Assembly: GCA_026390815.1 (NCBI GenBank)
Contig: JAPLFH010000033.1
Location: 1 to 64,000 of the forward strand
DNA length: 64,000 nucleotides
Direction: 5' to 3'
Source of the DNA: Ignavibacteriales bacterium
GTDB taxonomy: Bacteria > Bacteroidota > Ignavibacteria > Ignavibacteriales > SURF-24
A model generated the notes under the pieces. It ran no database searches. It was given only the letters and a program-made list of their open reading frames with translations, and was not told where the DNA came from. Shown one piece after another: positions 1-64,000 of the stretch; position 1 is the first letter of the stretch; every line of letters starts with the position of its first letter. The translations under genes were made by a program, and so were the position numbers.

Positions 1-71
1 CCCGTGGCTGTCGTATAAGAAAATGAACTCATTAAATAATCTGTGTACAGTTCTAAGAGTTCTTTTTTCAT
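1..71 (-). CDS. IS-type transposase, N-terminal fragment (runs off window)
   Basis: Reading leftward from an ATG at 71, an open frame continues to the window edge. It encodes 23 residues beginning MKKELLELYTDYLMSS and ending in TTAT. The pattern 'LYxDYLxSSF...TTATG' is, from memory, typical of the start of DDE transposases of the IS4/IS701 type. The rest lies outside the window, so catalytic residues and family cannot be checked. The DNA between this start and the next gene (72-151) would hold the terminal inverted repeat of such an element, but the other end is not visible. Confidence 0.55.
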   Translation of the reverse strand, partial: MKKELLELYTDYLMSSFSYTTAT

Positions 72-151
72 CGCATACCTCTGATTTTTGTCACCAGAAA
101 TTTAATACCTTTCTTTCTCTTTGCGTAAGGTGAGTTAATTAGATCGTGAAT

Positions 152-349
152 TTAACTTGTTGGAACTAATTGCTGATTTTTAGAAAAACCTTCTTCTGAA
201 ATTTTTATTACTTCTTTGCAATCGACGCACATATAAATTATTCTGATGTAGTTGCTCGATTCATACGTCATTACCAAGACTTCATTAGATTTCTTTCCGC
301 AATGCGGACATACAACCTTAACATACTTTATTTCTATTTCCGAAATCAT
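152..349 (-). CDS. Small zinc-ribbon protein, function unknown
   Basis: A 65-residue protein with two CxxC pairs, CPHC near residue 14 and CVDC near residue 41, as in a small zinc ribbon that binds one zinc ion. The start is supported by a good ribosome-binding sequence (AGAGGAGAG) just before the ATG. No signal peptide or membrane segment is seen. I do not recognise the family. The protein could bind nucleic acid or be a minor regulatory factor. It stands alone, with the probable IS end downstream and a 430 bp gap upstream toward tex. Confidence 0.55.
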   Translation of the reverse strand: MISEIEIKYVKVVCPHCGKKSNEVLVMTYESSNYIRIIYMCVDCKEVIKISEEGFSKNQQLVPTS

Positions 350-777
350 CTCTCCTCTGGAAACTACTCTTATAGCTTTTTAATCGTTTAAATGTTCCAA
401 CTGCTATACATTTAATTGATTTTTTACTCTTACAAGCTGCAAACATCCATCAAATATTATAAACTTTGTATCTTGCTTCTTCCGGTAAGGAAACGATTAA
501 ATGTTTTACTTACCCAATAAACTTATGCTAATACAAATTTATAATCCTTGCCATGAACATGCTAATTAAAAATATCTTACGCAACAAATCATTTAAAAAC
601 CTTATAAAGTGATGCTATTATAATTTTAAAGCTGCAAACAACTTTGCTACAGTTTTAACATATGTTTTATTTTCGTGTTAGCTGTACGCGATTTTTTATT
701 AATAGATATTTTAATTTTCTACTTGTAATTGGTATTTTTTTCAGGTTTCTTTTGCATTCAAAAAAATGTGATGGTAA
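350..777. other. AT-rich intergenic region upstream of tex
   Basis: About 430 bp without a credible gene on either strand. It must hold the divergent promoters of the zinc-ribbon gene and tex. I see no clear hairpin, repeat or conserved RNA motif in it. Confidence 0.5.
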
Positions 778-2958
778 ATGATAAACATTCCTTATTTAAT
801 TGCAAATGAACTGTTAATAAAGAACGAACAGGTAAATGAAGTAATTGCACTATTTAAAGATGGCGCCACAATCCCTTTTATAGCGCGATATAGAAAGGAA
901 AGAACCGGTGGTTTGGATGAAGAACAACTCCGCTCTATCGAAGATCGATTAAACTATCTAACCATCCTTGAAGAAAGAAAAGATACTGTTCTGAAAAGTA
1001 TTGAAGAACAAGGGAAACTAACTGATGAATTAAGAGACAGAATAATTAATTCTGCAAAGCTTCAGGAAGTTGAAGATTTATACTTTCCATACAAACCCAA
1101 ACGGAAAACACGCGGAACAATTGCTAAAGCAAAAGGATTAGAACCGCTTGCACTGTTCATTTTAGAAAACCCAATGTATCCGGGTGAGTTTAATGAAAAG
1201 CTACGAGAGTTTATTAATGAAGAATTAGGTGTAACCACGGAAGAAGAAGCACTGCAGGGAGCAAAAGATATCATTGCTGAAATGATAAGTGAAAGCGCTG
1301 ACGTCCGTAAAATTGTACGTGAATTTTTACTTGAAAATGCAACGATAGCTTCTGAAAAAGTTAAAGAAAAAGCCGAAGTAAAGATCAATACTAAAAAAGA
1401 TGTTTATGAGATTTATTATAATTTTAGAGCATCAGTTATTAAAATTAAACCTTATCAAACACTGGCAATAAACAGGGGTGAAAGAGAAAAAGTTTTAAGG
1501 GTTGCCTTAGAGGTTGATGACACCTCCATCTTGAAAGATATTTGGAAAACCTATTTACAGTATGAAGATTCTGTCTTCAGAAATATTCTTGAGGAAACAA
1601 TTGAAGATTCATATCATCGTTTAATCTTTCCTTCAATTGAACGAGAGGTTAGAAATTATTTAACAGATGCTGCCGATTTACACGCAATAGAAATCTTTGC
1701 CTCTAACTTAAGACAATTACTTTTACAACCTCCGATTGCCGATAAAATAATTATGGGAATAGATCCAGGCTTTGTTTCCGGAAGCAAAGTTGCTTTAATT
1801 GATACTACCGGAAAATATCTTGAAGGGGAAACTATTTATCCTCATCCTCCACAAAACAAAACGGATTCTGCCTCCAGGGTGGTATTGTCACTAATTAAAA
1901 AGTTCGAGGTTTCAGTTATTGCAATTGGCAATGGAACTGCAAGCCGGGAAACTGAATTTTTTATTGCTGATTTAATAAAAGCAAATAATCTTAATTGCCA
2001 TTACTTACTTGTTAGTGAGGCGGGCGCTTCTGTTTACTCCGCGTCTGTTATTGCCAAGCAGGAATTCCCAGATCTGGAGGCAAGCCAGCGCGGAAATATT
2101 TCTATAGCACGAAGAGTTCTGGATCCTTTAGCCGAGTTGGTAAAGATAGATCCAAAATCTATTGGAGTAGGTTTATACCAGCACGATGTTGATCAGAAAC
2201 TTTTAGGTAAAAAACTTGATGATGTTGTAGTAAGCTGCGTAAATTATGTTGGGGTTGATTTAAACACGGCTTCAGTATCTTTACTCACTTATGTTTCCGG
2301 ATTAAATAAAAGAATTGCCAACAACCTTGTTAAGCATCGGGATAAAATTGGAAAGTTTCTTAACCGCACTCAGCTTTTAGAAGTTGCCAGTTTAGGTGAA
2401 AAAGTTTTTGAACAAGCCGCTGGTTTTTTAAAAATTCCTAATGGCACCAATCTTTTGGATAATACATTCATTCACCCCGAATCCTATTTAGCAACAGAAA
2501 AACTTTTAAACATCTGCAGCATTTCAACTAACAACCTTAGAGATTCCGGAAATCTTGTGCACTTTTACGTTTCTAAACAGGGCAGCAAGAAAATTGCTGA
2601 TGAAATTGGAATTGGTGAACCAACTTTGCTTGATATAATTGAGAACCTAAAAAAACCTGGCAGAGATCCACGCGAAGAATTACCCAAACCAATTTTACGC
2701 AGCGATGTTTTAAAAATGGAAGATTTAGTTGAAGGAATGCGGTTAAAAGGTACCGTAAGAAACATTGTTGATTTTGGAGCCTTTGTTGATATTGGCGTTA
2801 AACAAGATGGACTTTTGCACATTTCGCAAATTGCAAATAAGTTTGTAAAAAATCCTTTGGATGTACTAAGCGTTGGAGATATTATTGATGTTACTATACT
2901 TTCAATCGATATTCAGAAAGGAAGGATTTCACTTAGCACCAAAATTACGGTTGTTTAG
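778..2958 (+). CDS. tex: Tex family transcription accessory / RNA-binding protein
   Basis: A 726-residue protein of normal length for bacterial Tex, a cytoplasmic nucleic-acid-binding factor related to eukaryotic Spt6. The order is typical. An N-terminal helical Tex region contains the conserved IPFIARYRKERTGGLDE stretch. A YqgF/RNase H-like domain begins near residue 325 (IMGIDPGF). A helix-hairpin-helix region follows near residues 490-560 (NTASVSLLTYVSGLN). A C-terminal S1 domain occupies about residues 650-722 (GMRLKGTVRNIVDFGAFVD). The ATG at 778 gives the expected N-terminus. It converges on the ribokinase gene with only about 17 bp between stops, a gap that contains a short perfect palindrome. 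It appears to be a single-gene unit. Confidence 0.95.
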   Translation: MINIPYLIANELLIKNEQVNEVIALFKDGATIPFIARYRKERTGGLDEEQLRSIEDRLNYLTILEERKDTVLKSIEEQGKLTDELRDRIINSAKLQEVEDLYFPYKPKRKTRGTIAKAKGLEPLALFILENPMYPGEFNEKLREFINEELGVTTEEEALQGAKDIIAEMISESADVRKIVREFLLENATIASEKVKEKAEVKINTKKDVYEIYYNFRASVIKIKPYQTLAINRGEREKVLRVALEVDDTSILKDIWKTYLQYEDSVFRNILEETIEDSYHRLIFPSIEREVRNYLTDAADLHAIEIFASNLRQLLLQPPIADKIIMGIDPGFVSGSKVALIDTTGKYLEGETIYPHPPQNKTDSASRVVLSLIKKFEVSVIAIGNGTASRETEFFIADLIKANNLNCHYLLVSEAGASVYSASVIAKQEFPDLEASQRGNISIARRVLDPLAELVKIDPKSIGVGLYQHDVDQKLLGKKLDDVVVSCVNYVGVDLNTASVSLLTYVSGLNKRIANNLVKHRDKIGKFLNRTQLLEVASLGEKVFEQAAGFLKIPNGTNLLDNTFIHPESYLATEKLLNICSISTNNLRDSGNLVHFYVSKQGSKKIADEIGIGEPTLLDIIENLKKPGRDPREELPKPILRSDVLKMEDLVEGMRLKGTVRNIVDFGAFVDIGVKQDGLLHISQIANKFVKNPLDVLSVGDIIDVTILSIDIQKGRISLSTKITVV

Positions 2959-2975
2959 TTAAGGCAATTGCCTAA

Positions 2976-3890
2976 TTATTGGAATTCCATCACTTCAGTA
3001 ATAGTTGGTGCTGATGATTGAGCACCCATCTTTGTTACAGATATGGCAGCAACAACATTTGCAAATTTAATTGAATCGTCCAAGGTGAAATTATGATATA
3101 ATCCGTAAGCTAAACCTGCATTAAAGGAATCGCCTGCTCCAGTTGAATCAACAGCTTTCACTTTCTTCGCATTAAAGATTGCTGCCCGTTCTTGATTAAT
3201 GAGCATTGCACCCTTTTCTCCAACGGTTACGATGACATTCTTTACCCCTTTATCAAGTAACATTTGTGCTGCCTTTTTGATTGAGACTTCATCTCTGATT
3301 GGTTGACCAGTTAAAATTTCAAGTTCGGTTTCATTTGGTGTTAGATAGTCAATCATACTTAAAACATTATCCGGAATTAACGTTGCCGGAGCTGGATTAA
3401 GAATTACTATCATTTCGTTTTCTTTTGCAAGCACAACTGATTTGTTTATTGTTTCAAGCGGGATTTCTAATTGCGTTAATAATATTCTGGATTTTTGAAA
3501 CAGCAACTTTTTGGTTTCAATTTCCTCCGGCATAAGTTTCATATTGCTACCGGGAACCACCATAATTTCGTTTTCACCTTTAGCATTAACTGCAATAACT
3601 GCTATACCAGTGCTTTCTTCCGGATCAACAAATATGGCGTTGATATCCACCCCATCTTCTGCCATACCGCGGGATAATTTTTCTTTGAATGCATCATTCC
3701 CCATTTTTGTAATGAAGTAAGTCTTAATACCAAGCTTGGCTACACCAACAGCCTGGTTGGCGCCTTTACCTCCGGGGAATGTCTGAAATTTTTTCCCCAG
3801 TATTGTCTCCCCTAACTTGGGAAAATTTTCCAGAGTAACAACCATATCCATATTTGTACTGCCCACCACAAGAATTCCATCGCGCTCCAT
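2976..3890 (-). CDS. rbsK: Ribokinase (PfkB-family sugar kinase)
   Basis: The protein is about 304 residues, normal for ribokinase, which phosphorylates D-ribose at O5 using ATP. The N-terminal PfkB motif reads GSTNMDMV followed by GGKGANQAVG. The C-terminal signature with the catalytic aspartate is AVDSTGAGDSFNAG. The ATP-binding segment VIVTVGEKGA is also present. I start at the ATG at 3890; an in-frame TTG lies four codons upstream but has no support. No ribose transporter or rbsD is adjacent, so the ribose may come from nucleoside salvage. That would fit the purine-degrading genes a few kb away, but it is inference only. Other PfkB sugars cannot be excluded. Confidence 0.85.
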   Translation of the reverse strand: MERDGILVVGSTNMDMVVTLENFPKLGETILGKKFQTFPGGKGANQAVGVAKLGIKTYFITKMGNDAFKEKLSRGMAEDGVDINAIFVDPEESTGIAVIAVNAKGENEIMVVPGSNMKLMPEEIETKKLLFQKSRILLTQLEIPLETINKSVVLAKENEMIVILNPAPATLIPDNVLSMIDYLTPNETELEILTGQPIRDEVSIKKAAQMLLDKGVKNVIVTVGEKGAMLINQERAAIFNAKKVKAVDSTGAGDSFNAGLAYGLYHNFTLDDSIKFANVVAAISVTKMGAQSSAPTITEVMEFQ

Positions 3891-4804
3891 GTCTTGCACC
3901 AAAATATTATAATGTAAATTTATTTTTGTAAACTACGTATAGAATAATTTTCTGTTTTTTAAACGAATTAAAAGTAGCCGAAAATTTGAAACAAAACAAG
4001 AATAACTCTTTCCGCTTTTTGCACATAAATCCATCCTTTCTAAATCTTCATACTGTCTCGCTATTAAAGACAGCAATATAAATATGGGTTGCTACACAAA
4101 TCTTTGAACCGGGGAATACACCACAGCCAATTCAAAACCTAAACATGGTATTAATTATTCTAAATAGAATTGAAGTGTTGATGCCGGGTTACTTATAATT
4201 GCTTACTGGTTAGTCACATAAACAAAAAGCGGCAAGCCGCAATGGTTGATCCCGCTATCGGGATTGATGAATTACCTGCCTTTGCCGAGTCTGTTGCACA
4301 ACCCAATTTTTCAATAAAGTTAATTGAGACAAAAAGAGAAATAATATTTTAATAGATAAATTATGTTTTTTAAAAAGCTTTCAGAACCCGTTTTAATCGT
4401 ACTAATGTAGAATTGAAAGTCTCTTTTCAACTTAAGCATTACAATAAGACTTTACATTCAAATTTGTTTTATGGCATTAGCTGTATCAAAGTATGTTGAA
4501 ATAAAAACGAAGCAGTCAATACAAGCTTTTCTTTCCGAATGCAAAAAAATCACAGACACCCGAATATTAATTAAACTTAGTAATAAAATTATTCTTGCGT
4601 GTTCCTTTATCAGAAGAGGTCTTAAAACTTCTACAAAAGCTAATTCTTCTGCTGCACTAATTTGGACAAGTCGGGAAACTTATGCTTTCGTTAAAAGTTA
4701 TTAAGCAAAACAATAGATTACATTTTAAATCAATTACTGTAAGATTAGCAATCAATAATACAGGTGAATATAGAAATGATAATGAGTGCGGTCAATTTTT
4801 AGCA
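3891..4804. other. Long gene-poor region with a dispersed palindromic repeat
   Basis: About 900 bp with little coding signal. A 77-codon open frame at 4471-4704 has no recognisable domain, and its composition looks like decayed or random sequence, so I do not call it a gene. The stretch 4229-4270 carries two consecutive palindromes and has a second copy in inverted orientation behind ygfK. The rest may be the remains of a lost gene. Confidence 0.5.
4229..4270 (+). repeat. Dispersed double-palindrome repeat, copy 1
   Basis: Two adjacent hairpins: GCGGCAAGCCGC, then GATCCCGCTATCGGGATT, joined by AATGGTT. The reverse complement of 13744-13786 matches it at about 38 of 43 positions, including both palindromes and the spacer. 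The element is REP-like: small, intergenic and able to form two stems. Confidence 0.75.
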
Positions 4805-5521
4805 TCATAAAAGCTTTTCTGCTTCTGCCAGATTCTCTTTCTTTCCCAAATCCAGCCAGAAATTATCGTCGTGATTGAATGCAATGATTTTATAATTACC
4901 AACCAGCTTCAAATAAAGTTCTATGATTGAAAAAATATTTTCTTCCGGCATCAGTTCAAAAATTTGCGGATTGATGATTTGTATTCCGCTGTTTGCAAGC
5001 GGATGCATTTGGGATGACGATTGCCTGGCGATTTTCGTTTCGCCGGTTTTTATATTCTTCCAACCGCATAAAATATTATCATCATCAAAAAGCAAGTAGC
5101 GTTGCGTGGCTCGGTTTCTTACCGCCAGAGTTGCAATTGAGTTTGCAGTAAGTTGTGTCTGGTAAAGTTTATTGAGATCAATATTTGAAAAAACATCAAC
5201 ATTGTAAACAAGAAATGGTTTTCCATTATCAAAAAACCATGCGGCTTTCTTCAATCCTCCGCCAGTATCAAGCAGTAAATCACTTTCATCGGAAATCGCA
5301 ATGTTAATTCCAAAATTATTTTTCCTTTTCAGGAAATCAACAATCATATCAGCAAAATGATGCACATTAATAATTATTTCATCAATACCGGAATATTTCA
5401 GCTTAGTTATAGCTAATTCAAGTAGAGGAATGTTTTTTACTTCTACTAAGGCTTTCGGTTTATTGTCAGTCAGCGGTTTAAGTCGGGTGCCTAATCCTGC
5501 TGCAAAGATCAGTGCTTTCAT
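4805..5521 (-). CDS. Sugar-1-phosphate nucleotidyltransferase (MurU-like)
   Basis: A 238-residue nucleotidyltransferase of the RmlA/GlmU-N fold. It opens with the classic motif AAGLGTRLKPLTDNKPKAL, whose Arg and Lys bind the NTP. The metal-binding Asp lies in VYNVDVFSN. The protein is short, with no left-handed beta-helix domain, as in MurU (N-acetylmuramate-1-phosphate uridylyltransferase). It lies 88 bp downstream of a kinase resembling AmgK. In Pseudomonas, AmgK and MurU act in sequence to turn recovered MurNAc into UDP-MurNAc. The family motifs are certain, but the sugar substrate is inferred from context. An alternative is a mannose- or glucose-1-phosphate transferase. Confidence 0.75.
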   Translation of the reverse strand: MKALIFAAGLGTRLKPLTDNKPKALVEVKNIPLLELAITKLKYSGIDEIIINVHHFADMIVDFLKRKNNFGINIAISDESDLLLDTGGGLKKAAWFFDNGKPFLVYNVDVFSNIDLNKLYQTQLTANSIATLAVRNRATQRYLLFDDDNILCGWKNIKTGETKIARQSSSQMHPLANSGIQIINPQIFELMPEENIFSIIELYLKLVGNYKIIAFNHDDNFWLDLGKKENLAEAEKLL

Positions 5522-5609
5522 ATTAAGTGAAACGATAAACGTCAGACGTCAAACGAAGGAAGTAAGACGCGGGACGTGAATTATAAAATTGTTTAGAATA
5601 ATTAAGCCG

Positions 5610-7052
5610 TCATTCTATTTGTTTAACCAATCCTAATTCCCGGTGATTTATTTTTACTTTCACATCAAATTTATCTTTCAGATGTTTAGCGAGTTTTTCT
5701 GCGCAGTAAACTGAGCGGTGCTGTCCGCCGGTGCATCCGAAGTTTATCATCAGATTAGTAAAAAATCTTTTCTGATAATTTTCTACTGTGCGATCAACCA
5801 ACGAATAAACATCAATCAAAAATTTGTTAACATCGCTTTCTGTTTCAAGAAATTCAATTACCTCTTGGTCCCGACCAGTTAACGAGCGGTACTGATCATA
5901 CCTGCCCGGATTATTAATGGCACGGCAATCAAAAACAAATCCACCGCCGTTACCAGTTTTATCTTCAGGAATTCCCTTCTTATAAGAAAAACTATTTATA
6001 AGAATGGTAAGGTTTAATGTGGCTTTTGTTTCCCCGTATTTTTTTAATTCTTCGGAATCAATCATTCGTCGCAGAACTTTTAGCAAAGTTGGAAGTTTAA
6101 CCGGAAAAGTGACTGTGTTTAAAATCCATTCAAGGTTGCGTAATGCAAACGGAATACTTTTTAGAAAATGTTCCTTACGTTCATAAAAACCTCGATAACC
6201 GTAAGCACCCATTGCCTGCAGCATTCTTATTAAAACGAATCCAAAAAAATATTGTGTAAATTCCAGTTCGTTAATTGGAATCAATTTGCCGGTTGTTTCA
6301 ATGTAATGATGGAGTAGTTCTGCACGAACCGGCAATGGTATATCGGCTTTGGCATCATACAGCAAAGAAGCCAGATCGTAATGAAGCGCCCCTTTACGCC
6401 CACCCTGGTAATCTATGAAGTAAGGTTCACCGTTGTAAATCATTACGTTACGTGATTGAAAATCGCGGTAAAGAAAATACTCGCTTTCAGCTTGAAGCAA
6501 ATAATCGGTGAAAGTCCGGAAATCATCTTCAAGATGCTGCTCATCAAAAGGAACCTTGGCAAGTTTAAGAAAATAATATTTAAAATAATTTAAGTCCCAC
6601 ATCATAGATAATTGATCGAATGAGGAGCGCGGGTAGCAAACACTGTAATCCAAATCTTTACCCGCAATTATCTGGAACAGGGGAAGCTGCTCAATTACTT
6701 TTTTATAAAATGAAATTAAATCAGCAGGAAAACCACCGTCTTTACGAACTGCGGTTAAAAATGAAAATAGAGTTGTATCACCAAGATCCTGGATTAAGTA
6801 AACATTGTTCTTCAAATCTTCGCAATAAATTTCGGGCACTCTTAATCCCTTAGAGAAAAAATGTTTACTGAAAGTTAGAAAAGCAATGTTCTCTTTCTTA
6901 TCAGAATTAAAAACGCCGATGGCAGTTTTGTTTCTTCCGGTTATCCGATAATATTCCCTTGCAGAACCAGACAGAGGAAGTGCGGTTATGTTTAAGGATT
7001 TTTCACCAGACCATTTTTCAAAAAGGATTATTAATTTTTTATCTTTTTGCAT
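5610..7052 (-). CDS. Phosphotransferase (APH/AmgK-like) fused to RapZ C-terminal domain
   Basis: A 480-residue two-domain protein. Residues 1 to about 330 form an aminoglycoside-phosphotransferase-type kinase, with the catalytic loop YRDFQSRNVM, the metal-binding FIDYQGGRKG and the nucleotide-loop Ser-Gly-Ser-Ala-Arg-Glu-Tyr-Tyr near residue 28. Residues from about 345 to 480 match the RapZ C-terminal domain, ending with the signature GCTGGQHRSVY and the final NHREL. RapZ senses glucosamine-6-phosphate in E. coli, but its N-terminal P-loop domain is absent here. Such fusions are known in Bacteroidetes. With the neighbouring nucleotidyltransferase the likely role is phosphorylation of a cell-wall amino sugar, perhaps with sensing by the RapZ part. 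The sugar is inferred. Confidence 0.8.
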   Translation of the reverse strand: MQKDKKLIILFEKWSGEKSLNITALPLSGSAREYYRITGRNKTAIGVFNSDKKENIAFLTFSKHFFSKGLRVPEIYCEDLKNNVYLIQDLGDTTLFSFLTAVRKDGGFPADLISFYKKVIEQLPLFQIIAGKDLDYSVCYPRSSFDQLSMMWDLNYFKYYFLKLAKVPFDEQHLEDDFRTFTDYLLQAESEYFLYRDFQSRNVMIYNGEPYFIDYQGGRKGALHYDLASLLYDAKADIPLPVRAELLHHYIETTGKLIPINELEFTQYFFGFVLIRMLQAMGAYGYRGFYERKEHFLKSIPFALRNLEWILNTVTFPVKLPTLLKVLRRMIDSEELKKYGETKATLNLTILINSFSYKKGIPEDKTGNGGGFVFDCRAINNPGRYDQYRSLTGRDQEVIEFLETESDVNKFLIDVYSLVDRTVENYQKRFFTNLMINFGCTGGQHRSVYCAEKLAKHLKDKFDVKVKINHRELGLVKQIE

Positions 7053-7094
7053 TTATACCTTATTTTTTTCATAGGAATCAAATCTACCAGAACT

Positions 7095-7124
7095 AAGAAC
7101 AAGAACAAGAACAAGAGTAAGAGT
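7095..7124 (+). repeat. Hexanucleotide tandem array (AAGAAC/AAGAGT, 5 units)
   Basis: Three AAGAAC units followed by two AAGAGT units lie in the 79 bp gap between the kinase and hydantoinase-like genes. The same hexamer family reappears at 25146-25169 (coding), 28179-28235 and 11055-11075 (coding). Confidence 0.7.
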
Positions 7125-7131
7125 TTAAAAT

Positions 7132-8598
7132 TTACTTACCAAATATATTTATAAATTGTCCGTATCCGGTGGATGCTTCCGGATAATTTTTTCTATCAGC
7201 AACTATTTTTCCCCGAACCAAAGTTTTTTCAACAATGGATTTAAATGTAATTCCTTCGAACGGTGTGTACTTTCCTTTAGAATGCATATTTTCCGCCTTG
7301 ATTACTTCCTCATCCCAAAGATTTATCAAACTCAAATCAGCATCATAACCAATTTCTATTTTACCTTTTCCCGGCAGGTTAAAATATTCAGCAGCCTTCA
7401 TTGATAGCAGCCGGATCGTTTCTTCCATCGTTAACCTTCCTTTAAAAAACCCTTCGCTAAAAAGAAATGGAATCCGGTGCTCTGCGCCAGGTATGCCGAC
7501 ATATACTTCCCAAAAATTTTTAGAGGATTTTTCTTTTGCCGGATTGCATCCAGCATGGTCTGTTGTTACAAAGGAAATCGTTCCATCTTTCAGTCCCTGC
7601 CAAAGCGCTTCACGGTCAGCTTCATGCTTAACAGGCGGTGCAGTTTTAAGAAAATTTGAAATCGTGCGGTTCTCAAAATCTTTTTGTGTAAAGTAAAGAT
7701 AATGGGGACAAGTCTCGGCTGATATATCCAATCCTTCCTTTCTGGCTTTCCGAATCAAATTAAGTCCCAGCCTGGAGCTAAGATGAACAACAAGGATTTT
7801 ACAACCAGTTTTTTTTGCAATATCAACCACATTAGTAATTGCCTGGGCTTCCGCACTTTCATCACGAGCCTGGCAGTATGCTCGCCAATCAGTTCTTCCT
7901 TCACGTTGGAATGAAATCATACTGTTGGTTATCAGCTCTTTATCTTCTGCATGAACAGCAAGAATCTTTTTGTTATTGGCTATCCAGCTTGCGCAAACCT
8001 GCATCTGCATTTTGGTTAATTCTCTAAAAGAATTCATCCCGGAATGAAGGTAGGCTTTAAATCCCGTTACGCCAACTTTAGCCAATTCCTCAATTTGATT
8101 TTGAATATTTTTCCCATCAGTAAAATCATTTCCGCTGATGCCTCCCCAAAAAGCAAAATCAACAATACTTCTTTGTTTTACAGCCTTCAGTTTTATTTGA
8201 AAATTTTCCAAAGATGTAACGGGCGGAATAGATGTGCAGGGCATATCTATTATTGTTGTTGTTCCTCCTGATGCCGAAGCAAGTGATCCATGTTCAAAGT
8301 CATCCCGGTTTTCAAAGCCTGGTGTATTAAAGTGAACGTGAGAATCAATTCCTCCGGGCATTGCAAGTAAAAATTCTCCATCTATAACTTGAGAACTGGC
8401 TGGAAGTTTTTTTAATTGTAGACCATTGACAAACCCGGATAATTTTTCTTTAGTGGAAATATCGTCCCAATTAACCGTTGAATTCAGCTTTGGAATTATC
8501 TGAACAATTTTTTCATCGAAGATAATATCGTTTAGCTTTAACTTATTACCAGAGGTATTTATAAATACATTTGACAGTATGCGTACTTTTGAAGCCAT
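7132..8598 (-). CDS. Allantoinase/hydantoinase-like cyclic amidohydrolase (HyuA/YgeZ role)
   Basis: A 488-residue amidohydrolase of the dihydroorotase / allantoinase / D-hydantoinase family, which opens cyclic amide rings with two metal ions. Metal ligands are visible: the HxH pair in DSHVHFNTPG, the lysine that would be carboxylated in GFKAYLHSG, then histidines in AVHAEDKE and VVHLSSR and the aspartate in FVTTDHAG. The C-terminal small beta domain is complete (ADLSLINLW...VRGKIV). It lies 57 bp downstream of a PLP enzyme in the same orientation, so co-transcription is likely. With ssnA, ygfK, ygeY, ygeW and an XDH in the same locus it probably fills the HyuA/YgeZ step, opening a ring in purine breakdown. 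The exact substrate is inferred. Confidence 0.82.
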   Translation of the reverse strand: MASKVRILSNVFINTSGNKLKLNDIIFDEKIVQIIPKLNSTVNWDDISTKEKLSGFVNGLQLKKLPASSQVIDGEFLLAMPGGIDSHVHFNTPGFENRDDFEHGSLASASGGTTTIIDMPCTSIPPVTSLENFQIKLKAVKQRSIVDFAFWGGISGNDFTDGKNIQNQIEELAKVGVTGFKAYLHSGMNSFRELTKMQMQVCASWIANNKKILAVHAEDKELITNSMISFQREGRTDWRAYCQARDESAEAQAITNVVDIAKKTGCKILVVHLSSRLGLNLIRKARKEGLDISAETCPHYLYFTQKDFENRTISNFLKTAPPVKHEADREALWQGLKDGTISFVTTDHAGCNPAKEKSSKNFWEVYVGIPGAEHRIPFLFSEGFFKGRLTMEETIRLLSMKAAEYFNLPGKGKIEIGYDADLSLINLWDEEVIKAENMHSKGKYTPFEGITFKSIVEKTLVRGKIVADRKNYPEASTGYGQFINIFGK

Positions 8599-8655
8599 GA
8601 TTTCCAGTCGAAAATTATTAAAATCAATTTGCTAAATTATAACAAGAGCAATTAC

Positions 8656-10122
8656 TTATTTTTCAGAATTTACCTGCCGATTAAAATCTTCAATTAATTT
8701 ATCCCATAAACCAACTGTAGCAAAGCGTTCTTTCCAGTAATCTTCATCGTACCACTGAGCATTTAATTCTTTTACATCTTTTCCTTGCTGCTCCACCCAG
8801 GTAAAATATTTTAAATTGTGGATGGCTTTCTTTTCGTAATAATTTAACTCTTTAATAAAATCAATATTTTGATTTTCAATTGCAATACGCCAATCGATTT
8901 CAGCTTGTCTATCGGAGTAGCTTCCGCTGCTTTCATTCATTTCCTGCAAACGCGATCTATACATTTCAACTGAATCCGTAAAAATTGTAAAGATGACATC
9001 GTTCTCACCGAATTCAAAATACTTTGCAAGTTTAATTGCGCTTATGGTATTGCTGATGGATGAAATGCCCATCAACGATAATTGATCGATAACCTCGGAA
9101 TCCATTCCTTGCTTAACGAGCCACTCTTTTCCGGCAGGTTCGTTAAATAAGCGAAGGATACGAAGTGGAAGTTCGTCATCAATTGCAACAACGGCATCTG
9201 TGTTTTTAACATTGTGGATCCATGGAATATGTTTGTCGCCGATTCCTTCAATGCGGTGCCCACCAAAGCCGTTCATATAAAGTGTGGGGCATTGCAGTGC
9301 TTCCGATGCGAGAACTTTCATTGTCGGAAACTTTGTGCGCAGGTAATCTCCAGCTCCGATTGTTCCGGCCGAACCGGTTGCGCTTACATATCCGCTTAAA
9401 CGCTGGTTCCCTTTTTTAATTTGATTGAACAAACTTTCTATCGCAAATCCAGTAACTTCATAATGCCAGGCGGGATTACCAAATTGATCGAACTGGTTGA
9501 AGATAAAATACTCATCGCTTTTCGCTTCAAGCTCGTGGCATTTATCGTAAATTTCTTTTACGTTACTTTCGCATCCGTAAGTCGCATAAATTTCGGCGCC
9601 AAGAGTTTTAAGCCAATCAAATCTTTCCTTGCTCATTTCTTCCGGAAGTATTGCGACTGCATGCACTGAAAGCAAAGCGGAATTAAAAACACCGCCGCGG
9701 CAATAATTTCCGGTTGAGGGCCACACTGCTTTATGATAATCCGGATTGAATCTTCCCGTTACAAGATATGGCGCCAGGCAGCCATAAGTTGCGCCAACTT
9801 TATGTGCACCGGTTGGAAAATGTTTGCCAACCAAACCAATAATGCGCGCTTTAACTCCGGTTATGCTTTGTGGAAGTTCAAGATAGTTTATTCCGCCAAT
9901 CTTTCCAGTCTTAACATCATTCTGCCAATTGATACGGAAAAGATTGAGCGGATTGAGTTCATTCAAATCCACTTTCTCAAGTTTCTGTTGGATCTCTGCC
10001 GGAATAGTTTCCGGATGTTTTAATTGTTTAAATGTTGGAAGAATTATTTTTTGTTTTCTGCATCTTTCAATTGAACGGTGAAGGAAATCCTCATTCTCAA
10101 TTTTCCAATTCCAATTATCCAT
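8656..10122 (-). CDS. PLP-dependent enzyme of the tryptophan-synthase-beta / cysteine-synthase fold
   Basis: A 488-residue fold-type II PLP protein. The Schiff-base lysine is probably K108 in FPTGAHKVGATYG, with an aromatic and glycine-rich phosphate loop SATGSAGTIGAG further on and the substrate-binding segment PSTGNYCRGG. It is longer than cysteine synthase (about 310) or diaminopropionate ammonia-lyase YgeX (about 400), with an extra C-terminal tail. It sits directly upstream of the hydantoinase-like gene in what looks like a two-gene unit. Related enzymes eliminate or deaminate amino acids. In this purine locus, which has no canonical ygeX, a role in 2,3-diaminopropionate or a similar deamination is an attractive guess, not a demonstrated fact. 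Confidence 0.75.
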   Translation of the reverse strand: MDNWNWKIENEDFLHRSIERCRKQKIILPTFKQLKHPETIPAEIQQKLEKVDLNELNPLNLFRINWQNDVKTGKIGGINYLELPQSITGVKARIIGLVGKHFPTGAHKVGATYGCLAPYLVTGRFNPDYHKAVWPSTGNYCRGGVFNSALLSVHAVAILPEEMSKERFDWLKTLGAEIYATYGCESNVKEIYDKCHELEAKSDEYFIFNQFDQFGNPAWHYEVTGFAIESLFNQIKKGNQRLSGYVSATGSAGTIGAGDYLRTKFPTMKVLASEALQCPTLYMNGFGGHRIEGIGDKHIPWIHNVKNTDAVVAIDDELPLRILRLFNEPAGKEWLVKQGMDSEVIDQLSLMGISSISNTISAIKLAKYFEFGENDVIFTIFTDSVEMYRSRLQEMNESSGSYSDRQAEIDWRIAIENQNIDFIKELNYYEKKAIHNLKYFTWVEQQGKDVKELNAQWYDEDYWKERFATVGLWDKLIEDFNRQVNSEK

Positions 10123-10460
10123 AATATTTCCTTAAGAATTTTTCACTAACAACAATTTATCTACACGGCAAATTAATGATTTTTTGTGTAAATATTTTGG
10201 AATAATTGAAATGCGATAAGTTCCGGCTCCACCCAATGTAACTTTTAAGGTTTATTTGGGCAGGCGGCAGAGCGGAAATTTAGTAAGCCTCGTATTGATG
10301 GTTCTTTGATTTACGTGTATTTTTAACGCAAGCTTTAACAAGAATTCATGAAAATTTTAGCAGTTTAAGAACATGGAAAAAGAGGCATCTAATTTTTATT
10401 AACGAAAACAATAAAGTTGCATCAATAAAAAATCTTTCTGCGGTTAACCGGATAACGGCG
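10123..10460. other. Intergenic region between the PLP enzyme and membrane-protein genes
   Basis: About 340 bp separating divergent genes, holding the promoter of the PLP enzyme. Its right part (about 10398-10460) is open in the frame of the following membrane protein and may encode that protein's true N-terminus. No repeat or RNA motif was seen. Confidence 0.5.
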
Positions 10461-11465
10461 TTGTGGGCTTTCAGTGAATCGGCATTGGGCGGTGTGCTGC
10501 ATGCATTCAGAATTCCTTTCTCTGGATTATTTATCTGCGGGGCTGCTGTAATTTTTATTTCATTGATTGCGTACTTTTCGCAAAAGCGGTGGACCGTTCT
10601 GAAATCCACTTTAATTGTTATCCTGGTAAAGGTTATTATTAGTCCCAACACTCCAATAAATGCGCACTTTGCTGTTCTTATCCAAGGATTAGCCGGGCAA
10701 TTATTGTTTTCAACAATGCGCCTGCCAAAAGTTTCGTCATTAATTCTTGGAATATTTGCATCGATGTATTCTGCATTTCAAAAAATATTTTTACTAACGC
10801 TTGTTTTTGGAAATACGCTGTGGGAATCGATCGATCAATTTTCGGCATTTGTGCTTAAACAATTTTCTATTTCAACTGCGGCTAATTTAAAAATAAGCTG
10901 GTGGCTGATTGGCATTTATGGTTCTATTCATCTTCTTGGAGGAATTGCCGCTGGAATAATTGCCGGCAGGTTGCCAGCATGGATTACGAAACTTTCTGAA
11001 AGGAATGATATTCCAGCCCTGCAATTCCAGAACAATAGTTCGCGGGGGAATATTGACCAGAACAAGAATAAGAAGAAAAAAAGAAGATGGTGGAAGAAAC
11101 CAACTGGAATTATAATTTTAACTTTCCCCGTTGTGATGGTTAGTTTGTCTTATATCTTTCCTGAGTTTGGAAAGAATAAGGTTTATGAAATTGTAAATAT
11201 GATTATCAGATCGCTCCTGATAGTTTTTGTGTGGTTTACTTTTGTAGCTCCGTTGATTCTAAAATTCTTTAAAAGGCTGATTGATAAAAAAAGAATTATT
11301 TATTCTTCTGAAATAGATGAGATAATCAGTTTGTTCCCACACTTAAGAACCATCATAAATGAAAGCTGGAAAATTTCTGCTACACAGAAAGGACTAAACC
11401 GGTTAAAGGCATTTTTGAGCTATGCATTTGTATTACTTATTCTTGCAGATTTTGAAACAGAATGA
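10461..11465 (+). CDS. Multi-spanning membrane protein, possibly transporter-like
   Basis: A 334-residue protein, counted from a TTG at 10461, with about six hydrophobic segments in residues 1-190 and two more around residues 210-265. Between them lies a hydrophilic, very basic loop reading DQNKNKKKKRRWWKK. The N-terminal half has small conserved-looking motifs (ESALGGVLHAFRIPFSGLF, SPNTPINAHFAVLIQG) that resemble an S-component-like membrane fold, but I cannot place it in a family. The frame stays open upstream with plausible protein (KNLSAVNRITALWAF) and no ATG or GTG, so the start is uncertain; an ATT near 10398 is possible. It is the only plus-strand gene in the left arm of the purine locus and could be an uptake protein for that pathway. 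That role is speculative. Confidence 0.6.
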   Translation: MWAFSESALGGVLHAFRIPFSGLFICGAAVIFISLIAYFSQKRWTVLKSTLIVILVKVIISPNTPINAHFAVLIQGLAGQLLFSTMRLPKVSSLILGIFASMYSAFQKIFLLTLVFGNTLWESIDQFSAFVLKQFSISTAANLKISWWLIGIYGSIHLLGGIAAGIIAGRLPAWITKLSERNDIPALQFQNNSSRGNIDQNKNKKKKRRWWKKPTGIIILTFPVVMVSLSYIFPEFGKNKVYEIVNMIIRSLLIVFVWFTFVAPLILKFFKRLIDKKRIIYSSEIDEIISLFPHLRTIINESWKISATQKGLNRLKAFLSYAFVLLILADFETE

Positions 11466-11511
11466 AAACAATTATAGCGGCGTCCGTCTTGATTGGCTAT
11501 TTCGACTACGT

Positions 11512-12372
11512 TCACACTCCTTCAAAATAATCTGAATCTAATTTTTTTAGAATAATTTTTTTATGATGACTTACACCAATGTCATAATCAATCATCAGTT
11601 CTGCTAACTTATTACCGTCAATCAATACAATCTTCTTTTCAATTTTGTCAACATATTCCAGTGATTCTTTAGTGAAAGTTGATGTTGTTATAAAAACACC
11701 CTTTTTTGCTCTTTTACTTTCAAGGCTACCAGCAAATTTTTGTATCTCAGGTCTCCCCACAGTATTTTCCCATTTTTTTGCTTGAATGCATATTATATCT
11801 AAACCAAGCACGTCTGCTTTTATGATTCCATCTATCCCCTCATCCCCAGGACCTTGAGTTATTCTTGTTTCATCATTGGGATCACCGTAACCCATAGCGA
11901 CAAGTAGATCTTTTACTAATATTTCAAAAAATTGCCAGGTACAACCTTTTAATTTTTCTAAAATCTCATCAGAAAGATTCTTTTTGAATAATTCATAAGA
12001 TGTATCAATTTTTTCTTCTGGTAATAGAGTATCAATTACTTGCTCGCTTTCTGAATCATTGGTCTGATTTTTTCTATATCTACTCATTATAAATTCATCA
12101 AATTCAGGATATTCTCTTAAAACACTCACATCAATTTTATTCAATTCCCTTTGTAGTAATTGTTGACCTCTTGTGGTAATAGTAAAAAATCCTTTATTAA
12201 TTCTCTCGATTAATTTAGATTTTAGAAAATAACCAACCGTTCCATTAATCATTAGAATTGATCTTTTAGGATCGTCGTTCTTTATTAAGTCATAATTTTT
12301 CGTTAAATGATCCACAATATCGTTATAACTTCGCTCAATATTGCTCTTGAATGAGCAGAGGACAGGTAACAT
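11512..12372 (-). CDS. mrr: Mrr-type restriction endonuclease
   Basis: A 286-residue protein. The N-terminal 110 residues have the winged-helix character of Mrr_N. The C-terminal part carries the Mrr catalytic domain of the PD-(D/E)xK type: GPGDEGIDGII, then the IICIQAKKW strand with the Q-x-K of Mrr, then VFITTSTFTKES. Mrr enzymes cleave methylated or foreign DNA. The start MLPVLCSFK lies a few residues inside the usual family N-terminus. It sits 8 bp behind ssnA on the same strand, so it is probably read from the purine operon or was inserted there. No methyltransferase is nearby. This is a defence gene inside a metabolic locus. Confidence 0.85.
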   Translation of the reverse strand: MLPVLCSFKSNIERSYNDIVDHLTKNYDLIKNDDPKRSILMINGTVGYFLKSKLIERINKGFFTITTRGQQLLQRELNKIDVSVLREYPEFDEFIMSRYRKNQTNDSESEQVIDTLLPEEKIDTSYELFKKNLSDEILEKLKGCTWQFFEILVKDLLVAMGYGDPNDETRITQGPGDEGIDGIIKADVLGLDIICIQAKKWENTVGRPEIQKFAGSLESKRAKKGVFITTSTFTKESLEYVDKIEKKIVLIDGNKLAELMIDYDIGVSHHKKIILKKLDSDYFEGV

Positions 12373-12380
12373 ATAATCTT

Positions 12381-13697
12381 CTAATCCGGAAGTTCATCCA
12401 TTCGCTTCCATAATTTTCTTGCTGCAACTTTTGCTTCCCGGTAAATTGGTTCTATATCAAAAGGGAAATGCCGATTTTCTAATACAATTTTACCGTTCAC
12501 AATTACCGTTTCAACATCCCGTGAGGAAAAGCCAAAAATAAAATGGCCAGCAAGGTTTTCTGTTTGCAAAGGTGTTGGCGGCTGATAATCGTAAACTACA
12601 AGGTCGGCAATATAACCGATCTCAACTTTTCCAAACGGATAACCAAAGTACCGGTGAAGAATTTCATTTCCATTTTGTAAAAATCCAAGGTAGTCGTTCG
12701 TTTGAAGAGGAGCCTTAGCATCATTATTCTTGAAGTATGCAAATTTTGTTTCTTCAAACATATTAGAGCCAATTCCATCCGTTCCCAATGCAACATTTTT
12801 TACTTTCGACATGTTATTCAAATATCCAACACTGTTGTTCATATTAGAGCGTGGATTATGAATTAGAAAGGAGTTTTTAGAATTGATTATTTCGATCTCC
12901 TTTTCATTTAAAAACACTCCGTGAGCAAGTATTGATTTATGATTTAGTAGATCAAAATCATTTAATCTTTCTATTACTCTCTTCCTGTATTTGATGATAC
13001 AATCTCTTTGGTCAGAATCATCTTCAGCAACGTGAATGTGTATTCCTCTTTTGGTTTTCGAAACAGCCGCAGATAAATGTTTTAATGAATCATCACTTAA
13101 AGTAAAAGAAGCATGGGCGCCAATTGCAGCTCCTACCAAATGAGGCTTCGATTGTTCCGGAATGGAATTCGTAAAATCTATATTTTCTTTGACTCCAATT
13201 TCCATTTCGTCCAAACCATTCCTGTCTGTAACTTCGTAACATAAGATCCCACGCAATCCAACTTCTTCAAAACATTTTTTTAAAGTGGTTAGCGAATTGC
13301 TGATAAAAGATGGAGAAGCATTATGATCAATAACCGAAGTGGTGCCGCACTTGATTGCTTCCAGTGCTCCAATCAATCCGCTGTAATAAAGAGATTCTTC
13401 ATCCAATGCACGGTCAAGTTTCCACCACAGGTTTTGTAAAATCTCAGGAAAATTATGGGCTGGATTTATGTTTGCTATTATTCCTCTTGCCAGCGCGGAA
13501 TAAAAATGATTGTGTGAGCAGACTAAACCGGTAGAAACAAATTTTCCATTCAGATCAATAACTTTATCCGCAGGATATTTTTTGTTTACGTCTTTTCCAA
13601 CATCGTGTATAATTCCGTTATCAACAATAATGTCCGTTGGCTCCGAAACAAATTGAGGATTAAAATTTATAATTCGTGCATTAAGTAGAGCGATCAT
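12381..13697 (-). CDS. ssnA: SsnA, amidohydrolase of purine degradation
   Basis: A 438-residue amidohydrolase/aminohydrolase that matches SsnA closely. It has the metal-binding VCSHNHFYSALARG, the long signature LWWKLDRALDEESLYYSG, the segment TTSVIDHNASPSFI and a downstream HIHVAEDD. The catalytic LGTDGIGSNM is also present. SsnA was first noted as a stationary-phase/selenium-associated gene in E. coli, and in recent work on gut anaerobes it belongs to the set needed for anaerobic purine/urate use. It lies 90 bp downstream of ygfK on the same strand, and the gap holds a dispersed palindromic repeat. It probably hydrolyses a purine ring or ring-opened intermediate. The ATG at 13697 gives the expected N-terminus. 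Confidence 0.93.
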   Translation of the reverse strand: MIALLNARIINFNPQFVSEPTDIIVDNGIIHDVGKDVNKKYPADKVIDLNGKFVSTGLVCSHNHFYSALARGIIANINPAHNFPEILQNLWWKLDRALDEESLYYSGLIGALEAIKCGTTSVIDHNASPSFISNSLTTLKKCFEEVGLRGILCYEVTDRNGLDEMEIGVKENIDFTNSIPEQSKPHLVGAAIGAHASFTLSDDSLKHLSAAVSKTKRGIHIHVAEDDSDQRDCIIKYRKRVIERLNDFDLLNHKSILAHGVFLNEKEIEIINSKNSFLIHNPRSNMNNSVGYLNNMSKVKNVALGTDGIGSNMFEETKFAYFKNNDAKAPLQTNDYLGFLQNGNEILHRYFGYPFGKVEIGYIADLVVYDYQPPTPLQTENLAGHFIFGFSSRDVETVIVNGKIVLENRHFPFDIEPIYREAKVAARKLWKRMDELPD

Positions 13698-13741
13698 GAT
13701 TGTTCCGATTTATATCATTGTTAGTTTATACCATTTTCCAT

Positions 13742-13786
13742 CATCCGTCAATCCCGCTAGCGGGATCATCCATTGCGGCTTACCGC
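13742..13786 (-). repeat. Dispersed double-palindrome repeat, copy 2
   Basis: Inverted copy of the element at 4229-4270: on the minus strand it reads GCGGTAAGCCGC, AATGGAT, then GATCCCGCTAGCGGGATT. It starts 1 bp past the ygfK stop codon and fills the ygfK-ssnA gap. The double hairpin there could protect or attenuate the transcript between the two genes. Confidence 0.75.
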
Positions 13787-13787
13787 A

Positions 13788-16700
13788 TTATGTTGTTGGA
13801 TCTAATAAGTACGAATAATTTTTGTAGATATTTAAAATCAACGTTGTGTATTTGCTAAACCCCGCACTTTCATAAAGTTCTGAGTTCCAGCCAATCAGGT
13901 TACTGCTTTTATCAAACTCAAATTCACCTTCAACAGAAGCTAATCTTATTTTAAATGCCTGGATGTTTTCGGACTTTGATGGTCGCAAATAAAAACCATC
14001 ATTCTTGCTTTTATTAAAATTATCATCACTCCAGAACAAAGTAAATTTATTTTTATAGGGTGCACCGGTGTAAGGGCAAAATGTTTCGCAGTTTCCGCAT
14101 TCGTTACACATTCCATCTATGTGTAGGATTTGGTATTTATCTTTGAACTGTGAATCGGAGAATCGGAGAGTCGGAGAACCTGTTTGCCGAAAGGCAAGAT
14201 CGGAGATTTCAATTGCTATATTTGACCTGTTCGGGCAAACTTCCACGCATTTATTGCAAATAAAATTACAACTCAAACATCGTGAAGATTCTAAAATCAA
14301 ATCGCTTTCACTTTGAACGGAAACAACACCTTTCCTTTTGATCAATGTTTTTTCCCTTTTTGTCAAATCGAATTTGATTTGATAATTTTCTTCAAGCTTT
14401 ATATTCTCTTTTCTGATTATCGCATCAGCGGTTTTCTTACCATCCGCAATCGCTTCCACAACTGTTGCGGGACCGCGCAAAGCATCACCTCCGATAAAAA
14501 CATTTTCCAATTCGGTTTCATTTGTGGTGTTGTTTGTTATTATAGAGCTACTTTTGTCCAACGAAAGATTATTCTTTTTTAGAATATCAAGTTCCACTAC
14601 TTCACCGATGGCAGAGATAACGGAATCAACTTCAATTTCTGTAAATTCATTTTCTGCGGGTAACACTTTTCTTCTTCCATCGGATTCAATTCCTCCAAGT
14701 ATCATCTTCTGGCATTGTAATTTATTGCTGGAAAATTCAACTGGCAATAATAGTTCTTTAAATATCACACCATCGTTTATTGCTGCATCAAATTCTTCTT
14801 TATCAGCGGGCATAAATTCCTTGGTTCTCCGGTAGATGATGTAAACCTTCTCCACGCCGCAGCATCGTATTGCTGCGCGGGCGCCATCCATTGCAGAGTT
14901 TCCGCCTCCAACTACTGCTACTGTTTTTCCAAGCACCGGCTTTTCATCTTTATGGAATTGTTTTAAAAAGCTGATTGCGTCTAACACATTTTTGTTATTA
15001 CCAGCAAGTTTTAATTCTCTCGATTTTCCAGCACCGATTGCCAAATAAAAATATTTGAATCCTTGATTTCTTAATTCATCCAATGAAAAGTCGCTACTAA
15101 TTCCAAATTCAAATTTCACTCCAAACAATTTTATAAACTCAATATCTTTATCAATTGCATCCTGCGGTAATCGGAAATTTGGAATAACGTGCTGGACCGT
15201 TCCACCGGCTTTTTCTGTTTTCTCGAAAATGGTTACTTCAAACCCAGATTTTGCAAGAAAGTAACCGGCAGCTAATCCTGAAGGTCCCGAGCCAATAACA
15301 GCAACTTTTACTGCAGCTGAATTATTTTTTACTGACTTCTGACTTCTTGCCCCCAGCTTCTCTAAATATTCCGGAAATCCTTTTTCAGCAGCAATTTTTT
15401 TAAGATCTCTAATTAAAACCGGAGATTCATAATCCCAGCGCGTGCAATGATACATACATTGATGATCGCAAATGTAACCAGTAATATGAGGCAGTGGATT
15501 TTTAGCTGTAACTACTTCAAACGCTTCTTCAAATCTATTTTCTTCAATCAGTTGTATGTACTCAGCAACATCCTGATGAATTGGGCAGGCTTCCTGGCAA
15601 GGCGCAATGTAACAATCTAGTTGAGGTAATTTCAAAGGAACTTTAATTGAATTAATTTCCCGTGCATCTTTTCTATAATCAATATCAGTCAAAGAATATT
15701 CAGCCAATGACTTGAGTTTATCAAAATTTATTTTCCTTCCTCTCGGTTCTAATTCCCAAACACGGGTTACCTGCTCTGTAATTTGATACAATCGATTATA
15801 ACCACCGGGCTTAAGCAAATCGGTCACAAAAGTAATTGGATAAATTCCTGCGGAAAGAATTTTTTCCGCATTGTGGATCGATCCGCCGCCGGAGAAAGAA
15901 ATATTTAAATCTCCATTAAACTCAGAAGCTAATTTGCTGGCAAGATTAATTGTTAATGGATACAATGCTCTTCCGGACATATACATGTCGCTCCCTGGAA
16001 GCGCCCCTTTTTTATTCTTCATTCCCAAAGTATTGGAAAGCTTAACCCCGAACTCTCTGTTGTTTTCTTTGGCGAATTCTTTCAAACGATTTAACATTGG
16101 AACCGCGCCAGTAAATTGCAGATCGTGGTTAAAGGCATCTTTATCAAGTTGAACATATTTGTAACCAAGCGAACGCAAAGTGTTTTCAACAAACTCATAT
16201 CCAAGTAAAGTAGGATTTAATTTAACGTAAGTGTGAAGACCTTTTTCTTTAATCAAATATTTGGCAATTGCTTCAATCTCATCCGGAGGGCAGCCATGCA
16301 TTGTTGAAAGTGTGACTGAGTTAGAAATGTTTGGTGTTATTCTTTCAAGGCATTCAATGCAGATTTCAATTTTATCATCAAAGATGTGTTCTATTCCAAA
16401 TCCGTTTTTCAGTAAATTCTTGTAGTAACCATTTTTTAGCAGAGCGAGTAAAGATTCTTTATAAGTATTAAAGGTTTTATTGATGGAGGCATCTTTTAAT
16501 TGGTTTATAAATGTATCCATTCCCGGCGACTTAATTCCTTTAAGATCATAACCAACGCTCATATTAAAAATAAATCCTTTCTCTTCTAAAGGAGAGAAAT
16601 GGAATATTTCATTCAGCAGGTGAATGAGAATCCATGCCTTTATATACTCATCGTAAGATTCACCGAGCGATAATTCCTGCGACCATTCAACATTGTAACC

Positions 16701-16997
16701 CTCATCTTCAGCATCTATACAGGGTTTGTCTATTTCAAGGTTATCCAGGATTTGGACGGTCTTTAATTCAAAAAATCTTCCTCCGGTAAGAAAAGCGGAA
16801 ATAATATTTTGCGCTAACTGAGTATGCGGTCCAGCAGCGGGACCGATAGGCGTTTCTAATAATTCACCAAAGACTTCTAAAGTTTTAAAATCCTTCTTAA
16901 AGAAAAATTTTTCTGAAGGTATTCCAAAAATTGATTTGTGATTTTTATATTCATTAAAAATCCAGTTCAATAAGTGATGAAACTCGATGGTTCTCAT
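13788..16997 (-). CDS. ygfK: YgfK, multi-domain Fe-S flavoprotein of purine degradation
   Basis: About 1069 residues, with the full YgfK order. An N-terminal dihydroorotate-dehydrogenase-like flavin domain spans about residues 1-445 (ETPIGPAAGPHTQLAQN). A cysteine-rich Fe-S linker occupies residues 460-530 (CYIAPCQEACPIH, CDHQCMYHC). An FAD/NAD(P)H pair follows, with GSGPSGLAAGY near 566 and GGGNSAMDGARAA near 695. A C-terminal ferredoxin region lies at about 905-980 (CxxCxxxCxxC and CNECGNCETFCP). I start at the ATG at 16997, giving MRTIEFHHLL; the upstream GTG is less likely. Annotated elsewhere as a putative selenate reductase subunit, it is tied by gut-bacterial genetics to reductive purine breakdown. 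An 8 bp repeat adds residues inside the ferredoxin region. It diverges from ygeY. Confidence 0.92.
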   Translation of the reverse strand: MRTIEFHHLLNWIFNEYKNHKSIFGIPSEKFFFKKDFKTLEVFGELLETPIGPAAGPHTQLAQNIISAFLTGGRFFELKTVQILDNLEIDKPCIDAEDEGYNVEWSQELSLGESYDEYIKAWILIHLLNEIFHFSPLEEKGFIFNMSVGYDLKGIKSPGMDTFINQLKDASINKTFNTYKESLLALLKNGYYKNLLKNGFGIEHIFDDKIEICIECLERITPNISNSVTLSTMHGCPPDEIEAIAKYLIKEKGLHTYVKLNPTLLGYEFVENTLRSLGYKYVQLDKDAFNHDLQFTGAVPMLNRLKEFAKENNREFGVKLSNTLGMKNKKGALPGSDMYMSGRALYPLTINLASKLASEFNGDLNISFSGGGSIHNAEKILSAGIYPITFVTDLLKPGGYNRLYQITEQVTRVWELEPRGRKINFDKLKSLAEYSLTDIDYRKDAREINSIKVPLKLPQLDCYIAPCQEACPIHQDVAEYIQLIEENRFEEAFEVVTAKNPLPHITGYICDHQCMYHCTRWDYESPVLIRDLKKIAAEKGFPEYLEKLGARSQKSVKNNSAAVKVAVIGSGPSGLAAGYFLAKSGFEVTIFEKTEKAGGTVQHVIPNFRLPQDAIDKDIEFIKLFGVKFEFGISSDFSLDELRNQGFKYFYLAIGAGKSRELKLAGNNKNVLDAISFLKQFHKDEKPVLGKTVAVVGGGNSAMDGARAAIRCCGVEKVYIIYRRTKEFMPADKEEFDAAINDGVIFKELLLPVEFSSNKLQCQKMILGGIESDGRRKVLPAENEFTEIEVDSVISAIGEVVELDILKKNNLSLDKSSSIITNNTTNETELENVFIGGDALRGPATVVEAIADGKKTADAIIRKENIKLEENYQIKFDLTKREKTLIKRKGVVSVQSESDLILESSRCLSCNFICNKCVEVCPNRSNIAIEISDLAFRQTGSPTLRFSDSQFKDKYQILHIDGMCNECGNCETFCPYTGAPYKNKFTLFWSDDNFNKSKNDGFYLRPSKSENIQAFKIRLASVEGEFEFDKSSNLIGWNSELYESAGFSKYTTLILNIYKNYSYLLDPTT
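14152..14179 (+). repeat. 8-bp tandem repeat inside ygfK
   Basis: GAATCGGA, GAATCGGA, GAGTCGGA and a partial GAAC lie head to tail. On the coding (minus) strand three 8-bp units add exactly 8 codons (SPTLRFSDS region) and so keep the frame. The repeat sits between the two Fe-S motifs of the C-terminal ferredoxin region. Confidence 0.75.
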
Positions 16998-17291
16998 TTG
17001 CAACGCCACAACAACCTCAGACTAATCAATTAGTACTGTGTGAGATATTACTGGTTAAAAGGTATTACTGTTAAATTGCTGAAGAACAATTTGACAATAG
17101 AATAAAATACTTCGGCAAATATAAGATTTTGTTCTTAAATCTGTTTCTATTTTTTTGTAAATTCGTTTCGCAATTTTAAATGATGTTAAAAATTTTGAAT
17201 GTTGCTATTGAATTAAAAAATTTGCTTTTACCTTTCCAGATTATAACATTCAAAGTTAAGCATCAAATATTTTCATAAAAAAGGATTGATA
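16998..17291. promoter_or_regulatory. Divergent control region between ygfK and ygeY
   Basis: A 0.3 kb AT-rich gap between two divergent genes of the same pathway, so both arms' promoters probably lie here. AAGGA at 17281-17285 is the ribosome-binding site of ygeY and favours its ATG at 17292. I see no purine-riboswitch core and no clear operator palindrome. Confidence 0.5.
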
Positions 17292-18476
17292 ATGGATTAC
17301 TCAAAACTAATTTTGGAAAAAGCAGAACAATATAAAGATTACACTGCTGCAAATCTTTCAAGACTCATACAACGTAAATCGTTAAGCACAAAGGAAGAAA
17401 AAGCCGCGCGCGAATTAAAATGCCAGATGGAGGAAGCCAATTTTGATGAAGTAAAAATTGATGGGCTCGGAAATGTAATTGGAAGAATTGGCAGCGGCAA
17501 AAAAATTATAGCTATTGATGGACATATTGATACAGTTGATATTGGGAATGAAGAGAACTGGAATTTTGATCCGCTTTCCGGTGAAATTAAAGATGGTTTC
17601 GTTCATGGTAGGGGAAGCGTTGATCAGAAAGGTGGTCCGGCAGCTTTTGTAACTGCTGGAAGAATTTTAAAAGAACTTGGATTGAAAAACGATGTAACGA
17701 TTTATTTTATCGGATCAGTTATAGAAGAAGATTGTGATGGTTTATGCTGGAAATATATTTTAGAAGAAGACAAAATAAAACCCGACTGCGTTATTGTTAC
17801 CGAACCAACAAACTTAAACATCTACCGCGGGCAGCGTGGAAGAATGGAAATAGAAGTTTCCTTTTACGGGGTTTCATCTCATGGCTCTGCTCCGGAAAGA
17901 GGTAAGAATGCTATTTATATGGCATCAAAAGCTGCTCTTGAAATTGAAAAGATGAATGAACGGCTTGCAGTTGATCCTTTCCTTGGCAAAGGTTCGGTTA
18001 CTGTTACAGAAATGATTTCTTCAAGTCCATCGCTTTGTGCTGTTTCCGATTTTGCAAAGATCCATCTTGATAGACGATTAACCTGGGGCGAAGATAAAAA
18101 GCTTGCAATCAATCAGGTTGAAGAAATTGTAAAAGAAATGAAAGCCAAAGTTGAGATGCTGGAATATAAAGAAAAAGCATTTACCGGTTTGACTTACGGA
18201 ATGGAAAAATATTATCCAACCTGGAAATTGGAAGAAGACCATCCGGTTATACAAACTGGAGTGAATGCATTTAAGGAATTATTTGGCAAAGATGCTTTGG
18301 TTGATAAATGGACTTTTTCCACAAACGGAGTTGTGATAACTGGAATTTATGGAATACCGGTAATCGGTTTTGGGCCCGGCAATGAAGTGTTTGCACACGC
18401 ACCAAACGAAAAAGTACCGGTGGATGATTTAGTAAAAGCATCCGCATTCTACGCTATGTTTTGTGAGAGCTTCTGA
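17292..18476 (+). CDS. ygeY: YgeY, M20-family hydrolase of purine degradation
   Basis: A 394-residue M20 metallopeptidase-type amidohydrolase. Zinc-ligand motifs appear in order: DGHIDTVD (His78, Asp80), GRGSVDQKGG with the bridging Asp, EEDCDG with the catalytic and metal Glu, and TEPTNL. A central lid domain begins near residue 190 (SSHGSAPERGKNA). The terminal histidine lies in EVFAHAPNE. These fit YgeY, which is always found with ygeW, ygfK and ssnA. In that set it would hydrolyse a ureido or carbamoyl intermediate. The upstream TTG at 17286 overlaps the ribosome-binding site, so ATG 17292 is chosen. It is the first gene of the plus-strand arm. Confidence 0.9.
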   Translation: MDYSKLILEKAEQYKDYTAANLSRLIQRKSLSTKEEKAARELKCQMEEANFDEVKIDGLGNVIGRIGSGKKIIAIDGHIDTVDIGNEENWNFDPLSGEIKDGFVHGRGSVDQKGGPAAFVTAGRILKELGLKNDVTIYFIGSVIEEDCDGLCWKYILEEDKIKPDCVIVTEPTNLNIYRGQRGRMEIEVSFYGVSSHGSAPERGKNAIYMASKAALEIEKMNERLAVDPFLGKGSVTVTEMISSSPSLCAVSDFAKIHLDRRLTWGEDKKLAINQVEEIVKEMKAKVEMLEYKEKAFTGLTYGMEKYYPTWKLEEDHPVIQTGVNAFKELFGKDALVDKWTFSTNGVVITGIYGIPVIGFGPGNEVFAHAPNEKVPVDDLVKASAFYAMFCESF

Positions 18477-18592
18477 ACATGTTTAAAGGAAAGGCAACTA
18501 AAGGGACTTCAATTAAAGTGGATTTGGAAGAAATTTTTTGTACATTGCCAATAAACAATATCGTATTATTCATACATTAGTAATAAACAACG

Positions 18593-19840
18593 ATGAATAG
18601 AAATTTATTAGAGAGAGTAGTTAACGACCAATTTGAAAGTTTTAGAACTAGGAAATCTGGGATTAAGAGAAATATTGATTTAAGTAAGTATCTGAAAAGC
18701 AAACAAATAATCGTTATAACTGGTGTAAGAAGATGTGGAAAATCCACTCTTCTAAAACAAATATCGGAATTTTACAAATCCTTTTATTACTTAAACCTTG
18801 ATGACGAAAGGTTAATTCGGTTTTCTGTAGAAGACTTTGATGATCTTGTACTTATATGGAAAAAGAAACAAAAATCTAAGGTGGTTTTGTTAGATGAAAT
18901 ACAAAATATAAAACACTGGGAAAGATTTGTCCGAAGACTTCACGATGAGAATTATAAAATATTTATAACTGGTTCAAATGCAAAATTACTTAGTGGTGAA
19001 TTATCTACTCATTTAACCGGCAGACATTCCAGGATAGAATTATTACCTTTTTCTTTTGAAGAGTATCTTCGTTTTAGGAAATATAATTATACTGAAAGTT
19101 ATAAGACTACAGATAATTTATCACGATTACTTAAACTTACAGATGAGTATATTGAAAACGGGGGCTTCCCTGAATTTTTAATTTACAATGATGATGAGTA
19201 TCTGAAAAGAATTTATGAAGATATTCTTTACAGAGATTTGATAACGCGTTTTAAAATAAGAGAGAGTAAATCATTCAGAGAACTTGCAAATTATCTTTTC
19301 ACAAACTTTACTTCGGAAGTAAGCTATAATGCGTTACAGAGGAATCTGAATTTTAAAAGTGTTGTTTCGGTAAAAAATTACATCGGTTACATTCAAGAGA
19401 GTTATTTGATTTATCAATTATTCAAATATGATTTCTCTTTGAAAAAACAATTAATTTATAATAAGAAAATTTATGTAGTAGATAATGGATTAAGGAATCA
19501 GGTTGCCTTCCGTTTTAGTAATGACTCGGGAAAGTTATTAGAAAATGCGGTATTCCTTCATTTGAAAAATACGGGTAAAGAAATTTATTATTTTAAGAAC
19601 AAAAAAGAATGTGACTTTATTGTTAAAGAAAAGAATAAAATCATAACAGCAATACAGGCAACTGACGTTTTAACTGATGCCAATTATGAAAGAGAAATAG
19701 CTGGTTTACTTGAAGCGATGAACGCCTTAAATTTAAAGAAGGGTTTTATTATTACGCGGAACCAGGAAGAGAGAATTAAAAAAGAAGCTAAAGATATTTT
19801 TGTAATCCCGGTTTATAAGTGGCTATTAAATGCAGATTAA
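18593..19840 (+). CDS. AAA ATPase with DUF4143 C-terminal domain
   Basis: A 415-residue protein of the AAA_14/DUF4143 family. It has a Walker A motif GVRRCGKSTLL near residues 43-53, a Walker B motif VVLLDEIQN near residue 97, and a sensor-like FITGSNAKLLSGE. The C-terminal DUF4143 domain includes YFKNKKECDFIVKEKNKI, which looks like a PD-(D/E)xK-related core (ECDF...TAIQAT). These proteins are abundant and patchily distributed in Bacteroidetes and archaea. Their function is unknown, and they behave like selfish or defence-type genes. It interrupts the ygeY-ygeW order, with 116 and 179 bp gaps on either side, and probably has its own promoter. It has no evident metabolic role. Confidence 0.85.
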   Translation: MNRNLLERVVNDQFESFRTRKSGIKRNIDLSKYLKSKQIIVITGVRRCGKSTLLKQISEFYKSFYYLNLDDERLIRFSVEDFDDLVLIWKKKQKSKVVLLDEIQNIKHWERFVRRLHDENYKIFITGSNAKLLSGELSTHLTGRHSRIELLPFSFEEYLRFRKYNYTESYKTTDNLSRLLKLTDEYIENGGFPEFLIYNDDEYLKRIYEDILYRDLITRFKIRESKSFRELANYLFTNFTSEVSYNALQRNLNFKSVVSVKNYIGYIQESYLIYQLFKYDFSLKKQLIYNKKIYVVDNGLRNQVAFRFSNDSGKLLENAVFLHLKNTGKEIYYFKNKKECDFIVKEKNKIITAIQATDVLTDANYEREIAGLLEAMNALNLKKGFIITRNQEERIKKEAKDIFVIPVYKWLLNAD

Positions 19841-20019
19841 TTTATTCAATCCGTTTCTGGTGGTAAATGGATCCGCACTTCGTGGGTTGGTTTGCGAAAT
19901 GATTTAATTCTTAATTTGAGCAATATTATTTGAATATCTCCGATTTTCAACTCGGTAAAAATGTTTAAAAGGAATAATAGGCTTTTGCTAAAATTGACAA
20001 TAAAAATATTGGAGTAACA

Positions 20020-21030
20020 ATGACAAAAGATTTAAAAGGCAAACACTTTTTAACCGAAGACACCTGGACTAAACAGGAACTTGATACTGTATTTGAGACA
20101 GCATTTGACTTGAAGAAAAAATTCTACGCAGAAGAGCCAACACTTCATCTTCCATATAAAACTTTGTTTATGATGTTCTTCGAACAGTCAACCCGCACAC
20201 GCAATTCGATGGAAGCTGGAATGACACAGCTTGGCGGGCACGCACACGATCTAACTCCGGACAAGATGCAAATAACACACGGCGAAGTTGCAAAAGATAC
20301 AGCGATAATACTTTCAAGGATGGGACATGGGATTGCTTGCCGTAATTGTTTCTACGGGGTTGGGAATAAGTATCTTACAGAAATGGCACAATACAGCAGA
20401 CGACCGGTAATGTCTCTTCAGGATGATATTTATCATCCGTTCCAGGGACTTGCAGACTTAATGACAATTTTCGAGCACTTCGGAAGAAACACAGAAAGAT
20501 TGAAAGTAACAATATCGTGGGCATATGCAACTACACACGCAAAACCTTTGTCTGTTCCCCAAACACAGATTCTTCTTTTTCCCCGCTATGGTATTGATGT
20601 TACAGTTGCTCACCCAAAAGAATTTCCGATGAGCAAAGACATAGTTGCAAAAGCAAAGAAGAACGCTGAAGATGGTGGCGGCAGTTTGAAGTTTACAAAT
20701 GATATGGATGAAGCCTTCGAAGGAGCGCAGGTTGTAATTCCTAAAAACTGGGGCGGCTTTGGTTATTACGATGTTGATTATTATTTGCAGAATGAAAATG
20801 AATGCAAGAAAGAAATGCAGGCGAATCTTGCTAAACATAAAAACTGGATTTGCGATGACAAAAGAATTAAACTCGCTGACAAAAATGTAAAATTGATGCA
20901 CGCACTTCCTGCAGATCGAGGCAATGAAGTAACAGATGAGATTCTGGATAACCCGGACATCTCAATAGTTTTTGATGAAGCAGAGAACCGTTTGCATACT
21001 GCAAAATCAATAATGGCTTTAACAATGTAA
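20020..21030 (+). CDS. ygeW: YgeW-type knotted carbamoyltransferase
   Basis: A 336-residue member of the aspartate/ornithine carbamoyltransferase superfamily. The carbamoyl-phosphate loop reads EQSTRTRNSMEAGMTQLGG, and the second phosphate/carbamoyl contact is in HPFQGLADLMT. Near the C-terminus HALPADRGNEVTDE replaces the HCLP of ornithine transcarbamylase, as in YgeW. In the purine locus YgeW is thought to release carbamoyl phosphate from a ureido compound, allowing ATP formation by carbamate kinase. No carbamate kinase gene lies in this window. The start ATG at 20020 is preceded by ATTGGAG, a reasonable ribosome-binding site. Confidence 0.92.
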   Translation: MTKDLKGKHFLTEDTWTKQELDTVFETAFDLKKKFYAEEPTLHLPYKTLFMMFFEQSTRTRNSMEAGMTQLGGHAHDLTPDKMQITHGEVAKDTAIILSRMGHGIACRNCFYGVGNKYLTEMAQYSRRPVMSLQDDIYHPFQGLADLMTIFEHFGRNTERLKVTISWAYATTHAKPLSVPQTQILLFPRYGIDVTVAHPKEFPMSKDIVAKAKKNAEDGGGSLKFTNDMDEAFEGAQVVIPKNWGGFGYYDVDYYLQNENECKKEMQANLAKHKNWICDDKRIKLADKNVKLMHALPADRGNEVTDEILDNPDISIVFDEAENRLHTAKSIMALTM

Positions 21031-21162
21031 TTAGAAACATGAGACCAAATATTCATTATATTTTCACAGTTTCTTTTGATAGACTTGGTTGTAGATGAAA
21101 CAAATAAACGTCAGCCGGATAAAATGAAACCGATATGATTAAGTAATCACGCCGAGAGCTAT

Positions 21163-21378
21163 TTGTATAAAAGAGGATTTTCATTCCAGGAGGTTGAAGC
21201 AACAATAAGAAATTCAACGTGGCAGAAATCCGGTATGGATAGGCTGGAATGCAAAAAGGATTTTACTTATAATGGATTATGGAATAATAATTACTACAAG
21301 ATAAAACAAGTAAGACCAATATTTGTTGACGAAGAAAACGAAATTGTTGTAATAACTGTTTACACATATTTTTTCTAA
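21163..21378 (+). CDS. DUF4258-type small protein, start damaged or non-ATG
   Basis: Seventy-one residues from a TTG. The pattern YKRGFSFQEVEATIRNSTW... with a late IVVITVYTYF is that of DUF4258, a small fold related to RelE-like toxins. The frame is open upstream to 21139 and reads LSNHAESYL, which matches the usual family start (SxHAxxRxxxRG). An ATG lies at 21135, one base out of register, so a single-base change appears to separate the initiator from the body. It may start at TTG, or be a pseudogene. It is followed 12 bp later by a DUF2283 gene, the usual partner. Confidence 0.6.
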   Translation: MYKRGFSFQEVEATIRNSTWQKSGMDRLECKKDFTYNGLWNNNYYKIKQVRPIFVDEENEIVVITVYTYFF

Positions 21379-21389
21379 AAGGAGATAAA

Positions 21390-21608
21390 ATGAAAATAAG
21401 CTATGATAAAGCAATTGATGCACTAAGTATTACCTTTAAAGAAACAACAGTTACAACTAAACATTTGGCAGAAGGAATTGCTATTGATTATGATAGTAAT
21501 GGAAATATAGCTGGTATAGAGATATTAGATGCACAGAAAAATCTAGGAGGGAAAGAATCTTTTCGCCAAGTTATTCTTGAAGGTATCGGACTGGATTTGG
21601 CTGCTTAA
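21390..21608 (+). CDS. DUF2283 family protein, putative antitoxin partner
   Basis: A 72-residue protein with the DUF2283 pattern MKISYDKAIDALSITF, then GIAIDYDSNGNIAGIEILDA. The start is well supported by AAGGAG seven bases upstream of the ATG. DUF2283 genes commonly follow DUF4258 genes, and the pair is regarded as a likely toxin-antitoxin-type module. No activity is demonstrated from sequence. Its stop at 21608 is 11 bp before the PLP gene that follows, so the two are probably read together. Confidence 0.75.
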   Translation: MKISYDKAIDALSITFKETTVTTKHLAEGIAIDYDSNGNIAGIEILDAQKNLGGKESFRQVILEGIGLDLAA

Positions 21609-21618
21609 AATTATATCA

Positions 21619-22875
21619 ATGGAACACTACTTATATAAATGCTATAACTGCTACAAGGAATATTCTTCTATCTGGATTGAAGAAAATTTTATCTACCTCT
21701 GCCCATCCTGTGGTAAAGCAGAGAAGAACCAACCACTTAAAGGTGTTCTTAAAATTGAATATGATTATGATGGTCTAAAGAAAAAGTTGAACCGGGAAAA
21801 ATTTCTTAAACTACCCGCCGGACAGTTTTGGCTTTATCCGGATTTGTGGCCAGTTGATTTTCAGAGTCAAACATTGAATAAAAACTTTCTTGATAGAATC
21901 CGATTGACAAATGACCCCTTCTTTGAATTGACTTATAATGGAAAATCTTTTTCTGTTTTTGATGATACCCGTAATCCAACACTTTCATTCAAAGATAGAG
22001 CTTCATCTTTAGTTGCCGCTAAGGCACTTCAAATTGGTGTAAAGGAAATTGCCGCTGCTTCAACTGGTAATGCCGGTTCTTCACTTGCCGGCATTTGTGC
22101 ACGACTCGGATTGAAATCTCATATCTTCGTTCCTGAAAATATTCCAGCAGGAAAAAGAATCCAGATACAATCATTTGGGGCAAATATTTATTTGGTTAAA
22201 GGAGATTACGATCAGGCTTTCGATCTTTGTCTGGAAATTGCCGCTGCAAAGAAATGGTATAACCGGAACACCGCCTATAATCCATTAACCATCGAAGGGA
22301 AAAAATCCGCAGCGTATGATATTTTTATTTCAACACAAGGAAATATTCCCGACATTATTTTTGTTCCTGTTGGAGATGGAGTAATAATCTCCGGTATATA
22401 CAAAGGATTCCGGGAATTGTTTCAGCTTGGTTGGATTGAAAAAATTCCAAAGCTAATTGCGGTTCAATCTTCCGTGAGTAATGCTTTGGTTCGATACCTG
22501 AAAGAAAAAAAATTTAATTACATTCCGGCAAACACTATTGCAGATAGTATTTCTGCCGGCGTTCCAAGGAATCTTTTTATGGCGGCAGATGCGGTTGAAC
22601 AAAGTGAAGGTGAGGGAATTGAAGTTACTGATGAAGAAATATTATCTGCGCAAAAGTTTGTTGCACAAAATTACGGAATGCTGATTGAGCCAGCGAGTGC
22701 AGCAAGTTTTGCTGGTTACAAGAAATATCTTTTGATCAAAGAAGAAACCGGTAAGGAAAAAATAATGTTAATGTTTACAGGAAATGGCTTAAAGGATTTG
22801 AATGCGCTAAATTCCTGGAATGAAGCACCAAATATTCTTACAGCAGAAGAATGGAAAATTAAATTAAATGTTTGA
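21619..22875 (+). CDS. Threonine-synthase-like PLP enzyme with zinc ribbon
   Basis: A 418-residue fold-type II PLP enzyme. The N-terminus has a zinc ribbon, Cys8/Cys11 and Cys28/Cys31. The Schiff-base lysine is K125 in TLSFKDRASS, and the asparagine/glycine loop AASTGNAGSSLAG follows, as in threonine synthase. The phosphate loop is FVPVGDGVIISGI. I chose the ATG at 21619 because it places the zinc ribbon at the N-terminus; the longer frame merely overlaps the previous gene. It is flanked by ygeW and the molybdenum-hydroxylase maturation genes rather than threonine-pathway genes. A role in purine degradation, deaminating the three-carbon product in place of YgeX, is likelier than threonine synthesis. 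This is inference. Confidence 0.75.
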   Translation: MEHYLYKCYNCYKEYSSIWIEENFIYLCPSCGKAEKNQPLKGVLKIEYDYDGLKKKLNREKFLKLPAGQFWLYPDLWPVDFQSQTLNKNFLDRIRLTNDPFFELTYNGKSFSVFDDTRNPTLSFKDRASSLVAAKALQIGVKEIAAASTGNAGSSLAGICARLGLKSHIFVPENIPAGKRIQIQSFGANIYLVKGDYDQAFDLCLEIAAAKKWYNRNTAYNPLTIEGKKSAAYDIFISTQGNIPDIIFVPVGDGVIISGIYKGFRELFQLGWIEKIPKLIAVQSSVSNALVRYLKEKKFNYIPANTIADSISAGVPRNLFMAADAVEQSEGEGIEVTDEEILSAQKFVAQNYGMLIEPASAASFAGYKKYLLIKEETGKEKIMLMFTGNGLKDLNALNSWNEAPNILTAEEWKIKLNV

Positions 22876-22888
22876 TGTATGATGGAAA

Positions 22889-23509
22889 ATGGTTGATGGA
22901 AGAAAAAAAAAAATCATTTGTGGTGTATTGATTGCTGCTGGATTTTCCGGAAGGATGAATGAATTCAAACCACTGATGATGTATAACGGAAGTTCATTTG
23001 TTGTTGAAATAATCCGTAAGATGCAAACTGTTTGTGATAGAATAGTTTTAGTTACCGGATACCAGAACGAAAAAGTACAATTTGAAATTGAAAAATATTT
23101 TTCAGAAGATTCATCAATTGTTTTTGCTTTCAATCCTGACTATGAAAAAGGAATGTTCACTTCTCTCCAGCGTGGATTGAAAGAAGCAGTTGATGCGGAT
23201 TGGGTGCTTTATCATTTTGTAGATCAACCCGGTTTGACGGAAGTTTTTTATAAAGAATTTATCATGCAGATTGAAAAGGAATCAAACTGGATTCAACCAG
23301 TATTTGCCGGTAGAAAAGGGCATCCTATTCTTTTAGCCAGCAGCATTTTTTTATTTATTACAAATGCTTCGCAGGAAGATAGTTTGAAAAACATTTCTTT
23401 AATTCCTGGAGTAAAAAAGAAATTCTGGAATTGCAATCATTCGCAGGTTCTGCAGGATATTGATACACCGGAAGATTATAAAAGGGAAATTGAAAATGAA
23501 CATATATGA
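22889..23509 (+). CDS. mocA: MocA-family molybdenum cofactor cytidylyltransferase
   Basis: A 206-residue nucleotidyltransferase of the MobA/MocA type. The opening motif is VLIAAGFSGRMNEFKPLM (usual AAGxSxRMGxxK), the mid motif is HFVDQPGLT, and GRKGHPILL near residue 138 is the MocA substrate loop. MocA attaches CMP to molybdopterin to form the dinucleotide cofactor of xanthine-dehydrogenase-type enzymes; in E. coli purine clusters the paralogue is YgfJ. It overlaps xdhC by 14 bp and lies directly upstream of the hydroxylase subunits, so it almost certainly serves them. The Gly-Phe-Ser-Gly of the P-loop is slightly unusual but acceptable. Confidence 0.87.
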   Translation: MVDGRKKKIICGVLIAAGFSGRMNEFKPLMMYNGSSFVVEIIRKMQTVCDRIVLVTGYQNEKVQFEIEKYFSEDSSIVFAFNPDYEKGMFTSLQRGLKEAVDADWVLYHFVDQPGLTEVFYKEFIMQIEKESNWIQPVFAGRKGHPILLASSIFLFITNASQEDSLKNISLIPGVKKKFWNCNHSQVLQDIDTPEDYKREIENEHI

Positions 23510-24290
23510 AAAAATTCTGGAACTGGAAAAAATAAACTCAGCTTTTGTTGTTGCGACGGTTGTAAATGTAAATGGCTCAGTTCCAGGAAAAATTGGATTT
23601 AAGATGATTGTTGAAGCGAATGGAAACCCAATCGGCACAGTAGGCGGCGGAGCCATTGAATTTGAAGCAATTAAAGAAGCGGTTAATCGTTTATCATCCG
23701 GTGAATGCGGGGTGAAGGAATATCTTCTTTCCGATAAACAAACTGTTACAACTGATGAAACCGAGATCGTTCCGATGAAATGCAGCGGAAAAGTTTCAAT
23801 TTATTATGAAGTTCATGGTCAACTTCCAGCCATCTACATTTTTGGTGGAGGACATGTTGGACAAGCATTACTTTATTTCCTATCTCCATTAAATTACTAC
23901 TCCGTTTTGATTGATAACCGTCAGGAAATTATTGAGAAGAAAAATATTATTGCTTCAAAAATAATTCTGGAAGATTATGTTGCTTTTGCCAATTCATTCC
24001 AGCCACGCAAAAATGATTTTGTGGTAATATTAACTCAGGGACACAAATTTGATTTTGAAATTGTAAAATCAATGTACAAAGGAAAACTTGATGTTGCATA
24101 TATTGGAGTGATTGCATCAATGAACAAAGCGAATGAACTGATTGAAAATCTAAAGCAGGATTTAGGCGAAGATGTCGATCTATCAAGATTGCACTCACCA
24201 ATAGGATTAAAAATTGGTGGAAATACTGCTGCTGAAATTGCATTAAGTATTGTATCGGAAATTCAATCTGTAAGAAATTCAGCAATGTAA
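23496..24290 (+). CDS. xdhC: XdhC/CoxI-family molybdenum cofactor insertion protein
   Basis: A 264-residue XdhC-type protein. The N-terminal XdhC domain begins AFVVATVVNVNGSVPGK, with GTVGGGAIE at about residue 47. A C-terminal Rossmann domain has IFGGGHVGQAL and ends in the family signature SPIGLKIGGNTAAEIALSI. XdhC binds the molybdenum cofactor, helps it receive its terminal sulfido ligand and delivers it to apo-xanthine dehydrogenase. I start at ATG 23496, inside the end of mocA, because the longer frame only reads mocA codons. The 14 bp overlap indicates translational coupling. The Xdh subunits follow after 150 bp. Confidence 0.92.
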   Translation: MNIYEKILELEKINSAFVVATVVNVNGSVPGKIGFKMIVEANGNPIGTVGGGAIEFEAIKEAVNRLSSGECGVKEYLLSDKQTVTTDETEIVPMKCSGKVSIYYEVHGQLPAIYIFGGGHVGQALLYFLSPLNYYSVLIDNRQEIIEKKNIIASKIILEDYVAFANSFQPRKNDFVVILTQGHKFDFEIVKSMYKGKLDVAYIGVIASMNKANELIENLKQDLGEDVDLSRLHSPIGLKIGGNTAAEIALSIVSEIQSVRNSAM

Positions 24291-24295
24291 AACTC

Positions 24296-24392
24296 TGTGC
24301 CTCGGTGTCTCCGTGGTGAATCAGAATTTGCAATAGAATAATTAACCACGGAGTCACAAAGACACAGGGAAGGACATTATATTCCTTGAAAT
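24296..24392. repeat. Dispersed inverted repeat (CCGTGGT type) between xdhC and xdh subunits
   Basis: CTGTGCCTCGGTGTCTCCG with TGGT on the left, and a near-reverse complement beginning ACCACGGAGTCACAAAGACA on the right about 30 bp later. The arms pair over roughly 24 bp with a few mismatches. Sequences of this wording occur between genes in many unrelated genomes. Here it lies inside an operon and may lower or stabilise downstream transcript. Confidence 0.7.
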
Positions 24393-24440
24393 TTCTGATA
24401 AATAAATCTAATTTCACTTCAAATAATTGAAGGCTTGTTT

Positions 24441-25880
24441 ATGAGCTACTCACTAAACTTCATTTGCAATAATGAAGAAATACAAACGTCAATCAATCCC
24501 GCTACAGTTGTTTTAGATTTTCTGCGCAAGCATCAAAAACTAACTGGTACAAAGGAAGGATGCCGCGAAGGAGACTGCGGTGCTTGTGCAATTTTAGTTG
24601 GCGAACCTGTTAATGGAGGAATGAAATATCGAACTGTAAACTCTTGCCTTCTTCCAATACTTGCAGTCAATGGAAAACACATAGTTTCAATTGAAGGATT
24701 AAACTCAGCTAAGCTTAATCCAATACAGCAAGCTATTGTTGATGAAGGTGCCACGCAATGTGGATTCTGCACACCGGGATTTATCATTTCAATTACCGGA
24801 TATTTTCTCTCCAACAAAAAAATAAATTATGATGCTGCTATAAATTATATAAGTGGAAATATTTGTCGCTGTACTGGCTATACTTCTATTAAAAATGCGG
24901 TAAAGAAAATATTTGAAGCATTGAACTCCAAACAGCAGTTAAATGAGAATACAATTGAAAAATTAATTTCTCTTGGAGTGGTTCCGGAATATTTTTCAGA
25001 AATCCCGTCACGTCTAAGAGAATTAAATTCCACTTTGTTGATGGAAAGGATTACTGGACTTTCAGAAGTTTTTGTTGGTGGCGGAACAGATTTGTTTGTT
25101 CAAAAGCCGGAACAACTTTTAAAATCAAAAATTATTATCGAAAATGATCAAGAACAAAATCAAGAGCAAGATATTTCAGGAATAAGATTGATTGGAGATA
25201 ATATTATTCTTGACTCAAGAACTACAATATCAGAATTTCAAAATTCGGAAATAATTAAGAAGTACTTCCCGGAAATGGAAGTTCAGTTAAATCTTTTTGG
25301 CTCACCACAAATTAGGAATCGTGCAACAATTGGCGGTAACATTATAAATGCTTCGCCGATTGGTGATATGACAAATATTTTAATATCACTTGGGGCAGTT
25401 CTTAATTTAAGCGATGGAGAAACCGAGCGAAATATTGCAATAAAGGATTTTTATCTTGGTTATAAAAATCTCGATAAAAAAGAAGAGGAATTCTTAAAAT
25501 CCATAGTTATTCCAATTCCCAAAGGAAATTACAAATTCAACTTTGAAAAAATATCCAGACGAACTTACCTTGATATTGCCAGCGTTAATACCACCATCTA
25601 CATCGAGGTAAATGAAAATACTATTGCGGATGTCCGCCTTTCTGCTGGCGGTGTTGCGCCTTTTCCGTTCTATCTAAAAAATACTTGCAAATGTTTGCTG
25701 GGAAAAGAAATCAATTATTCTATTGTTAGGGAAGCGGCTGCAATTGCGCAAACTGAAATTTCTCCAATTAGCGATGTTCGCGGTTCGGCTGAATATAAAA
25801 GTCTGCTTCTTCATCAGTTGATCATTGCGCATTTTATTAAACTCTTTCCTTCCTTAATTGATTTGGAGGAAATTGTATGA
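24441..25880 (+). CDS. xdhA: Xanthine-dehydrogenase-type subunit with 2Fe-2S and FAD domains
   Basis: A 479-residue fusion of the two small XDH subunits. Plant-type 2Fe-2S cluster: Cys41, 46, 49 and 69 (CREGDCGAC). Second cluster: Cys107, 110, 142 and 144 (CGFCTPG, CRCTGY). An FAD domain from about residue 195 carries GGGTD (213-217) and later IRNRATIGGNIINASP. A C-terminal CO-dehydrogenase flavoprotein domain completes it. It passes electrons from the molybdenum centre to NAD or another acceptor. ATG 24441 is chosen over an in-frame TTG six bases upstream. The stop overlaps the next start (ATGA), so the subunits are coupled. A hexamer repeat inserts a QEQNQEQ-type stretch near residue 236. 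Confidence 0.92.
   Translation: MSYSLNFICNNEEIQTSINPATVVLDFLRKHQKLTGTKEGCREGDCGACAILVGEPVNGGMKYRTVNSCLLPILAVNGKHIVSIEGLNSAKLNPIQQAIVDEGATQCGFCTPGFIISITGYFLSNKKINYDAAINYISGNICRCTGYTSIKNAVKKIFEALNSKQQLNENTIEKLISLGVVPEYFSEIPSRLRELNSTLLMERITGLSEVFVGGGTDLFVQKPEQLLKSKIIIENDQEQNQEQDISGIRLIGDNIILDSRTTISEFQNSEIIKKYFPEMEVQLNLFGSPQIRNRATIGGNIINASPIGDMTNILISLGAVLNLSDGETERNIAIKDFYLGYKNLDKKEEEFLKSIVIPIPKGNYKFNFEKISRRTYLDIASVNTTIYIEVNENTIADVRLSAGGVAPFPFYLKNTCKCLLGKEINYSIVREAAAIAQTEISPISDVRGSAEYKSLLLHQLIIAHFIKLFPSLIDLEEIV
25146..25169 (+). repeat. Hexamer array within the XDH FeS/FAD subunit gene
   Basis: GATCAA, GAACAA, AATCAA, GAGCAA: four related hexamers in frame, giving D-Q-E-Q-N-Q-E-Q. The wording matches the intergenic arrays at 7095-7124 and 28208-28235. 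Confidence 0.6.
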
Positions 25881-28129
25881 GTAACTATGATTCAATTCAG
25901 CATGTACAAGGCATTTCTCAATTTGTTGATGATATAGCTTTACCCGAAGGTGCTCTTTCTGCTGCAATCTTAACATCACCAATTGCACATGGTAGAATTA
26001 TAAAGATGGATTTAAGCGAAGCAAAGAAAATCCAGGGAGTAAAAGGAATTTTTACTTCGAAAGATATTACCGACGAAAATCAAATTGGTGGAATTATTTT
26101 AGATGAAGAATTACTGGCGGAAGATAAAGTTGATTTCATCGGTCAACCGATTGCAATTGTGGTTGCAGAAGATCAATTAATTGCCAGGGAAGCTGTAAAA
26201 AAAATAAATTTGGAAATTGAAAAACTTCCTGCCATCTTTGATCCACGCGAAGCATTTCTAAAAGGTGAGCTGATAATTCCACCACGAACCTTTTCTATGG
26301 GCGATGTTGAAGGCGCTTGGCAAAAGTGTGATGTAATTGTTGAAGACAGAGTTGATTCCGGTGGACAGGAACACCTCTACTTAGAAACGCAAGGCGCATT
26401 AGCTTATACAGTGGAAGGTGGTGGGGTTAAAATTATTTCTTCAACACAAGCACCAACAGCAGTGCAAAAAATTTCCGCACGTGTTCTTGGTTTACCAATG
26501 CATAAAATTGAAGTAGAGGTTGCCCGGCTCGGCGGTGGTTTTGGCGGTAAGGAAGATCAAGCTACGGGTTATGCTGTAATGACTGCCTTGGCAGCACATA
26601 AGTTGAAAAAACCCATCAAATTAATTTTATCGCGCCAGGAAGACATAAGGATTACCGGGAAGCGCCATCCATACACCTCTGATTTTAAAATTGGTTTATC
26701 AGCCGATGGAAAAATTCTTGCTTACAAAGTAATCTTCTACCAAAACGCTGGGGCAGTTGCAGATCTTTCTCCGGCAATACTTGAAAGAACTCTTTGCCAT
26801 TCTACCAACAGTTATTTTATTCCCAATGTTGAAGCAACAGGAATAAGCTGCCGAACAAATCTTCCACCAAATACAGCATTCAGAGGATTCGGCGGACCGC
26901 AAGCAATGTTTGTTCTGGAGTCAGCTATCTACCGTGCAGCAGAAAAAATGGGAATCGATCCTTCAGTAATCCAGGAAAAAAATCTTTTAAGTGAAGGAGA
27001 TGAATTTCCATTTGGACAAAAAGTTAAGAACAGCAACGCGAAAAAATGTTTGGCTAAAGCAACAGAAAAATTTAATTACGAAGCAATCAGGAAACGGGTA
27101 ATTGATTTTAACGATTCAAATAAACTTTATAAAAAAGGTGTTGCTTTGATGCCGGTTTGTTTTGGCATTTCCTTTACAAGTACATTTCTAAATCAGGCAA
27201 GTGCACTTGTACATGTTTACACCGATGGAAGCATTTCTGTAAGTACGGCAGCAATTGAGATGGGGCAGGGAGTAAATGAAAAGATAAGAGCTATTGCAGC
27301 CACAAAATTTTCAGTAAACATAGAACGCGTTAAAATTAACGCTACAAACACAACACGGAATGCAAATACTTCTCCAACTGCTGCAAGCAGTGGTGCGGAT
27401 ATGAACGGCAAAGCAACTGAGATGGCATGCGAAAATATTCTGGATCGTTTATTTCAGGTTGCAAGAGAAGATTTGAAATTGAATGATTCGGTTATTTGTA
27501 AATTAGTTGATGAAAAAATTTATGCGGATGGAAAAGAAACTAATCTGACCTGGGAGAAGCTAATTCAATCTGCGTACATTAAAAGAGTAAGTCTTTCTTC
27601 CCACGCACATTATGCAACACCGTCAATTTATTTTGATAAAACAATCAACAAAGGAAAACCATTTGCCTATCACGTTTTTGGAACCGCAATAATTGAAGCC
27701 ACCCTTGATTGCTTACGCGGTAACTATGAAATCAATTCTGTTAAAGTAGTTCACGATGTTGGTAAAAGTATAAATAAGGTTGTGGATAGAGGGCAAGTTG
27801 AAGGAGCAATTGTTCAAGGCTTAGGCTGGATTACAATGGAAGAGTTGTTGTACAACCCAGATGGAAAACTTTTAACTGACTCGCTTTCCACTTATAAAGT
27901 ACCGGATATTTTCTGTGCACCAAAGGAAATTGAGGTTTACTTTCTTGAGGATACGACAAATCCTTTTGCAGTATTCAACTCCAAAGCAATCGGTGAACCG
28001 CCATTTATGTACGGTATTGGAGCATACTTTGCAGTTACAAATGCAATGAAAGCATTCCGCAAAGAAAAATATTTTAAGTTTGTTTCTCCTTTAACAAACG
28101 AAAGAGTTTTATTGGCTTTACATTCTTAA
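25877..28129 (+). CDS. xdhD: Xanthine-dehydrogenase-type molybdopterin subunit
   Basis: A 750-residue large subunit with the complete molybdenum-hydroxylase fold. Motifs are GGGFGGKE (Glu226), NTAFRGFGGPQ (Arg336), a mid IEMGQGVNEK and the terminal GEPPFMYG (Glu707). By analogy with bovine XDH (Glu802, Arg880, Glu1261) these are the two substrate-orienting residues and the base catalyst, so a purine is the likely substrate rather than an aldehyde or CO. In anaerobic purine users an XDH of this kind interconverts hypoxanthine/xanthine/urate. No in-frame TGA is seen, so no selenocysteine is encoded. It is the last gene of the purine operon, and RNA-repair genes follow after 118 bp. The symbol is tentative. 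Confidence 0.9.
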   Translation: MSNYDSIQHVQGISQFVDDIALPEGALSAAILTSPIAHGRIIKMDLSEAKKIQGVKGIFTSKDITDENQIGGIILDEELLAEDKVDFIGQPIAIVVAEDQLIAREAVKKINLEIEKLPAIFDPREAFLKGELIIPPRTFSMGDVEGAWQKCDVIVEDRVDSGGQEHLYLETQGALAYTVEGGGVKIISSTQAPTAVQKISARVLGLPMHKIEVEVARLGGGFGGKEDQATGYAVMTALAAHKLKKPIKLILSRQEDIRITGKRHPYTSDFKIGLSADGKILAYKVIFYQNAGAVADLSPAILERTLCHSTNSYFIPNVEATGISCRTNLPPNTAFRGFGGPQAMFVLESAIYRAAEKMGIDPSVIQEKNLLSEGDEFPFGQKVKNSNAKKCLAKATEKFNYEAIRKRVIDFNDSNKLYKKGVALMPVCFGISFTSTFLNQASALVHVYTDGSISVSTAAIEMGQGVNEKIRAIAATKFSVNIERVKINATNTTRNANTSPTAASSGADMNGKATEMACENILDRLFQVAREDLKLNDSVICKLVDEKIYADGKETNLTWEKLIQSAYIKRVSLSSHAHYATPSIYFDKTINKGKPFAYHVFGTAIIEATLDCLRGNYEINSVKVVHDVGKSINKVVDRGQVEGAIVQGLGWITMEELLYNPDGKLLTDSLSTYKVPDIFCAPKEIEVYFLEDTTNPFAVFNSKAIGEPPFMYGIGAYFAVTNAMKAFRKEKYFKFVSPLTNERVLLALHS

Positions 28130-28178
28130 AAATGGAAATGAAAATCAATAGTTAATTGTGTTTGTCAGTTTGTATTTT

Positions 28179-28235
28179 ATTCTTGGTCTTAATCTTAATC
28201 CTGATCTTCTGAAACAAAACAAGAGCAAGATCAAA
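28179..28235. repeat. Opposed hexamer arrays between xdh and archease genes
   Basis: A run of TTCTTG/GTCTTA/ATCTTA/ATCCTG/ATCTTC hexamers (28180-28209) is followed by the opposite orientation (ACAAGA GCAAGA TCAAAA, about 28215-28235). The two halves could form a long imperfect hairpin upstream of archease. Confidence 0.6.
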
Positions 28236-28247
28236 ATGATATAAGCA

Positions 28248-28673
28248 ATGAGTTACAAATTTATAGATCATACTGCTGATATTGCAATTGAAGTAAAAGG
28301 TAAAACCTTGGAAGAACTTTTTACTTCTTCTGCAATGGCGTGGCGGGAATCAGTTACTGATGCTGAGTTGTTAGATTCGAATCAGGAAAAAAAATTAACT
28401 CTTTGTAGTGAACTTCTTGAAATTCTCCTCGTTGATTTCTTAAATGAATTGAATTATTATCTGCAAGTAAAAAAATGGATGATGAATTCAATTGAAAGAA
28501 TAGGAATTTATTCTACCGGTAAAGAGTGGAGTTTAGAGGCGGTTATCAACGGCAGTGAATTCTCTCCGCAAATACATTCCTTGAAAGTAGAAATAAAAGC
28601 AATTACTTTTCATCAGATGAAGATTGAAAACATCAATGGTGAATTTGCAACAAGAATCATCTTCGATATTTAA
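28248..28673 (+). CDS. Archease, RtcB activator
   Basis: A 141-residue archease. The N-terminal signature FIDHTADIAIEVKG holds the metal-binding Asp and His. The family's EELFTSSAMAW segment and the terminal Ile-Asp after RIIF are present. Archease speeds turnover of the RNA ligase RtcB by helping its guanylylation. The gene stands 92 bp before rtcB on the same strand, the usual arrangement. The length is typical. It is cytoplasmic and has no signal peptide. Confidence 0.9.
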   Translation: MSYKFIDHTADIAIEVKGKTLEELFTSSAMAWRESVTDAELLDSNQEKKLTLCSELLEILLVDFLNELNYYLQVKKWMMNSIERIGIYSTGKEWSLEAVINGSEFSPQIHSLKVEIKAITFHQMKIENINGEFATRIIFDI

Positions 28674-28765
28674 ATGATGGTTAAATTGTTCTATTGTTAC
28701 ATTGTTGACCGGAAAACAATTTAGCAGTATAACAGTTAAACAATAGTTTTTAAAAAGGTGATAAG

Positions 28766-30220
28766 ATGGAAATAGGCGGAATTCAATTAAATAAAGTAAA
28801 TGATAATCTTTGGGAAATTCCTTTAACTGGAAAGATGAAAGTTCCTGGTCGGATTTATATTTCCGAAGAAATGATAAAAAAACAATTAGAAAATGATGAA
28901 GCGCTTAAACAAGTTGTAAATGTTGCCTGCCTGCCAGGCATCCAAAGGTTTAGTTTAGCAATGCCGGACATACACTGGGGATATGGATTTCCAATTGGCG
29001 GTGTTGCTGCAACAGATTTTGAAGAAGGTGTCATTTCACCAGGTGGTGTTGGTTATGATATTAACTGCGGTGTAAGGCTTGCGGCAACTTCTCTTGAATA
29101 TAGTTCTGTGCAAAGTAAAATTGGAAAACTTGTTGAAAACCTGTTCAAAAACATTCCAACCGGAGTTGGTGCAAGCGGTGCAATAAAAAAAGTATCAGTC
29201 AAAGAAGTAAAAGAAATTCTTGCTGAAGGATCCCACTGGGCAATTAAAAACGGATTTGGTGCTGCGGAGGATATTTCTTTTACAGAAGAAGGCGGGCGAT
29301 TGGATGGAGCCGATCCTGATGTTGTTGGTGAAAGAGCCCTTGAAAGAGGTCTAGATCAGGTTGGAACACTCGGCTCAGGAAATCATTTTGTAGAAGTTGA
29401 TGTGGTTGATGAAATTTATGATGAAACAGCTGCCTCCGCATTTGGATTGTTCAAGAATCAAATTGTAATTCAAATTCATACCGGCTCGCGCGGTTTGGGT
29501 TACCAGGTATGCGATGACTATTTAAAAGTGCTGATTAAAGCAGAAAGTAAATATGGATTCGATCTTCCGGATAAACAGCTTGTTTGTGCACCAATCAAAT
29601 CGAAGGAAGGAATGGATTATTTAGGAGCAATGCAATCTGCTGCAAATTTTGCATGGAATAACCGCCAGGTAATTATGCATCTCGTAAAGAAAAGTTTTTT
29701 GCAAACATTTAATATGTTGGAGAAGGATTTAGGATTTCAACTTGTTTACGATGTTTGCCATAATATTGCCAAGATAGAAAAACATAAAATCGATGGTGAA
29801 ATAAAAAAAGTTTGCGTTCACAGAAAAGGTGCTACAAGAGCATTCGCTCCGGGGAGCGAGCTCATTCCGGATAAATATCGGGGAGTTGGGCAGCCGGTGT
29901 TAATTCCTGGTGATATGGGAAGATACTCATATGTTGCAGTTGGAACCGATAAGGCAATGAATGATACGTTTGGAAGTTCATGCCACGGTGCTGGCAGAAC
30001 ACAGAGCCGCCACAAAGCAATGAAGAATGCTAAAGGCAGAAATATTATTGAGGAGCTTTCAAAACTCGGAATAGTGGTTCAGGCAAAGGGGATGAGAACA
30101 ATTGCAGAGGAAATGCCGGAGGCTTATAAAGATGTATCTGATGTTGTAAATGTTATGCACAATGCCGGCATAACAAATAAAGTTGCTAAGCTTAGACCGG
30201 TTGGAGTGATTAAAGGTTAA
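28766..30220 (+). CDS. rtcB: RtcB 3'-phosphate RNA ligase
   Basis: A 484-residue RtcB, which joins RNA ends bearing 2',3'-cyclic or 3'-phosphate to 5'-OH, using GTP and manganese. Metal ligands are visible: GGVGYDINCGVRL (Asp98, Cys101), GSGNHFVEV, and HTGSRGLGYQV. The guanylylated histidine lies in VCVHRKGATRAFAPG. CHGAGRTQSRHKA near residue 405 is also conserved. The length is the archaeal/Bacteroidetes class rather than the shorter E. coli form. The ATG at 28766 has AAAAGGTG upstream. It is probably co-transcribed with archease. The role is RNA repair or tRNA splicing-type ligation; no intron-containing tRNA is in view. Confidence 0.95.
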   Translation: MEIGGIQLNKVNDNLWEIPLTGKMKVPGRIYISEEMIKKQLENDEALKQVVNVACLPGIQRFSLAMPDIHWGYGFPIGGVAATDFEEGVISPGGVGYDINCGVRLAATSLEYSSVQSKIGKLVENLFKNIPTGVGASGAIKKVSVKEVKEILAEGSHWAIKNGFGAAEDISFTEEGGRLDGADPDVVGERALERGLDQVGTLGSGNHFVEVDVVDEIYDETAASAFGLFKNQIVIQIHTGSRGLGYQVCDDYLKVLIKAESKYGFDLPDKQLVCAPIKSKEGMDYLGAMQSAANFAWNNRQVIMHLVKKSFLQTFNMLEKDLGFQLVYDVCHNIAKIEKHKIDGEIKKVCVHRKGATRAFAPGSELIPDKYRGVGQPVLIPGDMGRYSYVAVGTDKAMNDTFGSSCHGAGRTQSRHKAMKNAKGRNIIEELSKLGIVVQAKGMRTIAEEMPEAYKDVSDVVNVMHNAGITNKVAKLRPVGVIKG

Positions 30221-30254
30221 GAAGAATCCTCAAAAATTTTTATATAGGAATCAT

Positions 30255-30286
30255 AAAAAAGCCGACGCGTTAAAGCCAGCTTTTTT
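30255..30286. terminator. Convergent terminator between rtcB and the M28 peptidase
   Basis: AAAAAAGC and GCTTTTTT flank a 16-base loop, so the hairpin reads similarly in both directions with a T-run at each end. It lies between the stop codons of two convergent genes. Confidence 0.6.
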
Positions 30287-30296
30287 ATTTGATTTT

Positions 30297-33170
30297 TTAC
30301 TTCATCAAAATCATCTTCTTCATCCGTGAGTAATTTCCAGCTTTTATCTGATAGAAATAAACTCCGCTTGTTAGTTTGCTTCCATCAAATTCAACTTCAT
30401 AACTTCCAGTATTCTTTTCTTCGTTTACTAATGTTGTTAATTCTCTCCCCAGAATATTAAAAACCTTTAGTGTTACAAATGATTGTGCTGGAATTGAAAA
30501 TTGAATTTTTGTTGTTGGATTAAATGGATTCGGATAGTTCTGCATTAATTCAAATTGATCAGGTATTCCTTTCACTTCATTTTTTTCAACAGGCGTTGCT
30601 TCATTAAACTTATTAAGCAAAATATTTTGAACAAATTCCTTCGCTTGTTCCTGCTTCATATAATAAAGTGGAAAGCTGAGCGTAATAACTTTATAATCAG
30701 TGCCAAGATATTCTACACCTACCGGCAAGCCTTTCATGCTTCCAGCAACGGTTGTCGAGTCGAACCTGGAATCAAATTTATAAATTACATTACCATTATC
30801 ATTCGGTTCAATACTTTCAATGTCCTTTAGTTGAAAGCTGGTTGCAGAATTCAATTTTGAAGAATCAGTAAAGATAGAAATATAATCGTCATCGGCAGAT
30901 ATCGCTCCGCTAAATCGCGTGCTAAATACTTTATTAACCCGTTTGATCTTAAGAAAGTCATAGAAAAAGTCACCAGCAAAAAACTCCCTGGGATATACAA
31001 TATTTTTTTCAAAAGTTTTGGATGGTAAAAATCCTGAAATTATTAATCTTCCACCGAACTGCAAATATCTAACAAGGTCATACAGTGTACTACCCGTACC
31101 AGAAAAAGTCGAATAACTTTCGTCACCGTGGACAAAGATTGTAGAATAAGCACCCAGATCAGCCAACTTAGGCAAACCCTCTTTGGCAATATCAAAATCT
31201 TTTTTGTTAAAGTTAGTCAGCAGTGAATTATAAAAATCGTCCACTTCTGCGTCACTAGGTTTTCCGATTGTTCCGTTTCCATCAGCAGTTTTATCAACAA
31301 CCAATATTCCCTGATCCAATGAAACCGAACGCGATTTTATTATTGCAGAACTACTTTCATTTAAAGTGCTGTCGATAGCTTTAATGCTGTAATAATAATA
31401 AATCCCGTTTTGTGGTGTTGAGTCTAAAAACAAAGTGTCTTGAACAATTGATGAGTTTAGCTTTATATAATTTCCACTTTCATTTGAAGAACGATAAATG
31501 TTATACCCGAGTAAATCGTTTTCTATGTTTGGCTTCCATCTGATTTCGATGGAATGCATTTGTGGCACATCTACCAACCCAGTTGGCAAAACGGGAACTA
31601 ATTGAGGTATTAAAGATTTCTCCACAATCATACTGCTGTTTCCATCATTATCAACAGCAGAGATGCCGATATAATATTTTACTCCTTTGGTAAGATTATC
31701 TAACACCATTGTAGTGTTTGTTGTTGAAAGTACAGCATCATAAACCCCGGACGATTTTCCGATATAAATATTATATCCAGCCAGATCCGTTTCTGCGCTT
31801 GGCTGCCAGGAGAGTTTTAAAGAGTTTCCGGTTCCAAGATCAACAACAGAAAAGTTTTTAACTTTTGATAACATTATATCTGTATTCAAAAGTGTAGCAC
31901 AAGAACCTTTAATTACCTCTGCGCAATAACTAATGTTGCAATTGTCAATTATGTCTCTTGGGGAATGATAATAAGGACTGAAAGAATATTCCTCAAAATA
32001 TACGGCAGGAAACCCATACGACCAGAAAGCATAACTATCCGAACCGCTGCTATTCAGTGACCCAGTTTTGGCATTTAAAACAGAAAACTTCTGCGTACTT
32101 TGTTTTGCAATTTCTCTATAATCTTCTGCCCCGGTATAATAATTAATATTTATGTTACCTGATTGTAGTGAACCCGAAAAATTACTAATCATATCGTGAT
32201 TGATCATCAGTTTAATTTTTTTGCCGGCAGAATAAGCTTTTTGTGCGTAATCAAAGCCACCAAATAAACCATATTCTTCAGCCGCGAATGTAACAAACTT
32301 AATTGTTGTTTCAGGTTTATATCCCATCCTACTTAGCACCCTGGCTATTTCTAAAACTGCGGTTGTACCGCTTGCGTTATCATCCGCGCCCGGTGCAATA
32401 AGGATAGGATTGCCTGAAGAATAGGAATCATGATGTCCCCCAACAACAATTTCTTCATTAGAGGTACTTAAGCTGTGGAGAGTTGCAACAACGTTTTTTT
32501 GCCACGTACCCTGGTAATTAAAAGAATCTATTTTAACATCGGTATAACCCATTTTTTGGAACTGCGATTTGATCCACAGGGAAACCGAATCTTTCGTTTG
32601 TGCAAACAGAAAACGGGTTTTAAAATCCTGCAAGCTTTTAATAAAAAAACGAACCGTATCTGGATTTACCTGTTCTACAATTTTATTAATCAAAGAATCA
32701 TTTTTTACGGATATGGTTTGACCCTCATCGATTTTATTGTTCTCAAAATAGAATGGTTTTCTTTTCATCGCAATAAGTGAATTATAATTAGAAATTAATT
32801 CTTCTGAATTTATGTCTGGATTTTTAAGCACAAAGTTTTTCCCGTCATTATAAATTACATTCGTTGGATTGAAAACGGGGTTCAATTCATTTAAATGAGG
32901 ACTGGTGATATAATATTTATTCTCAAGTGGATTATCATCAACGATGTTATACTGAATATGCTCCAAACTAAAGCTATTAAGAATTACTTCCGACACTTCT
33001 GTAATTAAAACATTATTAAAAATATGATAAACAGGAAGCTGAAATTTTTCCAATTTATTAAGTCCGTTCTTGTCGCTCAGTTCAACTGATATGAGATAAT
33101 TTTTTTGTTGTGGAAAGAGATTGATAGAAATAAGAAATGCGAAGAGAAATAAATTGATTGTTTTTACCAT
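30297..33170 (-). CDS. Secreted M28 aminopeptidase with FN3 domains and T9SS sorting tail
   Basis: A 957-residue secreted protein. Residues 1-22 form a signal peptide ending LFPQQ. An M28 zinc-peptidase domain at about 210-430 has VGGHHDSYSS, GADDNASGTTAV, AAEEYGLFGG and a late His in YHSPRD. Two fibronectin-III domains follow (about 440-530 and 540-625). A region of about 640-860 begins GILVVDKTADGNG and has the look of a ThuA/gatase-like fold, but I cannot assign it. The last 85 residues are a T9SS type-A sorting domain (NYPNPFNPTTKIQFSIP ... MKKMILMK). It probably degrades peptides at the cell surface. It is a single gene, convergent with rtcB. Confidence 0.88.
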   Translation of the reverse strand: MVKTINLFLFAFLISINLFPQQKNYLISVELSDKNGLNKLEKFQLPVYHIFNNVLITEVSEVILNSFSLEHIQYNIVDDNPLENKYYITSPHLNELNPVFNPTNVIYNDGKNFVLKNPDINSEELISNYNSLIAMKRKPFYFENNKIDEGQTISVKNDSLINKIVEQVNPDTVRFFIKSLQDFKTRFLFAQTKDSVSLWIKSQFQKMGYTDVKIDSFNYQGTWQKNVVATLHSLSTSNEEIVVGGHHDSYSSGNPILIAPGADDNASGTTAVLEIARVLSRMGYKPETTIKFVTFAAEEYGLFGGFDYAQKAYSAGKKIKLMINHDMISNFSGSLQSGNININYYTGAEDYREIAKQSTQKFSVLNAKTGSLNSSGSDSYAFWSYGFPAVYFEEYSFSPYYHSPRDIIDNCNISYCAEVIKGSCATLLNTDIMLSKVKNFSVVDLGTGNSLKLSWQPSAETDLAGYNIYIGKSSGVYDAVLSTTNTTMVLDNLTKGVKYYIGISAVDNDGNSSMIVEKSLIPQLVPVLPTGLVDVPQMHSIEIRWKPNIENDLLGYNIYRSSNESGNYIKLNSSIVQDTLFLDSTPQNGIYYYYSIKAIDSTLNESSSAIIKSRSVSLDQGILVVDKTADGNGTIGKPSDAEVDDFYNSLLTNFNKKDFDIAKEGLPKLADLGAYSTIFVHGDESYSTFSGTGSTLYDLVRYLQFGGRLIISGFLPSKTFEKNIVYPREFFAGDFFYDFLKIKRVNKVFSTRFSGAISADDDYISIFTDSSKLNSATSFQLKDIESIEPNDNGNVIYKFDSRFDSTTVAGSMKGLPVGVEYLGTDYKVITLSFPLYYMKQEQAKEFVQNILLNKFNEATPVEKNEVKGIPDQFELMQNYPNPFNPTTKIQFSIPAQSFVTLKVFNILGRELTTLVNEEKNTGSYEVEFDGSKLTSGVYFYQIKAGNYSRMKKMILMK

Positions 33171-33360
33171 TGTAACTCAAATCCTAAAAAATTTTTGCCA
33201 AATATATCTTGCTTAAAGTTCTAATCCAAACTTAAGATTGATAGACAGGAGTGTTGGTAATTTCTTCCAAATCCACATTCATGATAGTTATCACAGCATT
33301 CTTTCTCGGATATTGTATATTAAAGAAGGAAGCAGACATTAAAAACAAAAGGGTATATAC

Positions 33361-33747
33361 ATGAAAAAGGTACTGATCATAGATGATAACAAAAACCAGC
33401 AATACTTACTTTCCCATTTTCTCACGAAATATTTTGAATGCGAAATTCTGACGGCAGATAATGGAGAGGAGGGTCTGGAATCTATTCAAAAAGAAAATCC
33501 TGATTTAGTTATTCTTGATATTGCAATGCCCAAAATGGATGGCGTACAATGTCTTCAAAGAATAAGATTGAACAACATGAACAGCACTACTCCGGTGATT
33601 ATTTCAACAGGGATGGATGAAAAATCCTTGATTTTCAAACTACTAGCTCTTGGTATATCTGATTATTTGATGAAGCCCTTCAATCTTTTTAGCCTTTATG
33701 AAAAAGTAAAAAAACATGTACCGGCTAATAGTTTTTTAACAAGTTGA
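33361..33747 (+). CDS. Stand-alone CheY-like response regulator
   Basis: A 128-residue receiver domain only. Acidic pocket Asp-Asp is in IIDDNKNQ, the phospho-acceptor Asp is in LVILDIAMPKMDGV, the conserved Thr/Ser is in VIISTGMD, and the Lys is in LMKPFN. No output domain is attached, so it acts through protein partners. No kinase is adjacent, and the flanking genes are on the opposite strand. It lies 190 bp after the start of the divergent M28 gene. The target is unknown. Confidence 0.88.
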   Translation: MKKVLIIDDNKNQQYLLSHFLTKYFECEILTADNGEEGLESIQKENPDLVILDIAMPKMDGVQCLQRIRLNNMNSTTPVIISTGMDEKSLIFKLLALGISDYLMKPFNLFSLYEKVKKHVPANSFLTS

Positions 33748-33790
33748 TTTATAAATCAATCAACAATAAAACATTTTGTAAGTGCACAAT

Positions 33791-34627
33791 TCATTTTGTG
33801 TGATTATTTAGCCAGCTAACAATTGCAATAAAGATTTCATCTCTTCGAGCTTCATTATGAATTTCATGATAAAGTTCATCAAACACAATTAGAGTGCAAT
33901 CTGTTTTAACTTTTGCTGCAAAGCGTCTGCTTGCTTCTGGTGATGTTACTCTGTCTGAACCACCGTGAAGAATTAGAAGCGGCAAATTAAAATCCTCCGC
34001 ATGGGATAAAGCCCATTCACCGGCATCTCTAACACTAACAAATGTTCTTGCAGAAATCCAGGGATGAATGTACTTGTCCTTTTCCGGCACTTCCAATTTT
34101 ATTTTTTCTTTTGAAAGGTCTGAGGACTTCAATCCATTAAATGAAATAAAAGATGGCCAATAATTATTTAGAAAGCTGGCAACATTATTCATTATTGAAT
34201 TGGGTGGGTGACAAAGTTTTAACCAGGGACCAGTTACAATTACGCCAGCTAAATCGGTTGAAATATTCCTTAGTACATAATTGATGACAAGATTACCACC
34301 CATACTGTGCCCATATAAAAAAAGCTTTTTATCCGGAAATCTTTTAGCGGCTTCATTAAGCAGTTTTGAAACATCTGAAAGAGATGCTTCGTAAGATGGT
34401 GTGTGTCCTCTCTTCCCCTCCGATTTTCCATGCCCACGCTGGTCATAACTTATCAAAGCGTAGCCGGCGCTTGTTAAAGCAATTGGCAATTCTTTGTACC
34501 TGCTTGAGTGTTCTCCAAGTCCGTGAACCAGACAGACAACTGCTTTTACCTCAACATCTGGAATCCAGATTTGAGCAAAGATGTTTAATCCATCTTCCGT
34601 TTTCCAACCGAACTGAACATTTTCCAT
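33791..34627 (-). CDS. Alpha/beta hydrolase, monoacylglycerol lipase-like
   Basis: About 278 residues of the serine-hydrolase family COG2267 (lysophospholipase/monoacylglycerol lipase). The oxyanion motif is VHGLGEHSSRY, the nucleophile elbow YGHSMGGN, the acid HGGSDRVTSP, and the catalytic His is in LYHEIHNEA. I start at ATG 34627 because the longer frame adds an unsupported 20 residues. No signal peptide is seen, so it is probably cytoplasmic or membrane-associated. The substrate is not determined by sequence. It stands apart from its neighbours on both sides. Confidence 0.85.
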   Translation of the reverse strand: MENVQFGWKTEDGLNIFAQIWIPDVEVKAVVCLVHGLGEHSSRYKELPIALTSAGYALISYDQRGHGKSEGKRGHTPSYEASLSDVSKLLNEAAKRFPDKKLFLYGHSMGGNLVINYVLRNISTDLAGVIVTGPWLKLCHPPNSIMNNVASFLNNYWPSFISFNGLKSSDLSKEKIKLEVPEKDKYIHPWISARTFVSVRDAGEWALSHAEDFNLPLLILHGGSDRVTSPEASRRFAAKVKTDCTLIVFDELYHEIHNEARRDEIFIAIVSWLNNHTK

Positions 34628-34740
34628 TTTCAAAACAATTTCATTAAAAATTGAAACTCCTAACAGCAAATTACAAATAAATCCCAATAATTAAATTCAA
34701 AATTTAATACAGTAGAAAAATCATTTTTAAGATTGGATTC

Positions 34741-35310
34741 TTATTTAACCTGGATTTCTTTATACCGGAAGCAGTCGGTAGTATGATCATTCACCATCCC
34801 GACCGCCTGCATATAAGCATAACAGATTGTAGAACCAACAAACTTGAATCCCCGCTTAATCAGATCCTTGCTCATTGCATCACTTTCCAAAGTTTTTGCC
34901 GGTATTTCCTTTAGTGATTTCCATGAATTTAAAATTGGCTGTTCGCCAACAAACTGCCAGATATATTTATCAAAGCTGCCAAATTCGTCTTTTATATTTA
35001 GAAAAGCTTTAGCGTTTTGAATAGCTGCACCAATTTTCAGCCGGTTGCGAACAATACCAGCGTTTTGTAAAAGTTCATCAATTTTATTTTGATTGTAAAC
35101 TGCAATTTTCTTTGCATTAAAATTATCAAAGGCTTTCCGGTAATTATCTCTCTTTTTAAGAATAGTACTCCAACTTAAACCGGCTTGCGCTTCTTCAAGA
35201 ATAAGGAATTCAAAAAGAAGCCCGTCATTGTGAACCGGAACGCCCCATTCCTTATCGTGGTAATCTATATAAAGTTGATCTGATGTTGACCATCCGCAGC
35301 GGGTAATCAT
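34741..35310 (-). CDS. tag: DNA-3-methyladenine glycosylase I
   Basis: A 189-residue TagI, which removes 3-methyladenine from alkylated DNA. Zinc ligands are present: Cys near residue 5 (RCGWS), His at YHDKEWG, and the C-terminal DHTTDCF with His and Cys. The catalytic/base-pocket stretch LLFEFLILEEAQAGLSWSTIL is typical. The length is normal. It follows the SRPBCC gene by 1 bp on the same strand, so the two are probably co-transcribed, although no functional tie is known. Confidence 0.94.
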   Translation of the reverse strand: MITRCGWSTSDQLYIDYHDKEWGVPVHNDGLLFEFLILEEAQAGLSWSTILKKRDNYRKAFDNFNAKKIAVYNQNKIDELLQNAGIVRNRLKIGAAIQNAKAFLNIKDEFGSFDKYIWQFVGEQPILNSWKSLKEIPAKTLESDAMSKDLIKRGFKFVGSTICYAYMQAVGMVNDHTTDCFRYKEIQVK

Positions 35311-35311
35311 A

Positions 35312-35857
35312 TCATTTTCCTTTTGGCATTATCCTTTTAAATTTTCTGGGTTTCGCCTTTTCCACTTTTTGTTTTTTAGAATTTAACAACAAAAGCTTCC
35401 TTCCGGTTTCCAGATAGTAATTCATAGATTTTTCCCACCAGCGCATCATATCATCAAATTGCTTTTCCGATTTGGTTTGCACAAATTCATTCCCCTTTTC
35501 TGATATTGTAGTAAATGTATAATCAACTTTCACGTCAGATGTGCCATCGGTATTATCAATAACCTGTAAGCGGATTTTAACAATTACTGTTTCCCAAGTT
35601 AATCTTACAAACTCGATTATTTTATTTTTTTTGTTGTACTTTGTTACAACCCAAATTGTATTTACATCCCCAGCGTGTTTGGTTTTAAATACCGCACCCT
35701 CTTCTGCAAACCCGGATAATGAAAAGATCATTTCGTAGCTCCAACCATCAAGCCACTCGGTTTCTTTTTGGGGACAAAGAAGCGGAAAAATTTCTTTTGC
35801 GGTTGCATTTATTTTCTGTGTATAAGTTCTGCTAATTCTATTCGATTTGAAAGGCAT
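35312..35857 (-). CDS. SRPBCC-superfamily (START/polyketide-cyclase-like) protein
   Basis: A 181-residue protein whose middle (about residues 15-140) has the alternating strand pattern of an SRPBCC lipid/hydrophobic-ligand fold, with a family-like beginning AKEIFPLLCPQKETEWLDGW. A basic lysine-rich tail follows from residue 160. Such proteins bind small hydrophobic molecules or modify metabolism, and no catalytic residue can be named. It is immediately upstream of tag. I do not know its ligand. Confidence 0.65.
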   Translation of the reverse strand: MPFKSNRISRTYTQKINATAKEIFPLLCPQKETEWLDGWSYEMIFSLSGFAEEGAVFKTKHAGDVNTIWVVTKYNKKNKIIEFVRLTWETVIVKIRLQVIDNTDGTSDVKVDYTFTTISEKGNEFVQTKSEKQFDDMMRWWEKSMNYYLETGRKLLLLNSKKQKVEKAKPRKFKRIMPKGK

Positions 35858-35960
35858 AGTTCAATCCTTATTTAAGATGATTTTTTTTGTTGGTAAAGAT
35901 AAAGAATTGTATGTACGAAATCCTAAAATCAAAATTAAAATATCAAATGGAAAAAAATAA

Positions 35961-36269
35961 TTATTTCGGGAGTCCATCTGTCTTCTTTTCAAGATCTTCT
36001 TTTGTCTTTAGTTGTTTGTAATCTTTTAAAATTTCTTTTTGAGCTTTCAGGTAACCAAATAGAAAGTACATAGTTATAAAGAATGAAATATGAAAAAGAA
36101 TTATTGGAATAAATCCCAATGAAACATTACGCCAATAATCCACAAGGTTTTGTCCTTTGTTATACAATGCAACTGAATTAGATAGTGCAATGTAATCGTA
36201 AACCGTCCAGAGAAATGAAACAGCTCCGATTAAAATTGTAATAATTGAACTGATCTTTAATTTAAACAT
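35961..36269 (-). CDS. Small membrane protein with two transmembrane segments
   Basis: A 102-residue protein. Hydrophobic helices lie at about residues 8-30 and 52-72, and a charged C-terminal tail ends in KKTDGLPK. It is probably an inner-membrane protein with a cytoplasmic tail. The upstream AGGAGAAAGATATG supports the start. I recognise no family, and it has no operon partner. Confidence 0.6.
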   Translation of the reverse strand: MFKLKISSIITILIGAVSFLWTVYDYIALSNSVALYNKGQNLVDYWRNVSLGFIPIILFHISFFITMYFLFGYLKAQKEILKDYKQLKTKEDLEKKTDGLPK

Positions 36270-36372
36270 ATCTTTCTCCTAATATACTTGCGGAAATAAA
36301 TTTTAGTTAATGATTGCTAAACTGTTGCACGGGATCTTTTCACTGAAATTAAGCAAAGCAGCAATTAAAAAA

Positions 36373-37737
36373 TTATTTGATCCATACAGTTTTGATGTTT
36401 ACAAACTCCTTAATTCCATAGTGTGATAGTTCTCTACCATAACCCGAAGCCTTTACTCCACCAAATGGAAGCCGTGGATCTGATTTTACCAGTCCGTTTA
36501 TAAATAAAGAACCGGATTCTATCTTATGTACCAATCGCTTTGCTTTCTCTAGATCATTAGTCCAAAGACTTGCACCAAGACCAAACGAAGTATCGTTGGC
36601 AATTCTGATTGCATCTTCCTCATCATCTGCTACAATTATGGCGGCAACTGGTCCAAAGGTTTCCTGATCATAAACCGGCATTCCTTTTTTAACATTGGTA
36701 ATAATTGTTGCCGGATAGTAATAACCTTTCACATCCATTCGTTTACCGCCGGTTAATACCAGGGCACCAAGTTCAACGGATTTTTTCACCTGTACATCAA
36801 GATCTAAAAGTAAATCTTCCCTGGCAAGTGGACCGAGATCATTCTCTTCATTAAGTGGATTTCCAATTTTTAAATTACCGATTAAACTTACAAGCAAACT
36901 TTCAAAATCATTTGATATTTCTTTTACAACAATAAATCGCTTTGCAGCAATACAACTTTGCCCATTATTAATTATTCGAGCAGTAACAGCAGTTCGTGCT
37001 GCTGCTTCAACATCGGCATCTGCAAGAACAATAAATGGGTCGCTGCCACCTAATTCCAAAACTGATTTCTTTAAATTCCTTCCGGCTGCTTCCGCAACTT
37101 TTCTTCCAGCCAAATCGCTTCCCGTTAATGTAACTGCCGCTACTTTTGGATGACTTATTATTTGTTCAACAGAAGAAGAACCAATAAGTAAAGTTTTAAA
37201 TGTGTTGGATGGAAACCCAGCTTTAGTAAAAATTTCTTCAATAGCCAGTGCAGACATTGGTACGTTGGAAGCATGTTTAAGCAGACAAACATTTCCAGCC
37301 ATCAAAGCTGGTGCAGCAAAACGAATTACCTGCCAGAAAGGAAAATTCCATGGCATTACAGCAAGCACAACGCCGATAGGATCGAACTGAATATAACTTT
37401 CTGAGGCATCGGTGTTAATAAATTCTTTACTTAAAATATTTTCTGCATTCTCCGCATAATATTCACATACCCAGGCACACTTTTCAATTTCTGCATATGC
37501 CTGCTTTATCGGTTTACCCATTTCAAGTGTTAATATTCTACCGTACTGTTGCTTTCCTTCACGCAAAAGGTTGGCAGCTTTTAACATAAGTTCTTTGCGG
37601 AAAGTTAAATCCGTTTCCTTCCATTGTAAAAATGCCTGGTGCGATTTTTCAATTTCGGCTTTCACAATATCCGCCGGCATTTCTTCAAAACTTTTAATTA
37701 TTTCTTCAGTAGATGGATTTACAGATTGAATTGACAT
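36373..37737 (-). CDS. Succinate-semialdehyde dehydrogenase-type aldehyde dehydrogenase
   Basis: A 454-residue NAD(P)-dependent aldehyde dehydrogenase of the short YneI/Sad-like class. The catalytic Cys262 is in NNGQSCIAAKRF, the general base Glu228 is in VLELGGSDPF, the cofactor pocket is MPWNFPFWQ, and the C-terminal segment is LPFGGVKASGYGREL. This class oxidises succinate semialdehyde to succinate in GABA or related catabolism. No aminotransferase or transporter lies beside it, so the physiological substrate is inferred from family only. The ATG at 37737 gives the normal N-terminus (MSIQSVNPSTEE). Confidence 0.87.
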   Translation of the reverse strand: MSIQSVNPSTEEIIKSFEEMPADIVKAEIEKSHQAFLQWKETDLTFRKELMLKAANLLREGKQQYGRILTLEMGKPIKQAYAEIEKCAWVCEYYAENAENILSKEFINTDASESYIQFDPIGVVLAVMPWNFPFWQVIRFAAPALMAGNVCLLKHASNVPMSALAIEEIFTKAGFPSNTFKTLLIGSSSVEQIISHPKVAAVTLTGSDLAGRKVAEAAGRNLKKSVLELGGSDPFIVLADADVEAAARTAVTARIINNGQSCIAAKRFIVVKEISNDFESLLVSLIGNLKIGNPLNEENDLGPLAREDLLLDLDVQVKKSVELGALVLTGGKRMDVKGYYYPATIITNVKKGMPVYDQETFGPVAAIIVADDEEDAIRIANDTSFGLGASLWTNDLEKAKRLVHKIESGSLFINGLVKSDPRLPFGGVKASGYGRELSHYGIKEFVNIKTVWIK

Positions 37738-37819
37738 TTTATTCTCAATTATTTATTCGAAAATTAAATCTTCATTACAATGGGAAGTTTTTGTAAAATT
37801 AACGAAGTAGAAATAAAAA

Positions 37820-38371
37820 TCACTTAATAACCTTTAACTTAAAATAAACTTCCTCAGGAGAAAAGATTCCTGCAAGAAATCGCTCGTACATTACCGGTTC
37901 AATGTTCAATAAAACATCCATCCATTTAAGCAGGTTAAAGTGCGATGTAATAAATCTTTTTTCTATTATTTCAAACTGGGCTTTTCCCTCATAGTTTGTA
38001 CGATGGTTCAGTTTCCATTTTTCATAAAACTTTAACTTTCGGTTACCGATAAACTCATAATTATCAAACGTTCTTATTGAAAAGGGAATTTTATGATCCG
38101 GTTCGCCAAAATATTTTGTATTAAGAAAAAATGGTGCATAAACAATAATAATTGCTCTTGGTTTAGAAACACGGTAAAGTTCAGTAACTACTTTATGAAA
38201 ACTATCCAGGTGCTCCAGAACGTGCGAAGCGTAAATTTCATCAAAAGTGTTTTCTTCAAAAGGAAAAGGATAGGAATTCAAATCGTGAATTACATTCCCG
38301 CCATAATCCACAATATCAATATTAACATACCCAGCTTTTAAATCCTTTCCGCATCCCAGATTCAGTTTCAT
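37820..38371 (-). CDS. SAM-dependent methyltransferase (class I)
   Basis: A 183-residue small Rossmann methyltransferase. SAM motif I reads LNLGCGKDLKAGYVNID, motif II-like FDEIYASHVLEHL and motif III-like SKPRAIIIVYAPFF are present, and a helical C-terminal tail follows. The 'CGxxxxxGYxNID' variant is often seen in methyltransferases tied to sugar or polysaccharide modification. No pathway neighbour gives the substrate. Confidence 0.8.
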   Translation of the reverse strand: MKLNLGCGKDLKAGYVNIDIVDYGGNVIHDLNSYPFPFEENTFDEIYASHVLEHLDSFHKVVTELYRVSKPRAIIIVYAPFFLNTKYFGEPDHKIPFSIRTFDNYEFIGNRKLKFYEKWKLNHRTNYEGKAQFEIIEKRFITSHFNLLKWMDVLLNIEPVMYERFLAGIFSPEEVYFKLKVIK

Positions 38372-38481
38372 ATAACCTCAAATATTTCAAGAAATTTAAA
38401 TGCAATTTAAACAAATCATTTTAAGTGATGATGAGCAGAGAAAAATCAAACTTCTTTCCATTTTATAATAACAATCTACTT

Positions 38482-38823
38482 TTAGAAAAGCTCATCTTTC
38501 AAAATCTCTTTTTCAACAGTATCAATTATAGTTGAATGAAAATAAACATCAAACCATTCTTTAAACATTTCTACAGTTCTATCATTGGGCCAAAGTTTTT
38601 CATCAATATTCCACTCGCTTAATTCCATATCAAAAATTTCCGTGAACTTGCTTCTTATATACTTTTCTGCATCACTTAGATTATCACTAACCGGAATTAA
38701 AAATGCAGTACAATCACCCCGGATATCTTCAAGAGAAATTTTTCTTTTATTGATGTTTTTGAGCCAATTATAAAATGGTTGCTTTGGTTTGATAACAACA
38801 AGTTGCCTATCGAGTGCATACAT
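38482..38823 (-). CDS. Conserved-looking hypothetical protein
   Basis: A 113-residue protein, acidic, with no signal peptide, membrane helix or cysteine motif. It contains tryptophans in WLKNINK, LSEWNIDEKLWPND and FKEWFDV. Upstream AAAGGGG supports the start. The composition looks like a real soluble protein, but I do not recognise the family. It is flanked by a methyltransferase and a divergent M28 peptidase. Confidence 0.6.
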   Translation of the reverse strand: MYALDRQLVVIKPKQPFYNWLKNINKRKISLEDIRGDCTAFLIPVSDNLSDAEKYIRSKFTEIFDMELSEWNIDEKLWPNDRTVEMFKEWFDVYFHSTIIDTVEKEILKDELF

Positions 38824-39009
38824 ACAAACCCCTTTTAGTTTTAATCTGTAAATATCTTCCTAAACAATTTGTTTAATTTATAAAGCAACATAACTTTCCA
38901 GTTAAAAAAAGTCAAAGAAAATTTCGTAGAACGCAAAATTCCAATTTTATTTGCAATATTTTCTGCCTAAGTTTTCATAATTAAAATCATAGGATTATGC
39001 TGGTTTAAT

Positions 39010-40608
39010 ATGAAAAAATTTATGTTGATCAAATTTATATATTTAATCGTTCCGCTCCTGGTACTTTCTTTTTCATTTATAAGTTGTAGTTCATTTACCG
39101 TGATAGAAAAGGAAGGACTGGAAAAAATAACACCGGAAGACATCCAAAGCTTCATAACATTTCTTGCTTCAGATTCTCTTAAAGGAAGAAATACACCAAG
39201 TCCCGGGTTAGATACGGCAGCTTCATTTATTGCAAAGGAGTTTAAAGCAAGCGGATTATTGCCTGTAAACGGAAGTTATTTTCAAAAAATTTACCTTGGG
39301 AAAGTCAACCTGGGAGATGAAAATCATTTAAAGATTTCAACGGGTGGAAAAGAAATTTCATTTTCAATAAAAGAAGATTTTGTTCCGTTTGAAATGACTG
39401 CCAATAAAGGGGTTAATTCCTCAATTGTTTTTGCTGGTTACGGAATAACCGCACCTGAATACAAATATGATGACTACAAAGACATTGATTCAAAAGGCAA
39501 GATAGTTTTCATCCTGCGACATGAACCAGGTGAAGAAGATTCAGGTTCCGTATTCGACGGGAAAAAATTAACGAGCTATTCTGAGGTTTCTGAAAAAGTA
39601 AAAACCGCAATTGAGCATGGTGCCATCGGAGTAATGATTGCGACTGATCCATTAAATCATTCCTCCTTAACACCCCGGGGATTTCCGTGGCCATCTCTTT
39701 CCAAAATAATTCCCAAAGATGCACTTCCAATTACTTTAATTGATGACGAATCAACTAAAATTCCGGTGGTTCAGGTTGGCGAAGAAGTTGTTAAAATGCT
39801 TTTCGGAAGTGTAGAAAAACTTAAACAAATTCAAAAAGAAATTGATGAAAAAACAACACCGAACTCTTTCTTGTTAAAGGATTATTCTGCATCGATAAAG
39901 ACGAGCACTTCAATACAGGAATATCCATCTAATAACGTTGTTGGACTTGTGGAAGGTTCAGATCCACAGCTTAAAAACGAAGTGGTAATTCTTGGCGCCC
40001 ACTATGATCATGTTGGTTATAAGAAAAAGCATAATCCAGGTGAGGATTATATTTTTAATGGAGCTGATGATAATGCATCCGGAACAGCGGCATTAATGGC
40101 AATCGCAAAATCTTTCGGTTCATTACAACAAAAACCCAAAAGAAGCTTATTGTTTATTGCATTTCTTGGAGAAGAATTAGGTCTTCTTGGCTCCCAGGCT
40201 TACGTAAACAACCCACTATTTCCTTTGAATAAAACGGTGGCAATGCTGAACTTTGATATGGTTGGACGAAATGGTGAAGATACTCTTTACATAGTTGGAG
40301 TTTCCAGAAGCCCAGACTTAACTGAAATAAATAAGAAAGAAAACGAGCGGATTGGATTTACACTTTTATATAACCAGGAACAATTTTTAGGAAGAAGTGA
40401 CCAGGCAAATTTCTTAAAGAAAAGAATCCCATCACTTTTTTACACAACGGGGGAGCACCCGGATTACCATAAAGTAACAGACGAAGTAAGTTTGATAGAT
40501 TTTAATAAGGAAGCAAGAGTCGCACAGTTAGCTTTTCTTACTGCACTATACATAGCTAACGATAATCAGTACTATAAAGTTATCCCAAAACGTATTTCAT
40601 TATTTTAA
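39010..40608 (+). CDS. Lipoprotein M28 metallopeptidase
   Basis: A 532-residue aminopeptidase-type enzyme with a lipobox (SFISC, Cys26), so it is probably anchored in the outer or inner membrane facing outward. A protease-associated insert lies at about residues 130-270 (VFAGYGITAPEYKYDDYKD is the usual lead-in). The M28 zinc site follows: GAHYDHVG, NGADDNASGTAALM, AFLGEELGLLGSQ, LNFDMVGR, and the last His in HPDYHKVTDE. All five ligands are present, so it should be active. It is followed after 18 bp by another exported protein, probably in one operon. Confidence 0.9.
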   Translation: MKKFMLIKFIYLIVPLLVLSFSFISCSSFTVIEKEGLEKITPEDIQSFITFLASDSLKGRNTPSPGLDTAASFIAKEFKASGLLPVNGSYFQKIYLGKVNLGDENHLKISTGGKEISFSIKEDFVPFEMTANKGVNSSIVFAGYGITAPEYKYDDYKDIDSKGKIVFILRHEPGEEDSGSVFDGKKLTSYSEVSEKVKTAIEHGAIGVMIATDPLNHSSLTPRGFPWPSLSKIIPKDALPITLIDDESTKIPVVQVGEEVVKMLFGSVEKLKQIQKEIDEKTTPNSFLLKDYSASIKTSTSIQEYPSNNVVGLVEGSDPQLKNEVVILGAHYDHVGYKKKHNPGEDYIFNGADDNASGTAALMAIAKSFGSLQQKPKRSLLFIAFLGEELGLLGSQAYVNNPLFPLNKTVAMLNFDMVGRNGEDTLYIVGVSRSPDLTEINKKENERIGFTLLYNQEQFLGRSDQANFLKKRIPSLFYTTGEHPDYHKVTDEVSLIDFNKEARVAQLAFLTALYIANDNQYYKVIPKRISLF

Positions 40609-40626
40609 TATTATTAAAGAGGTGTT

Positions 40627-41466
40627 ATGAAAAATCTTTTCTTAAAATCAATAGTTTGTTTTACTTTCATATGCATTAACGTTGCGGTTTTTGCCCAAGG
40701 TTCATATAAACTTCAGTATAACTTCCAGAAGGGAGAAAGCTATAAATATAAAATAACAACGGATGGAGTTGTTACGGAAACAATGATGGGTCAGGAAATG
40801 AAAATCATCATGGATAGTAAACTCTATCTTAAAATGGAAACAGAAAATAGAACTCCGAAAAACATATCACTTTTAGTTTCTCTCGACTCAGCTAAATTCC
40901 ACATGGGTATGCCAATGAAAGATACGACTATGAATTTAGAAAATTTTATTGGTAAGCGAACCAGGCTGGTTGCTCTTGCAACAGGTAAAGTAATTAAAAA
41001 AGAAATTGTTGATTCCGTAGCAGGAGTTTCGGAAATGATGGGACAGATAAGCGGGGAAACTACAAAGCTAATTGTGCTGCCGGAAAAAGAAGTGAAAATT
41101 GGAGAAACCTGGAGTTCTGAGGATGTTGATACAATAAATATGATGGGCGGAAAGATTGCGAATAAATCTAATATTGATTACACAATGGTGGGTAAGGTTG
41201 ATACCTTATCACATTCCTGCCTTAAAATATTGTTCAAAGGAAAAACTTCCGCTGAGGGTAACGCAAAAATTATGGGGATGGATTTGTTTATTGAAGGAAA
41301 TGGTAAAACAATTGGGTTTCTATATTTTGATGCGGAAAAAGGATTGATGATCCACTCTAGTACACAAATAGATAATGAAATGACTATGGCGGCAACTGGT
41401 GAACAAAATCAGATTATTCCGATAAGTCAAATAACAAGAAATACATATACGATAATAAATAAGTGA
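40627..41466 (+). CDS. Exported protein, DUF6263-like
   Basis: A 279-residue protein with a signal peptide ending NVAVFAQ. The mature part opens YKLQYNFQKGESYKYK, the pattern seen in DUF6263 proteins, which have a repeated beta-strand architecture and no known activity. GQEMKIIMDSKL follows. A good ribosome-binding site (AAAGAGGTG) precedes the ATG. It is probably co-transcribed with the M28 lipoprotein gene and ends at a strong bidirectional terminator. A structural or binding role in the envelope is plausible; none is established. Confidence 0.7.
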   Translation: MKNLFLKSIVCFTFICINVAVFAQGSYKLQYNFQKGESYKYKITTDGVVTETMMGQEMKIIMDSKLYLKMETENRTPKNISLLVSLDSAKFHMGMPMKDTTMNLENFIGKRTRLVALATGKVIKKEIVDSVAGVSEMMGQISGETTKLIVLPEKEVKIGETWSSEDVDTINMMGGKIANKSNIDYTMVGKVDTLSHSCLKILFKGKTSAEGNAKIMGMDLFIEGNGKTIGFLYFDAEKGLMIHSSTQIDNEMTMAATGEQNQIIPISQITRNTYTIINK

Positions 41467-41477
41467 TTCTATTAATT

Positions 41478-41507
41478 AAAGAACCCCGCATTAGAGCGGG
41501 GTTCTTT
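41478..41507. terminator. Bidirectional terminator hairpin
   Basis: A perfect 12-bp stem, AAAGAACCCCGC pairing with GCGGGGTTCTTT, with a 6-base loop. It separates the convergent DUF6263-like and RlpA-like genes and should stop transcription from both. Confidence 0.9.
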
Positions 41508-41528
41508 GTATCAACTTTATTTTGACTG

Positions 41529-42077
41529 TTAGTTCAAAGCAAGTAATGGTCTGGTTATATCAGCCAGGGTAACTTCATCAACTTTTAATGCAATTACACC
41601 TTTTCTAACCATCCCTAATGCAACGGCAGCACCTTTGGATAGATCGAGTTGGCGCCTATAACTGTATGGACCTCTATCATTAACTCTTACAATAACCGAT
41701 TTGTGATTTCTTAAGTTTGTTAATTTGAGAAGTGTTCCAAAGGGTAAGGATTTATGTGCGGCTGTAAAAGCCATTTGATCATAAAATTCGCCATTGGCTG
41801 TCTTTCTACCGTGGAATTTTGGACCATACCAGGAAGCTATCATTTTGCCCTTATCCAAAAATTTGATGATGGATTCCTTTTCTATTTGTTGGGTAGAATC
41901 ATTATCAGCTTTCGGTTCTAGGCTGCTAACATTTTCCTGTAACTGCGTACTTCCCGAATTGAATTCTTCACTAATTAGTGTGAATCCTACCAAAAGTAAC
42001 ATAACAAAAATTATGGCTCCTTTTGTTAAAGATATCAATAAAGACCTCACTAGTTGTTTAGAAATTTCTACATTCAA
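41529..42077 (-). CDS. rlpA: RlpA-like double-psi beta-barrel protein
   Basis: A 182-residue protein with an uncleaved-looking N-terminal membrane segment (about residues 15-33) and a C-terminal RlpA domain. The core motifs are IASWYGPKFHGRKTANGE, KSLPFGTLLKLTNL and VRVNDRGPY, where the aspartate is the family's catalytic-type residue; the ending DLSKGAAVALGM is normal. RlpA proteins cut naked glycan strands of peptidoglycan or act at division sites. No SPOR domain is attached. The next gene is a divergent glycosyltransferase 215 bp away. Confidence 0.88.
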   Translation of the reverse strand: MNVEISKQLVRSLLISLTKGAIIFVMLLLVGFTLISEEFNSGSTQLQENVSSLEPKADNDSTQQIEKESIIKFLDKGKMIASWYGPKFHGRKTANGEFYDQMAFTAAHKSLPFGTLLKLTNLRNHKSVIVRVNDRGPYSYRRQLDLSKGAAVALGMVRKGVIALKVDEVTLADITRPLLALN

Positions 42078-42292
42078 TTTAACCCGAGCCGCACCAAAAA
42101 TTCAATCTCAATATCTTGGATTGCCCCAGCAGAGACCATCCCCGATTATTCGAATTATTTGGCTTATCATCCGGATAATATGGAGTAAATTCTAAATCGG
42201 TATGAAAGAAATTGATATTGCATGAATTCCCGATGTATTAATGGATAATATTTTTTAATTTTGTCTCAATAAAAATTCATCAGGAGAATTTA

Positions 42293-43759
42293 ATGAGAAG
42301 TACAATTACAGCTTTTATTCCTTATGCTGGGTATGAGCATTCGAAAAAAACAGTAAACGATCTTAGAAAATGCAAATTAGTTCAGGAGATATTCCTTTTA
42401 ACCGTTGGAGGTTCAGAGAATTCTATTGAAGGATGCAAGAAACTAAATGTTGAAAACCTTGTTGGAAGTGACACTATTAATCTAATAAAGGATAATTCAA
42501 ATTCAACCTTTACATTGATGGTAACCCAGGATAACATTATCGAGTTTGGGCAATTTGGTATTGAACGCTTTGCTAAAGTAGCCGAAGGAACCGGCTCGGG
42601 ATTGTTATATTCTGATTATTATGATAACAAAGATGATACACGAATACCTCATCCAGCAATAGATTACCAGATTGGCAGCTTGAGAGATGACTTCAACTTT
42701 GGATATGTGTACTTTATGAATACCCACGCATTGAAAGAAGCTTTAGCCGAACAGGAAAAGAAAGATTATAAATTTGCCGGACTGTACGACCTTCGCCTAA
42801 AAATCTCCCAAAACAATCCGGTTATCAGAATCCCCGAATATCTTTACACTACCAGCGAAAGCGACACACGCAAGTCGGGTGAAAAGATATTTGACTATGT
42901 CGATCCCCGGAACCGCGCAGTTCAGGTGGAAATGGAAATTGCCTGCACTTATCATCTTAAAAGAATAGGCGCTTACTTAGAACCAAAATTTGAAAAAGTT
43001 AATCTTGATGAAGAAAAGTTTGAACTGGAAGCTTCTGTAATTATTCCTGTAAAGAACAGGATTAAAACAGTTGCCGATGCAGTTAACTCCGTACTTATGC
43101 AAAAGACAACATTTAATTTTAACCTGATTGTGGTAGATAATTATTCCACCGATGGGACAACTGAAATCTTAAAATCCTTTGCTGAAAAGGATAAGAGAGT
43201 GGTTCATGTAATTCCTGAAAGAAAGGACCTTGGGATTGGTGGATGCTGGAATGAAGCCGCTCATCATCCAAAGTGCGGAAAGATTGCCATCCAATTAGAT
43301 AGCGATGACGTTTACAAAGACGAGACAACGATCCAGAAAGTAGTTGATAAGTTCAAAGAAGATAAATGCGCAATGGTGGTTGGTACCTACCAGATGACCA
43401 ACTTCAAATTAGAAGAAATACCACCGGGAATTATAGATCACAAAGAATGGACACCGGATAACGGCAGAAATAACGCACTAAGAATTAATGGTTTAGGTGC
43501 ACCACGAGCTTTTTATACACCAATCCTTCGCGAGATTAAAATTCCAAATGTAAGCTATGGAGAAGACTACGCCCTCGGTTTAGCCATTTCCCGTAACTAC
43601 CAGATTGGCAGAATTTACGAACCAGTTTATCTTTGCCGCAGATGGGAAGAAAATTCTGATGCATCGCTTGATATTGTTAAAATGAATGGATACAATCTTT
43701 ATAAAGATAGAATCCGCAGCCTTGAAGTTCTTGCACGACAAAGAAAAAATGCGCTATGA
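42293..43759 (+). CDS. Glycosyltransferase family 2 protein with extra N-terminal domain
   Basis: A 488-residue protein. The C-terminal half, from about residue 245, is a GT-A family 2 transferase: ASVIIPVKNRIKTVADAV, a nucleotide-sugar strand VVDNYSTDGTTEI, and QLDSDDVYKDET with the DxD-like metal motif. The N-terminal 240 residues (SITAF-like start, GLLYSDYYDNKDDTRI) resemble a second, degenerate GT-A-like domain with no clear DxD. A good SD (CAGGAGAA) precedes the ATG. The stop overlaps the start of the next gene by 4 bp, so the two are coupled. A cytoplasmic role is likely, since no membrane anchor is seen; the acceptor is unknown. Confidence 0.82.
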   Translation: MRSTITAFIPYAGYEHSKKTVNDLRKCKLVQEIFLLTVGGSENSIEGCKKLNVENLVGSDTINLIKDNSNSTFTLMVTQDNIIEFGQFGIERFAKVAEGTGSGLLYSDYYDNKDDTRIPHPAIDYQIGSLRDDFNFGYVYFMNTHALKEALAEQEKKDYKFAGLYDLRLKISQNNPVIRIPEYLYTTSESDTRKSGEKIFDYVDPRNRAVQVEMEIACTYHLKRIGAYLEPKFEKVNLDEEKFELEASVIIPVKNRIKTVADAVNSVLMQKTTFNFNLIVVDNYSTDGTTEILKSFAEKDKRVVHVIPERKDLGIGGCWNEAAHHPKCGKIAIQLDSDDVYKDETTIQKVVDKFKEDKCAMVVGTYQMTNFKLEEIPPGIIDHKEWTPDNGRNNALRINGLGAPRAFYTPILREIKIPNVSYGEDYALGLAISRNYQIGRIYEPVYLCRRWEENSDASLDIVKMNGYNLYKDRIRSLEVLARQRKNAL

Positions 43760-44790
43760 TAGACAAAGTTTTAATTCCAGATTCTGATTTAAAACCCTGG
43801 TTAACAGGTGATGACCTTGGCAGTAAAACCAAAGCTCTTCTTGCACATCAGAAAGAGAACTGGCAGCTTTGTGCCAACGGTTATAAAAGTTTAGATAGTG
43901 TGGAAGTACGATCATTTGAGTTTGACGGATTTATTATTAAAGTACAGTTTAACCCGGGGCGGATCATTTCATCATCAGCAAAGGTTGATGAAAAATCCAT
44001 TAAGGAAAGGAAGTGTTTCCTTTGTTTTAATAATTTACCACCAGAACAACGTGGAATACTTTACAGGAATAATTACCTTATTCTTTGTAATCCTTATCCA
44101 ATCTTTAACGAGCATTTTACATTACCAAATATAGAACATCTGCCACAGGCAATTGATGATTCCTTTGCTGAGCTTTTAAGTTTTAGTAAAGAACTTGGTA
44201 AGTATTACACCGTTTTCTATAACGGACCCAAATGCGGTGCTTCTGCTCCGGATCATTTACATTTTCAGGCAGGTAATAAATTTTTTATGCCGATCGACAA
44301 AGAATATGAATCAATAAAAAGTAAACTTGGTAACAAGATTATTGAAGAAGAAAATCTTGCAGTTTACGCAGTTGATAAATATTTACGCCGGTTTATCTCT
44401 CTGGAATCGAGCAGCAAAGAAATCCTTGTAAAAGCCTTTGAAACATTTTACAATATTTACGAAAAGATTTCTGCTCCGGGTGAAGAACCGATGATGAACA
44501 TTCTTTCTACTTACGAAAGTGAAAAATGGAAAGTCATTATATTCCCGCGCGCCAAACATCGTCCTTCTTATTACTTTGCAGAAGGTGATGAGAATATACT
44601 TCTTAGTCCCGCTGGGGTAGATTTGGGAGGCACCCTAATAACTCCGCTTGAAAAAGATTTTAAAAAGATAACCAAAGACCAGGTAATTGATATCTTCCGT
44701 CAGGTAACTGTTACTACAGAATTTTTTGAATTCATTAAAAAAAGCTTGAAGGCTGAAATTACTTCCACTACAAGTGAAAGTGTAAAATAA
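43756..44790 (+). CDS. DUF4922 protein, HIT-like nucleotidyl/phosphorylase fold
   Basis: A 344-residue protein. It has the CxxC zinc-type pair in KCFLCFNNLPPEQRG and the HIT/GalT-like active-site motif GASAPDHLHFQAG (H-x-H-x-Q), with NPYPIFNEHFTLPN upstream. This is the pattern of DUF4922, related to Ap4A phosphorylase / GDP-hexose phosphorylase-type enzymes. It is translationally coupled (4 bp overlap) to the glycosyltransferase, so it may supply or recycle the nucleotide sugar used there. The substrate is unknown. The SD for the following barrel gene lies 15 bp after its stop. Confidence 0.75.
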   Translation: MIDKVLIPDSDLKPWLTGDDLGSKTKALLAHQKENWQLCANGYKSLDSVEVRSFEFDGFIIKVQFNPGRIISSSAKVDEKSIKERKCFLCFNNLPPEQRGILYRNNYLILCNPYPIFNEHFTLPNIEHLPQAIDDSFAELLSFSKELGKYYTVFYNGPKCGASAPDHLHFQAGNKFFMPIDKEYESIKSKLGNKIIEEENLAVYAVDKYLRRFISLESSSKEILVKAFETFYNIYEKISAPGEEPMMNILSTYESEKWKVIIFPRAKHRPSYYFAEGDENILLSPAGVDLGGTLITPLEKDFKKITKDQVIDIFRQVTVTTEFFEFIKKSLKAEITSTTSESVK

Positions 44791-44804
44791 TAAGGAAACC
44801 AAAA

Positions 44805-45434
44805 ATGAAAAAGAACATTGCGTTTGTCTTCCTGCTTTTAATTATTGTTTCTTCTTCTTTGAACGCACAATTGGTAAGAAGCTATGGTTTTAAAATTGGC
44901 GGCAATCTTGCAAAGCAGGATTTTAATTATGCCTCAAATCTTTCAATTGATTTGAAAACAGATAACCGTTTTGGATTAAACGTTGGGGCTTTCATCGAGT
45001 TTCTTGATCTGCCGGTAGCAAGCATTATTGCAGAGGTTGATTACACACAGAAGGGGATGAAATATACATCTACTGTAAGAACCACCGAACATCCAGAAGG
45101 AATAGGAACAACGACTGTAAATAACAGAATTGATTATTTATCGATCCTCTTACTCGGCAAAGTAAGATATAACCTCATTCTTTTTTCTCCTTATTTACTT
45201 GCCGGACCAAGAGTAGATATTGAGATAAACAAAAATATTGATAAAAATTACGATGAAGTTTACAAAGATTTCAAGAAAGGAAATTTTGGATTAACATTTG
45301 GGATTGGAACAGAAATAATTAAAATGCTGCTTGCAGAAATCCGCTACAATGTTGATTTAACGGATGCATATTCCACTGCGAATCTGAAAGTTAAAAACCA
45401 ATCAATTGATTTTTTGGTTGGTATAATGTTATAA
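44805..45434 (+). CDS. PorT-family outer-membrane beta-barrel protein
   Basis: A 209-residue exported protein with a signal peptide ending LNAQ and alternating amphipathic strands. It starts with YGFKIGGNLAKQDF and ends in VGIML, as expected of an 8-strand barrel of the PorT/OmpA-like type common in Bacteroidetes. The repeated 'FGLNVGAFIEF' and 'FGLTFGIGTE' strands fit. It lies 14 bp downstream of DUF4922 on the same strand. The function is structural or transport-related and otherwise unknown. Confidence 0.85.
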   Translation: MKKNIAFVFLLLIIVSSSLNAQLVRSYGFKIGGNLAKQDFNYASNLSIDLKTDNRFGLNVGAFIEFLDLPVASIIAEVDYTQKGMKYTSTVRTTEHPEGIGTTTVNNRIDYLSILLLGKVRYNLILFSPYLLAGPRVDIEINKNIDKNYDEVYKDFKKGNFGLTFGIGTEIIKMLLAEIRYNVDLTDAYSTANLKVKNQSIDFLVGIML

Positions 45435-45452
45435 TGGAAAGAAATTATTTTA

Positions 45453-45492
45453 GGGAATTGCTGAACAGTGGAAGCGATTCCCCATTTTTTTT
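45453..45492. terminator. Rho-independent terminator after the barrel gene
   Basis: GGGAATTGCT pairs with AGCGATTCCC (one T.G pair) around a 9-base loop, followed on the plus strand by CATTTTTTTT. It separates convergent genes and touches the stop of the SpoIIE gene. Confidence 0.75.
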
Positions 45493-47039
45493 CAATCAAC
45501 TTTAACTACAATCAAGCTGATATCATCTTCAAAATTTCCGCTGGTAAATGTGGTAATTCCTTCTTTTATTTTTTCAAGCAGGTTTTCTTCTGGTTTTAAG
45601 CCAGCCACAAGCAATTCAAATCTTTCAGCACCAAAAGGTTCTTTTAACTGATTACGTGATTCAGTTATTCCATCCGTATTAAGAATTAAATGATCACCTT
45701 CGTTAAAATTAATGCTGATATCTTCATAATCGCCGTTTGCAGAAAATCCAAGCAGCATTCCCCGCGATTGAATTTGTTCAACTTTATTTGCCAGAGAATT
45801 TTTATAAACAAGCGGAAGATCCCCCGCTCCTGCATATTTAGCGGTTTTATTTTTCCTGTTTAAAACAACAATGGAAAGTGTTGCAAACACTTCAGAAACT
45901 TTTGCATCCTGGTAAACTGAATCATTTATTTTTTGCAATAATACACTTGGAGTAAATTCATTGGCAGATTGCAGAACAACACGGATTGCGCTCCGTACAT
46001 AACCGGCATAAGCAAAAGCAAAATACCAGGCGCCCCATTTTTTACCCATTACATCGCCAAGTACAATAACCAGGTTGTCTGGATCTAATTGAAAGTAATC
46101 AATAAAATCTCCGCCTGGAATTCCTTTAAACGGCTCATGCCAATGTTTTATTTTAAAACCTTCAAACTCAGGGAAATCATCTGGAACTACTTTAGCGCGG
46201 AAAGAATCAGCCGCAAGATGGATTTCCGAAACCATTTTCTTTCTTTCTTTATCCAGGCTTTTTAGAATGGCAGAAACTTTTGCTATAACAACACGCGGAC
46301 CGGAAGTTTTAATAATATAATCTTCTATCTCAAGATCGAAACCTTCAAGTATATCGCTTTCTTCACCTTTGGCGGTTAGAAAAACAAATGGTATTTCTCT
46401 CATAGAGGCATCATCAAGTAAAATTCTGCGAAACTGGTAACCATCCATTTCGGGCATCATAATATCGCATACAATAATATCTGGCAGAAACGATTTAACA
46501 GCACCAAGCGCTTCTTTACCGCTGTTGGCAACTTTTACATTAAATCCAGCTTTGGTCAAATTATATTCAAAAAGTCTTGATAGTTTCATGTCATCATCAA
46601 CTAACAGAACTTTGTTTGCCTCCTGTGTAAAACTTTTTCCACCTTCTGTTTTTTCTATGAAAGCTTTATAGATGTCGCTTCTTTTTAGTAATGATTTAAC
46701 TTTGAAAATTAATTCATTCTCATCGATGGGGAAATCTAGGAATTCTTCTGCGCCACCGGTTATTAAAGTGGCTTCATTTATTTTTTCATTTTCCTGTAGA
46801 ATGAAAAGAAAAGGTAAATGCTGATATTTCTCTTTCCTTACTTCAGCAAATTCATCGTAACCAAAGTGATAATCTGTAATTGCCAAATCGAATGAGTCCG
46901 CAGATTTTAAATCGAAAGCTTCTTTATAGATGCTCTTAATTTCAAGTTGATATTCTTCCGTACTTAAATATTGTTTAAGCCGATTAATAACATAATCATT
47001 AGAGTGAATAACTAATAGTTTTCTTATGTTTGTTCCCAT
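45492..47039 (-). CDS. Two-receiver SpoIIE/RsbU-type PP2C phosphatase
   Basis: A 515-residue three-domain protein. Residues 7-118 form a degenerate receiver with its Asp in LAITDYHF. Residues 145-262 form a full receiver: LVDDDMK, IIVCDIMMPEMDGYQ, VFLTAKGE. The C-terminal SpoIIE phosphatase begins at about 290, with PGGDFIDYFQLD, VLGDVMGKKWGA, and LNTDGITESRNQ providing metal aspartates. It should dephosphorylate a STAS anti-anti-sigma factor when activated by phosphorylation. The STAS gene lies just upstream. The ATG at 47039 follows a GTG in frame; both are possible. Confidence 0.9.
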   Translation of the reverse strand: MGTNIRKLLVIHSNDYVINRLKQYLSTEEYQLEIKSIYKEAFDLKSADSFDLAITDYHFGYDEFAEVRKEKYQHLPFLFILQENEKINEATLITGGAEEFLDFPIDENELIFKVKSLLKRSDIYKAFIEKTEGGKSFTQEANKVLLVDDDMKLSRLFEYNLTKAGFNVKVANSGKEALGAVKSFLPDIIVCDIMMPEMDGYQFRRILLDDASMREIPFVFLTAKGEESDILEGFDLEIEDYIIKTSGPRVVIAKVSAILKSLDKERKKMVSEIHLAADSFRAKVVPDDFPEFEGFKIKHWHEPFKGIPGGDFIDYFQLDPDNLVIVLGDVMGKKWGAWYFAFAYAGYVRSAIRVVLQSANEFTPSVLLQKINDSVYQDAKVSEVFATLSIVVLNRKNKTAKYAGAGDLPLVYKNSLANKVEQIQSRGMLLGFSANGDYEDISINFNEGDHLILNTDGITESRNQLKEPFGAERFELLVAGLKPEENLLEKIKEGITTFTSGNFEDDISLIVVKVD

Positions 47040-47079
47040 CACAGTATATAAAATTTATAAATCATGCTTTTAAATTGAT

Positions 47080-47421
47080 TTAGCCGATATAACTTTTTAT
47101 TGCATCATCTTTAGTTGGAAATGTTTCAAACACACGGAACATTCGAGTAAGTTCGAACATGGAGTGAACGGCAGGTTGAAAACCAACCAACTTCAAATCG
47201 CCGCCAAGTGCGGTTACTTTTTTAAGTGAAACTACCAAAGCACCAAGAAAAGTTGAGTCGATGAATTCACATTGAGTTAGATCCACGATCAAATGTCTTG
47301 AACCTTCTTCGATATCTTTAACCAGAATTTTTTTAAAATCTTCCGCTTCTTTTAACGTTGCTCTATCAAGGTTAACAACCTGCACGTTAACGGAACCATA
47401 TTTTTCTTTGATAAAATCCAT
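47080..47421 (-). CDS. STAS-domain anti-sigma factor antagonist
   Basis: A 113-residue single STAS domain of the SpoIIAA/RsbV type. The phosphorylatable serine motif is CEFIDSTFLGALV, with the Asp-Ser-Thr typical of the site. In partner switching, the unphosphorylated form releases a sigma factor from its anti-sigma kinase. The cognate phosphatase is the next gene. No anti-sigma kinase is visible in the window, so the downstream target may be elsewhere or a different protein. It belongs to the same minus-strand run as the kinase and NtrC-type regulator. Confidence 0.92.
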   Translation of the reverse strand: MDFIKEKYGSVNVQVVNLDRATLKEAEDFKKILVKDIEEGSRHLIVDLTQCEFIDSTFLGALVVSLKKVTALGGDLKLVGFQPAVHSMFELTRMFRVFETFPTKDDAIKSYIG

Positions 47422-47511
47422 TTATTACTCCGTAAATTTTATAACCAGTTTGATTGATGATTTATTAATATTCATCATTGAACATTTAAACGAACATATT
47501 ATAAAAGCTAA

Positions 47512-48894
47512 TCATTCCTTTGTTTCATTTTCAATTTTATACCTAACCATTAATCTGTAAAATGTAGCCCGCCCAATATGTAATCTCTTTGCCGATTCCA
47601 GTATATTTCCGCCGGTAACTTTAATGGCATGCTTAAGCGCTTCCTGTTTAAGTCTTTCAAAAGGAATAATTGTATCATCGCTAAACAATGTACCGGATAT
47701 TTCTGGTGAAAGCGATCCATCAGCAGAGCGGATATAATTTGGTATTACATCAACATCTATGGAGTCATATTCACTCAGAATAATACAGCGTTCAATTGTA
47801 TTTTCCAATTCCCTTACGTTGCCGGGCCAATTATAATCGTAAATATATTTTAATGCTTTCTTAGTAAATCCAATAATATTCCGGTTTAATTTTTTATTTG
47901 CCTGACTTATAAAATGATCTGCCAGAACAAGAATGTCACCTTTTCTTTCTCTTAAATTTGGGATATAAATGGGAAAGGAATTCAATCTGTAATATAAATC
48001 TTCTCTAAATTCTTTTGTATCAACAGCAACTTTAAGATCTTTGTTGGTTGCCGAAATAATTCTTACATCAGTTTTAATTACCTCAGTTCCACCAACTCTT
48101 TCAAATTCCTTATTTTGAATTACGCGTAGTAATTTTGCCTGAAGAGCCATATGTAATTCACCAACTTCATCAAGAAAGATAGTTCCTTCCTTTGCCACTT
48201 CAAATTTACCTATCTTCCTTTGGTATGCACCGGTAAAGGAGCCTTTCTCGTGTCCAAATAATTCGCTTTCTAAAAGTTCGCGTGGAATGGAGGCACAGTT
48301 AACCACAACAAATGGTTTCTCTTTTCTAATTCCATTATAATGAATTGCGCGGGCAATCAGTTCTTTTCCGGTTCCGCTTTCACCATGGATTAGCACGGTA
48401 ATATCATTATTCAGCACTTTAGAAACCATCTTAAATACATCCTGCATTTTTTTATCAGCAGAAACCAGGTTATCAAAACCGTACTCCTTCTTAACATTTT
48501 CTTTAAGCAGTTTCAATTCCCTTTGAAGATCATAGTTCTTAATTGAATTTTTAATTGCCGGTTCCAGCCGCTGGACGTCTATCGGTTTGGGAAAATAATC
48601 GAAAGCACCTAAACGGAGTGCTTCTACAGCAACTTCAATGCTTCCCTGGGCAGAAAGCATTATCACGGGTAAATGTTCATCTTGGCGTTTTAATTTTTTA
48701 AGAATTTCAATTCCATCGATATCCGGCAGCATAATATCGAGCAGTACAAGATCTGGATTGAGGGATAATTTTTTTAACATCCCTTCGCCATTTTCAAAAA
48801 CCTCAATTTGATATTTCCATTTGTCTCTTACCCAGTGCGATAATAACCTGGCGATGGATTTTTCATCATCAACTATGAATACTAATTTTTCCAA
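47512..48894 (-). CDS. NtrC-type sigma-54-dependent response regulator
   Basis: A 460-residue activator. The receiver domain (2-120) has the phospho-Asp in LVLLDIMLPDIDG and the Lys in FPKPID. The AAA domain (about 140-370) has Walker A GESGTGKELIARAIH, the sigma-54 contact loop GSFTGAYQ, and FLDEVGELH. The C-terminal Fis-type helix-turn-helix is at about 425-455 (GNILESAKRLHIGRATFYR). It activates sigma-54 promoters when phosphorylated. The PAS histidine kinase ends 7 bp upstream on the same strand and is almost certainly the partner. Confidence 0.95.
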   Translation of the reverse strand: MEKLVFIVDDEKSIARLLSHWVRDKWKYQIEVFENGEGMLKKLSLNPDLVLLDIMLPDIDGIEILKKLKRQDEHLPVIMLSAQGSIEVAVEALRLGAFDYFPKPIDVQRLEPAIKNSIKNYDLQRELKLLKENVKKEYGFDNLVSADKKMQDVFKMVSKVLNNDITVLIHGESGTGKELIARAIHYNGIRKEKPFVVVNCASIPRELLESELFGHEKGSFTGAYQRKIGKFEVAKEGTIFLDEVGELHMALQAKLLRVIQNKEFERVGGTEVIKTDVRIISATNKDLKVAVDTKEFREDLYYRLNSFPIYIPNLRERKGDILVLADHFISQANKKLNRNIIGFTKKALKYIYDYNWPGNVRELENTIERCIILSEYDSIDVDVIPNYIRSADGSLSPEISGTLFSDDTIIPFERLKQEALKHAIKVTGGNILESAKRLHIGRATFYRLMVRYKIENETKE

Positions 48895-48901
48895 TTGACC
48901 C

Positions 48902-50818
48902 TCATAATTTTGTTTCTACCATTTTAGGAAGTTTAACAATAAAAGTTGTTCCTTTAGTAACTTCACTTAGTACTGTAATTAATCCTTTGTGAAGATCGAT
49001 TATTTGTTTTACCAATCCCAAGCCAATTCCGGTGCCGGTGCTTAAGGTGCCGGGATTTTCAACTTTAAAAAACTTCTGGAATATGCGTTCCAGATCTTTT
49101 TCTAAAATTCCAATTCCAGTATCGGTAATAATTATTTCAAATTCTTTATTAAATTCTTGCCCAATCACAGATACTCTGCCATCGCGGTCTGTAAATTTAA
49201 GGGCATTTGAAATTAAATGATAATAAACCTGTCCAATCCGTTCTTTATCTCCGAACAAATAAATATCTTTATCTGGTATATCCGTTGTGAATATAATACC
49301 TTTTTCATCTGCCGCCGCTTTTGCTTTGGTTACTATCTCTGTTAACAGTTCTGTTGCATTAAATTTAGTTTTAAGCAAGTCCATTTTACCGGCTTCTATT
49401 TTTGCAAAATCCAGGAAGTCGTTTATTAGCCGTGCTAATCGCTTCCCTTCACTAAGAATGATATCGTTGAATTCCATTACCATTTCTTTGGGAAGATCGG
49501 GATCGGCGCTTATCGTTTCTGAAAACCCAACAATGGAGGATAGCGGAGTTCTAAGTTCGTGAGAAATGTTGGATATAAACTCACTCTTTAATTTATTAAC
49601 TTCTTCAAGTACAGAAACCTGTTGTTTGGCTCTGTCTCGTTCAACAGATATTAATCTATTTGCTTCTATTAGTTTTGCGTTTAGTTGTTGAAGTTTTTCC
49701 TCAACTTTGCGTCGTTCAGTAATATCTCTTCCGATACCAAGCATTCCGATAATTTCATCTGCTAACTTTATTGGTCTACCCTGAATTTCAAAAACAATGT
49801 CTTTATTCAATTTGTCTACTAAAGTTGCTTCAAAGGAAATTCTTTTATCTGATTTTAAGATTTGCTGGAAAGCGATTGCAATATCTGCTTTATTATTTTC
49901 GTTAACAAATTCAAGAAAATGTTTGCTAATCATTTCTTCCGGTGAATAGCCTAACGCAAGAGCACAATAAGAATTTACTGTTATAAAGTATCCATAACTA
50001 TCAAGATTAAAAATAAGATCATTTGCTGTTTCAATTAAGAGCCGAAATCTTTGCTCCGATTTTTCAAGTTCAAGTTTGGCTGTTGTTTCTTTAGTTATGT
50101 CGCTTAGAACTCCATCAATTTTTATAACAGTTCCATCCTGGTGTACTGGAAATCCCGAGTTTCTTATAAAATGTTGTTTTCCCCATTTGTCTTTTATCTG
50201 GTACTCAACGGTGGCAGAATTTCCTTTCCTTAGTTCTCTTACAAAGCCCTTAAATTTTACTAAATCATTCCGGTTAATTTGTCTTACAATCAACCTGGGA
50301 TTATGGAGTAGATCTTGCGGTGTAAATCCCAGCATTTTTACAACGGCTTCTGTAATAAAAATGAATTTGCTGCCATCCGGTGGTGTAGAATATAGAACGG
50401 CTTCGATGTTCTTGGTTGTATCCTTAAGAGAATTCTCCAGAAATGATTCATCTATTGTATTCTCGAATGTATTGAATATTTCTGTAACTTCACCATCAGT
50501 ATTAACCAGTGGAAATGAATTAACGTTGAACAAAACAGATTCATCTTTTTCGGTTAAGCATCTAATCCTTCTGTTATAAACAGGGTTACCGTTCTTTACT
50601 ATATCGGGAGCATAAAAGCATTTTTTTGCATTTAAAAGAAGTTTAACATTGGAAATTTCTGAAGTTTGTTGGTTTAGGCTTGCCTGTGTAAAAACTAATT
50701 TTAATAATTCTTTTCCACGGGCATTTATTGCAAGAATATTTCCGTCTATATCGTTTATCAGGAGACCAATCCCTATTTCATTAAATATTGTTCCGAAATC
50801 TATGTCGTAATTTTTCAT
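48902..50818 (-). CDS. Soluble PAS-domain sensor histidine kinase
   Basis: A 638-residue kinase with no membrane segment. Three PAS-like domains occupy about 5-110 (GIGLLINDIDGNILAINARG), 128-245 (LYSTPPDGSKF) and 255-375 (ANDLIFNLDSYGYFITVNSY). A short coiled coil (about 375-410) leads to HisKA with the phospho-His in SNISHELRTPLSS, then the HATPase domain with the N-box NALKFTDRDG and GTGIGLGLVKQ. It senses a cytoplasmic cue. It is the first gene of the regulatory run of four and overlaps nothing, with 7 bp to the NtrC-type gene. Confidence 0.93.
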   Translation of the reverse strand: MKNYDIDFGTIFNEIGIGLLINDIDGNILAINARGKELLKLVFTQASLNQQTSEISNVKLLLNAKKCFYAPDIVKNGNPVYNRRIRCLTEKDESVLFNVNSFPLVNTDGEVTEIFNTFENTIDESFLENSLKDTTKNIEAVLYSTPPDGSKFIFITEAVVKMLGFTPQDLLHNPRLIVRQINRNDLVKFKGFVRELRKGNSATVEYQIKDKWGKQHFIRNSGFPVHQDGTVIKIDGVLSDITKETTAKLELEKSEQRFRLLIETANDLIFNLDSYGYFITVNSYCALALGYSPEEMISKHFLEFVNENNKADIAIAFQQILKSDKRISFEATLVDKLNKDIVFEIQGRPIKLADEIIGMLGIGRDITERRKVEEKLQQLNAKLIEANRLISVERDRAKQQVSVLEEVNKLKSEFISNISHELRTPLSSIVGFSETISADPDLPKEMVMEFNDIILSEGKRLARLINDFLDFAKIEAGKMDLLKTKFNATELLTEIVTKAKAAADEKGIIFTTDIPDKDIYLFGDKERIGQVYYHLISNALKFTDRDGRVSVIGQEFNKEFEIIITDTGIGILEKDLERIFQKFFKVENPGTLSTGTGIGLGLVKQIIDLHKGLITVLSEVTKGTTFIVKLPKMVETKL

Positions 50819-51361
50819 CAGGATAATCTGTACTTGTTTTATTGTACCAAGCTACTAATACTGTAAGAATTTGCTCACTAATCTAATAAAAAAAATTGTA
50901 AGAAATGACTGACAAAATAATTCTGCCGGATTTTTATCTTTTTAATTGAGCCACACATCTAAAGAAAATCTAAATTCGGGTTCTTTATAATAGGATTCAT
51001 TAATGTCAATTATGTTTAGAACAATCAAAAGTTAATTGTAAGCTTTCAAATTCCAAACACTGAATGGGTAAGATTAAAAATACAATTTGATGCTAGTAAA
51101 ATCGAATGTGGGAAAGGCGGTTGAGTTTAGGCGTTGATTGACTTTGAATTTTTGTTTTTTAATATTGTTGCAAAGTTTTAGAAAGATGTTTGATATTAAA
51201 CAAAGATTCTTTAAGTAGTACTATAAAATTTCGAATGATGTACAATTCCTTCTTTTCTTTTTACTTTGATGTGTATGTCAAAAGAAGAATTTCCATCTTC
51301 AAATCTTAGTTGCCAAAATACAGCAATAGTGCAATGATTTTTATAATTAGAGGAGTAGCAA
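50819..51361. other. Intergenic region before the FISUMP genes
   Basis: About 540 bp between divergent genes, AT-rich, with no credible ORF. It should hold the promoters of the kinase operon and of the FISUMP lipoprotein gene. TTAGAGGAG just before 51362 is a clear ribosome-binding site. No hairpin or repeat stood out. Confidence 0.5.
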
Positions 51362-52642
51362 ATGAAAAAGATTTTAATTCTAAATGTAATATTAGCATCA
51401 ACTTTAGTAATTTTTTTATTTCAAAATGGCTGTCAAAATGATTCTCTCTCTCCTCAACAGAACCGTAAACCCAAAATTGAAAGCTTATCAGCTAATCCAG
51501 CAACTATTGAGACAGAACAGCAAACCGCATTAACCTGCGTAGCCACAGATGCGGATGGAGATAATCTAACAATAACCTGGGCGTCGCAAGATGGTAGTTT
51601 TCCGAATGGCGACACAGGTATTTCTGTAAACTGGAAAGCATCTGTTGTAAAAGGCAGCTATGCAATTACAGCTACTGTTAGTGATGGAGAAGTAACGGTG
51701 ACTGATATAGTTACGGTTACAGTTCAAGACGGCAGCGCAAATTTGTCGCCAAATCCGCCATCCAATCCAAGTCCGGAAGATAATGCCACAAACCGACCAA
51801 AGGCTTTAACATTAAGCTGGACTTGTAATGATCCTGACGGAGATCCTTTAACTTATGATGTTTATTTTGGAACAAGCAGTAACCTAACTACAAAAGTTTC
51901 ATCAGATCAAACAGAAACAAGCATAACAAGAAATGGTCTTAACACCAACACTCCATATTACTGGAAGATAGTTGCAAAGGATAATCATAGTAACTTAACA
52001 CCCGGTCCTGTTTGGAAGTTTACGACAACCCCTGGGGGAACTGTAGGATCAATTTGTCCTGGCTTACCAACTGTAATTGATTCGCGCAACGGCAAAGTAT
52101 ACAACACTGTAAAAATTGGCAATCAATGCTGGTTAAAAGAAAATCTTGATATTGGAACCAGAATAGATGGAAGCAAGGAACAAACTAATAATAGTACAAT
52201 TGAAAAGTATTGCTATGATAATCTCGAATCTAATTGTAATACATATGGAGGGCTGTACCAATGGAATGAAGCAATGGCGTACAGCAAAACACCAAGCATA
52301 CAGGGAATTTGCCCTGGTGGTTGGCACATACCAACAAAAGCAGAATTCGATACATTAGCAAGAGTAGTAAATAATGATGGTAACGCTTTAAAAGCATTAG
52401 GACAAGGAATTGCCCCAAATGGTGAAGGAACAAACACGAGCAGTTTTTCCGTTTTGTTGGCTGGCTACCGGTACGATGATGGTCACTTCTATAATTTAAG
52501 TGACGGCACGTACTTTTGGAGTTCGAATGAGATTGATGTTACATATGCCAGCTACCTGAACCTGATTGATTATGATAGTTATATGCACTTCCTGGCTGAT
52601 TACAAGGCTTACGGTTTTAGCATTCGGTGCGTTAAGGATTAG
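51362..52642 (+). CDS. FISUMP-domain lipoprotein with Ig/FN3-like repeats
   Basis: A 426-residue protein. A lipobox near residue 23 (FQNGC) follows a hydrophobic leader, so it is probably a surface lipoprotein. An Ig/PKD-like domain covers about 38-122 (PKIESLSANPATIETEQQT). A fibronectin-III-like domain covers about 133-222 (YDVYFGTSSNLTT). The C-terminal 180 residues are a FISUMP domain, with CWLKENLDIGTRIDG, YGGLYQWNEAM, CPGGWHIPTKAEF and the terminal SIRCVKD; paired cysteines suggest disulfides. The role is unknown, probably binding. A near-copy of the FISUMP domain follows in the next gene. Confidence 0.85.
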   Translation: MKKILILNVILASTLVIFLFQNGCQNDSLSPQQNRKPKIESLSANPATIETEQQTALTCVATDADGDNLTITWASQDGSFPNGDTGISVNWKASVVKGSYAITATVSDGEVTVTDIVTVTVQDGSANLSPNPPSNPSPEDNATNRPKALTLSWTCNDPDGDPLTYDVYFGTSSNLTTKVSSDQTETSITRNGLNTNTPYYWKIVAKDNHSNLTPGPVWKFTTTPGGTVGSICPGLPTVIDSRNGKVYNTVKIGNQCWLKENLDIGTRIDGSKEQTNNSTIEKYCYDNLESNCNTYGGLYQWNEAMAYSKTPSIQGICPGGWHIPTKAEFDTLARVVNNDGNALKALGQGIAPNGEGTNTSSFSVLLAGYRYDDGHFYNLSDGTYFWSSNEIDVTYASYLNLIDYDSYMHFLADYKAYGFSIRCVKD

Positions 52643-52696
52643 CATCAAAATACAGCAAGAGTATTTTGATTATTATAAATAAAGTGGACGACACAA

Positions 52697-55570
52697 ATGA
52701 AAAAGTTAATACTGATTTTGTTAATGCCATTTGCACAGTTTTATATTCTATCTGCCCAGACAGTAACGGGCAAATTAGTTAATATAACAGGAGAAGGTTT
52801 ATCTGGTTTACAACTGCAACTTTATATTTCACCAAATGTTTACTCAACAACTTCTGGTATTGATGGCTCTTTTACTTTCGCGAATATTTCTGATGTAGAA
52901 ACAGAAAACACTCTTCCATCAGGTTATAATATTTCTAATAATTATCCTAACCCATTTAATCCCTTAACAAGAATAAACATTACACTTCCAAAAGCCAGCA
53001 AAGTTAAAATTGATTTGTTCAATATCGTCGGTGAAAGAGTTAGATCTGTAATTGAAAAAGATCTTGGCGCAGGTAATAATTTTGTCGATATAGAATTGAA
53101 TGGGCTAGCTAATGGATTTTACATTGCAAGAATAACAGTTGATCAGCAATATACTGTTCTAAAAAAATTAATGCTTCTATATGGAAGCCAACATTTAACA
53201 AACTCACCTGGTGTTGCAAACTTCCAGCTTAACAAATCATCTGGTGATATAATACTTGATAGTATTGTAGTTAGTTCATTTATAACTGGAAGAAAAACTT
53301 TCACAAATCTTCCCATCCTGACCGGCAAGACAATTGATGTCGGAAATTTAGTTGTAGAATTAATCGTGACAGAAAAATTAGAAAACTTCACAGGTCAAGT
53401 TAAGTTACCAGATAATTCAACTGTTACTTTGCAAAATCTTAGTTTAGTTACGCCTGTAAATGAAGCTAATGTCAATAGTGACGGATCAGTTGTGGTAGAA
53501 TCCTATCAAGATAAATATTCTTTTACTTATTTGTTAGATGAAAAAGATAATATGATAGGAGCATCATATTCAAATCTTACTAACAACTTTGAAATAAACG
53601 AAACTACTACGGCACTAGCTGTGGCTTTTATGTTTCCAGTCGATTGGGGAATTTTTGGTCTTACGCCAAATCAATTGATGATCGAAATATCTCAGCACTC
53701 CAAATTCCCGGCTCTGAAAAATATTGTAAGAGATCTAATGGTTAATGATCCCAAAAATTTAATGAATTATCAGGCACATCCGGATATGTTAAAAACAGCG
53801 GCTGAAATTGTTCTAGATATTGTTCACAATCACGGCGGCATACTTCAAAAAAAAAGTGGAATATCAAACATCCTTTCCGGTCCTGTTTATATTGAGGATG
53901 TGCCCAATGATGGGAAAATAAAAATCATAAACCCCCGCGCAACACCATATGGAATATGTTCCTACAACACAGATAAAAACCCATTAGATAAAGATTCATA
54001 TTCAATGTGGTCACCACCACTTTATGTATATGGAAGGGGTATAAACTGGTGGATATTGCCAACTAATGGAGAAACAGAATACTCAATAGGTGACGGTTAT
54101 TTTATTTTGACGTTATCACGGAGTGACCCCCGGTATTGCCTTGCTAGTGAATTTCTTCCCGTACCTTTAATTGGCGCAATATCATTTGTAATGGACCAGA
54201 ACTGGGAAGTAGCAAATGGAGATTATTATAAAATATTAAAAGCCAATTCTAAATTAAAAGGTTTATTGGGCGGGTTAATCTATGTGACAGCACGCAGTCT
54301 TGGAATTGTATCTGTGGTTGATCCATCTGAAGCAACTGGATTTCTGCAAATAGCTTTAGATTACGGACCCACAGCTGCTGAATTATTCACAGAAGTTACA
54401 CTGTCAGGCGAAAATCTAATGGAGGGAGGTATTACAGCTCTTCCAGGATTTCTTGTTCCAACTATTAAAAGAAATGCGGAAAGAATATCTGTCTGGGCTT
54501 CTAAATATGGTTCAAAAGTAGCGCCCAAAGCATTACAAGCAGGCATTGGAAATTTAACTGTAATATTGGATTTTGTTGGTGCAGGGGAAGATGCTTTCTT
54601 ACTTGGCTGGTTTTTTTATGATTCTTTTTTTTCGGAAAGTGATCTTACATTTTATATTAAACAAAAAAATGGGAATGCCAAAATTTATACTACGCAACCT
54701 GCCCCAACGGTACCCACTGTATCAGGTGTTTTTAATGGAATCGCAGATAGTTCTTATAATTATACTGTTTCACCTTCAGATTCCGACTGTGATAATGTAA
54801 AGTATAAAGTTTATTATGGAGATGGAACAGTAGATGAATCAGATTATGTGACAAACTGTCAAAGTTATATGTTTTCTCATTCCTATCAAGCTGGTAATTA
54901 TGAAATTTCAGTACAAGCAATCGATAGGTTAGGTTTCTCATCCGAACAATCCCAACCGATTAAAGTAACCATTGTATCAACCACATTTTGCCCGGAAATT
55001 CCTACTGTTGCCTATGCCGGTAAAATATATAACTCTGTCCAAATTGGAGCTCAATGCTGGTTAAGAGAAAATCTTGATGTAGGAACAAGAATAGACGGAG
55101 CTGCCGAACAAACGAACAATAGTACAATTGAAAAATACTGTTATGATAATCTCGAATCTAATTGTGATACTTACGGTGGCTTATATCAATGGAATGAAGC
55201 GATGCAATATGTAACAACACAAGGCACAAAAGGTATTTGTCCAACTGGTTGGCACATACCGACTTTAGAGGAATTTCAGACTCTGGCAACAACTGTAAAT
55301 AATGATGGGAATGCTCTTAAAGCTATTGGGCAAGGAACAGGCGCTGGGGCTGGTACGAATATAAGTGGATTTTCCGCATTGTTTGCGGGTTACCGTTATG
55401 AAAGCGGCTTCGCTGGTTTATTAGCTAATTACACTTACAATTGGAGTTCAACCGCGTACGATACCATTATTTATAGATATAGCTTTCACATTTACTATGA
55501 TGGTAGTAATATAGAGCTATCGGGAAACGGTAAGCAATACGGCTTTAGTGTTCGCTGCCTGAAGGATTAG
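52697..55570 (+). CDS. Large surface protein with N-terminal T9SS-like module and C-terminal FISUMP domain
   Basis: A 957-residue protein. The signal peptide ends LSAQ (residue 21). A carboxypeptidase-regulatory-like beta domain covers 22-62. Residues 72-163 form a complete T9SS type-A sorting-like module (NYPNPFNPLTRINITLP ... FYIARITV), but it is near the N-terminus instead of at the end. A long region of about 165-690 is unassigned, with a hydrophobic stretch near 610-640. A PKD-like domain spans about 695-780. The final 175 residues are a FISUMP domain ending SVRCLKD. It lies 54 bp downstream of the first FISUMP gene and is probably in the same operon. Confidence 0.8.
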   Translation: MKKLILILLMPFAQFYILSAQTVTGKLVNITGEGLSGLQLQLYISPNVYSTTSGIDGSFTFANISDVETENTLPSGYNISNNYPNPFNPLTRINITLPKASKVKIDLFNIVGERVRSVIEKDLGAGNNFVDIELNGLANGFYIARITVDQQYTVLKKLMLLYGSQHLTNSPGVANFQLNKSSGDIILDSIVVSSFITGRKTFTNLPILTGKTIDVGNLVVELIVTEKLENFTGQVKLPDNSTVTLQNLSLVTPVNEANVNSDGSVVVESYQDKYSFTYLLDEKDNMIGASYSNLTNNFEINETTTALAVAFMFPVDWGIFGLTPNQLMIEISQHSKFPALKNIVRDLMVNDPKNLMNYQAHPDMLKTAAEIVLDIVHNHGGILQKKSGISNILSGPVYIEDVPNDGKIKIINPRATPYGICSYNTDKNPLDKDSYSMWSPPLYVYGRGINWWILPTNGETEYSIGDGYFILTLSRSDPRYCLASEFLPVPLIGAISFVMDQNWEVANGDYYKILKANSKLKGLLGGLIYVTARSLGIVSVVDPSEATGFLQIALDYGPTAAELFTEVTLSGENLMEGGITALPGFLVPTIKRNAERISVWASKYGSKVAPKALQAGIGNLTVILDFVGAGEDAFLLGWFFYDSFFSESDLTFYIKQKNGNAKIYTTQPAPTVPTVSGVFNGIADSSYNYTVSPSDSDCDNVKYKVYYGDGTVDESDYVTNCQSYMFSHSYQAGNYEISVQAIDRLGFSSEQSQPIKVTIVSTTFCPEIPTVAYAGKIYNSVQIGAQCWLRENLDVGTRIDGAAEQTNNSTIEKYCYDNLESNCDTYGGLYQWNEAMQYVTTQGTKGICPTGWHIPTLEEFQTLATTVNNDGNALKAIGQGTGAGAGTNISGFSALFAGYRYESGFAGLLANYTYNWSSTAYDTIIYRYSFHIYYDGSNIELSGNGKQYGFSVRCLKD

Positions 55571-55631
55571 ACAATTTGACTATTTGACTTGTCCTGGCAA
55601 GGGGACTCGATTTAAAATAATTTAGAAGGCT

Positions 55632-57014
55632 ATGAGATTAGCAGAAAAATTTCCAGTATATAAAGCAGTAAAATTCGCTTTACTAATTGAATTATTTTTT
55701 GTGAATATTTTATATGCCCAAACAATAGAAGTACAAATTTTATGTTCTTCGGGCAAAGCTTTTATATCTAAGTTGAGCGGGGAGAAGACAACTTTACGTG
55801 ACTCCGTTACAGTGATTGCAAATGGCATTTATAAATTCACATTAGATAAAGGCAATTATCATCCCGGTTTTTACCGGCTTTCTTTCAATAAAAATAAATG
55901 GATCGATTTTGTTAACGATGGCGAAGATGTAAGCATAAAAACTTATGCAAATAATGTTTTGGATAGTTTGAAAGTTATAAATTCCGAAAGCAATAAAATA
56001 TATAACTCCTTCATTTTGCTAAATAAGCAATACAAGATTAAGACAGAATTGTTGCAGCTTATCTTAGCCCGCTATCCAAAAGATGATGGATACTATAAAA
56101 CCACTGAACAAAAAGTAAAAGAATTACAAAATGAGTACACTGAATTTGTTAAAGTAATTTCACAAAAAAACCCGAATTCCTTCGTTGCCAGATACATTCG
56201 CTCTGCGCAATTACCGGTAGTAGATTATTCCCTTCCGATTGACAAACAAATAGTTTATCTAAAATCTCACGCACTTGATAAAGTTGATTTCAGCGATGCC
56301 GGATTAATTTATTCTGATGTCTTTTCAAATAAATCTATTGAGTACCTTACTTATTACCGCAATCCGCAACTGCCGAAAGAACTTTTAGAAAAAGAATTTA
56401 TGATTGCTGTAGATACAATTCTGAATAAGGCAAAAGTTCATCAATTAGTTTATCAGCATATTACAGAATATTTGATAGATGGTTTTAAGAAGTTTGGGTT
56501 TGATAAGATCATCGATTACATAATTCAGAACTACGTTATCAAAGATGATCTTTGTCTTGATGAGAAAACAGAGAATTCTATTCAAAGAAGATTAGACCAG
56601 AATAAGAAACTGCCAATTGGTGCAATTGCCCCAAACATTGTTTTACCTGATGCTGGAGGTAAGGACATTGATTTATCAAAGCTGAATAGTGAAAAAGTTT
56701 TAATTGTATTTTATGCAAGCTGGTGCCCTCATTGTAATGAGTTAATTCCAAAGCTGAACGATTTGTACATCAAACAAAAAACTAAATCATTGGAGGTATT
56801 TGCAATTTCAGTTGATACAACAAAATCCGATTGGTTAAATTTTATAAAGAAGAATAATCTAAATTGGATTAACCTCTTTGCAGTAAAAGGATGGGGCAGC
56901 AAAGCCGCATCGGATTATTATTTATACGCAACTCCAACAATGTTTTTATTAGATAAGCAAAGAAAGATAATTTTAAAGCCAACTACGTTTGAAGAAATAC
57001 ATTCATACTTCTGA
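55632..57014 (+). CDS. TlpA/ResA-like thioredoxin-fold protein with long N-terminal domain
   Basis: A 460-residue exported protein, judged from its hydrophobic leader (about 14-30). The C-terminal 130 residues are a thioredoxin-like domain with the active site WCPHC (Cys365 and Cys368) in FYASWCPHCNEL and cis-Pro in ATPTMFLLD. The N-terminal 330 residues have a beta domain then alpha-helical character, as in DUF4369/DUF5106-type proteins of Bacteroidetes, but I cannot assign them firmly. It probably reduces or forms disulfides in the periplasm, perhaps for the cysteine-rich FISUMP proteins upstream. That link is inference from position. Confidence 0.8.
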   Translation: MRLAEKFPVYKAVKFALLIELFFVNILYAQTIEVQILCSSGKAFISKLSGEKTTLRDSVTVIANGIYKFTLDKGNYHPGFYRLSFNKNKWIDFVNDGEDVSIKTYANNVLDSLKVINSESNKIYNSFILLNKQYKIKTELLQLILARYPKDDGYYKTTEQKVKELQNEYTEFVKVISQKNPNSFVARYIRSAQLPVVDYSLPIDKQIVYLKSHALDKVDFSDAGLIYSDVFSNKSIEYLTYYRNPQLPKELLEKEFMIAVDTILNKAKVHQLVYQHITEYLIDGFKKFGFDKIIDYIIQNYVIKDDLCLDEKTENSIQRRLDQNKKLPIGAIAPNIVLPDAGGKDIDLSKLNSEKVLIVFYASWCPHCNELIPKLNDLYIKQKTKSLEVFAISVDTTKSDWLNFIKKNNLNWINLFAVKGWGSKAASDYYLYATPTMFLLDKQRKIILKPTTFEEIHSYF

Positions 57015-57147
57015 TATTAGAAAACTACCGAAGTTCACCAAACAGCAGAGGTTTGTTATGCCAAATTTTAATATGAAATTTTTATAAATATTCTGTAATA
57101 TATCCTTAGGAAAGTTTCAATTTATTTATATCACGAGAGGAAAAATT

Positions 57148-58515
57148 ATGAGAGCCTTTCTATTTCTGTTTATTTTTTTATGCCTTACTATTTCAGTTCA
57201 GGTAAGCCAAATTCAGGTTCCTTATACCAGGTATGTTCTTCCAAATGGATTGAATGTTATCCTGCACGAAGACCACACAACACCAACTGTAAGCGTAAAT
57301 ATGTATTATTGGGTTGGTTCAGCAAATGAAAAACCCGGGCGCACCGGTTTCGCTCATTTGTTCGAACACTTAATGTTTATGGGCTCTGGACACGTGCCAG
57401 TTGGTCAGTTTGATAAACTTCTGGAAGCTGCCGGTGGAGATAATAACGGATCGACAAGTAACGACCGGACAAACTATTGGGAAAATGTTCCTACAAATGC
57501 TCTTGAACTTTCTTTGTTTCTGGATTCTGACAGAATGGGTTACTTAGTTGATGCTATGACTCCAAAAAAAGTTGATGAGCAGCGAGACGTAGTTAAAAAT
57601 GAAAGAAGACAAAGCTATGAAAATCGCCCTTATGGGTTAGCTTGGGAAAATATTTATAAAAATTTGTATCCCGCCGGTCATCCTTACAATTGGGCTACTA
57701 TCGGATCGATGGCAGACTTGAGTGCAGCAAGCTTTGAAGATGTTGTTGAATTTTTTAAAACATATTATGTTCCCAACAATGCAAGCCTTTCCATTGCGGG
57801 AGATATAAAACCCCAAGAAACAATTAAGCTGGTTGAAAAATGGTTTGGAGAAATTCCCAAAGGAAAACCAGCACCGCTAATAAATCCACCCGCCGCCAAA
57901 TTAGCAGAAGAAAAATTTTTAGTATTGGAAGATAAAGTTCAGCTTCCACGCCTTTATATGGTTTGGATTACTCCACAACAGTTTTATCCTGGCGATGCAG
58001 AGCTGGATATGCTTGCCAACATTCTAAGCGGAGGCAAAAATTCAAGATTATATCAACGGTTAGTTTACGAATTGCAAATTGCGCAGGATGTAAATGCTTC
58101 CCAGGGTTCGGGAAAACTCTCTTCTCAATTTATGATAATTGCCACTGCCCGTGCTGGTCATACGCTGGAAGAACTAAAAAAAGTTATTCAGGAAGAAATA
58201 GATAAAATTAAAAAAGATCCTCCGGCAGAAAGAGAATTGCAGCGTGCAGTAAATCAATACGAGGCAAGATTTACTGATGGTTTAGAAAATGTTGGTGGAT
58301 TTGGCGGTAAGGCAGATTTACTGAACAACTATTTTTACGCAACTGGAAATCCTGATTACTTTAATGAAGACTTAGCAAGATATAAAGCGTTGGGCGTTAA
58401 TGATATTCAGGCAATTGCAAAAACTTTTTTGCCAGATGATGGCAGAGTTGTGTTAAGTATTGTTCCGCAGGGTAAACTTGATTTAGCCGTAAAAGCAAAA
58501 GAGGAGGGAAAGTAA
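57148..58515 (+). CDS. Zinc-bearing M16 peptidase subunit
   Basis: A 455-residue M16B peptidase with a signal peptide (about 1-20). The inverted zinc motif HxxEH is present as HLFEHLMF (His70, Glu73, His74), with the third ligand Glu152 in VKNERRQSYE. The C-terminal R/Y substrate motif region GGKNSRLYQRLV is intact. It is therefore the catalytic partner. It lies 1 bp before a second M16 gene that lacks the motif, and such pairs form a heterodimer in the periplasm, like processing peptidases. A clear SD precedes the ATG (CACGAGAGGAAAA). Confidence 0.93.
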   Translation: MRAFLFLFIFLCLTISVQVSQIQVPYTRYVLPNGLNVILHEDHTTPTVSVNMYYWVGSANEKPGRTGFAHLFEHLMFMGSGHVPVGQFDKLLEAAGGDNNGSTSNDRTNYWENVPTNALELSLFLDSDRMGYLVDAMTPKKVDEQRDVVKNERRQSYENRPYGLAWENIYKNLYPAGHPYNWATIGSMADLSAASFEDVVEFFKTYYVPNNASLSIAGDIKPQETIKLVEKWFGEIPKGKPAPLINPPAAKLAEEKFLVLEDKVQLPRLYMVWITPQQFYPGDAELDMLANILSGGKNSRLYQRLVYELQIAQDVNASQGSGKLSSQFMIIATARAGHTLEELKKVIQEEIDKIKKDPPAERELQRAVNQYEARFTDGLENVGGFGGKADLLNNYFYATGNPDYFNEDLARYKALGVNDIQAIAKTFLPDDGRVVLSIVPQGKLDLAVKAKEEGK

Positions 58516-58516
58516 A

Positions 58517-59977
58517 ATGAAAAATGCAATTTTATATTTGGCGGTTTCGTTTATTGTTGTCATTCTGTTTAGTCAATCTTTAATTGCTCAACGGGTTGAA
58601 AGAAATGCCCCGCCTCAGTTACCACCACCATCCAAACTTGTGGTACCTCCAATAGAAAAATTTGAACTATCGAATGGAATAAAAGTAGTATTAATGGAAA
58701 AGCACAACGTTCCGTTAGTTCAGCTAAATGTAATTGTTAAATCCGGAAGCATATGTGATCCTGAAAATAAAACCGGGTTAGCTAATTTAACAATGGATAT
58801 GCTTGATGAAGGTGCCGCTGGTAAAACTTCTCTTGAATTAGCAGATGCAATAGATTTTTTAGGAGCAAGAATATCTGCAAGCGCTGGTCAGCATTATTCC
58901 GGCATCTATTTGCACACACCGCTTTCAAAGTTTGATGATGCGCTTAAACTGCTTTCGGACATCGTATTAAACCCAGATTTTCCACTAAAAGAGTTGGAAA
59001 GAAAAACAAAAGATCGATTGACCACAATTATGCAATGGCACGATCAACCCACGGCTATCGCACCGTTTACTTTTAATCTAAAATTATTTGGCAAAGAGCA
59101 TCCTTACGGAAGACCAACCATTGGTTACGAGAACACTATAAAAAGTTTTTCTGTTGGTGATTTAAAGAATTTCCACAAGGAATATTTTAAAGCAAACAAC
59201 GCTTTTATTGTTGCTGTGGGCGATGTTAAGATTGATGAATTAAAAACTAAATTAGAATCTGCTTTTGGCAAATGGCAGAAAGGTGATGTTCCAACTGATA
59301 AAATTAAAGAAGCCCTTCAGGTAAATAAAAGAACGATATACATTGTTGATAAACCTGGTTCAGCACAATCTGTTATTTTTATTGGAAGAATTGGTGCACC
59401 CAGAATAACAACAGATTATAACGCTATTTCTGTGATGAATACAATTCTTGGCGGTTCATTTTCTTCGCGGTTAAACCAAAACTTAAGAGAAGTGCATGGA
59501 TATACTTATGGTGCTGGTTCTTATTTTTCATTCCGACCTATACCCGGACCATTTATTGCGCAGTCTTCAGTTCAGACAGATGTAACCGACAAAGCATTAA
59601 CTGAATTCTTTAATGAATTAAATGGAATTTTGAAGCCAGTTCCCGATGAAGAATTAGCACGTGCAAAAAATTATTTAGCACTTAGTTACCCATCTAATTT
59701 TCAGAATGTAGCAGAAATTGCCGGGCAGTTAGAAGAAATGGTAGAGTACAATTTGCCGGATAATTATTTCAGCGATTATATTCCTTCAGTTTTAAGTATT
59801 AGCGGTGATGATGTGAATAAAGCTGCTAAAAAATACATTGTTCCTGACCAGGTTTTAGTTGTTGTGGTTGGTGATAAGGCAAAAATTGAAGATGGAATAA
59901 AGAAATTGAATCTTGGTGAAATTATAAACCTTTCTATTGAAGATGTCTTAGGAAAGATCCCGAAGATAGAAAACTAG
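58517..59977 (+). CDS. M16 peptidase partner subunit lacking zinc motif
   Basis: A 486-residue M16 family protein with a signal peptide ending LIAQ. At the position of HxxEH it reads ANLTMDMLDEGA, so the zinc ligands are lost. The other M16 landmarks remain: the early strand LSNGIKVVLMEKHNVPLVQL and the C-terminal GGSFSSRLNQNLRE with the R-x-x-x-x-L substrate contact. It is therefore a non-catalytic partner, coupled to the active subunit upstream (1 bp gap). A role in degrading peptides in the periplasm is inferred. Confidence 0.9.
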   Translation: MKNAILYLAVSFIVVILFSQSLIAQRVERNAPPQLPPPSKLVVPPIEKFELSNGIKVVLMEKHNVPLVQLNVIVKSGSICDPENKTGLANLTMDMLDEGAAGKTSLELADAIDFLGARISASAGQHYSGIYLHTPLSKFDDALKLLSDIVLNPDFPLKELERKTKDRLTTIMQWHDQPTAIAPFTFNLKLFGKEHPYGRPTIGYENTIKSFSVGDLKNFHKEYFKANNAFIVAVGDVKIDELKTKLESAFGKWQKGDVPTDKIKEALQVNKRTIYIVDKPGSAQSVIFIGRIGAPRITTDYNAISVMNTILGGSFSSRLNQNLREVHGYTYGAGSYFSFRPIPGPFIAQSSVQTDVTDKALTEFFNELNGILKPVPDEELARAKNYLALSYPSNFQNVAEIAGQLEEMVEYNLPDNYFSDYIPSVLSISGDDVNKAAKKYIVPDQVLVVVVGDKAKIEDGIKKLNLGEIINLSIEDVLGKIPKIEN

Positions 59978-60003
59978 AATAGTAAGAAGTTGTTTTATTG
60001 TTT

Positions 60004-60033
60004 AATAGGGACGCAATACAATGCGTCTCTATT
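60004..60033. repeat. Dispersed palindrome (GAGACGCA type)
   Basis: AATAGGGACGCA and TGCGTCTCTATT pair over 12 bp (one G.T) around a 6-base loop. Sequences of this wording recur between genes in many bacteria. Here it lies 26 bp after the second M16 gene and may act as a terminator, although no T-run follows. Confidence 0.6.
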
Positions 60034-60142
60034 ATAAATAATCAACTCTCAAATTAATCAATCACGGGCAGCTTCTCTTGTATTTAACTTTCCACAATAT
60101 TATCTTTTCATAAGAAAATTAGAAATAATAAAGAAGGTTTTT

Positions 60143-60946
60143 ATGAAAATATTAAAAGGGTTATTTGTTTTATTAATAGTCGCATTGCTTTCTATTCAAT
60201 GCAGTACAGTACCAATAACCGGCAGGCAACAGCTCGATCTTATTCCTTCTTCTCAAATGCAATCTATGAGCTACCAGCAATATGGAGATTTTCTTAAAAC
60301 TGCCAAGCTTAGTAATGATCAAAATGGCATTGCACTTGTCCGGAGAGTTGGAACAAAAGTGCAGGCAGCGGTTGAACAGTATTTTGCACAAAATAAAATG
60401 TCTAAAGAATTAAATGGTTATAGCTGGGAATTTAATCTTGTAGAAGACCCGCAGGTGAACGCCTGGTGTATGCCCGGTGGCAAAGTTGTTGTTTATACCG
60501 GTATTCTTCCTATTACAAAAGATGAAGCCGGGTTAGCAACTGTAATGGGACACGAAATTGCACATGCAATTGCAAAACATGGTGATGAAAGAATGAGTCA
60601 GGGATTGCTAACTCAGTTGGGTGGTATGGCATTAGAAAAAGCAATTGAAACAAAACCAGCTGCAACACAGCAACTGTTTATGACTGCATTTGGTCTTGGT
60701 GCACAGCTTGGGGTACTTCTTCCTTACAGCAGATTGCATGAGAGCGAAGCTGATCACTTAGGATTAATTTTTATGGCAATGGCAGGATACGATCCAAATC
60801 AAGCAGTTCCATTCTGGCAAAGGATGGCTCAGTTGGGTAAAGGACAAAAGCCGCCAGAATTTTTGAGCACTCATCCATCTGATGAAACAAGAATAAGCGA
60901 TATTCAGAAAGCGCTTCCGGAAGCGATGAAATATTATAAGAAATAG
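60143..60946 (+). CDS. M48-family lipoprotein metallopeptidase
   Basis: A 267-residue peptidase with a lipobox at LLSIQC (Cys20), so it is anchored at the outer or inner membrane. The zinc motif is HEIAHAIAKHGDE (His137, Glu138, His141), with the third ligand Glu in HESEADHLG. It resembles E. coli LoiP/YcaL and BepA-N, which act in envelope quality control. No TPR domain follows. It stands as a single gene after the M16 pair and ends at a hairpin terminator. Confidence 0.92.
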   Translation: MKILKGLFVLLIVALLSIQCSTVPITGRQQLDLIPSSQMQSMSYQQYGDFLKTAKLSNDQNGIALVRRVGTKVQAAVEQYFAQNKMSKELNGYSWEFNLVEDPQVNAWCMPGGKVVVYTGILPITKDEAGLATVMGHEIAHAIAKHGDERMSQGLLTQLGGMALEKAIETKPAATQQLFMTAFGLGAQLGVLLPYSRLHESEADHLGLIFMAMAGYDPNQAVPFWQRMAQLGKGQKPPEFLSTHPSDETRISDIQKALPEAMKYYKK

Positions 60947-60955
60947 TCTTTTCAG

Positions 60956-60978
60956 CCTCTCCCTTGGGGGAGGTTTTT
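60956..60978 (+). terminator. Terminator of the M48 gene
   Basis: CCTCTCCC and GGGGGAGG form a stem with a short loop, followed by TTTTT. It lies 10 bp beyond the M48 stop codon. Confidence 0.75.
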
Positions 60979-61009
60979 AAATCATTTTCCTTTTAATATA
61001 TTCTCGTTG

Positions 61010-61066
61010 TTCAGTATTCGGTATTTTGACTTTATAATATTGAATAATAAAATATCGAATACTGAA
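61010..61066. repeat. Hairpin repeat (TTCAGTATTCG type)
   Basis: TTCAGTATTCGGTATTTT is matched by the reverse complement of AAAATATCGAATACTGAA at 17 of 18 positions, with a 21-base loop. It lies in the gap between the M48 terminator and the duplicated tail fragment. Confidence 0.65.
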
Positions 61067-61107
61067 GTTCTATCGAAGCACTTCCTGTGGGGAAAGACGC
61101 GACAAGC

Positions 61108-61305
61108 TCATAATTTTCTTGCAACAACCACAACTGTTTTCATTGTTTCCAGCACACCAGAGTTTTCATTTAGCGCTTCAAGAAAGATAATATAAATTCC
61201 AATCCGTAATGGATTGCCGGAATCGTTCAAACCATCAAAGATTACAGAACCTTGCCACCCGCTTGCCTGGTTGTTCAACAATGTTCTTACAAGTCTTCCC
61301 TGGCT
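61108..61305 (-). pseudogene. Duplicated 3' fragment of the LTD/FlgD-Ig protein gene
   Basis: The 185 bp at 61121-61305 match 62090-62274 at about 95% (9 mismatches, no gap). They encode the last residues of the FlgD-Ig/T9SS-like tail (GRLVRTLLNNQASG ... VVVVARKL). Upstream of 61305 the sequence changes and no longer matches, so the fragment has no gene of its own; a weak open frame reaches 61359. It lies about 130 bp beyond the RAYT element, while the intact gene lies on the other side. Confidence 0.85.
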
Positions 61306-61438
61306 GCCTACTTCATTTGTAATCGCGATATTGGATCTTTGAGGAAAAAGATACAACAATTCACCATTACTAACTACTGGTTATTGTCACCTGATTCCGC
61401 TTGATATATAAACGACAATTTAAATATCAGCTATTTCT

Positions 61439-62013
61439 ATTGCCACGATGTTTACATCGTGGACAATTTTTGTATAATAAATCCGGCTTTAGCCGCATTT
61501 AATTTTGAAGAACATTTACTCCGTACTTTTTCATCATTCCATTATATTCATCACCAAAAGATTTTTTAGAATGATGCAATTCCTGATCTCTTATATAATT
61601 TCTTACTTTATCTACCATCGATTCGCTTACTGATACGGCAATATATTCATCTTGCCATTGGAATCTTGAACAACTTTCATTTAAAACATTTTTATTTATC
61701 CAATGTGATGATTCTCCTTTGATTAGCATTACTTCTTTACTAATCGGCATTTCAGAATTAAGAGAAATCAATAAATGGATATGATCGCTGATGCAGTTAA
61801 TTGAATCTATCCATAATCCTTTTTCCCTGGCGTTAATTTTTATATGTTCAATAAGTTTATGTTTTAATTCAGGTGAGATTATCTTTTCTCTATTCTTAGT
61901 CGACCAAATTAAGTGAATCCATACTCTAACAAATGGCATTTTTAATTTACTCCTTTCTGTGGCTAAAGCCGGATGTTTATTTTCCTAATCCACGTTCTAA
62001 AGAACGTGGCAAT
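61439..62013. mobile_element. IS200/RAYT-type element with hairpin ends
   Basis: A 575 bp element bounded by ATTGCCAC (61439) and its complement GTGGCAAT (62013). Each end has a subterminal hairpin: CCACGATGT/ACATCGTGG at 61443-61462 and CCACGTTCT/AGAACGTGG at 61990-62009. An inner inverted repeat TCCGGCTTTAGCC (61482-61494) faces GGCTAAAGCCGGA (61961-61973). The only gene inside is a Y1 transposase. Hairpin ends and a single HUH transposase are the hallmark of IS200-like/REP-associated transposons. Confidence 0.85.
61499..61939 (-). CDS. tnpA: Y1 (HUH) tyrosine transposase, IS200/RAYT-like
   Basis: A 146-residue transposase. The HUH metal motif is visible in SDHIHLLIS, and the catalytic tyrosine is probably in KVRNYIRDQELHHSK. 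The lead-in VRVWIHLIWSTKNRE is the usual Y1 N-terminus. The length is normal for IS200/RAYT enzymes, which cut and join single-stranded DNA at hairpins. It fills almost the whole 575 bp element and appears intact. The element lies just downstream of the LTD gene and separates it from a duplicated fragment of that gene's 3' end. Confidence 0.92.
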   Translation of the reverse strand: MPFVRVWIHLIWSTKNREKIISPELKHKLIEHIKINAREKGLWIDSINCISDHIHLLISLNSEMPISKEVMLIKGESSHWINKNVLNESCSRFQWQDEYIAVSVSESMVDKVRNYIRDQELHHSKKSFGDEYNGMMKKYGVNVLQN

Positions 62014-62076
62014 AAAAAATATTGCATTTCGTTTTTTTCAGAAAAACTGAACTCCTTAACTGAACTTTAAACTTTG

Positions 62077-64000
62077 CTACAACTTCCGCGCAACAACCAC
62101 AACGGTTTTCATTGTTTCCAGCACACCGGAGTTTTCATTTAAAGCTTCAAGAAAGATAATATAAATTCCAATCCGTAATGGATTGCCGGAATCGTTCAAA
62201 CCATCAAAGATTACAGAACCTTGCGAACCGCTTGCCTGGTTGTTTAATAGTGTTCTTACAAGTCTTCCCTGGCTATCAAAAATTTTTATTCTTACCTGCG
62301 CTGTAGTTTGTTTTAAGTTATAGTTGATGATTGTGAAATCTTCAAAACCATCATTATCCGGCGAAAAAGGATTTGGAGAAACAGAAATCTTTTCTTCCAG
62401 TTTTTGGTTTTGGGTAAAGATACTATTTTGTTTGCCAGGTGTGGCGCCATCAGTACAAACCGCAGTGCTCCAGTTATTCGCTTCGTTTCCATTTATCAAT
62501 GGATTTATTCTTTCCAGCGATTTGTTTGTTGTAACCAAAATATTTTGGTTATTCCATTTGGCAAAATAGTAAACTGAATCAATTGTATTTCCATTTGCAT
62601 CCTTTACTAATATAATATCTTCCGTGTTAGTCAAGCCCAGGCTGGATTGGTTGATAACTGAAAAATTAGTTTTAGTCAGCCAGTTGTAATTATTCAGAAT
62701 GGATGAATCGGAAGCGAGAATAAAATACTCTCCGCTGGCAATGTTCCGGCTTACATCTGAAACAAGAAAATCATTTGCTTTCCAACCACCCACATTAATT
62801 GAATCATTGCTAACGTTTAGGAATTCGATAAACTCAGCATTGTTTGTTGATGGCTCGAACATAATTTCATTTATAACCACACTTTTGCTTTGATAACTCT
62901 TAAGATCAATAACGGAATTTGCTTTACCCGGTGTACTGCAATCTTTATTCAAAGAAATCATCCAGTTTGTGCTGTCGTTAGTTGCCTCATTTGTGGATAT
63001 TCTTTCTAACGAAAATCCCTGTTTGTTTCCCCAACTTGATTTGTAATATAAACTATCTATTACCGCTCCACGAAAATCATAAACAATAATTCCATCATCC
63101 GTATTACCAAGCGAACCAAAATTTACTGCTGCAAATTTACCATTGAAACTTTTATGATAATTTTTGAAAGAAGTATCTTTAGCAACAACGAGTATTTCGT
63201 TTGGAATTAGTAATAAATCAGTAGAGCTAATTTTGGGTAGATTTAGAGAAAGACTCAAGTCGCCAACCGTCCAATTTTTCAGATTCAACGTTAAGGGTGA
63301 AACATTAATCATTTCAAACCATTCAGGCTCGCCAATGGCAGGATCATACATCACTTCGTTAATCAGTAGTAAATTTTTTGCGTAGCCGGTTTGTATTGCA
63401 ACAATGCCGGTATTATTTAATGAATCTTCATCTGCAGGAAAAATTATAACTGCTTTAACAAAAAGCTTTGATTGAATATTTTTGATGGAAATATTTGATG
63501 CAAACCACGAAGTATCACCTGGGTTAAGAGATAGATTACTCAGTTCAGTCAAAAAGTTATAATTTGTTGAAGAATCCGAATTGAAGAAAAACTGTATATG
63601 GAAATTTTCTGCTTTGCCGCTTCCATTGTTTGCTGCTTTTACTTTTAGAAATATTTCATCGCCTGCTACAGGAAATACCGGTACCGAAGAAATGCCGGCA
63701 AATGATAGATCAAATTTCTTCTCAGCAATGCTGTTTATTCTTCCGGGAGTACTCAATTCCAAATCTTTCGAAGAGCCCCAATTTGAATGAGTATTGGAAT
63801 TTAACGAACTTGATTTTCTCTCAAGCGAAAATCCATTTAATCCTCCCCAGGATTTGTTGTAAAGAACTGAATCTATCGCTGCATTTCTGCTGTCTCTCAG
63901 AACCACTCCATCTTCATCGTTATTTAGAACTGGTAAAGCCATAACTATTAATTTTGATGGTATATATCTGTGATAAAAATTGATTGACGAATCTTTACTA
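62077..64000 (-). CDS. LTD (lamin-tail) surface protein with FlgD-Ig/T9SS-like tail, 5' end outside window
   Basis: The open frame continues to the right edge, reading SINFYHRYIPSKLIVMALP before the first ATG at 63942. The true start is therefore beyond the window; at least 640 residues are visible. Repeated lamin-tail domains are seen (LLINEVMYDPAIGEPEWFEM, VVINEIMFEPSTNNAEFIEF), with a CARDB-like beta domain between the first partial LTD and the second. The C-terminal 100 residues are a FlgD-Ig-type tail (VSPNPFSPDNDGFEDF ... GRLVRTLLNN), typical of secreted T9SS cargo. It probably functions at the cell surface, perhaps attached to nuclease-like proteins. No catalytic domain is visible here. 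Confidence 0.85.
   Translation of the reverse strand, partial: SKDSSINFYHRYIPSKLIVMALPVLNNDEDGVVLRDSRNAAIDSVLYNKSWGGLNGFSLERKSSSLNSNTHSNWGSSKDLELSTPGRINSIAEKKFDLSFAGISSVPVFPVAGDEIFLKVKAANNGSGKAENFHIQFFFNSDSSTNYNFLTELSNLSLNPGDTSWFASNISIKNIQSKLFVKAVIIFPADEDSLNNTGIVAIQTGYAKNLLLINEVMYDPAIGEPEWFEMINVSPLTLNLKNWTVGDLSLSLNLPKISSTDLLLIPNEILVVAKDTSFKNYHKSFNGKFAAVNFGSLGNTDDGIIVYDFRGAVIDSLYYKSSWGNKQGFSLERISTNEATNDSTNWMISLNKDCSTPGKANSVIDLKSYQSKSVVINEIMFEPSTNNAEFIEFLNVSNDSINVGGWKANDFLVSDVSRNIASGEYFILASDSSILNNYNWLTKTNFSVINQSSLGLTNTEDIILVKDANGNTIDSVYYFAKWNNQNILVTTNKSLERINPLINGNEANNWSTAVCTDGATPGKQNSIFTQNQKLEEKISVSPNPFSPDNDGFEDFTIINYNLKQTTAQVRIKIFDSQGRLVRTLLNNQASGSQGSVIFDGLNDSGNPLRIGIYIIFLEALNENSGVLETMKTVVVVARKL

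Follow-up and report, generated by a model that had tools for sequence, protein, structure and literature searches.

A T9SS type A sorting-type module in a conserved position near the N-terminus of FISUMP proteins from Ignavibacteriales

A type A sorting module is taken to indicate a C-terminal export tag, and proteins that carry one are labeled "T9SS type A sorting domain-containing" by annotation pipelines. These tails are reported to be folded domains, and one tail is reported to be sufficient for the export of a fused protein (PMC11285876, PMC12618676). In the first of these sources, the last residues of the tail matter and a lysine is conserved in the last strand; short C-terminal extensions are tolerated, and replacement of the last residues abolishes function (PMC11285876). 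Fib_succ_major, or FISUMP, the second domain of concern here, is described both as similar to DUF1566 and as a target of diversity-generating retroelements (PMC4159848). Literature searches, with most subscription journals outside their scope, returned no report of an internal sorting module.

The window analyzed here is the whole stretch of 64,000 nucleotides taken from the genome of an Ignavibacteriales bacterium. An uninterrupted reading frame with an ATG start, at 52697-55570 on the + strand, encodes a protein of 957 aa in which a sorting-type module is found near the N-terminus. Residues 83-159 are matched both by Pfam Por_Secre_tail (PF18962; 35.8 bits vs. a cut-off of 27) and by NCBIfam TIGR04183 (33.8 bits vs. 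a cut-off of 23), and alignment with real tails sets the limits of the module at about L73 to Y162. The original prediction, made from the sequence alone, of a type A module near the N-terminus with about 790 residues behind it is thus borne out, the number of residues after the module being 795. The protein and its two neighboring genes comprise the following features:

51362..52642, + strand: upstream FISUMP gene with PKD/fn3-like domains, adjoining 52697-55570 (Pfam)
52697..52756, + strand, residues 1-20: signal peptide (sequence; hydrophobic leader in 16 relatives)
52757..52906, + strand, residues 21-70: half-domain like the first half of CarboxypepD_reg (profile below cut-off; hhalign)
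52913..53182, + strand, residues 73-162: T9SS type A sorting-type module, internal (Pfam/NCBIfam match, alignment, model)
53180..53194, + strand, residues 162-166: Y-G-S-Q-H, standing where real tails have their terminal Lys/Arg and stop (family alignment)
53255..53368, + strand, residues 187-224: after-piece with invariant D188 and S189 (low confidence in both structure predictions, mostly pLDDT <50)
53369..54733, + strand, residues 225-679: middle region of about 455 residues, variable in the family, with no recognized domain in the Pfam profile search
54734..54970, + strand, residues 680-758: PKD-like domain, below cut-off (Pfam profile search)
55019..55567, + strand, residues 775-957: FISUMP domain (Pfam and NCBIfam)
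55632..57014, + strand: thioredoxin-like gene, next downstream, with AhpC-TSA/Thioredoxin_8 in its C-terminal part and a WCPHC motif (Pfam, NCBIfam)

As in other FISUMP proteins, the FISUMP domain is C-terminal and scores well over the cut-offs of both TIGR02145 (121.8 bits vs. 41.65) and PF09603 (107.5 bits vs. 33.9). Residues 775-957 form the true C-terminus, where a second sorting tail was looked for; no sorting model from the Pfam and NCBIfam libraries matches there at E<=1. At the other end, the sequence can be read as having a signal peptidase I cut before Gln21, between SA and Q, and inspection by eye finds Q at this putative position in 15/16 members of the family described below.

The internal position stands alone among the modules scored in this genome. 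Of 234 first-look candidates for Por_Secre_tail, 150 matches were scored, and for each of these the surrounding DNA was used to find how far the stop lies beyond the profile match. This distance is <=5 residues in 126/150 and 6-19 residues in 23/150, so that 149 of the 150 scored end <=19 residues before the stop; in the 957-aa protein the same distance is 798 residues, the single internal case among those scored. The 149 real tails close with Lys or Arg in all but two cases (147/149). In 79 of 80 related loci listed from named genomes, the stop is located 78-87 residues past the start of the YPNP motif, and the exception (L070, from Melioribacteraceae MAG10) is itself a member of the family. 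Parts of the T9SS are encoded in the genome, with a SprA_N match of 166 bits and four Peptidase_C25 matches. Within the window, the normal position is exemplified at 30297-33170 by a peptidase-like protein with a textbook C-terminal type A tail ending in KKMILMK. Elsewhere in the window, positions 5610-28129 hold a gene run which, viewed by eye, we take to resemble an anaerobic purine or pyrimidine breakdown cluster (dihydropyrimidinase-like, carbamoyltransferase-like, and xanthine-dehydrogenase-like genes).

When residues 1-223 are used as query, near end-to-end matches are found in at least 8 of 58 other related genomes (up to 36 candidates scored per genome), with 41-59% identity. Profile A1, built from these nine sequences (the query and the eight matches) and run on 164 genomes of the order Ignavibacteriales with up to 18 candidates scored per genome, gives full-length matches to at least 16 proteins in at least 15 genomes (E 1.7e-102 to 1.2e-74); a gap then follows in the list, and the next five matches (6.3e-30 and weaker) are confined to the module region. 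Among 395 genomes sampled from the whole phylum, this genome included and up to 7 candidates scored in each, at least six match at E<=1e-30, all within this order, of which the family spans three families. The 16 proteins have in common the signal peptide, the half-domain, the module, the YG-x-x-H motif (Y162, G163, and H166 being invariant), and the after-piece, with a variable middle region. The signal peptide, half-domain, module, and after-piece make up one inherited N-terminal unit. Since 16 proteins from 15 genomes, each assembled separately, show this arrangement, chance is ruled out, and so is the joining of two genes by an assembly error, which the original prediction had kept in view.

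A search for further proteins in which the module precedes FISUMP had been advised at the outset, and 14/16 proteins with the block carry FISUMP. One of the two others is interrupted by a contig end (G482) and the second, from G048, has a different C-terminal part; the block is therefore not tied to FISUMP. In the G048 protein (L068:6378-7889), two further parts accompany the N-terminal block: a second CarboxypepD_reg-like domain, which at 28.6 bits stays below cut-off, and a stretch that no Pfam profile matches. Inspected by eye, the 15 complete family proteins end in FISUMP (13), in a thioredoxin domain (one, from G003), or in the G048 part (one), and a second tail is present in none. Relatives in which the two parts occur as separate genes were not found among the candidates scored, while separate FISUMP genes with a lipoprotein-type or plain leader or with a classical tail are common.

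Regarding structure, AlphaFold2 models most of the module well, with 10-residue block means of 88-97 over residues 91-160 and of 65-78 over residues 71-90. Used alone, the module range superimposes on T9SS C-terminal domains, among them that of mirolase (8qb1_A; Z 10.1, 77 residues, 1.8 A) and the NucA tail in a T9SS complex (8glk_D; Z 9.7, 75 residues, 2.0 A). Unrelated Ig-like domains equal the top T9SS matches to within 1 in Z, and these matches, which speak for the fold only, support a predicted Ig-like fold of the kind seen in T9SS C-terminal domains. With the whole first model as query, Foldseek returns mostly long and loose alignments because the second part of the model has low confidence; the RemA tail (8gl6_D) is among those listed. 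A sequence search against solved structures gives no match at E<=1. The module resembles the T9SS type A sorting domain (TIGR04183/PF18962) in both profiles, in predicted fold, and in core residues, but differs from it in its N-terminal location, with 795 residues still to come, in having Tyr-Gly in place of the terminal Lys/Arg, and in forming a separate clade.

The segment in front of the module resembles the first half of CarboxypepD_reg (PF13620), although its Pfam score of 18.7 bits is below the cut-off of 32.3. By hhalign, 30 CarboxypepD_reg domains from this genome align through their first half with residues 21-66 at a probability of 97%, and the match stops where the module region starts. 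The after-piece (residues 187-224) can be read as similar in length and strand pattern to a CarboxypepD_reg second half, and it is possible that it represents the second half of an N-terminal domain. In contrast to a true CarboxypepD_reg domain, no second half is detected beyond the module by profile with the after-piece alone, and joining the two halves lowers the Pfam score or leaves it unchanged in the four pairs compared (one query having an extra leading T). V67 is invariant and lies only about six residues before the module, therefore leaving little room for a loose cut linker at this place.

The ancestry of the module was examined in a tree of 202 modules (16 internal ones, 149 tails from the same genome, and 37 others). 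The 16 internal modules form one clade with a support of 0.984 and a stem of 0.79. They keep the core of the tail, namely PNPFNPxT, G112, G126, G140, Y142, and K157, and share replacements at other positions: S139 is changed to N in 15/16, Y144 to A in 14/16, and the terminal Lys/Arg to Tyr (162) in 16/16. Shift flags obtained at positions 73-82 against tails of the same genome are artefacts of where those tails were cut. In the G041/G032 pair, dN and dS are 0.05 and 0.43 for the module, 0.108 and 0.22 for FISUMP, and 0.128 and 0.30 for the middle region; in the G000/G001 pair, they are 0.24 and 2.1 for the module, the latter value being near saturation. The resulting dN/dS of about 0.12 for the module comes from these two gene pairs only, one of them near saturation. 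As the after-piece has a dN of 0.79 vs. 0.24 for the module in G000/G001, the block is unevenly constrained. With its core kept, its end residues replaced, and slow change in two pairs, the module is thus maintained under altered constraints. A recent fusion was also considered and is not supported, since both the spread of the family and the module tree speak against it.

The upstream FISUMP gene (51362-52642) reads as having a lipoprotein-type leader (NGC), so that the window holds two tandem FISUMP genes with different delivery ends. The same variety is found among the six FISUMP genes of this genome, with a lipoprotein-type or plain leader, a classical tail, or the front module; unlike the other FISUMP proteins of the genome, the one studied here has its sorting module in front. 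Downstream, an orthologue of the thioredoxin-like gene occupies the same place in G001, G041, G032, G010, and G030, with 51-65% identity. In G003 (L066:3403-5223), a single ORF combines the block, FISUMP (260-437), and AhpC-TSA/thioredoxin (479-593), the N-terminal part of the thioredoxin-like protein being mostly missing from this fusion. A thioredoxin gene adjoins or is fused to the family gene in 7/15 family genomes; this is not universal, and the members so linked do not form one clade in a tree where several node supports are weak. Thioredoxin-like matches co-occur with the family in 13/15 family genomes vs. 43/149 others (Fisher p 1.8e-5, a test that ignores relatedness and counts the matches listed); among the candidates scored, up to 10 per genome, no such match at E<=1e-30 is found in G047 and G475.

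Of the 47 thioredoxin loci examined, six adjoin family genes, and the other 41 come from 40 regions among the 57 other places listed; four of the 47, L315 among them, have <700 bases of upstream sequence, and one tail-bearing neighbor that lacks FISUMP (L334) was left out of the count. A FISUMP gene is located <=500 bases upstream on the same strand at 18/47 loci, i.e., the six and 12/41 others. By eye, the leaders at those 12 are of lipoprotein type (5), plain signal peptides (4), or of unclear start (3). At L315 (G480), what is seen by eye 17 bases upstream of the thioredoxin gene is the last part of a FISUMP domain together with a classical tail, the earlier part not being open in that frame, and at 28/47 loci no FISUMP gene is found within 500 bases upstream by profile or by eye. 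The thioredoxin gene of G032 is followed by a FISUMP protein (L063 3516-4472) whose C-terminus carries a classical tail. Considering the FISUMP gene upstream at 18/47 loci and its differing leaders and tails, FISUMP and the thioredoxin-like protein are thus a recurrent pair in which the delivery end varies. Other details of these loci can be mentioned: the G041 thioredoxin-like gene (L062:4702-6090) has one in-frame TAG in its 5' part, and a response-regulator gene precedes the family gene in G041 and G032. In G482 and G481 (L333 and L312), that response-regulator gene is followed by the thioredoxin gene with no FISUMP between them (465 and 632 bases), and in G482 the family gene is on another contig than this locus.

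Of the explanations that can be offered, the one judged probable, by a modest measure, is that the sorting-tail fold has been domesticated: it would be a fixed domain with a structural or docking role at the N-terminus of a ligand-binding protein and no longer act as a cleavable end signal. The kept fold, the replaced end residues, and the little room for a cut linker make such a fixed domain the most likely role. A single capture event, placed in an ancestor belonging to the order, would have brought a T9SS sorting-tail fold into secreted FISUMP proteins as part of their N-terminal block, where it stayed for good as a domain; this single capture is suggested by the shared inherited block, the one clade, the predicted tail fold, the kept core, the replaced end residues, and the slow change in two pairs. 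The protein would leave the cytoplasm by means of its signal peptide, and the module would stay uncut, serving as a stalk or docking domain close to the N-terminus of the mature protein. The C-terminal FISUMP domain, probably a lectin-like ligand binder, would be presented at the surface or in the periplasm, and the thioredoxin-like partner may handle the disulfides of this cysteine-rich domain. However, the kept core and K157 are also expected of a working signal. The original prediction had proposed a gene fusion that left the signal stranded or, failing that, another role for the module. The stranded part is not supported as it stands in view of the inherited block, the one clade of modules (0.984), and the slow change of the module in the two pairs tested, which would not be expected of a stranded relic, while the family may have originated in an old fusion or insertion; another role is the better supported of the two, the role itself being putative.

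A working T9SS signal placed internally near the N-terminus is the main rival, a less probable and tentative one. The folded module would be recognized by the translocon and shuttle and would export the whole protein uncut, perhaps holding it at the surface. Such a reading agrees with the residues kept in common with real tails, K157 in the last strand included, with the presence of SprA_N and C25-type proteins in the genome, and with the FISUMP proteins, one of them in G032 and others here, that end in a classical tail. Tails are moreover reported to be folded, sufficient for export, and tolerant of short extensions (PMC11285876, PMC12618676). However, hundreds of residues follow the module here as against a short tag, and replacement of the last residues of real tails abolished function (PMC11285876), whereas the terminal Lys/Arg is Tyr in 16/16 internal modules. 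A cut before the module, the usual removal site, would free only about 50 residues. That an uncut type A module near the N-terminus both exports the protein and anchors it on the surface shuttle, as the first T9SS signal to work from near the N-terminus, is a doubtful proposal.

It is improbable that the block is a removable pro-piece, released upon delivery of the protein by a cut in the variable linker that follows YG-x-x-H: the invariant Y162, G163, and H166 do close the module and a linker variable in length and sequence follows them, but D188 and S189 beyond this linker are invariant along with the block, so that one continuous unit fits better. Least credible is a functionless, stranded relic of an old gene fusion, for although the module resembles a tail with foreign domains behind it and 79/80 of its listed relatives elsewhere are ordinary tails, it is kept in 16 proteins with its core intact and changes slowly in both pairs tested.

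The family carries a known module in a new, conserved position. It represents a natural experiment in which the core is kept and the end residues are swapped, and can help to tell which residues of type A modules serve the fold and which the signal. It is also a warning against calling T9SS cargo by profile alone, and the FISUMP/thioredoxin-like pair, the delivery ends of which are interchangeable, offers a lead on a domain that has received little study. Whether the T9SS reads a domain or an end is made testable with one protein: an uncut N-terminal signal, if true, would show that the T9SS reads the folded domain wherever it is placed and not the end of the protein.
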